From the IMG/VR virus record IMGVR_UViG_3300032081_001308, positions 1 through 35,555 of that record: a stretch of 35,555 bases of DNA; one strand, written 5' to 3'. The position numbers were made by a program, and so were the translations under genes. The DNA is from a virus. The notes under the pieces were generated by a model. It searched no databases and had not been told where the DNA came from. It saw nothing but the letters and a program-made list of their open reading frames with translations. Shown here in pieces: positions 1 to 35,555 of this stretch; position 1 is the stretch's first letter; each line of letters opens with the position of its first letter.

Positions 1-324
1 ATGTCCATCACATCATCAACCGTTGACATCCCGAAAGAGCCCGCCATCCGGCGGGCCTGGGTCGTCTATCAGCTTCGCATCCGGGGCCTGAGCTTCGGCT
101 CGCTCGCCCGCGATTCCGGCGTGTCCCGCCAGGCCATCAGCAATGCCCTTCTGATGCCCTCCTCGCACCTTGAGGAGATAATCGCCGAGGCGATTGGCCT
201 GACCGCGCCGGAGCTGTTCCCCGAACGCTTCGACGTCACCGGCCGGCGACTACACCGGACGCGATCTCCGGAGCGTAACACGCGGGCCAACCCCGACAAT
301 GTCAAAACAGGAGAGGCGGCATGA
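1..324 (+). CDS. ner: Ner/Nlp-like HTH transcriptional regulator
   Basis: 107-residue protein. Residues about 15-75 (RRAWVVYQLRIRGLSF, then LARDSGVSRQAISNAL, then a hydrophobic helix ending in LTAPELFPERF) match the winged-HTH Nlp/Ner family, in which the second segment is the recognition helix. In Mu, Ner is the first rightward early gene and damps both the early and repressor promoters, and this gene is likewise followed by the transposition genes. The start is the first base of the window, so a longer N-terminus cannot be excluded. The family assignment is from recall of the motif; the regulatory role is inferred from position. Confidence 0.8.
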   Translation: MSITSSTVDIPKEPAIRRAWVVYQLRIRGLSFGSLARDSGVSRQAISNALLMPSSHLEEIIAEAIGLTAPELFPERFDVTGRRLHRTRSPERNTRANPDNVKTGEAA

Positions 325-524
325 ACAGCGCCCCCCCGAGCGAACTGGATGTGCCCGACCAGCCGATCCATGCGGAGCGGGCGTTGCAAGCCGCACAGCG
401 GATTGTCGCCCATATGCGAGCCGGGGGCATCGCCGGCAACGAAGAGGTGGCGGCTCAAATCCTGCTGCTCGCTGCCGCCAGCTTCGTCGGCAATGCCCGC
501 CTACGCACCATCCTTGCCGGTTAG
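321..524 (+). CDS. Small early hypothetical protein
   Basis: 67-residue acidic, alanine-rich protein that overlaps the end of the ner-like gene (ATGA overlap). It has a purine-rich AGGAGAGG upstream. The middle (ERALQAAQRIVAHM, then an Ala/Leu-rich helix) looks helical. I recognise no family. It ends tail-to-tail with the leftward gene at 501-683, the two overlapping by 24 bases. Coding status rests on translational coupling and composition only. Confidence 0.5.
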   Translation: MNSAPPSELDVPDQPIHAERALQAAQRIVAHMRAGGIAGNEEVAAQILLLAAASFVGNARLRTILAG

Positions 525-683
525 ATCGAGGTAGGCCTTATGCACCTCGCTCAGGCATGCATGAAAGTTCTCGACGGGCGTATTCTTGATCGCCCCAGCC
601 ACGGGTGGAATGCTCTTGGCCAGCGCGGCGTTGCTGATCTCGGCGGCGACCTTCAGAAGCGCAACTGCTGTCTCTTCCTTCAT
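501..683 (-). CDS. Small leftward hypothetical protein
   Basis: 60-residue protein on the minus strand, against the direction of nearly everything else here. A strong Shine-Dalgarno AGGAGG lies 8 bases before the ATG (positions 684-700, minus strand), so it is probably real. The sequence looks like two helices (KEETAVALLKVAAEISNAAL and ENFHACLSEVHKAYLDL) with no recognised family. Being leftward and next to the early control region, it could be made with the repressor transcript in lysogens, but this is inference. Confidence 0.6.
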   Translation of the reverse strand: MKEETAVALLKVAAEISNAALAKSIPPVAGAIKNTPVENFHACLSEVHKAYLDLTGKDGA

Positions 684-728
684 TTAGAATCCCTCCTCGG
701 TTGTGTTGCAGCACCGAGTGTAGGGCAA

Positions 729-772
729 GGCCGGGCGGTTGTCTTTGGTGCCCCTTCGACAACTGTCCGGCC
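729..772. promoter_or_regulatory. Long inverted repeat in the early control gap
   Basis: Two 15-base arms (GGCCGGgCgGTTGTC at 729-743 and its complement at 758-772) match at 13 of 15 positions, separated by 14 bases. Both mismatches would be G-U pairs in RNA, so a transcript could form a full 15-pair stem. It lies between the leftward small gene and the rightward transposition operon. A repressor/Ner operator or an RNA leader element are both possible. Confidence 0.5.
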
Positions 773-819
773 CGCAATTTCCGCGATCCGTCTCCTCCCA
801 GACCTGTTCCTCCCTGACT

Positions 820-873
820 GGCCGGGTGCCGTGCCCGCAAAGGCGTCCGTAACGGTGCCCGGCCACCTTTTTT
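820..873 (+). terminator. Intrinsic terminator or attenuator before the transposition operon
   Basis: GGCCGGG (820-826) pairs with CCCGGCC (858-864). Inside these, CCGT (829-832) pairs with ACGG (852-855). The stem is followed within three bases by six T residues (868-873), the normal form of a rightward rho-independent terminator. It ends about 13 bases before the start codon of the gene at 887, so it would act as a leader attenuator if transcription arrives from ner. Confidence 0.6.
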
Positions 874-886
874 CGGGAGTGGCGGC

Positions 887-1333
887 ATGACGCGGCGGGA
901 TACGCGCACGTTGGACCTGCTGGCCTGGGAGCCACCGGCGCTGGAGCGGCGGTTCGAGTTTGACGAAGTGCGCGCGGCCACGCTGGACGCGGCCATTGCG
1001 AAGGGTATCAGCCTAGCAATGGCGGAATCCGGTAAGACCCGCGAAGAGATCGCGGAAGAGATGAGCCGCTTCCTCGGCCAGACGGTCAGCAAGAACATGC
1101 TCGACGCCTATGCGAGCGAGGCCCGCGAAACCCACAAGATCAACGTCCCGCGCTATCTGGCGCTGGTCCACGCCACGGGCGACCAGAGGCTGTTGAGCTT
1201 GCTGGCCGAACAATTCGGATGGGCGGTGGTCGACAGGCGCTACCTGAAGATCGTCGAGGCGACGATGGTGGCAGAGCGCTCGGAGGAGCTGGCAGACCTG
1301 TCCCGCCGGCTGCGCCGGGAGGCCGGCCGATGA
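887..1333 (+). CDS. HTH DNA-binding early protein preceding transposase A
   Basis: 148 residues. An HTH-like segment lies at about residues 40-75 (ISLAMAESGKTREEIAEEMS, then a second helix with SKNMLDAYASEA). A basic C-terminal helix ends in RRLRREAGR. A GGGAG Shine-Dalgarno sits 8 bases upstream. The stop overlaps the A gene start (ATGA), so the two are translationally coupled. Proteins of this type are commonly found beside A in alphaproteobacterial Mu-like phages. I infer a regulatory or accessory role in transposition; the exact function is unknown. Confidence 0.7.
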   Translation: MTRRDTRTLDLLAWEPPALERRFEFDEVRAATLDAAIAKGISLAMAESGKTREEIAEEMSRFLGQTVSKNMLDAYASEARETHKINVPRYLALVHATGDQRLLSLLAEQFGWAVVDRRYLKIVEATMVAERSEELADLSRRLRREAGR

Positions 1334-3609
1334 AACGGGAGTGGTTCAATGCCGCCGAACTGGCGCAATTGGCCCTGCCGGTGTTGCCGCGCACAGAGCG
1401 TGCCCTGCAGATTGCCGCTGAGCGCGAAGGCTGGACTCGAAGGAAGCGCGCGGGCCGTGGCGGCGGATACGAATATCATATCTCCAGTCTGCCGATGCCG
1501 GCGCGAGAGTTGCTGGCCGCACGCGCTGCGGCCGAAGCCGCCAAGCAGGCGCCCCCCCTGCCAGTCCCGTCACCTGCCAAAGCCGCCCGCCCGGACCCCC
1601 GCTATCTGAACGGCAAGGGCCAGCTGCGGCTGGATGCCAAGCTGGCGATCCTCGCCGCCTGGGATGCGTTCTGGCCCGCCAGCGGGCTGGGGCTGGTGCA
1701 GGCCCAGCACAAGTTCGTCGGGCTGTACAACGCCGCTGAAATCGCCGTTGAAGGCTGGGTCCGCGATACCGAGCGCAGGATCAGCTTCGCCTCGCTGCGG
1801 CGGTGGATTGCCCGGCGCGAGGAAGGGAACATCAACCAGCTGGCCGGGCGCTACAAAGGGCAGGCGGGGCGCGCGACCCTGTCGCTGGCATCCGAGGTCA
1901 AGGCCGCGCTGGGCGGTATTCTCTCGCAACAACCAATGCTTTCCGCCGGCACCGTGCGCGACCAGCTGCGCCAGCGCTTCGGCGAAACCATCCGCGTTGA
2001 GATCGAAGGGCAGTCGGAAGAGCGGCCCTTGCCATCGCTGCGGCAAATCCAGCGGGAAATAGCCGCCTGGCGGCAGCAGAACAGCCAGGCGCTGACCGCC
2101 GTCACCGACCCGGACGGCTGGAAGAACCGACACATGGTCGCGGTCGGCAGCGCGTCGGAAGGCATTGTCCGCCCGAATCAGCTGTGGGAGATCGACGCCA
2201 GCCCGGCCGACATGATCTGCGTCGATGGGCGCTGGTCGATCTATGTGGCCATCGACGTCTATACCCGCCGTCTGCTGGTCTATATCAGCCGGACGCCGCG
2301 CACCGAAGCGGCGCTGCTGCTGATCCGCCGCGCTATTCTGGCCTGGGGTGTGCCGGAGACGATTCGCACCGACCAGGGCAGCGACTTCACCAGCGCCGTC
2401 ATGCGCCGGGCGCTGGCCATGCTGCAGATCAGGCATGACGCCGCACCGCCCTTCAGCCCGGAACGCAAGGCCTTCGTCGAGCGGCATATCGGCATCCTGC
2501 AGCACGATCTGATGCCGATGCTGCCGGGCTTCGTCGGGCACTCCGTCGCCGACCGGAAGAAGATCGAAGGCCGCAAGAGTTTCGCGCAGCGCCTCGGCGA
2601 ATCGCCGGAGAAGCTGCTGCAGGTCTCCATGACCGGTGAGGAACTGCAGGAGGTCTGCGACTATTGGGCCGGCACGCAGTACGAACACCGCCCGCATGGC
2701 GGGCTGGAAGGCAGAAGCCCGGCCGAGAAGCTGGCCCATTACACGGGCGACCTGCCGCGCATCGGCAATGAGCGCGCCCTCGACCTGCTGCTGGCGCCGG
2801 CACCCGCCGGCGATGGCCAGCGCGCCGTCACCAAGAAGGGCATCAAGGTTGAGCGCACATGGTTCTGGTCGGATGCCCTGATCCCCTGGGTCGGCACCGG
2901 CGAGCGCTTCGATGTCCGGCTGGACCCCGAGGATATGGGTCGCATCTACGTCTATCGCGCCGAGCCCTGGGAGTTCGTGTGCGTGGCCATCGATCCGGAC
3001 CGGCTGGGCCTCGACCGCCGCCAGATCGCGGTGCAGGCGAAGACAGCGCAGAAGGCCTGGGTGAAAGAACGCCGGGCCGAGCTGCGGCGGGCGGGCAAGC
3101 AGTTCCAGCCGCATCATATGGCGGCTGCGCTGCTTGGCACCGCGCCGTCCGGTGCCATTGCCTACACGACGCCGGCGCTGGAAGCCGCCGCCAATGCCGC
3201 CGCGCCAGTCCGTCAGCCGCCGGCGAACCCCATCGTGATCCGCGATCTGACGCCGGACATGGAAGAGGCTGCAGCCGAACGCTTCCGGGCCATCGAAAGC
3301 CGTGCCGACAGCACTACCAGCAGCGACAACGCGCCGGCCATTACACCCGCTTCAAACCTCGTTCAATCGACTGCATCCGAGCCGGCCTATGCCGGCCATC
3401 GCCGCTATGTGCCGACCGGCCTGCCGCTGGAGCTGACCGAGGATTTGGCCTGGGCGCTCTGGATGCTTGAGGACGAAACACGCGGCACGCAGCTGCAGCG
3501 CCAGGCGCTTACCGAAATGCTCGCCCGCCGGAGCTTCCGCCAGCAGGTGGAAGCGCTGGCCGAGCAGATGCCCACGACCGGTGGGGAGATCACGAAACAA
3601 ACGGCTTGA
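1330..3609 (+). CDS. A: Mu A-like DDE transposase
   Basis: 759 residues; ATG 1330 overlaps the preceding stop and begins MKREWFNAAELAQ. Residues about 5-70 form the Mu-type winged HTH that binds transposon ends (WFNAAELAQ, then GWTRRKR and YEYHISSLP). The RNase H-like core carries D289 (WEIDAS), D348 (RTDQGSDF) and E384 (AFVERHIG), giving D,D-35-E spacing. A Mu C-terminal beta-barrel follows (ERTWFWSDALIPWVG, then RIYVY). The tail beyond about residue 690 is where MuA contacts MuB and ClpX. It catalyses strand transfer in integration and replicative transposition. The family is near certain; start choice is strong because upstream in-frame codons lie inside the previous gene. Confidence 0.95.
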   Translation: MKREWFNAAELAQLALPVLPRTERALQIAAEREGWTRRKRAGRGGGYEYHISSLPMPARELLAARAAAEAAKQAPPLPVPSPAKAARPDPRYLNGKGQLRLDAKLAILAAWDAFWPASGLGLVQAQHKFVGLYNAAEIAVEGWVRDTERRISFASLRRWIARREEGNINQLAGRYKGQAGRATLSLASEVKAALGGILSQQPMLSAGTVRDQLRQRFGETIRVEIEGQSEERPLPSLRQIQREIAAWRQQNSQALTAVTDPDGWKNRHMVAVGSASEGIVRPNQLWEIDASPADMICVDGRWSIYVAIDVYTRRLLVYISRTPRTEAALLLIRRAILAWGVPETIRTDQGSDFTSAVMRRALAMLQIRHDAAPPFSPERKAFVERHIGILQHDLMPMLPGFVGHSVADRKKIEGRKSFAQRLGESPEKLLQVSMTGEELQEVCDYWAGTQYEHRPHGGLEGRSPAEKLAHYTGDLPRIGNERALDLLLAPAPAGDGQRAVTKKGIKVERTWFWSDALIPWVGTGERFDVRLDPEDMGRIYVYRAEPWEFVCVAIDPDRLGLDRRQIAVQAKTAQKAWVKERRAELRRAGKQFQPHHMAAALLGTAPSGAIAYTTPALEAAANAAAPVRQPPANPIVIRDLTPDMEEAAAERFRAIESRADSTTSSDNAPAITPASNLVQSTASEPAYAGHRRYVPTGLPLELTEDLAWALWMLEDETRGTQLQRQALTEMLARRSFRQQVEALAEQMPTTGGEITKQTA

Positions 3610-3630
3610 GACGCGAGCAAAGGAGGAGAA

Positions 3631-4353
3631 ATGCGCGCGCGATTTGTGCAGACGAGCAATGTGAGGCGGTTCCTGGGTGGTGTCGATGCGGTTGAGCATC
3701 GCGGCGCGCCGGAAGCCTGCCTGATGCTGGTGACCGGCGATGCCGGGCACGGCAAGAGCAAGACAGGCCAGTGGTATGGCGCCAGCGAAAACGCGGTTTT
3801 CCTGCGCACGAAAGCCGCGACGACCCCGCACTGGATGATGCGTGACCTGGTGGCGGAGCTGGGCGGCACCCAGCCCGGCAACACGACCGAGCGGCTGTTC
3901 GGCCAGGCACTGACGATCCTGGCGAAGGAACCGCGCCCCATCGTCGTGGACGAGATCGAGCATACGCTGCGCGACATCACGGTGCTGGAGACGCTGCGCG
4001 ACCTGACCGACATGGCCGAGACGCCGCTGATCCTGCTGGGGCGGGAGTATGTCGCCGGCAAGCTGAAGCTGCAGCCGCAGCTATGGTCGCGGATCAGCAG
4101 CGTGATCGAGTTCCAGGCCGTCACGCTCGATGACGTGCGGCTCTGCGCCAACGAGTTGATCGACATCGACCTGGCCGAGGATGCCGTCGCAGCCATCCAT
4201 AAGGCCGCTGACGGCCGCATCCGCGAGGTCATCAAGGCTCTGGCGGTGGTCGAGCGCGCCGGCCTGCGCCTTGGCCGGCCGATGACGGCCGCCGATCTGG
4301 CGACCCTGCCGATCTGCCATGACGCCCCGGTATTCCGCCGGAGGGCCACATAA
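3631..4353 (+). CDS. B: Mu B-like transposition AAA+ ATPase
   Basis: 240 residues with a strong AAAGGAGG ribosome site. Walker A is GDAGHGKSKT (residues 36-45) and Walker B is PIVVDEIEH (about 103-110), followed by a sensor-like LILLGRE. This is the ATP-dependent target-selection protein that delivers target DNA to transposase A, which is directly upstream. Mu B has 312 residues with an N-terminal HTH; this protein begins almost at the ATPase core and has no such domain. Such short B proteins occur in other Mu-like phages, so it is probably intact. Confidence 0.9.
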   Translation: MRARFVQTSNVRRFLGGVDAVEHRGAPEACLMLVTGDAGHGKSKTGQWYGASENAVFLRTKAATTPHWMMRDLVAELGGTQPGNTTERLFGQALTILAKEPRPIVVDEIEHTLRDITVLETLRDLTDMAETPLILLGREYVAGKLKLQPQLWSRISSVIEFQAVTLDDVRLCANELIDIDLAEDAVAAIHKAADGRIREVIKALAVVERAGLRLGRPMTAADLATLPICHDAPVFRRRAT

Positions 4354-4907
4354 TGGCGCGGACGGCGGAACTGGTTCTGCGAGAGATCGTCGAGACCGGC
4401 GATTGCGTGACGCCATCGCAGATCGTGGCGCGCACCGGCCTCACGGCCCGGCAAGTCAAGCACTCGCTCGACGTGCTGACCCGCAACGGCCTGGCCACCA
4501 CGCCACGCCGTGCCTGCTATCGCGCGACGGATGCCGCCCGGCAGGGCGAGACGGAAGTCCGCAGCGGCCCACGCGCCGGCGTCCCGCAAGGACGGCGCCT
4601 CACGCCTTCCGACAGCCTGCGCGGGCGCACCTGGTGGGTGTTGCGCAAGCTGCGGAAGGGCACGCTGGCCGACATTGTCGAGCTGGCTGCCAAGGCCGAG
4701 AAGCGGCCGGAGACTGCGGTGCAGGCGTACCTGTCGATCCTGCAGCGGGGCGGCTATGTCCGCGCGCTGCGCCTGCCTGCACCTGCCCGCTATCTGCTGA
4801 TCCGCGATACCGGGCCGCAGGCGCCGAGCTGGAGCGCGCGCTACGGCACGATCTACGACCCGAACACCGGCGAGGAGATCGCGCTGCAGAATGGCGGTGA
4901 CGCATGA
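4353..4907 (+). CDS. Winged-HTH DNA-binding protein
   Basis: 184 residues, coupled to B by a TAATG overlap. The N-terminus has a clear HTH (ELVLREIVETGDCVTPSQIV, then RTGLTARQVKHSLDVLTRNGL, residues about 5-50) like MarR/IclR-type winged helices. A second wHTH-like unit follows at about 90-150 (WWVLRKLRKGTLADIVELA, then AVQAYLSILQRGGYVR). It could be an early regulator or a B accessory factor that supplies the HTH missing from B; the second idea is speculation. Confidence 0.7.
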   Translation: MARTAELVLREIVETGDCVTPSQIVARTGLTARQVKHSLDVLTRNGLATTPRRACYRATDAARQGETEVRSGPRAGVPQGRRLTPSDSLRGRTWWVLRKLRKGTLADIVELAAKAEKRPETAVQAYLSILQRGGYVRALRLPAPARYLLIRDTGPQAPSWSARYGTIYDPNTGEEIALQNGGDA

Positions 4908-5296
4908 GCACGCCCGCCATCGACCGCGCCCGCGCTGCCTGGGGCGAAAGCATCCCGGCCTGGATCGAGACGCTGGCCCGCGAGGCCGACCGCACCAGCC
5001 AGTCCAAGGTCGCTCAGGCGCTGGGCTACAGCGCCAGCGCTGTCAGCCAGGTGCTGGCCGCCAAGTATCAGGGCGATCTGCGCGCGGTCGAGCAGGCCGT
5101 GCTGGGTGCCTTCGCCGGCCTCGTCGTCGAGTGCCCGGTCCTCGGCGAGATCAGTCGCGCCCGCTGCATCACCGAACAACGCCAGCCGCTTCGTGCGACG
5201 CAGCCCGGCCGTCCCGCCCTCTGGCGGGCCTGCCGGGGCATCGGTCGGCCGCGTTGTCCCCACAGCCGCATCGAGGAGGAGAACGATGCAAACTAA
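4904..5296 (+). CDS. XRE-like HTH regulator
   Basis: 130 residues, starting with an ATGA overlap. Residues about 18-65 (WIETLAREADRTSQSKVAQALGYS, then SAVSQVLAAKYQGDLRAVEQAV) form an XRE/Cro-type HTH followed by a dimer-like helix. The C-terminus is basic and cysteine-containing (CPVLGEISRARC). Proteins like this sit just after B in many Mu-like phages. Operator and target genes are unknown. Confidence 0.75.
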   Translation: MSTPAIDRARAAWGESIPAWIETLAREADRTSQSKVAQALGYSASAVSQVLAAKYQGDLRAVEQAVLGAFAGLVVECPVLGEISRARCITEQRQPLRATQPGRPALWRACRGIGRPRCPHSRIEEENDAN

Positions 5297-5714
5297 TCAG
5301 AGTACCTATCCCACAGGCCGGCTGATCGCCCTGGCCTGGGGCATCGAGCAGCTGCTGCATGACGGCACCGCGCCGATCCGGGAGCAGGAAGAACAGATCG
5401 CGGCGATCCTGCAGGATGTGGCGGGCCAGATCGACACTGTGTCGGCCAGTGCCGCCGGAGATCTGCGCCGCATCGCCGGCGGCCTCGAGGGACGCGTCCG
5501 GCGCGGCGACTGGCAGCAGCTGACCAGCGGCGGGGTTTCTCTGCTGGCACAGACTGTGTGGGGCGCCGCCGCCGACCTGGCGCTGAGGGGTCTGCCCGGC
5601 CGCCCGGCCGAGGATGGCGCTGGTGAGCTGATCTTCATCGACTTCCCTGGCCGATCTGCGGTCATCCACTATCCGACCTGGCCCATTGCCACGGACGGCG
5701 GAGACGCGGCATGA
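5286..5714 (+). CDS. Early hypothetical protein
   Basis: 142 residues from ATG 5286, which has GAGGAGGAG just upstream. Longer in-frame starts lie inside the preceding HTH gene and are rejected. It has a helical N-terminal half with a possible coiled coil (IREQEEQIAAILQDVAGQI) and a C-terminal beta-like stretch (ELIFIDFPGRSAVIHYPTWP). No family recognised. It overlaps its neighbours on both sides, so it belongs to the early operon. Confidence 0.65.
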   Translation: MQTNQSTYPTGRLIALAWGIEQLLHDGTAPIREQEEQIAAILQDVAGQIDTVSASAAGDLRRIAGGLEGRVRRGDWQQLTSGGVSLLAQTVWGAAADLALRGLPGRPAEDGAGELIFIDFPGRSAVIHYPTWPIATDGGDAA

Positions 5715-6115
5715 CCGCGCCCGCAAACGTCCCTGGGCCTGCCCAGATGGAAGCCAGCCCGCTTGGCATGCGCGTGCAGCTCAGCGGCAAGAGCTGGGGC
5801 CGTGTGGTCAGCTACCGCCTTCTGGAGAACGGCCGGCTGCTGACCTATTGCCAGCCGGAAGAGGCCAGCGAGGGGCAGGCATCGGTCCCCGTCCTGATCA
5901 AGGTCCGGCCCGATGGTGTGGCGCAGGCCTCCCCGCCCGTGGACGTGGCCGAGGCCGTACTAACCGCGCATCGCGTAGCCGGCGGCCTCGACACCCGCCA
6001 GCCGATTGGCGCGCAGATGCAGCAGCTCGCCATCGCGGTCATCGCCATGAGCGACCAGCTGGGCGCATCGCGCCCCGACACGCGCACTGATGCCCGCCAG
6101 GACGGTGGTGCGTGA
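5711..6115 (+). CDS. Early hypothetical protein
   Basis: 134 residues, ATGA-coupled to the gene before. The N-terminal half looks like a small beta domain (MRVQLSGKSWGRVVSYRLLE, then LLTYCQPEE and VLIKVRPDG). A helix at about 98-118 follows (QMQQLAIAVIAMSDQL). No family recognised; the tail is polar and disordered. Confidence 0.65.
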   Translation: MTAPANVPGPAQMEASPLGMRVQLSGKSWGRVVSYRLLENGRLLTYCQPEEASEGQASVPVLIKVRPDGVAQASPPVDVAEAVLTAHRVAGGLDTRQPIGAQMQQLAIAVIAMSDQLGASRPDTRTDARQDGGA

Positions 6116-6450
6116 TGTTTCTGCCGCCAGAGCGCATCCGCATCTTCGACGTGCAGCGCCTGGTGGCGAGCCAGGCCGGTATCCGCATCGCCGAGTTGCT
6201 GGCCGATGACCGCAGCCAGCCGCTCGCTCAGTTGCGGCAGGAGGCCTACTGGCTGGCGCGCAAGCTGACCGGCCGAAGCTACCCCTATCTCGGCGCTGCC
6301 TTCGGCGGGCGCGACCACACCACCGTCCGGCATGGCGTGATCCAGATCGACCATCGCCGCCGGACAGACCCGGAAATCCGCGACCGGCTGTACCGCCTCG
6401 AAATCCAGCTCAGGGAGACCGTCCATGCGTCTGCTGACCACCTTGCTTGA
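6115..6450 (+). CDS. DnaA domain IV-only protein
   Basis: 111 residues from ATG 6115 (a GTG at 6112 is an alternative). Residues about 40-95 match the C-terminal DNA-binding domain of the replication initiator DnaA: RQEAYWLARKLTGRSYPYLG, then the DnaA signature GGRDHTTVRHG (64-74; bacterial DnaA has GGRDHTTVxHA) and a closing helix. The AAA+ ATPase, N-terminal and linker domains are absent. It should bind DnaA-box-like DNA without initiating replication. A regulator of phage genes or a competitor of host DnaA are both possible. Confidence 0.85.
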   Translation: MFLPPERIRIFDVQRLVASQAGIRIAELLADDRSQPLAQLRQEAYWLARKLTGRSYPYLGAAFGGRDHTTVRHGVIQIDHRRRTDPEIRDRLYRLEIQLRETVHASADHLA

Positions 6451-6565
6451 CCGGCTGCTGTTCCGCCGCCGGCTGGCCCCGCTGCCCCATGCCGAACGCC
6501 TGGCATTGACAGGCGCCGTGTCTGACGGCTGCGGCCCCATCGACCGTCCCGCAAACCGCTTTTGA
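6425..6565 (+). CDS. Small basic hypothetical protein
   Basis: 46 residues (begins MRLLTTLLDRLLFRRR, ends DRPANRF), overlapping the end of the DnaA-like gene by 26 bases, with GGGAG 8 bases upstream of the ATG. The N-terminus is an amphipathic, arginine-rich helix. Its stop leads directly into the ribosome site of the Gam gene, so it fits the coupled operon. No family recognised. Confidence 0.45.
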   Translation: MRLLTTLLDRLLFRRRLAPLPHAERLALTGAVSDGCGPIDRPANRF

Positions 6566-6579
6566 AGGAGCATTTATAT

Positions 6580-7122
6580 ATGCAGTTGAGCGACATCGAA
6601 ACCCGCGCCGCGCGCCTCGCCAAGACCAGGGCCAAGCTGGCCGAGGTGGTGGGCGACCTGGACGCAGACATCGCCAAGGCCCGCCGCCGCAGGATGCCCA
6701 TCATCAAGAAGCTGGTGGCGGAGGCCGAGGCCGAACGCTCGGCTATCCAGCTGCTGATCGAGGACAACAAGCATCTGTTCGTCCGGCCGCGCACCGTCGT
6801 TATGCACGGCATCAAGATCGGCCTCGCCAAGGGCAAGGGCAAGATCGAGATCCCGGACGCCGCCCAGGTGATCAAGCTGATCCGCAAGCAGCTGCCGGAA
6901 CAGGCGGACCTGCTGATCAAGACCACCGAGGAGCCGGTGAAGGGTGCCATTGCCGGCCTGACCGTCGCCGAGCTGAAGAAGATCGGCGTCACGGTGATCG
7001 AGGCCGGCGACCAGGTTGTGATCAAGCCGACCGATGGCGAGGTCGAGAAGCTGGTCGATGCCTTGCTGAAGAGCGCGGCGGACGCCGGTGAGACGGCCAC
7101 GGCCGGGGAGGCTGCAGCATGA
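6580..7122 (+). CDS. gam: Gam-like host-nuclease inhibitor
   Basis: 180 residues from ATG 6580, chosen because GAAGGAG sits upstream; a TTG at 6562 is less likely. The N-terminal half is a long helical hairpin (residues 1-65). It is followed by the Gam-type strand region (RTVVMHGIKIGLAKGKGKIE) and the C-terminal pair IGVTVIEAGDQVVIKP. Mu Gam is a Ku-like dimer that binds DNA ends and blocks host exonucleases such as RecBCD. The early-operon position after B agrees with Mu. The C-terminal Ala/Glu tail is likely disordered. Confidence 0.78.
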   Translation: MQLSDIETRAARLAKTRAKLAEVVGDLDADIAKARRRRMPIIKKLVAEAEAERSAIQLLIEDNKHLFVRPRTVVMHGIKIGLAKGKGKIEIPDAAQVIKLIRKQLPEQADLLIKTTEEPVKGAIAGLTVAELKKIGVTVIEAGDQVVIKPTDGEVEKLVDALLKSAADAGETATAGEAAA

Positions 7123-7373
7123 CCCGCGCAGAAATCCTTACCGAAGTCGCAGCCCTGCTCTCGATGCATCTGGACGTGCCCATCGCCGATATTGACGAAG
7201 ATCGTGAGCTGGGCGCGAGCGGCCTCGGCATGGACTCGCTCGACATCGTTGAGGTCCAGGTCGAGCTGGAAGAGAAGTTCGGATACGTGCTGCCGGACGA
7301 TGATTTCGATAAGGCGCGCACTGTAGGCGAGCTTGTCGATCTCGTCGCGCAGCGCCGGGCAGGTGCGGCATGA
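7119..7373 (+). CDS. Acyl carrier protein
   Basis: 84 residues, acidic and helical, with the phosphopantetheine site GMDSLDIVEV (Ser40) and the usual ACP elements around it (helix I AEILTEVAALL, DIDEDRELGASGLG before the site, FGYVLPDDDF and TVGELVDLV after). The serine is present, so it should be loadable by a host phosphopantetheinyl transferase. No ketosynthase, transferase or adenylation gene lies nearby. It is ATGA-coupled to Gam and to the next, membrane, gene. The substrate is unknown. Confidence 0.9.
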   Translation: MTRAEILTEVAALLSMHLDVPIADIDEDRELGASGLGMDSLDIVEVQVELEEKFGYVLPDDDFDKARTVGELVDLVAQRRAGAA

Positions 7374-7705
7374 GCGCCCTTCGTATCGCCCACGCCATCG
7401 GTCGGTTCGCCTATCGCGCTGCTGGTAGCGTCTTCGGCGTGCTGATCTTCATCCCCGGCATGATCCTCGCAATGGTCGCCACTCATTTCGTGATCGGCGC
7501 TCTTGAGCATCTGGTGGGATGGACTGCGCGAGTTGCCGACGGTGATGAAATCGCATCTTCGCTTCTGATCTGCACGCTGTTGCTCGTCGTCAGTCTGGCC
7601 TTGATGACGAAGGCGATCTGCGAAGCCATCCGCTCGCTGCGCACCCTGAACGTAGCCGGCGATGTCAATGCGACCGTCCGGCATATCGACGGGGGGACGG
7701 CATGA
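7370..7705 (+). CDS. Two-helix membrane protein
   Basis: 111 residues with two clear membrane segments at about residues 18-40 (AGSVFGVLIFIPGMILAMVA) and 63-83 (SSLLICTLLLVVSLALMTKA). The loop between them is about 22 residues and the tail is polar. It is coupled by ATGA overlap to the acyl carrier protein. Membrane modification with the ACP, superinfection exclusion, or an unrelated role are all possible. No family recognised. Confidence 0.7.
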   Translation: MSALRIAHAIGRFAYRAAGSVFGVLIFIPGMILAMVATHFVIGALEHLVGWTARVADGDEIASSLLICTLLLVVSLALMTKAICEAIRSLRTLNVAGDVNATVRHIDGGTA

Positions 7706-7935
7706 TCGAGCTTCGCTACGACAAGGAATACGCCGTCGAGAAGTTCGACGAGGTCGAGGCGACCATCGACGGCAAGACATATGACGGCGTGGTCCGCCAC
7801 CTGCATCCGAAGCTCGACATGCTGACGGTGGGCTATGTCGACCCTTACGACACCTACCGCACCACCTCCGCTCCTAAGCACAAAGTCGCAAGAGTGCCTG
7901 TGTCGGCCTGTGATCTGATCAGGAGGGCCGGCTGA
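7702..7935 (+). CDS. Small early hypothetical protein
   Basis: 77 residues, ATGA-coupled. It appears mainly beta (AVEKFDEVEATIDGKTYDGVV, then LDMLTVGYVDPYDTYR) with a basic C-terminus. No family recognised; it is kept because it fills the operon without gaps and has normal composition. Confidence 0.6.
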   Translation: MIELRYDKEYAVEKFDEVEATIDGKTYDGVVRHLHPKLDMLTVGYVDPYDTYRTTSAPKHKVARVPVSACDLIRRAG

Positions 7936-8243
7936 TGATCCAGCTGGTCCGAATCCCCCTCACGCGGAATGCGCCGGTCACGCTCACCAGCTTCGATCCT
8001 GCAGCCGCGCCAGTGCAGTTCTCATACGAGGGTTATTGCTACCACCACCTCACCGTCGAGCTGGGCCGGGATAGCCGCCACCGTTACCTCCTGGCGGCAT
8101 CGTCCGAGGGTTTCGACCGGCTGTACTTCCGCGCCGTCCAAGAAGTTGTGGCGGATGCCAGCCGTCGGCTGCAGGCCGAAGAGCCGATGCGCACTGTCCG
8201 CACGCTCGCCGAGCTGCAGCAGCTGCAGGCTGGTGCGAAATGA
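7935..8243 (+). CDS. Small early hypothetical protein
   Basis: 102 residues, coupled by a TGATG overlap. Mixed alpha/beta, with a C-terminal helix (LYFRAVQEVVADASRRLQAE) and then a second one (VRTLAELQQLQ). No recognised family. Confidence 0.6.
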   Translation: MIQLVRIPLTRNAPVTLTSFDPAAAPVQFSYEGYCYHHLTVELGRDSRHRYLLAASSEGFDRLYFRAVQEVVADASRRLQAEEPMRTVRTLAELQQLQAGAK

Positions 8244-8512
8244 CCGCCGCCGGCAAGCCCTGCCCGGTGCCCGGCTGCGAGGGCATCCAGAAGCCCGGCA
8301 AGCTGATGTGCCTGGCGCACTGGCGCCGCGTGCCGAAGCCGCTGAAGGACGCTGTCTGGGAGACGTGGCGCGCCTATGAGGCCGCCGCCAAAGACCGCCG
8401 GTCCTATAGCGACCCTGATCGTTCCAACGAGTTCTTCGCCCGACGCCGCGCCTATCTCTACGCGGCCGACCAGGCCGTGAAGGCTGTTTCACCCCCGAGT
8501 AAAGGAGACTGA
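8240..8512 (+). CDS. Small zinc-binding-type hypothetical protein
   Basis: 90 residues. The N-terminus carries CPVPGCEG, then MCLAHWRRVP, a C-x4-C-x10-C-x2-H pattern that suggests one zinc ion. The rest is helical and basic/aromatic (AVWETWRAYEAAAKDRR, FFARRRAYLYAADQAV). Small proteins with this kind of N-terminus occur in many phage early regions; the function is unknown. Confidence 0.65.
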   Translation: MTAAGKPCPVPGCEGIQKPGKLMCLAHWRRVPKPLKDAVWETWRAYEAAAKDRRSYSDPDRSNEFFARRRAYLYAADQAVKAVSPPSKGD

Positions 8513-8513
8513 A

Positions 8514-8957
8514 ATGCCGTTTGAAGCCATCGATCCGCGCCCAGCAGCGTCCGCCAAGGTGCCGGCCGACGCCATCCTGATCAGCACCCGCCAGTCCGGC
8601 CTGGGCGCCCGCAAGAAGTATGCGCAGATGCATTTCGGCGAAGCCATCGCCGGCAAGCTGGGCATCAAGGATGGCGTCAAGCTGGCGCTGGCCTGGGGCA
8701 CTGGCGCCGATGAAGGCCGGCTGAAGCTGGAAGTCATTGAGGGCGCCGGCCATGCCGTGAAGCGCTACCGGGGCAAGGGAACGCTCTACACCACCATCGG
8801 CACCATGCCGGGCTGGTACAGCGGCGAGACGGTGAAGCGCGGGCGGTGCCATGCGCAGATCCTCGAAGCGACGCGGGGGGGGGCACCCTATGCCGTGCTG
8901 CGCATGCCGCGCGCCTTCGTGGACCGCGTCGTGGATCTCGACGAACAGGGCGCCTGA
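8514..8957 (+). CDS. Early hypothetical protein with poly-G tract
   Basis: 147 residues, with AAAGGAG just upstream of the ATG. Beta-rich sequence (AILISTRQSGLG, KLALAWGTGADEGRLKLEVIE, YAVLRMPRAFVDRVV). No family recognised. The gene contains nine consecutive G residues at 8875-8883, encoding Arg-Gly-Gly, which could promote replication slippage. Confidence 0.65.
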   Translation: MPFEAIDPRPAASAKVPADAILISTRQSGLGARKKYAQMHFGEAIAGKLGIKDGVKLALAWGTGADEGRLKLEVIEGAGHAVKRYRGKGTLYTTIGTMPGWYSGETVKRGRCHAQILEATRGGAPYAVLRMPRAFVDRVVDLDEQGA

Positions 8958-8959
8958 CC

Positions 8960-9133
8960 ATGCGCGCGGATGAGAAGTATCCCTTCCGCAGCCATCGCAC
9001 CATGGCCGAAGTGATGGCTTATGAGGCGCGGATGGACGCCTTCAAGGCGGCCCGCGAGGAGGTCCGCCGCAAGCATCGCGAGCGTCACATGATGCCGGCG
9101 ATAGATGCCGGCGAGGCGGTGGCCAATGGCTAA
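8960..9133 (+). CDS. Small basic hypothetical protein
   Basis: 57 residues starting MRADEKYPFRSHRTM, with one long charged helix (EARMDAFKAAREEVRRKHRERH). It lies two bases after the preceding stop and overlaps the next gene. It has no family match and no obvious ribosome site, so it may rely on translational coupling. Confidence 0.5.
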   Translation: MRADEKYPFRSHRTMAEVMAYEARMDAFKAAREEVRRKHRERHMMPAIDAGEAVANG

Positions 9134-9404
9134 GTGTGAGTGCTTCACCTGCGGCGTCGCCGCCCTGATTACCAAGGAAATGAAGGCTTACCGCGACAAT
9201 CCGAAAACGCGGGACGAGCCGCCCGGCGCCGCCACCGCTCACGTCATGGGCATGATGTGGGGCCTGCTGGACGTGATGCTGAAGAACACCTTCACGCCTG
9301 ACCAGCAGATCGAGTTCGCGGAGGCCTATTCCGAAGAGTTCGTGAAGATCGTGAAGGCGAGGCTGGCCGCCAGCGTGCCGGCGCCGACCGAGACGCGGCA
9401 CTGA
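9126..9404 (+). CDS. Small hypothetical protein with CxCxxC motif
   Basis: 92 residues from ATG 9126 (MAKCECFTCGVAAL). The CECFTC cluster may bind metal or be redox active. The rest is helical, with a hydrophobic middle (AHVMGMMWGLLDVMLKNTF) that is too short and too polar at its ends to be a sure membrane segment. No family recognised. Confidence 0.55.
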   Translation: MAKCECFTCGVAALITKEMKAYRDNPKTRDEPPGAATAHVMGMMWGLLDVMLKNTFTPDQQIEFAEAYSEEFVKIVKARLAASVPAPTETRH

Positions 9405-9414
9405 GGGCAAGGCC

Positions 9415-9714
9415 ATGATGCTCGCGCCTCGCCCTACCGACTATGACGCCGCCCAGCACCGGGCCAACTGCCGCGCGCATGCGAAAGACCGCGCCTGGCG
9501 GCGCTATGGGCTGGTGCTGGGCGAGCGCGAGCTGCGGGATATGGAGGCGCTGATCTGGCAGGGCAAAGCGAAGTGGATCGCCGACGGCCGCAAGACACTT
9601 TGCCAGATCTACGCCATTCGCCATCGCAAGCGCCGGCTGCTGGTGGTCTTCAACATCAAGATGGAAATCATCGTCACCTTCCTCCCGCCGAAGAAGGAGC
9701 CGTGGATACGATGA
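9415..9714 (+). CDS. Early hypothetical protein with RelE/DUF4258-like pattern
   Basis: 99 residues. The pattern AHAKDRAWRRYGLVLGERE, then basic strands RRLLVVFNIKMEIIVTFLP, recalls small RelE or DUF4258-type folds (helix with His/Arg, then an antiparallel sheet). This is a weak resemblance by eye only, and no antitoxin is evident. It is kept because it is coupled to the next gene and its codon use matches its neighbours. Confidence 0.5.
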   Translation: MMLAPRPTDYDAAQHRANCRAHAKDRAWRRYGLVLGERELRDMEALIWQGKAKWIADGRKTLCQIYAIRHRKRRLLVVFNIKMEIIVTFLPPKKEPWIR

Positions 9715-10049
9715 CCCCGGCCGAGCGCAAGATCGTCGAGGAGCTGATCCGCGTCACCTACCTGGTGGCGCGCCAGCAGCGCAAGCCGCGCCATCGGGAC
9801 ATGCTTATCCGCGCGGCCGCCGTCGCTCAAGCGGTGCTGGATGGGGCCGTGCTGGACGGCGTGATGCCTGCCGCCGAGGCCTCCTACGAGGCACCGAAAA
9901 TTAAACGCCCTGCCGCCGATCCGCTGGAGCAGCTGCGCGCCGCCCTTGCCGCCTGCGATGCCGCTGGCCTGCCGGGTGGCGTTGTCGCCGCCGAGGCCTA
10001 TCGCGGTTTCCGACTCGACACATTGACCGAACAGGAACCCGTTCGATGA
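9711..10049 (+). CDS. Early hypothetical protein
   Basis: 112 residues from ATG 9711, overlapping the preceding stop; earlier in-frame starts are shadows. Helical throughout (MTPAERKIVEELIRVTYLVA, then MLIRAAAVAQAVLDGAV, then LEQLRAALAACDAAGL). No family recognised. Confidence 0.55.
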   Translation: MTPAERKIVEELIRVTYLVARQQRKPRHRDMLIRAAAVAQAVLDGAVLDGVMPAAEASYEAPKIKRPAADPLEQLRAALAACDAAGLPGGVVAAEAYRGFRLDTLTEQEPVR

Positions 10050-10357
10050 CCCCCAATCCCTACATTGCCGGCTTCGTCGATGGCTTTGCCGTTGGATTTG
10101 TGCGCGCCCGGCTTGAGCTGGCGCGGCGCGGTGTCGACTGCGCGGCTTGTGGCCATGCAATCCATCCTTCCAGCATGGACCGGCTGCTGTGCGCGCGCTG
10201 CAGGGATTTGACTGATGGTGCGGCCAGACGCGAGAGCGAAGCCGCACGTCAGCGCGCCCTGGCTGACGGAAGCATGCCTATGCCCGGTGTCCTGGACGGC
10301 TATGGGCTCTCGCGCCTGCAGGAGGTCTATTCGGCCAAGCGGAGGCTGCCGCGATGA
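10046..10357 (+). CDS. Small C4 zinc-finger hypothetical protein
   Basis: 103 residues, ATGA-coupled. CAACGH at about residue 31 and CARCRD about 17 residues later form a C2-C2 zinc ribbon. The N-terminus (YIAGFVDGFAVGFVRARLELA) is a hydrophobic helix with glycines every few residues and could be membrane-associated. The ribbon resembles DksA/TraR-type fingers but lacks their acidic coiled-coil tip. Confidence 0.6.
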   Translation: MTPNPYIAGFVDGFAVGFVRARLELARRGVDCAACGHAIHPSSMDRLLCARCRDLTDGAARRESEAARQRALADGSMPMPGVLDGYGLSRLQEVYSAKRRLPR

Positions 10358-11079
10358 CCGCCGCCAAGAACGCCCGCGCTTCGACCGGCCAGAAGCTTTT
10401 CCCGGCAATCCATGCCTGTCGCAAGCAGGTCGCCGGCCTCGCCGAGGAAGAGGTCTGGCGCGACTATCTGCGCCAGCTCACCGGCCGGGACAGCCTGCGC
10501 AAGATGACGGGCGCGCAGCTCGGCCGCGTGCTGGACGATCTGCACAGCAAGGGTGCCCGCAAGGCTCCACCGAAGCGGGCCTTCAAGGGTCGTGCGCGGA
10601 AGCTGGCGGATGGCGACCAGGCGCAGAAAATCCGCGCGCTCTGGCTGGCGCTCTGGAACCTGGGCTGTGTCGCCGATTCGTCGGAAGAGGCACTGGCCGC
10701 CTTCGTGAAGCGCCAGGCCCAGGTCGATGCCCTGGAATGGCTGCCGGCTGACAAAGCGCATTCGGTGATCGAGGCGCTGAAAGGCTGGCTGGCGCGCCCT
10801 GCTGCTAAGGGCGGCGGCGGTGTGTCCTGGTCCGGCCAGTGGCCGTTCGGCGACCGGCAGGCCGTGGTCGAGGCGCAATGGCGCCGGCTGCTGGATCTCG
10901 ACGCCATCGCACAGCCGCATATCGGCTGGTGGGACATGGCCTATCGCATGCGCGCCGCGCCGGCCGCGCCGCAGTTCTACACCACCAGGGACTGGGATTC
11001 GGTGATTGCCGTTTATGGCAAGTTCATCCGCAAGGCGCTGGCCAAGGCGCAGATCGGCCGGAAGGACGCCGATGGCTGA
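10354..11079 (+). CDS. gemA: GemA family (Mu gp16-like, DUF1018) regulator
   Basis: 241 residues. The N-terminal half matches GemA/DUF1018: KLFPAIHACRKQVAGLAEEE, then LRQLTGRDSLRKMTGAQLGRVLDDLHSKG, then the linker ALWLALWNLGCV. In Mu the gp16/GemA protein affects host gene expression and DNA gyrase-related functions, and it precedes mor, as here. The C-terminal half (about 130-241; SVIEALKGWLARPAAKGGGG, YRMRAAPAAPQFYTTRDWD) does not look like the core family and may be a lineage extension. Confidence 0.8.
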   Translation: MTAAKNARASTGQKLFPAIHACRKQVAGLAEEEVWRDYLRQLTGRDSLRKMTGAQLGRVLDDLHSKGARKAPPKRAFKGRARKLADGDQAQKIRALWLALWNLGCVADSSEEALAAFVKRQAQVDALEWLPADKAHSVIEALKGWLARPAAKGGGGVSWSGQWPFGDRQAVVEAQWRRLLDLDAIAQPHIGWWDMAYRMRAAPAAPQFYTTRDWDSVIAVYGKFIRKALAKAQIGRKDADG

Positions 11080-11503
11080 CGACGCGTCCACCATAGACAG
11101 GGCCACCATTACCAGCCTGCCGCCGGTCCTGGCGGAGATCGCGCGCAACCTTGGCGTCGGCGTGGCGCTGGGCTTCGCACGGGAGCTGGGCGGCACCAGG
11201 CTGTCGATTCCGAAGTCGCCGACACCGGCCTTCGTGCGAAAGGTTGGCGGCGAGCCTCTGGCCCTGTATCTATGCGGCAAGTATCCTGACGACGAGCTGG
11301 ACGTGCCCATCGGCCCTTACAGCTCGTTGCGCCAGCAGCGGCGGGCCTTCCGGGAGCGTGTCGCCAGCGCCCCGGCCAGCGCCTCGGAGATCGCCCGTGC
11401 GGAGGGCATCACCATCCGCACGGTGCGCCGGTATCGTGCATCCGACCGCGATGAACCGCGCCCGCTGCCACTTTTCCCAGACCTCCCATCCGGCAACCGG
11501 TGA
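11072..11503 (+). CDS. mor: Mor/C family late transcription activator
   Basis: 143 residues from ATG 11072, overlapping GemA. The N-terminus has the Mor dimerisation element (LPPVLAEIARNLGVGVALGF, then GGTRLSIPKSP). The C-terminus has an HTH (SASEIARAEGITIRTVRRYRA, about 109-129). Mu Mor and C are paralogues that bind dyads just upstream of -10 elements to switch on middle and late transcription. Only one family member is seen here, so it would have to serve both roles. Its stop codon lies inside the palindrome at 11499-11515, which is its most likely binding site. Confidence 0.85.
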   Translation: MADDASTIDRATITSLPPVLAEIARNLGVGVALGFARELGGTRLSIPKSPTPAFVRKVGGEPLALYLCGKYPDDELDVPIGPYSSLRQQRRAFRERVASAPASASEIARAEGITIRTVRRYRASDRDEPRPLPLFPDLPSGNR

Positions 11504-11524
11504 CAGTCTGTCACCCCTGTTTTG
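11499..11524 (+). promoter_or_regulatory. Candidate late-promoter activator site upstream of endolysin (Plys position)
   Basis: Perfect 17-base palindrome with a one-base centre (GTGACAGtCTGTCAC plus one flanking pair), followed by CCTGTTTTG. The same 26 bases with one mismatch recur at 19241-19266 ahead of the protease gene. Mu places its C-dependent Plys and PI promoters before the equivalent two genes. No good -35 is visible, as expected for a Mor/C-dependent promoter. The transcription start cannot be fixed by eye. Confidence 0.6.
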
Positions 11525-11551
11525 ATGTCCCGCCGCGCGCATCGTGACGCC

Positions 11552-11632
11552 TGAGCGAGGCCGGGCATCTCCAGCGTATGCGTCAAGCACACGTCCTGCC
11601 CGGACCTCGCTCAACCCGTAGCGAGGTGGGCA
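11552..11632 (+). promoter_or_regulatory. Two alternative hairpins in the endolysin leader
   Basis: Arm 1 (11552-11567, TGAGCGAGGCCGGGCA) pairs with arm 2 (11597-11613) over 16 base pairs with one bulged A. Arm 2 can instead pair with arm 3 (11620-11632, AGCGAGGTGGGCA) over 13 pairs with a 2-base bulge. Arm 3 contains the endolysin Shine-Dalgarno GAGG (11623-11626). The two folds exclude each other: pairing 1-2 frees the ribosome site and pairing 2-3 hides it. No T-run follows, so it is not a terminator. Confidence 0.6.
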
Positions 11633-11633
11633 G

Positions 11634-12038
11634 ATGGACCAAGGCACTCCCGATTTCTGGCGCTGGCGCTTCTTCACGGAGAAGGAGCTGCGCGACGTCT
11701 CGACCGGCGGCATCAAGATCGTGCCGGCCTTCCTCGACCGGCTGGACAAGCTGCGCGAAGCCTTCGGCGCGCCCCTGACGCCGACCAGCTTCTACCGCGA
11801 TCCAGAGCACAACGCCCGCGTCTCGCACACTGGCGCCACCGGCCCGCACACCACCGGCCGCGCCATCGATCTGCGGATCATGGGCCGTGACGTGTACCGG
11901 CTGGTCCCGCTGGCCATCAATCTGGGCTTCACCGGCATCGGCCTTTCCCAGAAAGGCGATCACCGGTCCCGCTTCATTCACCTGGACGATCTGCCGGACG
12001 GGCCATCCTGCCCGCGCCCGTGGATCTGGACCTACTGA
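11634..12038 (+). CDS. Endolysin, peptidase M15A family
   Basis: 134 residues. The zinc-peptidase pattern is visible: TSFYRDPEHNARV, then the metal-binding HTTGRAIDLRI (His and Asp), then GDHRSRFIHLDD with the third ligand His. This is the peptidase M15_3 fold (D-Ala-D-Ala carboxypeptidase or endopeptidase-like), which cuts peptidoglycan stem peptides. It lacks a signal peptide, so it depends on the holin-like protein next door for access to the cell wall. GAGGTG is its ribosome site, inside the switchable hairpin. Confidence 0.9.
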   Translation: MDQGTPDFWRWRFFTEKELRDVSTGGIKIVPAFLDRLDKLREAFGAPLTPTSFYRDPEHNARVSHTGATGPHTTGRAIDLRIMGRDVYRLVPLAINLGFTGIGLSQKGDHRSRFIHLDDLPDGPSCPRPWIWTY

Positions 12039-12048
12039 GGAGGTGCTG

Positions 12049-12348
12049 ATGACCACCACCAAGAAGAGCTGGCTGCCCGACCGAAAGGTGCTGGCATCCG
12101 GCGTGTCCGGTGTCCTGACCTGGCTGATCGGTCTGCTGCTGATCCAGCTGGGCGTCGAGATGCCGGCCGAGGCGCTGGGCGGCATCGTCGCCGGCGTCAT
12201 GGCGCTGGTCGCCTATGCCGTGCCGCCCTCGGTTCGCGACGTCATCGAGCGCGTGGACGACACGCTGAAGGAGGCCTTTGCCGAAGAGGTGCAGGCGAAA
12301 CGGGCATCGGCTGATGCCCTGGTAAAGGCGGCCGGCAATGTCTCGTGA
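12049..12348 (+). CDS. Holin-like membrane protein
   Basis: 99 residues from ATG 12049 with GAGGAGG upstream. Two membrane segments at about residues 17-33 (SGVLTWLIGLLLIQLGV) and 40-58 (ALGGIVAGVMALVAYAVPP), then a charged helical tail (VIERVDDTLKEAFAEEVQAK). Size, topology and position directly after the endolysin suggest a holin, but no specific family could be confirmed by eye. Confidence 0.65.
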   Translation: MTTTKKSWLPDRKVLASGVSGVLTWLIGLLLIQLGVEMPAEALGGIVAGVMALVAYAVPPSVRDVIERVDDTLKEAFAEEVQAKRASADALVKAAGNVS

Positions 12349-12592
12349 CGCAGAGCACAAGCCGCTGCCAGTTGCCGGCTATCGCCCTCAGCCCGCCACC
12401 GCCGTGGAGCTGGTGAACAGCACCAAGCGCATGGAGGAGACCATCCTGCGGCTGCTGGACAAGATGGCCGGCTCTCCCGAATACGACCAGCGCTGGCTGG
12501 CCATCGGCCGCAGCCAGATCGAGCAGGGCTTCATGGCCGTGAACCGCTCGATCTTCCGGCCCGAGCGCGTGAAGCTGGAAGGAGAAGAGTGA
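12338..12592 (+). CDS. Acb2/Tad1 hairpin-domain protein, candidate anti-CBASS/anti-Thoeris sponge
   Basis: 84 residues, two predicted helices. The pattern GYRPQPATAVELVNSTKRME, then DQRWLAIGRSQIEQGFMAVN and RSIFRPERV (D50, R52, W53, Q63, G64, M66, R70, P75) resembles the small phage helical-hairpin family that includes Acb2 and Tad1-type proteins. These bind the cyclic nucleotide signals of CBASS or Thoeris and so block host defence. It overlaps the holin-like gene by 11 bases, so it would be made with the late lysis genes rather than early. The assignment is from recalled pattern only; ligand is unknown. Confidence 0.55.
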   Translation: MSRDAEHKPLPVAGYRPQPATAVELVNSTKRMEETILRLLDKMAGSPEYDQRWLAIGRSQIEQGFMAVNRSIFRPERVKLEGEE

Positions 12593-12969
12593 TGCGCAAG
12601 CTGATCATGATCGCGGCCCTAGCCGTCCTCTCGGCAGGCATTCTGGTCGCCGGCCCGTCGGCCTGCAGCTACGGCGTGCAGCAGGCCGAGCAGTCCACGC
12701 CGGCACAGCAGGTCTATGCCCTGCAGGCCGATTACAACGCCGCCCTGACGCTGGCGCTGGCCTATGTCGATTCCGGCGAGGCCAATGACGAGGTCATGGC
12801 GCAGCTGCGCCGGCTGGACCGGATCGCCTGGCGCGCCCTGGCCGCCGCGCAATTCGCGGTCCGCACCGGCACGGACCCGACCGCCACCGCCGCCCTTGAG
12901 GCGGCGCGCGCGGCTATCGAGGAGCTTGCCGACTATGTCGCCGCTCGCCGGCTCGGGGGGCCGGTATGA
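12592..12969 (+). CDS. Secreted or lipoprotein-like protein of the lysis cassette
   Basis: 125 residues from ATG 12592, overlapping the preceding stop. A signal sequence is clear (MRKLIMIAALAVLSAGILVA, then GPSAC with Cys25). The residues before the Cys are only a poor lipobox, so signal peptidase I cleavage is also possible. The mature part is helical (QQVYALQADYNAALTLALAY, and later ALEAARAAIEELADYVA). Position suggests a spanin-type role, but this is inference. Confidence 0.6.
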   Translation: MRKLIMIAALAVLSAGILVAGPSACSYGVQQAEQSTPAQQVYALQADYNAALTLALAYVDSGEANDEVMAQLRRLDRIAWRALAAAQFAVRTGTDPTATAALEAARAAIEELADYVAARRLGGPV

Positions 12970-13190
12970 GCGCGCAGGCGATATTGCTGGGCATTCAGAT
13001 CGCCAATGCGATCTCGCTCGGCATCCCGGCTGCAATCCGCGCGAAACAGGCCATTGACCGCATGATCGCCGAGGGCCGTGACCCGACCGAGGCCGAATGG
13101 GAGCAGCTCAATGCCGTGTCGGCCGAGCTGCGCGCCCGACTGCACGGCACCGAAGACGCCCAAGATTCGGATGAGGGTACGGGTGGCTGA
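12966..13190 (+). CDS. Small hypothetical protein, lysis region
   Basis: 74 residues, ATGA-coupled. An N-terminal hydrophobic stretch ([20 protein letters not shown]) could be a membrane anchor, and is followed by a charged helix and an acidic tail. Such proteins lie near the spanin genes in Mu-like phages; the function is unknown. Confidence 0.6.
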
Positions 13191-13392
13191 CATCGTCGAC
13201 CAGGCACAAGAGCGGGAGGAGGCCCAGCGCGATGCAGCACTGGCCTCCTTTCGTCATAAGCCCATCGCCGCGCCTTCAAGTGGGGTTTGCCTTGACTGCG
13301 GCGACGAGATTCCGCCCGGCCGTCGGCAGGCCTTGCCGCATGCCCGCCGGTGCATCGACTGCCAGGAGCTGAGGGAGCGCGCGGCCAAATGA
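13183..13392 (+). CDS. DksA/TraR-type zinc-finger protein
   Basis: 69 residues from GTG 13183 ([20 protein letters not shown]). C4 zinc finger [13 protein letters not shown], then [10 protein letters not shown], as in DksA/TraR proteins that bind the RNA polymerase secondary channel. Short phage versions keep the finger and one N-terminal helix, as here. The start is uncertain because there is no strong ribosome site; it overlaps the previous gene by 8 bases. Confidence 0.75.
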
Positions 13393-13742
13393 CCATCCTT
13401 GATCAGATTCGCGAAAACTGGCCGCTCATTCTTGCTGCCGCCAATGTCGGCTTCGGCTGGCTCATGTGGCGCTTCAGCCGGGTTTTCGCGAGCAAGAAGA
13501 GCGTCGAAGAGCTGGCGACGGCGCATGGGAAAAGCGCGGAGGCAATTCAGATGCTGCAAACCGAACAGCGGGTGATCGCCGAGCGCCTTGCCAACCTTCC
13601 GACGACGCGCGACCTGGCCGATCTGCGAGCAACAACGGCGGCGCTCGGTGAGGCGGTACCGCGCCTGGACAAAAGCGTGGCGGCACTGGCCAACCAGGTT
13701 CATCTGCTGACCCAGAACGAGTTTGAGGGAGCGCGTAAATGA
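13389..13742 (+). CDS. Mu gp25-like protein (DUF2730)
   Basis: 117 residues from ATG 13389, overlapping the preceding stop. One membrane segment ([19 protein letters not shown], about 9-27), then a long coiled coil ([20 protein letters not shown], then [19 protein letters not shown]). The DUF2730 call rests on this architecture and on its location before gp26/gp27 homologues, matching Mu. Function is not established. Confidence 0.7.
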
Positions 13743-14038
13743 GCCTTGCCAAGCTGATGGAAGAGGACCGCCGGCTGGCCATCCTGCGCCTGCTGGAAAG
13801 CCAGCAGGGCTATCACCTGAACGACAGCGTCGTGCAGGACGCCCTGTCGCGGCTGGGCCATGCCGTGTCGCGCGACCAGGTGCGCACTGACTTCGCCTGG
13901 CTGGACGAGGTCGGCCTGCTGAGCGTCGAGGTTGTCCTGGACAGGGTGCATATCGCCAAGCTGACCTCGCGCGGCGTCGATGTGGCGAAGGGGCTGGCCA
14001 CAGTGCCCGGCGTGAAACGGCCCCGGCCGGGGGATTGA
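13739..14038 (+). CDS. Mu gp26-like winged-HTH protein
   Basis: 99 residues. An ArsR-like winged helix: EDRRLAILRLLESQQGYHLN, then DSVVQDALSRLGHAVSRDQV, then the wing (LLSVEVVLDRVHIAKLTSRG). It matches the small 'VpaChn25_0724'/gp26-type phage proteins found between gp25 and the small terminase gene. Its role in the head operon is not known. Confidence 0.75.
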   Translation: MSLAKLMEEDRRLAILRLLESQQGYHLNDSVVQDALSRLGHAVSRDQVRTDFAWLDEVGLLSVEVVLDRVHIAKLTSRGVDVAKGLATVPGVKRPRPGD

Positions 14039-14040
14039 GC

Positions 14041-14580
14041 ATGGCGCGCCCTTCCAGCATCGACCGTCTGCCAGCGCCGATCCGTGACAAGGTCGGCGCT
14101 TTGCGGCAGGCCGGCGCCACCATCGACGAAATCCTCGATCACCTGAACAGGATGGATGTCGAGGTGTCGCGGTCGGCGATGGGTCGTCATGTCCAGAAGA
14201 TCGACAAGATCGGCGAGCAGCTGCGGGCAAGCCGCGCCATGGCCGAGGCGCTGGTGCGCGGCATGGACGAACAGGACGCCGACAGCAAGCTGGCACGCCT
14301 GAACATCGAGATGATGCACACCATCATCCAGCGAATCGCCATGGGCGAAGACGGCAACATGCCGGCGCTTGACCCCAAGGAAGCCCAGCTGCTGACCCGC
14401 GCCATCACCAACCTGGAGACGGCGGCCACCATCAGCGACGAAAGGATGCGCAAGCTGGAAGCGGCCTGGGCAAAGAAGGCTGCTGCGCTGGCCGAAACGG
14501 TAGCAACCAAACACGGCCTGTCCGATCAGGGGAAGGCCGCCCTGAAGGCCGAGTTCCTCGGCCTGGCTGAGCGGTCATGA
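14041..14580 (+). CDS. Mu gp27-like small terminase subunit (DUF3486)
   Basis: 179 residues from ATG 14041 (MARPSSIDRLPAPIRDKVGA). An HTH-like N-terminus (GATIDEILDHLNRMDVEVSR, then SAMGRHVQ), then long helices. This is the DNA-recognition partner of the large terminase, whose gene follows with an ATGA overlap. An in-frame ATG six bases upstream is an alternative start. Confidence 0.85.
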   Translation: MARPSSIDRLPAPIRDKVGALRQAGATIDEILDHLNRMDVEVSRSAMGRHVQKIDKIGEQLRASRAMAEALVRGMDEQDADSKLARLNIEMMHTIIQRIAMGEDGNMPALDPKEAQLLTRAITNLETAATISDERMRKLEAAWAKKAAALAETVATKHGLSDQGKAALKAEFLGLAERS

Positions 14581-16121
14581 GCGCGATCCAGGGGAGCGCG
14601 GCTCTGGACAAGGCCGGGCCATCTATCCTAGGCGAACAGTTCGGTCCTGACACGGATCTGCTGCTCGACTACCAGCAGCACCTGCTGGATACCACCGCGC
14701 GCTCGCAGGTGGTCATCTGCGAGAAGAGCCGCCGGATCGGTTTCACCTGGGCCATCGCGGCCGACGCGGTGCTGACAGCTGCCAGCCAGAAGTCGGCCGG
14801 CGGCATGGATGTCTATTACATCGCCTATGAAAAGGAGATGACGCGGGAGTTCATCGACACCTGCGCACAATGGGCGCGGCTGTTCGACAAGGCCTGCAGC
14901 GTGGCCGAAGAGGTCGTGTTCGACGACAGCCCGGACAACCGCATCCTCGCCTTCCGCATCACCTTCGCCAGCGGATACGAGGTCGTCGCCCTGTCCAGCC
15001 GGCCGCGCAATCTGCGTGGCCGTCAGGGCTATGTCATCATCGACGAGGCGGCCTTCCACGACGATCTCGAAGAGGTGATGAAGGCGGCTCTGGCGCTGCT
15101 GATCTGGGGCGGCAAGGTGCTGGTGATCTCGACCCATAACGGCGTGGACAATTACTACAACCAGCTGGTCACCGAGGCGCGCACCAGGAAGAAGCCCTAC
15201 GAGCTGATCACGGTCACCTTCGACCAGGCGCTGGCGGACGGGCTGTACCGGCGCATCTGCATGATCTCCGGTACTGACTGGTCGCTGGAGGCCGAAGCGA
15301 AGTGGCGGCAGGGTATCATCGACTTCTACGGCGATGGCGCCGACGAGGAGCTGTTCTGCATCCCGCGCAACAGCGGCGGCAAGTATATCCCGCTGACGCT
15401 GATCGAGGCACGCGCGAAACCAGACATCCCGGTGCTGCGCTGGTCCTGCGACGACAGCTATGTGCATCTGTCCGACCATGTGCGCCATGCCGACTGTCTC
15501 GCCTGGTGCGAGCGCGAGTTGCGGCCGCTGCTGCTGGCCCTGCCGCAGGACCGGCGCAGCTATTTCGGGCAGGATTTCGGCCGCTCTGGCGACCTGACCG
15601 TGATCTGGCCGTTGCTGCTGATGCCGAACCTGCAGCGCCATACGCCGGCGCTGGTCGAACTGCGCAACGTGCCCTTCCGGCAGCAGGAACAGATCCTTTT
15701 CTACATTGCTGACCGCCTGCCGCGCTTCACGCATGGCGCGCTCGATGCGCGCGGCAACGGCCAGTCCCTGGCCGAGGTCGCGATGCAGCGCTATGGCACG
15801 GCGCGGATCAGCCAGGTCATGCTGACCGAGCGCATCTATGGCGAGGCAATGCCCAAATTCAAGGCAGCGCTCGATGACGATCAGCTCGATCTGCCGGCCG
15901 ACGAGCTGGTGCGCGATGATCTGCGCGCCATTGAGGTCATTCGGGGCGTGCCGCGCATCCCGGACAACACCAAGCAGGGCGACCGCCATGGCGACTCGGC
16001 CGTCGCCGGCATGCTGGCCTGGCACGCCAGCCTGCAGGAAGGCGCCCCCATCGAGTTCAAGGCGCTTGGCCAGGTGCGCAGTTCCAGCGGCATCGGCGAC
16101 TACTTTGGCGGAGGATGGTGA
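14577..16121 (+). CDS. Mu gp28-like large terminase subunit
   Basis: 514 residues. The ATPase half has a variant Walker A EKSRRIGFTW (49-58) and Walker B YVIIDEAAF with D156 and E157, followed by coupling motif VLVISTHNG. The nuclease half has FGQDFGRSGDLTV with D333 and later DARGNGQ and GDRHGDSAVA. It packages phage DNA headful-style from the integrated copy, carrying flanking host DNA as in Mu. Catalytic residues appear complete. Confidence 0.93.
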   Translation: MSAIQGSAALDKAGPSILGEQFGPDTDLLLDYQQHLLDTTARSQVVICEKSRRIGFTWAIAADAVLTAASQKSAGGMDVYYIAYEKEMTREFIDTCAQWARLFDKACSVAEEVVFDDSPDNRILAFRITFASGYEVVALSSRPRNLRGRQGYVIIDEAAFHDDLEEVMKAALALLIWGGKVLVISTHNGVDNYYNQLVTEARTRKKPYELITVTFDQALADGLYRRICMISGTDWSLEAEAKWRQGIIDFYGDGADEELFCIPRNSGGKYIPLTLIEARAKPDIPVLRWSCDDSYVHLSDHVRHADCLAWCERELRPLLLALPQDRRSYFGQDFGRSGDLTVIWPLLLMPNLQRHTPALVELRNVPFRQQEQILFYIADRLPRFTHGALDARGNGQSLAEVAMQRYGTARISQVMLTERIYGEAMPKFKAALDDDQLDLPADELVRDDLRAIEVIRGVPRIPDNTKQGDRHGDSAVAGMLAWHASLQEGAPIEFKALGQVRSSSGIGDYFGGGW

Positions 16122-17680
16122 TGGCGCGACAGCCCAGCAAGAAAGAGGCCGGTAAGGTGGTCGTCATGCCGCCGGACCGGCGCGAGATCGCCACCGTTTA
16201 CAACGACGTTACAGCGCCGTTGAACGGCTATGTGATGCAGCCCCGCGACGACGTGCTGGCCAGCCGGGGGCGCGGCCGCGGGCTGGCGATCTATCGCGAC
16301 CTGATGCGCGATGCGCACGTCAAGGCGGTGATGCGCAAGCGCATCCTGGCGGTGATCGCCCGCGAATGGACGGTGGAGCCGGCCAGTGACCGGCCGGAGG
16401 ATGAGGCGGCGGCCGAGCTGGTGCGGGCCGCGCTGCTGCGCTTCCCCTTCGACAAGAGCTGCAAGGGGCTGCTGCAGGCGATCCGTGACGGCTATGCCGT
16501 GGCGGAGGTGATCTGGGCGCCGGTCACCATTGAGGGGCGCACCTGGGTGCTGCCGCAGGCAGTGAAGCCGAAGAACCCCAGCCGGTTCGTCTTCGGCCCT
16601 TCCGGCGATCTGCGCCTGTTGACCTGGTCGAACATGCTGCAGGGCGAGGAGCTGCCAGCGCGCAAGTTCGTGGTGACCCGCGACGGCGAGGAGGAGACCG
16701 AAGACCCCTATGGCCTTGGCCTCGGCAACGCGCTGTTCTGGCCGGTGTTCTTCAAGCGCAAGGGTGTCGCCTTCTGGCTGACCTTCGCGGACAAGTTCGG
16801 CGCTCCGACCAGCGTCGGCACCTATCCGGCCGGGGCAACTCCCGAGGAACAGCAGAAGCTGCTGGAGGCACTGCGCGCTCTTGCCCAGGACACCGGCGTC
16901 GTCATCCCGGAAGGGATGGAGATCAAGTTCCTGGAAGCCCAGCGCTATGGCACGGTCAACACCTATGAGCAGCTGGCGCGCTGGTGCGACGAGCAGATCT
17001 CGGAAGCTGTCCTGGGCGAGACGCTGTCCACCAATATCGGCGACACCGGCAGCCGGGCGGCCAGCGAGACGCACAATGAGGTGCGCGAGGAGCTGACCGA
17101 CGCCGATGCCGATCTGCTCTGCGGCGCGCTGAACGATCAGCTGATCCGCTGGATCGTCGAGATCAACTTGCCCGGCGCCACGCCGCCCAGCGTCTGGCGC
17201 CATTCCGCCGATGATGAGGATCTGTCGCTTCGCGCCACGCGCGACAAGACGATCTGCGAGATGGGCTTTGAGCCGTCGCTGGATTACATCCACGAGACCT
17301 ATGGCGGCGAGTGGCAGAAGAAGGCCGCGCCAGCCATGCCGCAGTTGGGCGCGCCACCGCCGGGCACGGTGCCGCCGCCGCGCGCCCCTGGGGCCGCTGC
17401 AGATCCCGCCGCCTTCCCCCCGACCGCCTTTGCAGAAGAGGAACGCGACGCGGCCGACGAGCTGGCCGACCAGCTGGACGATGCCTCGGCCGCGATGCAG
17501 ACCCGCCAGGTCGATATCATCCGCGCCGCCCTGGACGAGTCGGCCAGCCTGGCCGAGTTCAGCGAGAAGCTGCTGGCGCTGTATCCGGCCCTGCCGTCGG
17601 CCGAGTTCGCCCGGCTGATGGGTGAGGCGCTGACGGCGGCCGAGCTGTCCGGCCGGGCCGATATCCTGGACGGCAACTGA
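16121..17680 (+). CDS. Portal protein, Mu gp29-like (DUF935)
   Basis: 519 residues from ATG 16121, overlapping the terminase stop. DUF935 portal features include the N-terminal RDLMRDAHVKAVMRKRILAV and the core DPYGLGLGNALFWPVFFKRK, with a glutamine/alanine-rich stem region (TYEQLARWCDEQISEAVLGE). A proline-rich linker is at about 405-435. The C-terminus (QVDIIRAALDESASLAEF) resembles that of Mu gp29. It is the dodecameric channel through which DNA enters the head. Confidence 0.92.
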   Translation: MARQPSKKEAGKVVVMPPDRREIATVYNDVTAPLNGYVMQPRDDVLASRGRGRGLAIYRDLMRDAHVKAVMRKRILAVIAREWTVEPASDRPEDEAAAELVRAALLRFPFDKSCKGLLQAIRDGYAVAEVIWAPVTIEGRTWVLPQAVKPKNPSRFVFGPSGDLRLLTWSNMLQGEELPARKFVVTRDGEEETEDPYGLGLGNALFWPVFFKRKGVAFWLTFADKFGAPTSVGTYPAGATPEEQQKLLEALRALAQDTGVVIPEGMEIKFLEAQRYGTVNTYEQLARWCDEQISEAVLGETLSTNIGDTGSRAASETHNEVREELTDADADLLCGALNDQLIRWIVEINLPGATPPSVWRHSADDEDLSLRATRDKTICEMGFEPSLDYIHETYGGEWQKKAAPAMPQLGAPPPGTVPPPRAPGAAADPAAFPPTAFAEEERDAADELADQLDDASAAMQTRQVDIIRAALDESASLAEFSEKLLALYPALPSAEFARLMGEALTAAELSGRADILDGN

Positions 17681-18915
17681 TGGCCATTGGCGAGGGCTTG
17701 CCGGCGGCCCCGGCCGAGCCGGTTCATTTCACCGAGGCCATCGACTATCTGCGCGGCAAGGTGCGCCTGCCGACGCGCGCCTGGACCGATCTGTGGGAAG
17801 GGCAGCATGCGCGGGGCTTCGTCGTTGCCGGCGCGCAGACAGACGCACTGCTCGCTGACTTTCACCAGGCGGTCTCCCGCGCCACTGCCGAAGGGCGGAC
17901 CCTTCAGCAATTCCGGGAGGATTTCGACCGGATCGTTGCCGCCCATGGCTGGAGCTACAATGGCAGCCGGGGCTGGCGCAGCCGTGTCATCTTCCAGACC
18001 AACATGCGGATGGCCTATGCCGCCGGCCGCTGGAAACAGGTCCAGGAGAACAAGCGCACGCGGCCCTATCTGCGCTACCTGGCGGTGAAGGACAGCCGCA
18101 CCCGGCCGGAGCATATGGCGCTGCATGGGCTGGTATTGCCGGCGGATGACCCTTTCTGGGAACGCATGTATCCGCCAAACGGCTGGAACTGCCGCTGCAC
18201 GGTGCAGAGCCTGAACGCCCGCGACCTCGAGCGCTATGGCTATGAGGTCGGCAGCGCGCCGGAGATCGAGGAGGAGGCGCGGCAGATCAACACGCCGGAC
18301 GGCCAGGTCACAATCACAGTGCCGAAGGGCGTCGATCCCGGCTTTGCCTACAATCCCGGCCAGGCGGCCTGGGGGCGCGGCGCGCAATCGGTGGCGATGG
18401 AACGCCATGGCGGCTGGGATGAGCTGGTGGCGCCAGGCGCGCCATCCTACCGGCTGGACCCGTTGCCTGCAGTCCGATCAGCGGTCCGGCCGGGCACGCA
18501 AATTCCGCAGGGCAATGAGGCCGCGCTGCGTCAGGCGCTGCGCTCGGCCATTGGCGGTGATGAGAAGATCTTCGCAGACCCCATGGGCGCTGCTGTCGCG
18601 GTCACCCAGGCGCTGGCGGATCACGTCGTTGAGGATTTCAAGCGCTGGGATGGCCGCGAAGCCTGGTGGCCGTTTATCCCTGAGCTGCTCACCGACCCGC
18701 AGGAAATCTGGGTCGGCTTCGCAAGGTCGAAAGAGTCTGGCCGTGTTGGCCTGCGCCGACGCTATGTGAAGCTGATCGATACCGGCGACCGCTCCCGCCA
18801 GATCGCCCTGGTGGCAGATGCCGAGGCTGGCATGTATCAGGCGCTGACCTTCATGCGCGGCGATCTGCGCTATCTTGCGAGCCTGCGAAAGGGTCTGAGG
18901 GTCTTCGGCAAATGA
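17680..18915 (+). CDS. Minor head protein (Mu F-like) with C-terminal PBECR2-like nuclease domain
   Basis: 411 residues. Residues about 45-180 are the Mu F/SPP1 gp7 head morphogenesis domain (FVVAGAQTDALLADFHQAVS, then RSRVIFQTNMRMAYAAGRW, then NGWNCRCTVQSL). From about 265, a second domain (FKRWDGREAWWPFIPELLTD, PQEIWVGFARS, RRRYVKLIDTG, LASLRKGLRVFG) matches the pattern of the phage Barnase-EndoU-ColicinE5/D-RelE nuclease 2 family, often fused to F-like proteins. If active, it may enter the cell with the DNA. Catalytic residues cannot be fixed by eye. Confidence 0.8.
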   Translation: MAIGEGLPAAPAEPVHFTEAIDYLRGKVRLPTRAWTDLWEGQHARGFVVAGAQTDALLADFHQAVSRATAEGRTLQQFREDFDRIVAAHGWSYNGSRGWRSRVIFQTNMRMAYAAGRWKQVQENKRTRPYLRYLAVKDSRTRPEHMALHGLVLPADDPFWERMYPPNGWNCRCTVQSLNARDLERYGYEVGSAPEIEEEARQINTPDGQVTITVPKGVDPGFAYNPGQAAWGRGAQSVAMERHGGWDELVAPGAPSYRLDPLPAVRSAVRPGTQIPQGNEAALRQALRSAIGGDEKIFADPMGAAVAVTQALADHVVEDFKRWDGREAWWPFIPELLTDPQEIWVGFARSKESGRVGLRRRYVKLIDTGDRSRQIALVADAEAGMYQALTFMRGDLRYLASLRKGLRVFGK

Positions 18916-19237
18916 GGCGTCCGGTCCGCTGCACCAGCCGTGCCGCCCAGTGTCGGCTATGAGGTGCAGCCCGTCCGACACTTGCCCAATCAATATAACA
19001 CCACCCAGACCGCACAGGAAGCCCACTGACGGGCGCTGGCCGATCAACGCCCCTTCGGGCGTGCGATTCCTTTAAACGGCAATTTGAACGCGCTCTGAGC
19101 GATTCAGGGCAATGCTGAGGGCCGCCTGCCGAGAGGGGGTGACAGCGCGCCGGCATCGCGGCATGCTGTGCCCACATCCGCCACCGGACCAGGTCCGGCT
19201 TTCCGGCCGATGCAATCCCGATCACACGACCCGCCGA
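18916..19237. other. Noncoding gap with interleaved inverted repeats
   Basis: About 320 bases without a convincing gene, unusual in this tightly packed genome; the open frames here have no ribosome site and poor composition. The left part has two perfect 8-base inverted repeats that interlock: GCTGCACC (18928-18935) with GGTGCAGC (18963-18970), and AGTGTCGG (18949-18956) with CCGACACT (18975-18982). A 15-base palindrome CCGGACCaGGTCCGG lies at 19184-19198. A half-site GGGGTGACAG lies at 19136-19145. Confidence 0.5.
19047..19075 (+). terminator. Possible terminator after the head protein gene
   Basis: Six-pair GC-rich stem ACGCCC/GGGCGT (19047-19062) with CTTC loop, followed about eight bases later by TTT. 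The T-run is short, so termination is only a possibility; it would end the packaging operon before the protease promoter. Confidence 0.35.
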
Positions 19238-19266
19238 AGGGGTGACAGCCTGTCACCCCTGTTTTG
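19238..19266 (+). promoter_or_regulatory. Candidate late-promoter activator site upstream of protease gene (PI position)
   Basis: Perfect 23-base palindrome with a one-base centre (left arm AGGGGTGACAG, 19238-19248), followed by GTTTTG. The 26 bases from 19241 match 11499-11524 with one difference. It lies 84 bases before the likely TTG start of the protease gene, where Mu has its C-dependent PI promoter. A stem-loop followed by TTTT could also be read as a terminator; the exact recurrence at the two late-promoter positions favours a protein-binding site. Confidence 0.6.
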
Positions 19267-19349
19267 CGTGTCGCCTCCCCTCATTCTGCAGCTTCACCGA
19301 TGCAGCGGGCCGGCATTACGCGGCCCTGTTCGAGCAGAGCGAGGCGGCG

Positions 19350-20516
19350 TTGAAGCGCATCCACATCTTCCAGGCAGGCACCCATACCGCCATGAGCGGC
19401 GCGACCATCGCCTTTGGTGAAGCGGTCATTGCCGGCATCGCGGCCGCCTATGACCCGGCGGTGCATGAAGCCCCGCTGGTCATCGGCCACCCGAAGCATG
19501 ACGCCCCGGCCTATGGCTGGGTCGGCGAGCTGAAGGCGGACAAGGCCGGCCTGTACGCCGAGCCGCGCCAGGTGTCGGTCGATCTGGCCGAGATGGTCAA
19601 GGCCGGCAAGTTCAAGAAGATCAGCGCCAGCTTCTACCCCCCCGATGCGGCAAACAATCCGAAGCCGGGCAGCTACTACCTGCGCCATGTAGGCTTCCTG
19701 GGCGCGCAGCCGCCGGCCGTGAAGGGTCTGCGGCCCATCGAGCTGGGCGAGGCCGACCAGGCCGTCACCATCGAGCTGGGCGACATCGAGCCGCCCGTTG
19801 ATCTGGGCGACGGCGACCGGGCCACCGCCTGGTCGCTGCGCAACCTTGCCGCGCTGCTGCGCGGCGTCCGCGACATGCTGATCGAGGACAAGGGCGCGGA
19901 GCGCGCCGACGAAATCCTGCCGTCCTGGCGGCTCGACGAGCTGAACGAGCAGGCTGGCCGCATCGACAGTCCCGGCACCTCGCCGGCCTTTGCCGATCCC
20001 ACCACCCCCACCACTCGGGAGACCACGAGTATGAGCGACAAGGAAATCGCCGCCCGCGAAGCCGCGCTGGCGGAAAAGGAGGCGGCGTTCGCCGAGCGCG
20101 AGAAGGCAACCGCCGAGGCGCTGAAGGCCAGCCGCCGTGAGGGCAACAAGAGCTTCGTCGATGGCCTGGTGGCCGCTGCGCAGCTGCCGCAGGGGCTGGC
20201 CGGCCTGACGCTGGATCTGATGGAGCAGCTGGACGGCGAGCAGGCCGTCAGCTTTGGCGAGGGCGAATCGGCGTTCGAGGGCACCGCCCAGGCGGCTTTC
20301 CGCAAGCTGCTGGCCACCCTGCCGAAGTCGGTCGATTTCGGCGAGCACGCCAAGGGCGAGGAGTCGGGCGCATCGGCGGCGGGCTTCTCCGGTCCGAACG
20401 GTGCTGCCGTCGATCCGGCGCGGCTCGCCGTCCACAACAAGGCGCTGGCCTTCATGGAGGCCAATCCCGAAACCGATTACCTCACCGCCGTCCGCAAGGT
20501 CGAGCGGGCTGCCTAA
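19350..20516 (+). CDS. Mu I-like head maturation protease with scaffold C-terminus
   Basis: 388 residues if it starts at TTG 19350 (LKRIHIFQAGTHTAMSGATI), where the conserved family sequence begins. An earlier GTG at 19242 lies inside the palindrome and is rejected. Protease-family features are HEAPLVIGHPKHDAPAYGWV and FKKISASFYPPD (residues about 40-105). The C-terminal part from about 228 is the scaffold, rich in Glu/Ala (EIAAREAALAEKEAAFAERE). It cleaves itself and capsid proteins during head maturation. The exact N-terminus is uncertain. Confidence 0.85.
   Translation: MKRIHIFQAGTHTAMSGATIAFGEAVIAGIAAAYDPAVHEAPLVIGHPKHDAPAYGWVGELKADKAGLYAEPRQVSVDLAEMVKAGKFKKISASFYPPDAANNPKPGSYYLRHVGFLGAQPPAVKGLRPIELGEADQAVTIELGDIEPPVDLGDGDRATAWSLRNLAALLRGVRDMLIEDKGAERADEILPSWRLDELNEQAGRIDSPGTSPAFADPTTPTTRETTSMSDKEIAAREAALAEKEAAFAEREKATAEALKASRREGNKSFVDGLVAAAQLPQGLAGLTLDLMEQLDGEQAVSFGEGESAFEGTAQAAFRKLLATLPKSVDFGEHAKGEESGASAAGFSGPNGAAVDPARLAVHNKALAFMEANPETDYLTAVRKVERAA
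20031..20516 (+). CDS. Nested scaffold protein (Mu Z-like internal start)
   Basis: 161 residues in the same frame as the protease, from ATG 20031. GGGAGA (20017-20022) lies 8 bases upstream, a good ribosome site inside the longer gene. It is preceded by a Pro/Thr-rich linker that separates the protease from the scaffold. In Mu the scaffold Z is made from an internal start within I, and this arrangement has the same form. The helical Glu/Ala-rich N-terminus fits a scaffold. Confidence 0.6.
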   Translation: MSDKEIAAREAALAEKEAAFAEREKATAEALKASRREGNKSFVDGLVAAAQLPQGLAGLTLDLMEQLDGEQAVSFGEGESAFEGTAQAAFRKLLATLPKSVDFGEHAKGEESGASAAGFSGPNGAAVDPARLAVHNKALAFMEANPETDYLTAVRKVERAA

Positions 20517-20525
20517 GGAGCTGAC

Positions 20526-20942
20526 ATGAGCAAGCAGTCTTCCCCGCTTCAGTCCCTGACCCTGACCGCCGATGGTGCGGTCGCCGTCCATCGCGGCGTC
20601 GGCTTCGACGGCGCCCAGGCCACGGTCCAGGGCCAGAAGATCGTCGGCGTGTCCCGCTATGCGGCGGCCACCGGCGAGGCCTTCGCCGCCGATACGGCCG
20701 GCACCACGATCATCGAGACCGGCGCCGAGATCGCGGTCGGCGATTCGCTGATCGTGGACAGCTCCGGCCGGGCCATCCCGGTCACCGGCGAGATCGCCAT
20801 CGCCACTGGCGCCACGCAGGTCACCAGCTCCGCCGCCAACGGCGCGATCCTGACCGGCGGCGACCTGCCGGAGTTCGTGTTCGCGGACGCCCTGCAGGCG
20901 GCCAGCGGCGCGGGCGAGTTCATCGAAATCAAGCTGCGCTAA
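20526..20942 (+). CDS. DUF2190 capsid decoration-type protein
   Basis: 138 residues, with AAGGAG upstream. Beta-rich, Gly/Ala/Thr-rich sequence typical of DUF2190 (SLTLTADGAVAVHRGVGFDG, then GQKIVGVSRYAAATGEAFAA, then VGDSLIVDSSGRAIPVTGE). Family members sit just before the major capsid gene and are thought to decorate or stabilise heads. Confidence 0.8.
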   Translation: MSKQSSPLQSLTLTADGAVAVHRGVGFDGAQATVQGQKIVGVSRYAAATGEAFAADTAGTTIIETGAEIAVGDSLIVDSSGRAIPVTGEIAIATGATQVTSSAANGAILTGGDLPEFVFADALQAASGAGEFIEIKLR

Positions 20943-20954
20943 GGAGGCGCGACC

Positions 20955-21890
20955 ATGAGCACTGCCAACATGAATGCCGGCCAGGTTCGCGTCGTCGATC
21001 CGGTCCTCTCCACCGTCGCTCACGGCTATGTCAGCCCCGACTTCGTCGGCGGCTTCCTGCTGCCCTATGTCGATGTCGACCTGGCCGGCGGCCGTGTGCT
21101 GCAGTTCGGCAAGGAGGCTTTCCAGCGGTACAATCTGCGCCGCGCGCCGGGCAGCGATACCAAGCGCGTTGGCTTCGGCTATGAGGGCGCGCCCTATGCA
21201 CTGCTCCAGGACGCGCTGGAAGTGCCGGTGCCGCGCGAGCATCAGCGCGAGGCGGCGCAGATGCCGGGCATCGATCTCGGTACCCGTGCCACCAATTTCG
21301 GCATGCGCATCATCACCCAGGCGGTGGAGGTAGAGCGCGCCGAGCTGGCGCTGGACGCCACCAAGTACGACAACAATCACAAGGTCGCGCTGACCTCGGG
21401 CGACAAATGGTCGGCCGATACCGGCAAGCCCACGACCGACATCGACAACGCCAAGGAGGCGGTGCGCACCTCCACCGGCATGGTCGCCAACACGGTCCTG
21501 CTGTCGGCCCTCGCCTTCAAGGCCGCGCGCAATAATCCGAATGTGCTGGAGCGCTTCAAGTACACCAGTTCCGATTCGGTGACCGAGGAGATGCTGGCCC
21601 GGCTCTGGGACGTGCAGCGTGTCGTGGTTGGCCGTGCCATCAGCGCCGACGATGACGGGGCTTTCAGCGACATCTGGGGCAACAACGCCGTTGTCGCCTA
21701 TGTGCCCCGCAACCCGTCTGGTCAGGAGGAGCCGAGCTTCGCCTACACCTATCGCATGCGCGGGCACCCCATGGTCGAGCAGGCCTATTGGGACCCCCGC
21801 GCCAAGAGCTGGGTGTACCCGGTCACCATGGAGCGCGCGCCGGTGCTGACCGGTCAGGGTGCTGGCTTCCTGATCCAGAACCCGAACTGA
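20955..21890 (+). CDS. Major capsid protein
   Basis: 311 residues, with AAGGAGG before ATG 20955. It sits between protease-scaffold/DUF2190 and the head-completion genes, as major capsid genes do. Sequence features include VSPDFVGGFLLPYVDVDLAG near the N-terminus, an extended-loop-like region (FGKEAFQRYNLRRAPGSDTK), and the C-terminal PMVEQAYWDPRAKSWVYPVT. An HK97-type fold is expected for this class, but it is not provable by eye. Confidence 0.85.
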   Translation: MSTANMNAGQVRVVDPVLSTVAHGYVSPDFVGGFLLPYVDVDLAGGRVLQFGKEAFQRYNLRRAPGSDTKRVGFGYEGAPYALLQDALEVPVPREHQREAAQMPGIDLGTRATNFGMRIITQAVEVERAELALDATKYDNNHKVALTSGDKWSADTGKPTTDIDNAKEAVRTSTGMVANTVLLSALAFKAARNNPNVLERFKYTSSDSVTEEMLARLWDVQRVVVGRAISADDDGAFSDIWGNNAVVAYVPRNPSGQEEPSFAYTYRMRGHPMVEQAYWDPRAKSWVYPVTMERAPVLTGQGAGFLIQNPN

Positions 21891-21900
21891 GGGCGGCGCC

Positions 21901-22428
21901 ATGAACATCCGCGTCAACACGCCCATGAAGCACGGCGGGGAGATCATCCCCGCCGGCACCGTCATCGCGCCTGGCGGCATCGAGCTGTCGCAGCGCGACA
22001 TGGCGGCGCTGATCCGCGCCCGCGCCATCGAGCCGACGAAGGACGTTCCGTCGCCCGGCTATGAGGGCGAGGGCTATGAGGGCAAGGGCGGCAAGAACGC
22101 CGCCGACCAGGCCGCCGCCGAGAAGGAAGCTGCTGACCAGGCCGCCGCCAAGGAGGCGGAGGAGAAGGAGGCTGCTGACCAGGCCGCCGCCAGGGAGGCG
22201 GAGGAGAAGGAAGCCGCTGAGAAGGAAGCCGCCGAGCGGGCCGCTGCCGAGAAGGAGGCTGCTGACCAGGCCGCCGCCAAGGACAAGACGGAGAAGGAAG
22301 CCGCCGAGAAGCAGGCTGCAGCCGAGAAGGAGGCTTCCGCCAAGGTCGCCACCAAGGAGGCCGAGGCGAAGCAGGCGGCTGACCAGGCCGACAAGCCGAA
22401 GCGCGGTGGCAAGAAGTCCGAAAGCTGA
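21901..22428 (+). CDS. Head-region protein with Glu/Lys/Ala repeat tail
   Basis: 175 residues. The first 55 residues (INVNTP-type start, GGEIIPAGTVIAPGGIELSQ, MAALIRARAIEPT) form a small folded domain often seen after capsid genes. Residues about 65-165 are a charged Ala-rich repeat (units such as EKEAADQAAAKEAE) that should form a long single helix or coiled coil. The basic tail is PKRGGKKSES. The function in the head is unknown; the repeat may vary in length between relatives. Confidence 0.7.
   Translation: MNIRVNTPMKHGGEIIPAGTVIAPGGIELSQRDMAALIRARAIEPTKDVPSPGYEGEGYEGKGGKNAADQAAAEKEAADQAAAKEAEEKEAADQAAAREAEEKEAAEKEAAERAAAEKEAADQAAAKDKTEKEAAEKQAAAEKEASAKVATKEAEAKQAADQADKPKRGGKKSES
22107..22390 (+). 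repeat. Imperfect DNA repeat encoding Glu/Lys/Ala helix
   Basis: Units of GCTGCTGACCAGGCCGCCGC followed by AAGGAGGCGGAGGAGAAGG recur several times with small changes. The near-identical DNA, not only the amino acids, suggests recent unit duplication. Length change by recombination is plausible and would stay in frame. Confidence 0.7.
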
Positions 22429-22429
22429 G

Positions 22430-22449
22430 CCTGAAGGACCCTGAAGGAC
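22430..22449 (+). repeat. Tandem 10-base repeat duplicating a ribosome site
   Basis: CCTGAAGGAC occurs twice in tandem directly before the ATG at 22451, so the Shine-Dalgarno-like AAGGA is present twice. The second copy is at normal spacing. Confidence 0.7.
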
Positions 22450-22450
22450 G

Positions 22451-22912
22451 ATGGCCTACATCACCAAACAGCAGCTGATCGAGCGTTTCACCGAAGAGCG
22501 GCTGGTCGATCTGACCAACCAGCGCGGTGACGGCGAGGAGATCGATGACGCGGTCCTGGACCGCGCCATCGCCGATGCCGACGCGGCGATAGACGGCTAT
22601 GTCGGCCGGCGCTATGCGCTGCCGCTGCCGTCGGTGCCTGATCTGCTGGTGCAGGTGGCCGGCGCCATCGTCTTCTATGGCCTGCATGTCGATGCTGCCA
22701 GCGAGAAGGTGGCGGCCGATTACAAGGCCGCCATCGCCACGCTGCAGGGTGTGTCGCGGGGCACCGTACAGCTGCCGCTGCCGGGCCAGTCCGCGCCGGC
22801 CGGCGCCGGCAAGGTGCTGGTCTCCACCGGCGGCCGCCAGGTCACGGACAGCATGCTGGCCGACTATGCGGATGGCGGGCTGGGTCGCGGCGGCCCCGGC
22901 CAGGACAGCTGA
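22451..22912 (+). CDS. DUF1320 head-tail connector (Mu gp36-like)
   Basis: 153 residues. DUF1320 signature MAYITKQQLIERFTEERLVD, then DAVLDRAIADADAAIDGYVG and RRYALPLPSVPDLLVQVAGA. Members lie after the capsid gene and form or complete the connector below the portal. Confidence 0.88.
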   Translation: MAYITKQQLIERFTEERLVDLTNQRGDGEEIDDAVLDRAIADADAAIDGYVGRRYALPLPSVPDLLVQVAGAIVFYGLHVDAASEKVAADYKAAIATLQGVSRGTVQLPLPGQSAPAGAGKVLVSTGGRQVTDSMLADYADGGLGRGGPGQDS

Positions 22913-22914
22913 CC

Positions 22915-23403
22915 ATGTCCGCGCAGATCGACGTCCGCCTGCAGGATCTCGGTGTCAGCGACACCGTCGCCGCGATGATCGCCGCCGGCGAGGATATGAC
23001 GCCGGCCATGCGCGATATCGGCGCCAGCCTGGTGACCAGCACCGTGCGCCGCTTCGAGATCGAGGAAGGCCCGGATGGGTCACCCTGGCCGAAGAGCGTC
23101 CGCGCGCTGGCTGAGGGCGGCCAGACACTGACGGAAAGCGCCAGGCTGCGGCAGTCGATCACCTATATCGCGGCGCCCTCCTCGGTCGAGGTCGGCACCG
23201 ATGTCGCCTATGCCGGCGTCCACCAGGACGGCAAGACCATCAAGCCGGTGTCGGCGCAGGCGCTGACCTTCCGTATCGGCGCTGCCTGGGTGACCGCGAA
23301 GGAAGTCACGATCCCGGCGCGGCCCTTCCTGGGCATCGACGAGGCTGATGAGGCGGAGATCGGCGCGATCCTGACCGATCATGTCGGCGAGGCCGCGCAA
23401 TGA
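22915..23403 (+). CDS. Phage virion morphogenesis protein (Mu G-like)
   Basis: 162 residues. Family pattern MTPAMRDIGASLVTSTVRRF, then EGPDGSPWPKSVRALAE, GQTLTESARLRQSITY and RPFLGIDEAD. It acts in joining head and tail. In Mu, G follows F directly; here that position is the noncoding gap at 18916-19237 and G has moved after DUF1320. Confidence 0.87.
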   Translation: MSAQIDVRLQDLGVSDTVAAMIAAGEDMTPAMRDIGASLVTSTVRRFEIEEGPDGSPWPKSVRALAEGGQTLTESARLRQSITYIAAPSSVEVGTDVAYAGVHQDGKTIKPVSAQALTFRIGAAWVTAKEVTIPARPFLGIDEADEAEIGAILTDHVGEAAQ

Positions 23404-23861
23404 GCGGCGCGGACCTGGTCGATAGCGTCACCGCCCGTTTGCGCGCCGAAGTCACGGACCTTCGCTCGGTCGAGGGTGCTGCCGAGCTGAGCGAGCTGCT
23501 GGGCAAGAAGATCATGCCGCCGCGCCTGCCGGCCGCCTTCGTGCTGCCGCTGGGCGATGACGCCGCCGGCGACGCCTATGCCACCGGCCTGATGTCGCAG
23601 CAGGTGACGGAGACCGTCGCCGTGCTGCTGATCGACAAGGTGTCCGGCGACGCCAAGGGCGGCAAGAGCTGGTCGCGCGGCATCGTGCCGCTGAAGCTCA
23701 GCGTCTTCGCCGCCCTGCACAACTGGAAGCCGGGCGCGAACAACGACCCGCTGCACTACCGGCGCGGCCGCCTGGTCGCGGTCAATGGCGCCGGCGTCTT
23801 CTACCAGCTCGACTTCCAGAGCAGCTGGTATCTGCGAACCGAAACCCGACAGGAGGCCTGA
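23400..23861 (+). CDS. Tail terminator-like protein
   Basis: 153 residues, ATGA-coupled to the previous gene. MSGADLVDSVTARLRAEVTD, a beta-rich middle (PAAFVLPLGDDAAG, VTETVAVLLIDKVSGD) and LDFQSSWYLRTETRQ. The pattern and the place before the tail tube gene match the tail terminator family that caps the tube and meets the head. The specific fold is inferred. Confidence 0.75.
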   Translation: MSGADLVDSVTARLRAEVTDLRSVEGAAELSELLGKKIMPPRLPAAFVLPLGDDAAGDAYATGLMSQQVTETVAVLLIDKVSGDAKGGKSWSRGIVPLKLSVFAALHNWKPGANNDPLHYRRGRLVAVNGAGVFYQLDFQSSWYLRTETRQEA

Positions 23862-23862
23862 T

Positions 23863-24114
23863 ATGCGCCAGGGCGGAAGCTACACACGCAAGAAGCCGGA
23901 TGCGACGCCGAAGCGCGTCGGCGGCACCACGGACCACAAGGCCGGCAACATGGCCCGCGCGGCCGACGGCACGGCTCTGCGCCGCGCCACGCAGCCGGCG
24001 CCGGCCGAGACCCCGCAGGCCGCTGCCGCCGGCAAGGCGGAGCGCGCGGAGCCGGCCCGCGCCGATTCGGCCCCGTCTACAGCGGCGGCCGCAACCAAAA
24101 CTGCGAAGGAGTAA
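23863..24114 (+). CDS. Small disordered hypothetical protein
   Basis: 83 residues from ATG 23863, with AGGAGG about 6 bases upstream. Basic N-terminus (MRQGGSYTRKKPDATPKRVG), then an Ala/Pro-rich low-complexity tail. It lies between the terminator and tube genes. No function assigned; codon use and the ribosome site support coding. Confidence 0.6.
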   Translation: MRQGGSYTRKKPDATPKRVGGTTDHKAGNMARAADGTALRRATQPAPAETPQAAAAGKAERAEPARADSAPSTAAAATKTAKE

Positions 24115-24120
24115 GGCACC

Positions 24121-25053
24121 ATGGCGGGCAAGAAGTGGCGGCTGAAGGCGATCCTGGCCAAGGTCGAGGATACCTATGGCGTCGATGCGGAGCCGGCCGG
24201 CGCCACCGACGCGATCCTGTCGGTCAATGCCGAGATCCGGCCGATGGAAGGCAGCAGCGTCGAACGTGCGGTCGACCAGCCCTACAAGGGCGCGCGCCCG
24301 GAAATCCTGGTCAACACGCATGTCGGCCTGAACTACGGCGTGGAGATCGCCGGCAGCGGCACGGCCGGCACCGCGCCGGCCTGGGCCTCCCTCATGCGGG
24401 CCTGCGGCTTTGCCGAGACGGTGACCGAGGCAACCGACGTGCAGTACGACCCGGTATCCACCGGCGAGGAGTCGGCGACGCAGTATTTTCAGCTGGAAGG
24501 TGTGAAGCACGCGCTGCTGGGCAGCCGGGGCAGCTTCGACATCAACCTGGCGGTCGGCGAGCTGCCGCTGTTCAACTTCCAGTTCCTCGGCCTCTTCCAG
24601 TCCGTCACGGCAACGGCGTTGCCCACGGTCACCCTGACCGGTTTCAAGACGCCGCGTCCGGTGACCAATGCCGACACGCCGACCTTCCAGCTGAACGGCG
24701 TGGACCTGGTGATGCGGTCCCTGCGCATCAACGTCGACAACCAGATCGCCGGCCGGTTCCTGGTCAACCAGGAAGAGATCGTGTCACCCGACCGCGCCGT
24801 CACCGGCACGGTGGTCTATGAGATGCCGGCGCTGGGCACCCTCAACCCGTTCGCCCTGGCCGAGGCGCGCACCCTGGTGGCGCTGTCCTGCGTCCATGGC
24901 ACCACGGCCGGCAACATCGTCGAGATCTCGGGGGCGAAGGCGGAGCTGGGTCGGCCGACCTATACGCAGCAGCAGGGTATCACCGAGGTGTCGCAGCCCT
25001 TCCGGCTGCTGCCGACCACCGGCGACGACGAGATCGCCATCATCGTCCAGTAA
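24121..25053 (+). CDS. Major tail tube protein
   Basis: 310 residues. N-terminal RLKAILAKVEDTYGVDAEPA, then beta-rich sequence with Gly/Thr-rich loops (GLNYGVEIAGSGTAGTAP, ALLGSRGSFDINLAVGELPL). It resembles siphovirus tail tube proteins of the type found in non-contractile Mu-like phages. No tail sheath gene is present, so the tail is not contractile. Confidence 0.85.
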   Translation: MAGKKWRLKAILAKVEDTYGVDAEPAGATDAILSVNAEIRPMEGSSVERAVDQPYKGARPEILVNTHVGLNYGVEIAGSGTAGTAPAWASLMRACGFAETVTEATDVQYDPVSTGEESATQYFQLEGVKHALLGSRGSFDINLAVGELPLFNFQFLGLFQSVTATALPTVTLTGFKTPRPVTNADTPTFQLNGVDLVMRSLRINVDNQIAGRFLVNQEEIVSPDRAVTGTVVYEMPALGTLNPFALAEARTLVALSCVHGTTAGNIVEISGAKAELGRPTYTQQQGITEVSQPFRLLPTTGDDEIAIIVQ

Positions 25054-25077
25054 CCCGTGAAGTAAGGAGAAGCTTCC

Positions 25078-25455
25078 ATGTTCACCCTGCGCGAAGAGCT
25101 GAAATACGAGCTGAAGGTCACCGTCGATATGCCGGACCCCGAGAAGGCGTCCCGGCGGCTGAAGGAGACCTTCCATGCGACCTTCCAGGCTCTGTCAATC
25201 AGCGATGCCGAGGAACTGCACCGCAAGGCACGCTCTTCCAGCGAGGACGAGCTGACCGGCCTGGCGCGCGAGACCCTTCGTGAGGCGATCCTGGGCTGGC
25301 GCGACATCAAGGATGCGGACGGCAAAGAGGTTCCGTTCAACGACGACAATCTGGCGCTGATCCTGGACAACAGGTTCGCGGTCGAGGCGCTGTTCGAGGC
25401 CTACACCAACAGCTTGCGCACGGAAAGCCGCCGGAACCGCCGCCTGGGAAACTGA
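25078..25455 (+). CDS. Tail assembly chaperone G-like protein
   Basis: 125 residues, with AAGGAG upstream. Small acidic helical protein (LKYELKVTVDMPDPEKASRR, then HATFQALSISDAEELHRKAR). Position between the tube and tape measure and the frameshift signal at its end identify it as the lambda G-type chaperone that binds the tape measure before tube assembly. The zero-frame stop TGA comes directly after the slippery sequence. Confidence 0.85.
   Translation: MFTLREELKYELKVTVDMPDPEKASRRLKETFHATFQALSISDAEELHRKARSSSEDELTGLARETLREAILGWRDIKDADGKEVPFNDDNLALILDNRFAVEALFEAYTNSLRTESRRNRRLGN
25446..25452 (+). other. Programmed -1 frameshift slippery site
   Basis: GGGAAAC in the phase G GGA AAC relative to the G-like gene, exactly the X XXY YYZ form, and one codon before its TGA stop. 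A -1 slip continues in the frame of the downstream T part with no stop until 25854. The lambda equivalent is GGGAAAG. A GC-rich dyad lies a few bases after it and may help stall the ribosome. Confidence 0.85.
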
Positions 25456-25856
25456 TCGAGGCCGGCCGGCTTTGGGCGCTGGGCGATGCCGGCCAGGCGC
25501 CCTCGCCAGACCAGGAGCTGCTGGACGATCTGGCCTTCTGGGGCATTGATCCTGCGGTGCTGGACCTGGCGCCGGTGGACGTGGCCTTGGGGGGAGTTCC
25601 GGCAGAGACGGAAGAGGAAGGGTTTCCGATTCCGGGCGACTGCTGGGACGCCCTTGTTCTCTTCCTGTGTTGCGACCGCGCCTGGCGCGTCCATTACATC
25701 GCCTATCCGGGCGGCCTGCTGATTGTCTGGCAAGGGCTGGACTGGCCGGCGGTGCGGGCCATCCGGCAGGAACGGGACATTCGCCACACGAAAGACCTAT
25801 TCGACCAGGTCCGCGCGTTGGAGACCGGCGCTCTCGAAATCCTTAACCGGCATTAA
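25452..25856 (+). CDS. Tail assembly chaperone T part, made as a G-T fusion by -1 frameshift
   Basis: 134 codons in the -1 frame after the slippery site (LIEAGRLWALGDAGQAPSPD, then LLDDLAFWGIDPAVLDLAPV). The fusion from 25078 would be about 259 residues. A GTG at 25557 could start a shorter separate protein, but the sequence upstream of it in this frame is clearly coding back to the slippery site. As in lambda gpGT, the rarer fusion would recruit tail tube protein to the chaperone-tape measure complex. Confidence 0.8.
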   Translation: MIEAGRLWALGDAGQAPSPDQELLDDLAFWGIDPAVLDLAPVDVALGGVPAETEEEGFPIPGDCWDALVLFLCCDRAWRVHYIAYPGGLLIVWQGLDWPAVRAIRQERDIRHTKDLFDQVRALETGALEILNRH

Positions 25857-25868
25857 ACGGACGTTCAC

Positions 25869-28800
25869 ATGGCCTTGCGTTTAAATGTGCTGCTGACCGC
25901 CACAGCCGATGGGCTGAAGGGCGAGCTGCGCATGACGCAGGCCGAGATGGGCAAGCTGCGTCAGGAGTTCGATGGCACGAAGCGACAGTCGCAGGAAACG
26001 GGCCGCGCCCTCGATTCGATGGGCCGAAGTTCCGAGGGACTGACCAACAGGCTGGGCGGGCTGCGAGGCATGATCGCCGGCCTCGGCCTCGGCCTTCTGG
26101 CACGGGACATCGTTTCTACGGCGGCACAGATGCAGACGCTGGAGACGCGCCTGCGCACCCTGACAGGGTCCGAACAGGCTGTGGCAGATGCCCAGGCCTA
26201 TCTGTCGGCAACTTCCCGTCGCCTCAGCCAGGACATTTTCGCCCTGACCGACGGATACGCGAAGATGCTGCCGCTGGTGAACGCCAACCTGCTCTCCACG
26301 CAGAACGCCCGCTCCATTCTGGAGGGCTTCTCCAATGTGGCCGCGGCGACGGGTGCGAGTACGGCACAGCTGTCGCAGGCGATGTTCGGCCTGAGCCAGG
26401 GCCTGTCTTCCGGCATTCTTCGGGCGGAGGAGCTGAACCAGGTAACCGAACCGCTCCCCGGTCTTATGCAGGCTTTGGACCGCGCCGCCGGGCTGGCGGC
26501 CGGTGGTTTCCGGAAGCTGGTTGTCGAGGGCAAGGTCACCAGCGACTTCTTCCGCGAAACGCTGATCGTGGCGCTGCAGGAATATGAGGGTGCGGCTGAA
26601 AAGACCTCGAACAATGTCGCTGCCGCCTACACTCGGCTTACGAACGCCTGGACGCGCTTCAAGGTGGCGCTGGCCGAGCCGATCATCGATCCGCTGGCCG
26701 GTTTCCTGGACGCGATCTCGGCCGGACTGGAGAACCTCCGCGTCATCTATCCCGAGATCGCCTTCCTGCTCGATGCCATCAAGGGCGATAGCGCCGAAAC
26801 GACACGTTCCGTCGCTGATGGTATCGATGCGATGGTGAACCAGTTTGCTGGCACCTCCCGAGCGGCCATCGCACCCGTCAAGGAGCTGACCGAAGAGCAG
26901 AAAAAGCTGATCAAGGAGTTCGGAAATCTGCGTGGCGAGCTGGTGCCCCTTCTCAAGGCCCAGGAAGACTACAACGCACGGCTGAAGCTGATTAATCAGG
27001 CGGAGAAGGCCGGCCTGGTTTCCACAAGCGAAGCCGTTGCCCTCCGCCAGAATCTCGCCGACGCATATGCCGATCAGCTGGACCCGCTGTCGGCCGTGAT
27101 GGAGGGGCTCGCCGAGGAAGCGCGGCTGATCGAGCTCAGTGCTTCGGAGCGTGAAATCCAGGTGCGCCTGATGGAGATCGAAAACGAACTCCGGACGCGC
27201 GGCGTCGAACTGACGCTAAGCCAACGGGAAGCAATCGAAGAAGAGCTGCGGGCGATCCAGCAGCGCAGCGAGCAGCGGGAGAAGGAAGACAAGGCGGCGG
27301 CCGACGCCCTACGGCGGCTGGAAAACCAGGCCAGCCCGCTGGCCAAGGCGTTCGAGACGGCTGCCGAAAGCATCCAGCGCAGCTTCAGCGATGCCTTCAC
27401 CTCGATCTTCCGCAATGGCCGGCTACGCTTCGACGAGCTGGGCGATTCGATCAAGGACATCTTCGCCCGCATGCTGGGCGAGATGGCAACGCTGGCGATC
27501 GCGCGGCCGATCATCGTGCCGATGGTGCAGCAGCTCGGCAGCTTCATGGGTGTCGGCCAGCAGGCGATCAACGGCGTCACCAACAATCTGGGCGGCAGCG
27601 CCGGTGGTGGATTCGGGCTTGGCCAGCTGCCCGGCGGCGGGCTTTACAATAGCTTCGCCACCGGTAGAGTCGGCCGCTTCCTAGGCCTGTCGTCGCTGGT
27701 CGATGACGGGGTCGGTGGCGGCTTTGCGCAAATGACGGGGCTGGGCAGCGCCCTGGGCGACGGCTTCGCCGCTTCGCCCTGGGGCATCCTGGGCAGCCTG
27801 GGTGCGAATGCGCTCGGGCTTGGCGGCGGGATAGGCGGAACAATCGGCGGCGGCATCGGCTCCATCGCCGGCGGCGCTGCCGGCAGTGCCTGGCTTGGCA
27901 CGCTCCTGGGATCGGCTGGCGGGCCGGTGGGCGCCATTCTCGGCTCCTTCCTGGGTACGGCGCTGGGCGGCCTGCTGGGCAACAGCAAGCCGAGCGACAA
28001 GACGGCCAGCTTCCAGGGGCTGCTGGGCAGCGACTTCCTGAAGACGGAAGACAAGGCGGACGACGCCAGCCGGCAGAACCGCGATGCGATGCAGTCGGCT
28101 GTCGAGGCTGCGCTGCCGGCGGTGCTGGGGCTGCTGGACACCAGCCTGACCGATATGTCGCGCTTCTACCTGGACGCCGCGACGGGGCAGCGCGACGGCA
28201 ACCGCTTCTGGCTGTACGACACTGGCGGCGAGAACCTTGCCGGCCAGCCGGCCAGCGCCCGGCCGGAGGCGATTGCCAGCGGCACCTTCGACAGCGCCGA
28301 GGCGCTGCTGGGCGGTATCGTGAAGGCGATCACTGACCAGGTCGAAGGGCTGTCGGCCGTGATGCAGACGGTCCTGGACCAGGTCGATTTCAGCGACATT
28401 GAAAGCGCGGTGAACGACCTGCAGCTGGCCCGTGTCTATGAGGAGCTGGGCCAGGTCGCCGAGACCGTGCCGGAGGCGCAGGCGGCCATCGACGCGATCA
28501 ACAGCCAGTTCGAGACGCTGACCGAGTTCGCCGAGCGCTACGGCCTGGCGCTGGACAAGGTGACCGAGGCGCAGGCCGATGCGCTGGCGGAGCTGGAGAG
28601 CGGCTTCATCGACGGTTTGCGCGACCAGATCCTGCAGCTGACTGATCCGGCCGCCGCGCAGGTTGCCGAGTTGGACAAGTGGCGCGCGGCGCAGATCCGC
28701 AACGCCGAGGCCATCGGCCAGGCCAATGGCCGCGTCGGCGCCAGCAGCGAGGCGCTGGCCGCCATCCAGGAGCTGTACGCCATCCGGCTGCAGGCGATCA

Positions 28801-29990
28801 CCGGCGAGGTCGCGGAGAATGTGTCCGTCCTGACCGAGGCGACCCGCACGCTGTACCTCGATCAGATCTCGGCGGTGACGGCCTTCCGCGATGATCTGGC
28901 CCGGAAGGCGGATGATTTCCGTCGGATCATCGACAGCATGAACCGCACGCAGCTGTCGCTGCTGCTGGACAGTGACCTGTCGCCGCTGTCTCCGCAGGCC
29001 CGGTATCAGGAGGCGGAGCGGCAGTTCGAGGAGATGGCGCGGCGGGCGCGGCTGGGTGACCAGGACGCGGCCGAGCAGTTGCCGGAGATCGTGCGGGCGT
29101 TCCTGGAAGCGAGCCGGGCCTATTTCGGGGATGCACAAGCCTATAACAACGACTTCCAGCGTGGGCAGGACGTGCTGGAAGAAACCAAGTCTGTCGCCCA
29201 GCGGCACCTGACCACGGCCGAACAGCAGCTCGGCCGGCTGGACAGCCAGATCGCGCTGCTGCGCGAGCAGCTGGATACGGAACGGCTGCTGGTTACCAGC
29301 TTCGAGCAGGCCATCGGCATCCTGGACGGGATCAAGGCCGCGCTCGATGCGCTGGGCACGCCGGCACAGCAGGGCGTGCCGTCCAATGCCGGCGGCAGCG
29401 GCTATGTCTATCCGGAAACCGGGCTGGACGCCGCCGCGCGCAATGTCGAGGCGGTGATCGACCAGTACCGCGTCGGCAAGACCGGTGGCGATGGCATCAG
29501 CAAGGAACAGCGTGACGCGGCGCTGACCGCGATCCTGGCGGAGCTGGCCCCGGAAGACCGCGCGGCTGTCGGCGGCATGCTGGATATCGACAACTGGTCG
29601 GACAGCGACAACCCGTTCAAGAACCTTGCCGGCTATGCCTCTGGCGGCCGCATCACCGGCGGCGTCGCCGGTGTGGACAGCGTGCCGGTGATGACCATGC
29701 CGGACGAGTTCGTCATCCGCAGCGCCAGCGCGCGGCGGATCGGCTTCGATGCGCTGGAGCAGATGAACCGCACCGGCACCTTGCCGGGCGCCGGCAGTGG
29801 CGGTTCTGACCTGTCGCCGCTGGTCGGCGCCATCGGCCAGACCACGGACGCGGTGATGGCGGCCGGAGAAGCCCAAGCGGCGGCCACGGCGGCGCTGGCG
29901 GATGAGATGGCCGGCATGAAGCAGGCCGTCGCCGCGCAGGGCACACAGATCGCCGACCTTACGCAGAAGCTGGAAAGGCGGTCAGCCTGA
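25869..29990 (+). CDS. Tail tape measure protein
   Basis: 1373 residues. The tape measure domain is at about 75-260 (AAQMQTLETRLRTLTGSEQ, then FALTDGYAKMLPLVNANLL, QLSQAMFGLSQGLSSGILRA). A charged coiled coil is at about 420-490. A glycine-rich hydrophobic segment at about 569-715 (GLGGGIGGTIGGGIGSIAGG) may insert in the membrane during DNA ejection. Near the C-terminus is the ASGGRITGGVAGVDSVPVMT type repeat common in these proteins. At about 1.5 angstrom per residue, the tail would be near 200 nm. Confidence 0.93.
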   Translation: MALRLNVLLTATADGLKGELRMTQAEMGKLRQEFDGTKRQSQETGRALDSMGRSSEGLTNRLGGLRGMIAGLGLGLLARDIVSTAAQMQTLETRLRTLTGSEQAVADAQAYLSATSRRLSQDIFALTDGYAKMLPLVNANLLSTQNARSILEGFSNVAAATGASTAQLSQAMFGLSQGLSSGILRAEELNQVTEPLPGLMQALDRAAGLAAGGFRKLVVEGKVTSDFFRETLIVALQEYEGAAEKTSNNVAAAYTRLTNAWTRFKVALAEPIIDPLAGFLDAISAGLENLRVIYPEIAFLLDAIKGDSAETTRSVADGIDAMVNQFAGTSRAAIAPVKELTEEQKKLIKEFGNLRGELVPLLKAQEDYNARLKLINQAEKAGLVSTSEAVALRQNLADAYADQLDPLSAVMEGLAEEARLIELSASEREIQVRLMEIENELRTRGVELTLSQREAIEEELRAIQQRSEQREKEDKAAADALRRLENQASPLAKAFETAAESIQRSFSDAFTSIFRNGRLRFDELGDSIKDIFARMLGEMATLAIARPIIVPMVQQLGSFMGVGQQAINGVTNNLGGSAGGGFGLGQLPGGGLYNSFATGRVGRFLGLSSLVDDGVGGGFAQMTGLGSALGDGFAASPWGILGSLGANALGLGGGIGGTIGGGIGSIAGGAAGSAWLGTLLGSAGGPVGAILGSFLGTALGGLLGNSKPSDKTASFQGLLGSDFLKTEDKADDASRQNRDAMQSAVEAALPAVLGLLDTSLTDMSRFYLDAATGQRDGNRFWLYDTGGENLAGQPASARPEAIASGTFDSAEALLGGIVKAITDQVEGLSAVMQTVLDQVDFSDIESAVNDLQLARVYEELGQVAETVPEAQAAIDAINSQFETLTEFAERYGLALDKVTEAQADALAELESGFIDGLRDQILQLTDPAAAQVAELDKWRAAQIRNAEAIGQANGRVGASSEALAAIQELYAIRLQAITGEVAENVSVLTEATRTLYLDQISAVTAFRDDLARKADDFRRIIDSMNRTQLSLLLDSDLSPLSPQARYQEAERQFEEMARRARLGDQDAAEQLPEIVRAFLEASRAYFGDAQAYNNDFQRGQDVLEETKSVAQRHLTTAEQQLGRLDSQIALLREQLDTERLLVTSFEQAIGILDGIKAALDALGTPAQQGVPSNAGGSGYVYPETGLDAAARNVEAVIDQYRVGKTGGDGISKEQRDAALTAILAELAPEDRAAVGGMLDIDNWSDSDNPFKNLAGYASGGRITGGVAGVDSVPVMTMPDEFVIRSASARRIGFDALEQMNRTGTLPGAGSGGSDLSPLVGAIGQTTDAVMAAGEAQAAATAALADEMAGMKQAVAAQGTQIADLTQKLERRSA

Positions 29991-30018
29991 GGGGGCTGTC
30001 GTGAGTAGGGGCAGGATC

Positions 30019-31602
30019 ATGGCCTATCTGGTCGAGCTGGACCTGCTCGGCCCGGCCGACCAGGAGGTGACGCTGTATTTCAGCGACGTGCCGGTGCGGC
30101 CCTTCCCGTCCACCGATCCCGACCGGCCGAACCAGCGCTATGACAACCGGCTGCTGGAAGCGCCCTCGATGTCGCTGGACATCTTCGCCGATGCCAGCCG
30201 CCTGGCCGGTAATCTGGGTGTCGGCCGGCTGACCCTGTCGAACGCCGATGGCGCGCTGAACCAGTATCGCGGCTGGGCTTTCCGAACCGTGCGCGTCTGG
30301 TGGGGCGAGCCGGCACAGCGCAGTTTCGCGGCCTTCCGGCCGTTCCTTGCCGGGCGGGCGGAGACGCCGACCTGGGCGATCAGCGCCAGTCAGCCCAGCC
30401 GGCTGGTGGTGCCGATCTATGATGCCAGGCTCGACCTGGAGCGGGACATCCAGGAGGCCACCTTCGCCGGCACGAATGTCGGCCCGGACGGCTATGAGGG
30501 CGGCCCGGACGATCTGAAGAACCGCGTGAAGCCGCTGGCGCTGGGCGATCTGGTGACCGCGAACATCCCGCTGGTCTGGGTGAACGGGTCTGCCCAGGTC
30601 GGCCAGGTGCATGACGGCGAAATTCAGGAACTGTCCGGCCTGTATGACCGGGGCGCTGATGCCAATCTGGTTGAGGATGGCGACGAATCGGGCGTGGACT
30701 TCGACACGGCCGCGCCGGCTGCCGGACATCTGGTCACCGATCTCGGCCGGGGGCTGCTGAAGGTCAACCAGGATTTCGGCGGCGATGTGACGGTGGGTGT
30801 GAAGGGCGCGGTCGACCTGGTGCCTGGCGCTGGCTACCTGGACACGGTGCCGCCGCAGATCCGCGCGCTGATCCTGCGGCGCAATCCGGATGCCGTCATC
30901 GGCGCCAGCTTCGCGGCGCTGACCGCGACTGAAACCGCCAAGGCCGGCCTTTACATCCCGGATCGCATGGCGGTGCGCCAGGCCGTGCAGCTGTTCGCGG
31001 CCGGGCTGCCCGGCTGGGTGCTGCCGGACCCGCTGGGCACCTGGCAGATCGGCAAGCTGCGCCTGCCTTCCGGCACGGCTGACCGCATCATCCGGCCGGT
31101 TGATGTGATCTCCATCACGCCTGGTGACCGGCAGGTCAGCATCCCCTGCTGGAAGGTGACGGTGCGCGGCGAGCGCTACTACCGCACGCACACACGGCAG
31201 TCGCTGGCCGAATCGCTGTGGAACACCGAGGACGAGGCCCGGCTGCGCGAGGAATGGCGCGAAGCAGTGGCGGAGGATACGGCCCTGCGGGACCGCTGGT
31301 GGCCGACCGTGCGCGAGGTGGTGGTGGACACCGCGCTGCGCGATCCGGCCGACATGCAGCTGGTCGCCGACCTGCTGTTCGACGTGATGTCGGTGCGGCC
31401 TGACGAGACGCCCTGGGAGGAGTATCTGGTCACGCTTGAAATGGACGAGGAATGGCTGGACCTGGTCGCCAACCCCGGCCTCGGTGCTGCCCAGGTGCAG
31501 CTGATCTACCCGCCTGACGGCATCGACCGTCTGATGATCGTGATGGGAGCGGCGCCGGGGCGGCCGGCAGGCCATCAGATCACGCTTCGGGTGTGGGGGT
31601 GA
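30019..31602 (+). CDS. Large tail tip or hub protein
   Basis: 527 residues from ATG 30019 (MAYLVELDLLGPADQEVTLY); a GTG at 30001 is an alternative. Beta-rich N-terminus (GVGRLTLSNADGALNQYRGW) resembles distal-tail or hub-type proteins. The central and C-terminal regions (VISITPGDRQVSIPCWKVTV, then EWREAVAEDTALRDRWWPTV) are not recognised. Position directly after the tape measure supports a tail-tip role. Confidence 0.75.
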   Translation: MAYLVELDLLGPADQEVTLYFSDVPVRPFPSTDPDRPNQRYDNRLLEAPSMSLDIFADASRLAGNLGVGRLTLSNADGALNQYRGWAFRTVRVWWGEPAQRSFAAFRPFLAGRAETPTWAISASQPSRLVVPIYDARLDLERDIQEATFAGTNVGPDGYEGGPDDLKNRVKPLALGDLVTANIPLVWVNGSAQVGQVHDGEIQELSGLYDRGADANLVEDGDESGVDFDTAAPAAGHLVTDLGRGLLKVNQDFGGDVTVGVKGAVDLVPGAGYLDTVPPQIRALILRRNPDAVIGASFAALTATETAKAGLYIPDRMAVRQAVQLFAAGLPGWVLPDPLGTWQIGKLRLPSGTADRIIRPVDVISITPGDRQVSIPCWKVTVRGERYYRTHTRQSLAESLWNTEDEARLREEWREAVAEDTALRDRWWPTVREVVVDTALRDPADMQLVADLLFDVMSVRPDETPWEEYLVTLEMDEEWLDLVANPGLGAAQVQLIYPPDGIDRLMIVMGAAPGRPAGHQITLRVWG

Positions 31603-31604
31603 CG

Positions 31605-32450
31605 ATGGCGCTGCTGGGATATCTGCTGCTGGAGAACCTCGCGCTCGATGCCGAGCTGACCGGCGGGAGCTGGAACGATACAGAAGGCGACATGCTCGAT
31701 CCGCGCATCGAGAGCGCACCGGCGCGCGCGGCCGGCCTGACGCTGACCGATACCAAGATCACGATGACCTGGGAGAGCGCCCGGTACTGCACCGACCTGG
31801 TGGTCTGCGGTCACACGGGCGGGCTGGATGGCCGGTACCGCGCCACCGCCTATGAGGGCGAGGCGCAGATCGCGCAGATCGACTGGACGGACATCTTCGG
31901 GCGCATCTACGACACTAGCGACCTGCCCTGAGAGCAGAGCAACTGGTTCACCGGCAAGCCGCGCGAGCAGGACATTGCCGGTTATGCCCGGCACCTGCGC
32001 ATCCGCTGGCCCGAGCTGATCGCGCCGACCAGCATCGAGCTGGAGTTCGACGTCACCACGAACGCGGTGGATTTCGACCTGGGCTATCTGTTCGCCGGCA
32101 ACCCGCTGGCGCCGCGCTGGACCTACAGCCGCAGCCGGGAGATGAGCATCCGCAGCAACACGCTACGCGACCGCACCGCCGGCGGCCGGCAGATACTCAG
32201 CCGCCGCACCGGCGCGCGCACCCAGCGCGTGACGTTCCAGCACCTCAGCAAGGGCGAGGCCGCGCGGCTCTACGACTACGCGCTGCGCGAGGACATCCAC
32301 CCGGCGATGTTCGTGCCCGATCCGGACGACGCGGTCCATGAGTTCCGCGAGGTCTTCCCGGCCTGGCTGTCCGTCGTCAGCGCGCCGCGCCAGACCACCA
32401 TTCCCGGAGAGTGGTCCATCACAATCCAGCTCGAAGAAATGCAGGGGTAA
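31605..32450 (+). pseudogene. Tail tip protein interrupted by an in-frame TGA
   Basis: Reads as one 281-residue protein except for TGA at 31929-31931. Both parts are in the same frame: the first ends ...DIFGRIYDTSDLP, and the second continues EQSNWFTGKPREQDIAGYAR, then WPELIAPTSIELEFDV and ends ...WSITIQLEEMQG. A TGG (Trp) to TGA change would explain it. Other genes here use TGA as a normal stop, so TGA is not recoded in general. A nonsense mutation, a sequencing error, or readthrough are the options. Confidence 0.7.
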
Positions 32451-32453
32451 GCC

Positions 32454-33230
32454 ATGGCCATCACCGTAGAAGACGCCATCACGAAGCTGACGACCGGCTA
32501 CTGGAACAAGAACGCCCGGACCGAGGCAAATCCGGGTGGTTTCGGCGCCAACGGCCATGTCGACAATTTGCCGGCGCTGGCCGAGGCGCTGGGCGTGGTC
32601 GGCGAATTTGCCGGCACCCAGGGCGATCTGGCCGCCGAGGTGCTGGCAATCCAGGCGCAGATCAATGCGGTGGTCGCCGCCGGCGATGACATCGTCATCG
32701 TGGCCGAGGACATCGCGGCTGTGCTGGCGGCAGCGGCCAATATGGCGGCGATCATCGCGGCGCCGACGCACGCGGCCACTGCCACCACCAAGGCCACTGA
32801 GGCGGCGGACAGCGCCACGGCTGCACTGGGCTTCCGCAACGAGGCGCAGGCGGCGGCGGCTGGCGTCACCCTGCCGTCCATTACGGCGGGCGATTCTGGC
32901 AAGGCTCTGCTCGTCAACCCGGAGGGCACGGGCTACCTCGTCGGCAAGGTCGCCAGCCTGCCCGCCCTGATCACCGAAAACACCACGCTCGCCGCAGGGC
33001 AGTCCTACCGGGTCGGCGGATCGTCCGCGCTGACGCTCACCCTGCCGGCCGATCCGGCCGCCGGCGATGCCATCCTGCTAGTCGATGGCGAGAGCATCAG
33101 CGCGACCGTGCAACACACCATCGCGCGTAATGGCCAGACCATCATGGGCCTGGCCGAAAACCTCACCCTCAATGTGCGGGGCATCGCCCTGCAGCTTTGG
33201 TTCACCGGTACGACCTGGAGGCTTTTCTGA
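32454..33230 (+). CDS. Tail fibre-type protein
   Basis: 258 residues. N-terminus (AITVEDAITKLTTGYWNKNA) and Ala/Thr-rich middle helices (AAVLAAAANMAAIIAAPTHA, ATATTKATEAADSATAALGF) are followed by beta-rich repeats (SYRVGGSSALTLTLPADPAA). Low-complexity trimeric-fibre style. It ends with TGATG overlap to the glycine-rich protein. No receptor-binding domain is recognised. Confidence 0.65.
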   Translation: MAITVEDAITKLTTGYWNKNARTEANPGGFGANGHVDNLPALAEALGVVGEFAGTQGDLAAEVLAIQAQINAVVAAGDDIVIVAEDIAAVLAAAANMAAIIAAPTHAATATTKATEAADSATAALGFRNEAQAAAAGVTLPSITAGDSGKALLVNPEGTGYLVGKVASLPALITENTTLAAGQSYRVGGSSALTLTLPADPAAGDAILLVDGESISATVQHTIARNGQTIMGLAENLTLNVRGIALQLWFTGTTWRLF

Positions 33231-34440
33231 TGTCCAACGTCTCGCAATTCCTCAACACCCAGCTGCGCGGCAAGCTGGAACGGCGCATCCTAATAGGGTT
33301 CACTGGTGATTGGACCGTGCCGGACGGTGTGACGAAGCTGGAACTGCATGCCTTTGGCGCCGGCGGCGGTGGTGCGCGGGCGAATGGTGGCGGGGGGTCA
33401 TCCTACGCAAATGGTGGTGCTGGTGGCGGTTATGCCGCCGGTATCCTCAATGTCACACCCGGCGAGACGCTGACCATCGCCTGTGGCACTGCCGGCGCCG
33501 GGGCAACCAGTAACAATACGGCGGGCGGTGCGGGGGGCACCACGACCGTCACCTATGACAGCACGGCCATCCTGTCCTGCACAGGCGGTGCGGGAGGCAC
33601 TGTGGCCACTGCCACGCCTCCTGCAGGCGGCGTGGGCAGTTTCGATTCTGGGTATATCCAGGGTGGTGTAATCTTCGACGGTGGTGCCGGTGGTGCTGGC
33701 GGAACAAGCGGTGGAGCAAGGGGCGGGAGTGGTGGTGGTGCTTCGGGTTCGCCTTTCGGTGTAGGTGGTGCTGGCGGCAACCAAACAGCCTCACAATCAG
33801 GCCCTGCCGGCGGCGGCGGCTGGGGCGGTCGAGGTGGCAACGCGTCCAATACGGGTGCCGGTGGCGGCGGCGGCGTAGGTGGTCGCGGCGGCGATGCCAT
33901 AGGCACTGGTGGTGCGGGCGGCGGCGGCGCTTTGGCGCGGGCGGTGATGTAACTTCCAGCGCCACCCGTGGCGGCCTCGCAATGGGACAAGGCGGTCCCG
34001 GCATAGGGCCAGCCGCACGCGGTGCAATGGCTGCGGGAACCAACGCTCCTGCTATAGCTCCAGAGTCCGGAGTGGGGGCGCCTTGGTGGCATCTCCGTGA
34101 CCTATCGGGTGGTGGTGGTGGTGGTGCCGCTAACAACGGAGCGGCTGGCAACGGTGCTGATGGCGGCGGCGGCGGTGGGTCTTCTGGGGCTGGTTACTCG
34201 GGCGGCGATGGCGGGTTTGGCGGTGGCGGCGGTGGGCGATATACCAGCGTTGGTGGCGGGAATGGTGGTTTTGGCGGCGGCGGCGGTGGCGGATTTGATG
34301 GAGTGATTGGAGGGACCAGCGTAGCGGCTGGCGGAGGTGGTGGTGGTGGTAATAATGCCTCAAACTCCGCCAATGGCGGTGACGGCGGCCCCGGCGCGGT
34401 CATCATCTATTACGTCTCACCCTATGCGCTGGGAGCCTGA
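33230..34440 (+). pseudogene. Glycine-rich tail tip/adhesin-like protein with one-base frameshift
   Basis: ATG 33230 (MSNVSQFLNTQLRGKLERRI) to 33952 in one frame, then the frame one base back to 34440. Adding one G in the GGC run at 33917-33930 would give five GGC codons, then TTTGGC, joining both parts into about 403 residues. Both halves are polyglycine-rich (GGGGGG runs), as in polyglycine-helix phage adhesins. The end is IIYYVSPYALGA. The break may be a true deletion or a sequencing error in a GC-rich repeat. Confidence 0.65.
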
Positions 34441-34443
34441 CCG

Positions 34444-35019
34444 ATGGCAAAGTGGGCACGCATCCATGCCGGCGTGATCGCTGAGATCGTGACAGCCGAT
34501 CCCGCCACGCTGTTCACCGCGCCAATCGCGGCGCTTTTCGAGCCGGTGGACGACAGCGCGGTCTATCGCGCGGTCTGGGACGATCAGGCGGAGGAGTGGG
34601 TGCCGCCGCCGCCGCCAGATCCGATGCCGGAGCCGGGGCCGCCGGATATCGGCCAGGCCAAAGCAGCACGCAAGGTCGATCTGGCCGGCAAGCGGTGGCA
34701 GGTTGAGACCGGCGGTATCGTTCGGAACGGCGCGGGGATCGCCACCGATGACCGCAGTAAGTCGCTTATTTCGGGTGCCTTGCAACTGGTCGATGATGAC
34801 CCGCAGAAGACCATCAAATTCAAGGCGACCTCGGGCTGGGTCACGATGGACGCCGCCACTGTGGTCTTCATCGGCCGCGAGGTGGGCGATCACGTACAAG
34901 CATGCTTCGCCCGCGAGATGGACTTATGTGCCGAAATCGACGCCTGCGAGTCGATCCAGGAGGTCGAAGAGGTCGATATCACCACCGGCTGGCCAAGCAA
35001 CACGGAAGAGCCGGTGTGA
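34444..35019 (+). CDS. Tail fibre assembly-type protein with DUF4376
   Basis: 191 residues. A proline-rich linker (PPPPPDPMPEPGPP, about 57-70) precedes a DUF4376-like domain (KAARKVDLAGKRWQVETGGI, then LISGALQLVDDDPQKTIKF, then VGDHVQACFAREMDLCAEID). DUF4376 proteins are typically found next to tail fibre genes. The role may be fibre assembly, which is inference. Confidence 0.75.
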   Translation: MAKWARIHAGVIAEIVTADPATLFTAPIAALFEPVDDSAVYRAVWDDQAEEWVPPPPPDPMPEPGPPDIGQAKAARKVDLAGKRWQVETGGIVRNGAGIATDDRSKSLISGALQLVDDDPQKTIKFKATSGWVTMDAATVVFIGREVGDHVQACFAREMDLCAEIDACESIQEVEEVDITTGWPSNTEEPV

Positions 35020-35025
35020 TGGTGA

Positions 35026-35232
35026 CTATTTAGCTATGTACCTTCGCAGCTCCAAGCTTAGCGCCATTCCTGCCATTACGATTTGTGAATGCGCGCCAAC
35101 GAGCTTGGGCTGCCATAGGTCCCAAGTGCGAATAGATAACTTGCTACACCCAGATTTTTTACGAAGGGATATCAGCTGCTTGTATCCCCAGATCAGTTTC
35201 CTGATTGGAAACCTGAAACGGATGTCTTCCAA
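35026..35232 (-). CDS. Possible leftward small gene in a lower-GC patch
   Basis: 68 residues on the minus strand from TTG 35232, with AAGGAGG 5 bases upstream. Sequence: LEDIRFRFPIRKLIWGYKQL, then SKLSIRTWDLWQPKLVGAHS and a hydrophobic segment (IVMAGMALSLELRRYIAK). The patch is visibly poorer in G+C than the rest. A longer GTG start at 35283 is less likely. No family recognised; it could be a lysogeny-expressed accessory gene or a chance frame. Confidence 0.4.
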   Translation of the reverse strand: MEDIRFRFPIRKLIWGYKQLISLRKKSGCSKLSIRTWDLWQPKLVGAHSQIVMAGMALSLELRRYIAK

Positions 35233-35306
35233 CCCTGCCTCCTTTATCGGCCGGCGGGGGTTCGGGCGTGTCAGCGCCCTCACCGCGAGCGCTAACTCGC
35301 CCTATC

Positions 35307-35378
35307 GATCCCGGCCGCTGATCGGTCGGCCCGCCACACCAGCGATCACTGGCGGGACCACGCTAATGAGGGCGCATC
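35307..35378 (+). promoter_or_regulatory. Upstream region of the methyltransferase gene with three GATC sites
   Basis: GATC occurs at 35307-35310, 35320-35323 and 35344-35347, three in 41 bases. The last is within an imperfect palindrome (CCAGCGATCACTGG). Ribosome site GAGGG lies just before TTG 35379. In Mu, mom is controlled by methylation of GATC sites in its upstream region. The parallel is suggestive only, since GATC is also fairly common in this window. Confidence 0.4.
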
Positions 35379-35555
35379 TTGGAGTCCATCTACAACTATC
35401 AACCCGTCCGCCCGGTGCGGCCGGTGGCCCCCTATATCGGCGGCAAGCGCAACCTGGCCAAGCGCCTGGTCGAGCGGATCGCCGCGACCCCGCACCACAC
35501 CTATGCGGAGGTCTTCGTCGGCATGGGCGGCATCTTCCTGCGCCGGCAGCGCCAG
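35379..35555 (+). CDS. DNA adenine methyltransferase, D12 class, 5' part only
   Basis: First 59 residues of a protein cut by the window end. TTG start (upstream frame is closed by a stop at 35367) with GAGGG before it. PYIGGKRNLAKRLVERIA is the class signature, where the second glycine cluster contacts AdoMet; YAEVFVGMGGIFLRR follows. It methylates adenine N6 in DNA (Dam-like, target sequence not known here). It occupies the right-end position that Mu uses for its mom DNA modification gene, suggesting a role in protecting phage DNA from restriction. Confidence 0.88.
   Translation, partial: MESIYNYQPVRPVRPVAPYIGGKRNLAKRLVERIAATPHHTYAEVFVGMGGIFLRRQRQ

Follow-up and report, generated by a model that had tools for sequence, protein, structure and literature searches.

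The inverted repeat that lies just 5' of the endolysin gene in this Mu-like phage (hairpin A, 11552–11613) is read here, with confidence slightly better than even, as the 5'-terminal stem-loop of an activator-dependent late lysis mRNA, one that in this phage also holds the endolysin ribosome-binding site (RBS) open. Positions refer to the window, that is, the whole stretch of 35,555 nucleotides analysed (IMG/VR record IMGVR_UViG_3300032081_001308). Pairings, energies and the effect on RBS opening were computed, as were the sharing of the promoter element and the conservation in a close relative. Activator binding, start site and biological role we infer, and events would run as follows: the Mor/C-type activator encoded at 11072–11503 would bind the dyad at 11499–11515; transcription would begin just before arm 1 of the hairpin; arms 1 and 2 would fold together as the first RNA made; and hairpin A would hold arm 2 off the endolysin Shine-Dalgarno sequence, leaving the RBS open. 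The hairpin would then act constitutively as an anti-sequestor with ON as its default state, and not as a switch under regulation. A late-promoter and leader model for RcapMu-type Mu-like phages thus replaces the stand-alone RNA switch of the initial annotation; it comprises a Plys/PI dyad that would differ between phage groups along with its activator, and late mRNAs with 5' hairpins.

The late-promoter element and the predicted start

The window belongs to a Mu-like phage, in which a Mu transposase, an AAA protein, GemA, Mu Gp27 and a Mu portal were identified. A gene for a Mor/C-type late transcriptional activator of 143 aa (11072–11503, +; PHROG 836 'late transcriptional activator', E 2.2e-20) adjoins the late genes, and its stop codon is overlapped by a perfect dyad, GGTGACAG-T-CTGTCACC, at 11499–11515, followed by CCCTGTTTTG. 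Dyad and CCCTGTTTTG together form a Plys-like element (11499–11524, +), a putative activator site. The lysis genes follow: an endolysin of 134 aa in the peptidase M15_3 family (11634–12038, +; Pfam PF08291, E 7e-11; PHROG 894 endolysin, E 2e-18), then a small protein with a hydrophobic stretch (12049–12348, +), an ORF read from the sequence that lacks a Pfam match and is by position a probable holin. The only other copy of the element in the window, PI-like and with the same dyad (19238–19260), is at 19238–19266 (+), 5' of the gene-I (protease) region.

More distant phages have an element in corresponding positions. RcapMu (JN190960) has precisely two copies of CCCCCGGACCTGTGTCCGGGGGTTTTGC, one separating the Mor-like gene from the lysozyme gene and one immediately 5' of the protease gene. 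The dyad there is a different one, CCCGGAC-N3-5-GTCCGGG, shared by RcapMu, RcWaterboi and five IMG/VR phages; RcWaterboi and the five carry 2–4 copies each, the reversed control pattern none, and in the copies inspected T-runs mostly come next. Where inspected in G003–G007, RcapMu and RcWaterboi, the copies mark the starts of late operons, with a spacer length that is fixed inside each genome and varies between genomes. In the window itself, a CCGGAC-CAG-GTCCGG palindrome with the RcapMu-type core (19185–19199) lies ~50 nt 5' of the second GTGACAG dyad, as it does in the close relative; possibly it is the relic of an older activator site.

Activator C serves lys, I, P and mom in Mu (PMC4461284), and at Pm the Mor-bound dyad is centred at −43.5 (PMC4390567). 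The likeness to Mu Plys/PI (C) and Pm (Mor) extends to a Mor/C-family gene followed by the lysis operon, an element shared by lys and I, and a T-run in the spacer (PMC4461284, PMC4390567). The dyads differ from those of Mu in being longer and perfect, GTGACAG-N-CTGTCAC here and CCCGGAC-N3-5-GTCCGGG in the RcapMu type, each a presumed binding site. By its position 5' of both the lysis operon and gene I, beside a Mor/C-family activator gene, the dyad is a late-promoter element with putative activator binding. A role as terminator is less likely, for the element stands 48 nt before the lysozyme gene of RcapMu and again before gene I.

Applying the Mu Pm spacing to the dyad centre at 11507 places the predicted late start within 11546–11552 (+), near 11550 with several bases' uncertainty; the −10 of this predicted promoter is weak. 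Hairpin A would therefore be transcribed first and stand at the very beginning of the lysis mRNA. RcapMu has 48 nt from the end of the dyad to the start codon and this phage 118 nt, an excess that roughly matches the 62-nt hairpin in length. No T-run follows hairpin A, and it was rejected as a Rho-independent terminator.

Two exclusive pairings and access to the endolysin RBS

The three arms and two mutually exclusive pairings of the initial annotation are all present where it put them. Hairpin A joins arm 1, TGAGCGAGGCCGGGCA (11552–11567, +), to arm 2, TGCCCGG-a-CCTCGCTCA (11597–11613, +), over the 16 bp claimed, with a 1-nt bulge; within its 29-nt loop (11568–11596, +) a short stem, GCGU.AUGC / GCA.ACGU, is nested. 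In hairpin B, CTGCCC-gg-ACCTCGCT (11596–11611) pairs instead with arm 3, AGCGAGGT-GGGCAG (11620–11633, +); the pairing was correctly seen, but its 13 bp become 14 (8 + 6, with a 2-nt bulge). Arm 3 does carry the endolysin Shine-Dalgarno sequence, GAGGTG at 11623–11628, 5 nt from the ATG at 11634, so B covers it, and AGCGAGG and GGGCA are common to arms 1 and 3, the imperfect direct repeats described. An upstream ORF from the ATG at 11578 was discarded, having no Shine-Dalgarno sequence and being out of frame with the endolysin.

The folding check proposed for the region bore out its stability: the leader 11552–11646 has a z of −3.63, and 0/200 dinucleotide shuffles are equally stable. Hairpin A alone folds at −38.3 kcal/mol, which places it in the top 0.2% when every 62-nt window of this GC-rich genome is ranked: strong, but not unique. 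The initial annotation called the sequence too long to arise easily by chance; for B, the duplex of arm 2 with the downstream sequence (−25.9 kcal/mol) is unlikely, yet possible by chance, being equalled by 0.35% of random 33-nt segments of the + strand. These numbers touch a very improbable alternative, in which the inverted repeat works at the DNA level, as a second site for a protein downstream of the promoter, or is a product of chance, or of hitch-hiking after a recent segment exchange. That 66 of the 35,494 windows in a GC-rich genome fold as well as hairpin A agrees with it; the composition-corrected z of −3.6 argues against it.

The effect of arm 1 on the RBS (11620–11636) is large. 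In an RNA that starts at 11551 and includes arm 1, opening the RBS costs 9.0 kcal/mol, an ordinary value beside the 4.0–19.5 kcal/mol at other genes of the same phage; in one from 11568, without arm 1, the cost is 20.4 kcal/mol. Shuffling arm 1 gives a mean of 20.9 kcal/mol, with 0/200 shuffles as low as the real value. By calculation, then, arm 1, and with it hairpin A, is an anti-sequestor of the endolysin RBS in this phage.

A control of ~11 kcal/mol over RBS opening is also what a regulated switch would exploit, one in which a protein, the ribosome or an alternative start removes arm 1, so that B forms and the endolysin is delayed until late. The B pairing, which beats 99.6% of random segments, fits that reading, as does the progressive closing of the RBS when the start is moved 4–9 nt into arm 1 (14.6 kcal/mol at 11556, 17.9 at 11560). 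Against it, the A form of the full leader (−44.6 kcal/mol) is ahead of the B form (−40.0) by 4.6 kcal/mol and would fold first; the Rfam search gave no relevant match, its sole match being a snoRNA, taken as chance; among the window genes scanned, none matched an RNA regulator of the Com type in Pfam; and the late promoter alone would account for the timing. We regard this switch as unlikely. Since A is favoured over B and would be transcribed first, the default would be ON, and no trigger that flips A to B was found. What stands of the translation switch in the initial annotation is thus the exclusive pairing and the power of arm 1 to set the RBS open (9.0) or closed (20.4), not its regulation. 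A variant, in which choice of start or a loop-binding protein sets endolysin translation, with starts a few bases into arm 1 yielding a closed RBS, is decidedly unlikely.

Two known systems come close. The T4 lysozyme gene e has RNA structure at the RBS adjoining a late promoter (PMC3014915), and both phages thus have RNA structure at a lysis-gene RBS beside a late promoter. In T4, however, long early transcripts have their RBS closed by the upstream arm, which late ones lack, whereas the upstream arm of the present leader has an opening effect on the RBS and is found immediately 3' of the predicted late start. By T4-like logic, read-through transcripts would sequester the RBS through sequence of the promoter region, and late-initiated ones would escape. 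Read-through RNA from 11500 does cost more to open (12.3 versus 9.0 kcal/mol for the late RNA), with extra outer pairs; yet shuffled upstream sequence has the same effect (mean 12.7, 49% as high as 12.3), and sequestration peculiar to upstream-initiated RNA, the mark of gene e, is therefore lacking. This is the least probable of the readings considered. In Mu mom, a translation-inhibition structure in the late leader keeps the gene OFF until Com binds (PMC6483171). The likeness is that of a late leader in a Mu-like phage where a second structure decides access to the RBS; the differences are a default that is ON, an endolysin as the target and, among the genes scanned, none recognised as Com-type. 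If the anti-sequestor favoured here holds in cells, it would be a case of phage lysis control with a polarity opposite to that of T4 gene e.

Conservation in the close relative and in wider leaders

The only close relative known, L004 (IMGVR_UViG_2531839096_000004), has identical dyads at the same two places. Over 11499–11617 it differs from the window at 2/119 positions, both outside hairpin A and its loop; arm 1, arm 2 and even the loop, whose unpaired positions are free to vary, are identical (0/62 differences). Fourfold sites of the coding genes have diverged at 10/88 positions in Mor, 19/85 in the Gp27-like gene and 36/113 in GemA (Fisher p against the hairpin: 0.005, 2e-5 and 2e-8). The adjacent Mor gene has diverged by only 11% at such sites. 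Conservation of hairpin A beyond this coding gene argues against the DNA or chance alternative; the loop being conserved as well as the stem, and the want of covariation, argue for it, and what is conserved could be a DNA feature or the outcome of recent exchange. For the favoured model too it is a weakness that one close relative with zero change in hairpin A provides no covariation.

Hairpin B has fared differently. Arm 3 carries three substitutions in L004, all breaking B pairs, and arm 2 has no compensating change; a 4-nt length difference also precedes the start codon. The duplex between arm 2 and the downstream sequence falls to −17.6 kcal/mol, which 16% of random segments equal, that is, chance level. 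The initial annotation had named absent conservation of the pairing as grounds for giving up its proposal, and for B this is the outcome. The covariation it asked for is likewise divided: A is conserved, without internal changes that could covary, and B is broken. With the alternative pairing eroded to chance level in the only close relative, the timing switch is unproven.

The gene downstream has changed as well. At the endolysin position L004 encodes a 161-aa protein (8442–8927, −), directly 3' of the leader that is conserved, which makes this a case of gene swapping within the lysis cassette; this protein has no Pfam match and no evident similarity to the M15 peptidase. An equivalent of the small ORF at 12049–12348 again lies 3' of it. 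Promoter and hairpin A being conserved over a different endolysin, both travel together over the swapped gene; on the sequences compared, the conserved feature is the promoter with its 5' hairpin, not the switch. Opening the RBS of L004 costs 9.5 kcal/mol with arm 1 and 7.7 without; removal of arm 1 leaves it unclosed, and the anti-sequestor role is absent there, which counts against the favoured model.

This last result speaks for a narrower alternative, in which hairpin A serves the 5' end of the mRNA only, through protection from decay, RNase III processing or protein binding, and has no part at the RBS. The hairpin is placed at the predicted 5' end, and both stem and loop are unchanged in a relative whose RBS stays open when arm 1 is removed. 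We consider this alternative unlikely, since the anti-sequestor effect follows directly from the sequence in the present phage. In the favoured model, the older, conserved role of hairpin A probably concerns the 5' end of the mRNA as well, for instance its stability or the binding of a protein, with RBS opening in addition here.

Leaders of wider relatives bear on this model in both directions. In relatives of the RcapMu type, the Plys leaders are short, and no hairpin reaches significance in them (five leaders, combined p 0.07), a further point against it. In its favour, their PI leaders open with a hairpin close to the predicted start that extends almost to the start codon; the four distinct sequences give p values of 0.022, 0.002, 0.001 and 0.005 (combined 5e-7), as per-sequence fold significance only, the alignment having set the stems out of register for covariation. 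With four PI leaders so equipped, a 5' hairpin on late mRNA is not foreign to the phage group, though it is no constant feature of Plys. In six of the PI leaders (L055, L056, L058, L062, L064 and L065) a hairpin of 7–9 bp persists while the sequences differ, and its 3' arm is often purine-rich (GGAC, GGCGGA), a few nt from the start codon; this arm may hold the Shine-Dalgarno sequence.

A reading of the geometry as a lysis-timing switch, though possible, lacks support: B is not conserved and no trigger is found, L004 keeps A over a different endolysin, and the leaders at this place in more distant relatives are short and without hairpin A. For the timing of lysis, the predicted activator-dependent late promoter immediately 5' offers a simpler explanation.

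Broader searches yielded nothing closer. The 1.4-kb region had no match among phages at the nucleotide level, an endolysin protein scan of IMG/VR gave no relative, and neither the promoter pattern nor the Mor protein was found in GTDB genomes. Three hits were dismissed as chance: a Paracoccus plasmid match (H45, E 0.04), which covers arm 1 without arm 2 and falls in an open stretch flanked by metabolic genes; a similar-looking stem on an unrelated phage contig (L051); and a 22-nt Achromobacter phage match (E 4). Portal relatives L068–L073 have no recognisable Mor gene or dyad and carry dispersed palindromes of their own; in the distant L071–L073 these are many, of the form CCCCCTCTCC...GGAGAGGGGG.

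Two small genes in the window may be recorded. Just 5' of GemA, 10046–10357 encodes a 103-aa four-cysteine protein with two CxxC pairs, considered as a Com-type zinc-finger candidate, whose only match, to the zinc motif PF18256, is below cut-off; GemA of L004 is likewise preceded by a protein with two CxxC pairs. In the lysis region, the 84-aa product of 12338–12592 is a candidate anti-CBASS protein of the cyclic-nucleotide sponge kind: Pfam assigns it the Acb2/Tad1 hairpin domain (E 2.4e-15), and it partially matches the PDB chains called p26 (8h2j, 8ixz; E 1e-4).
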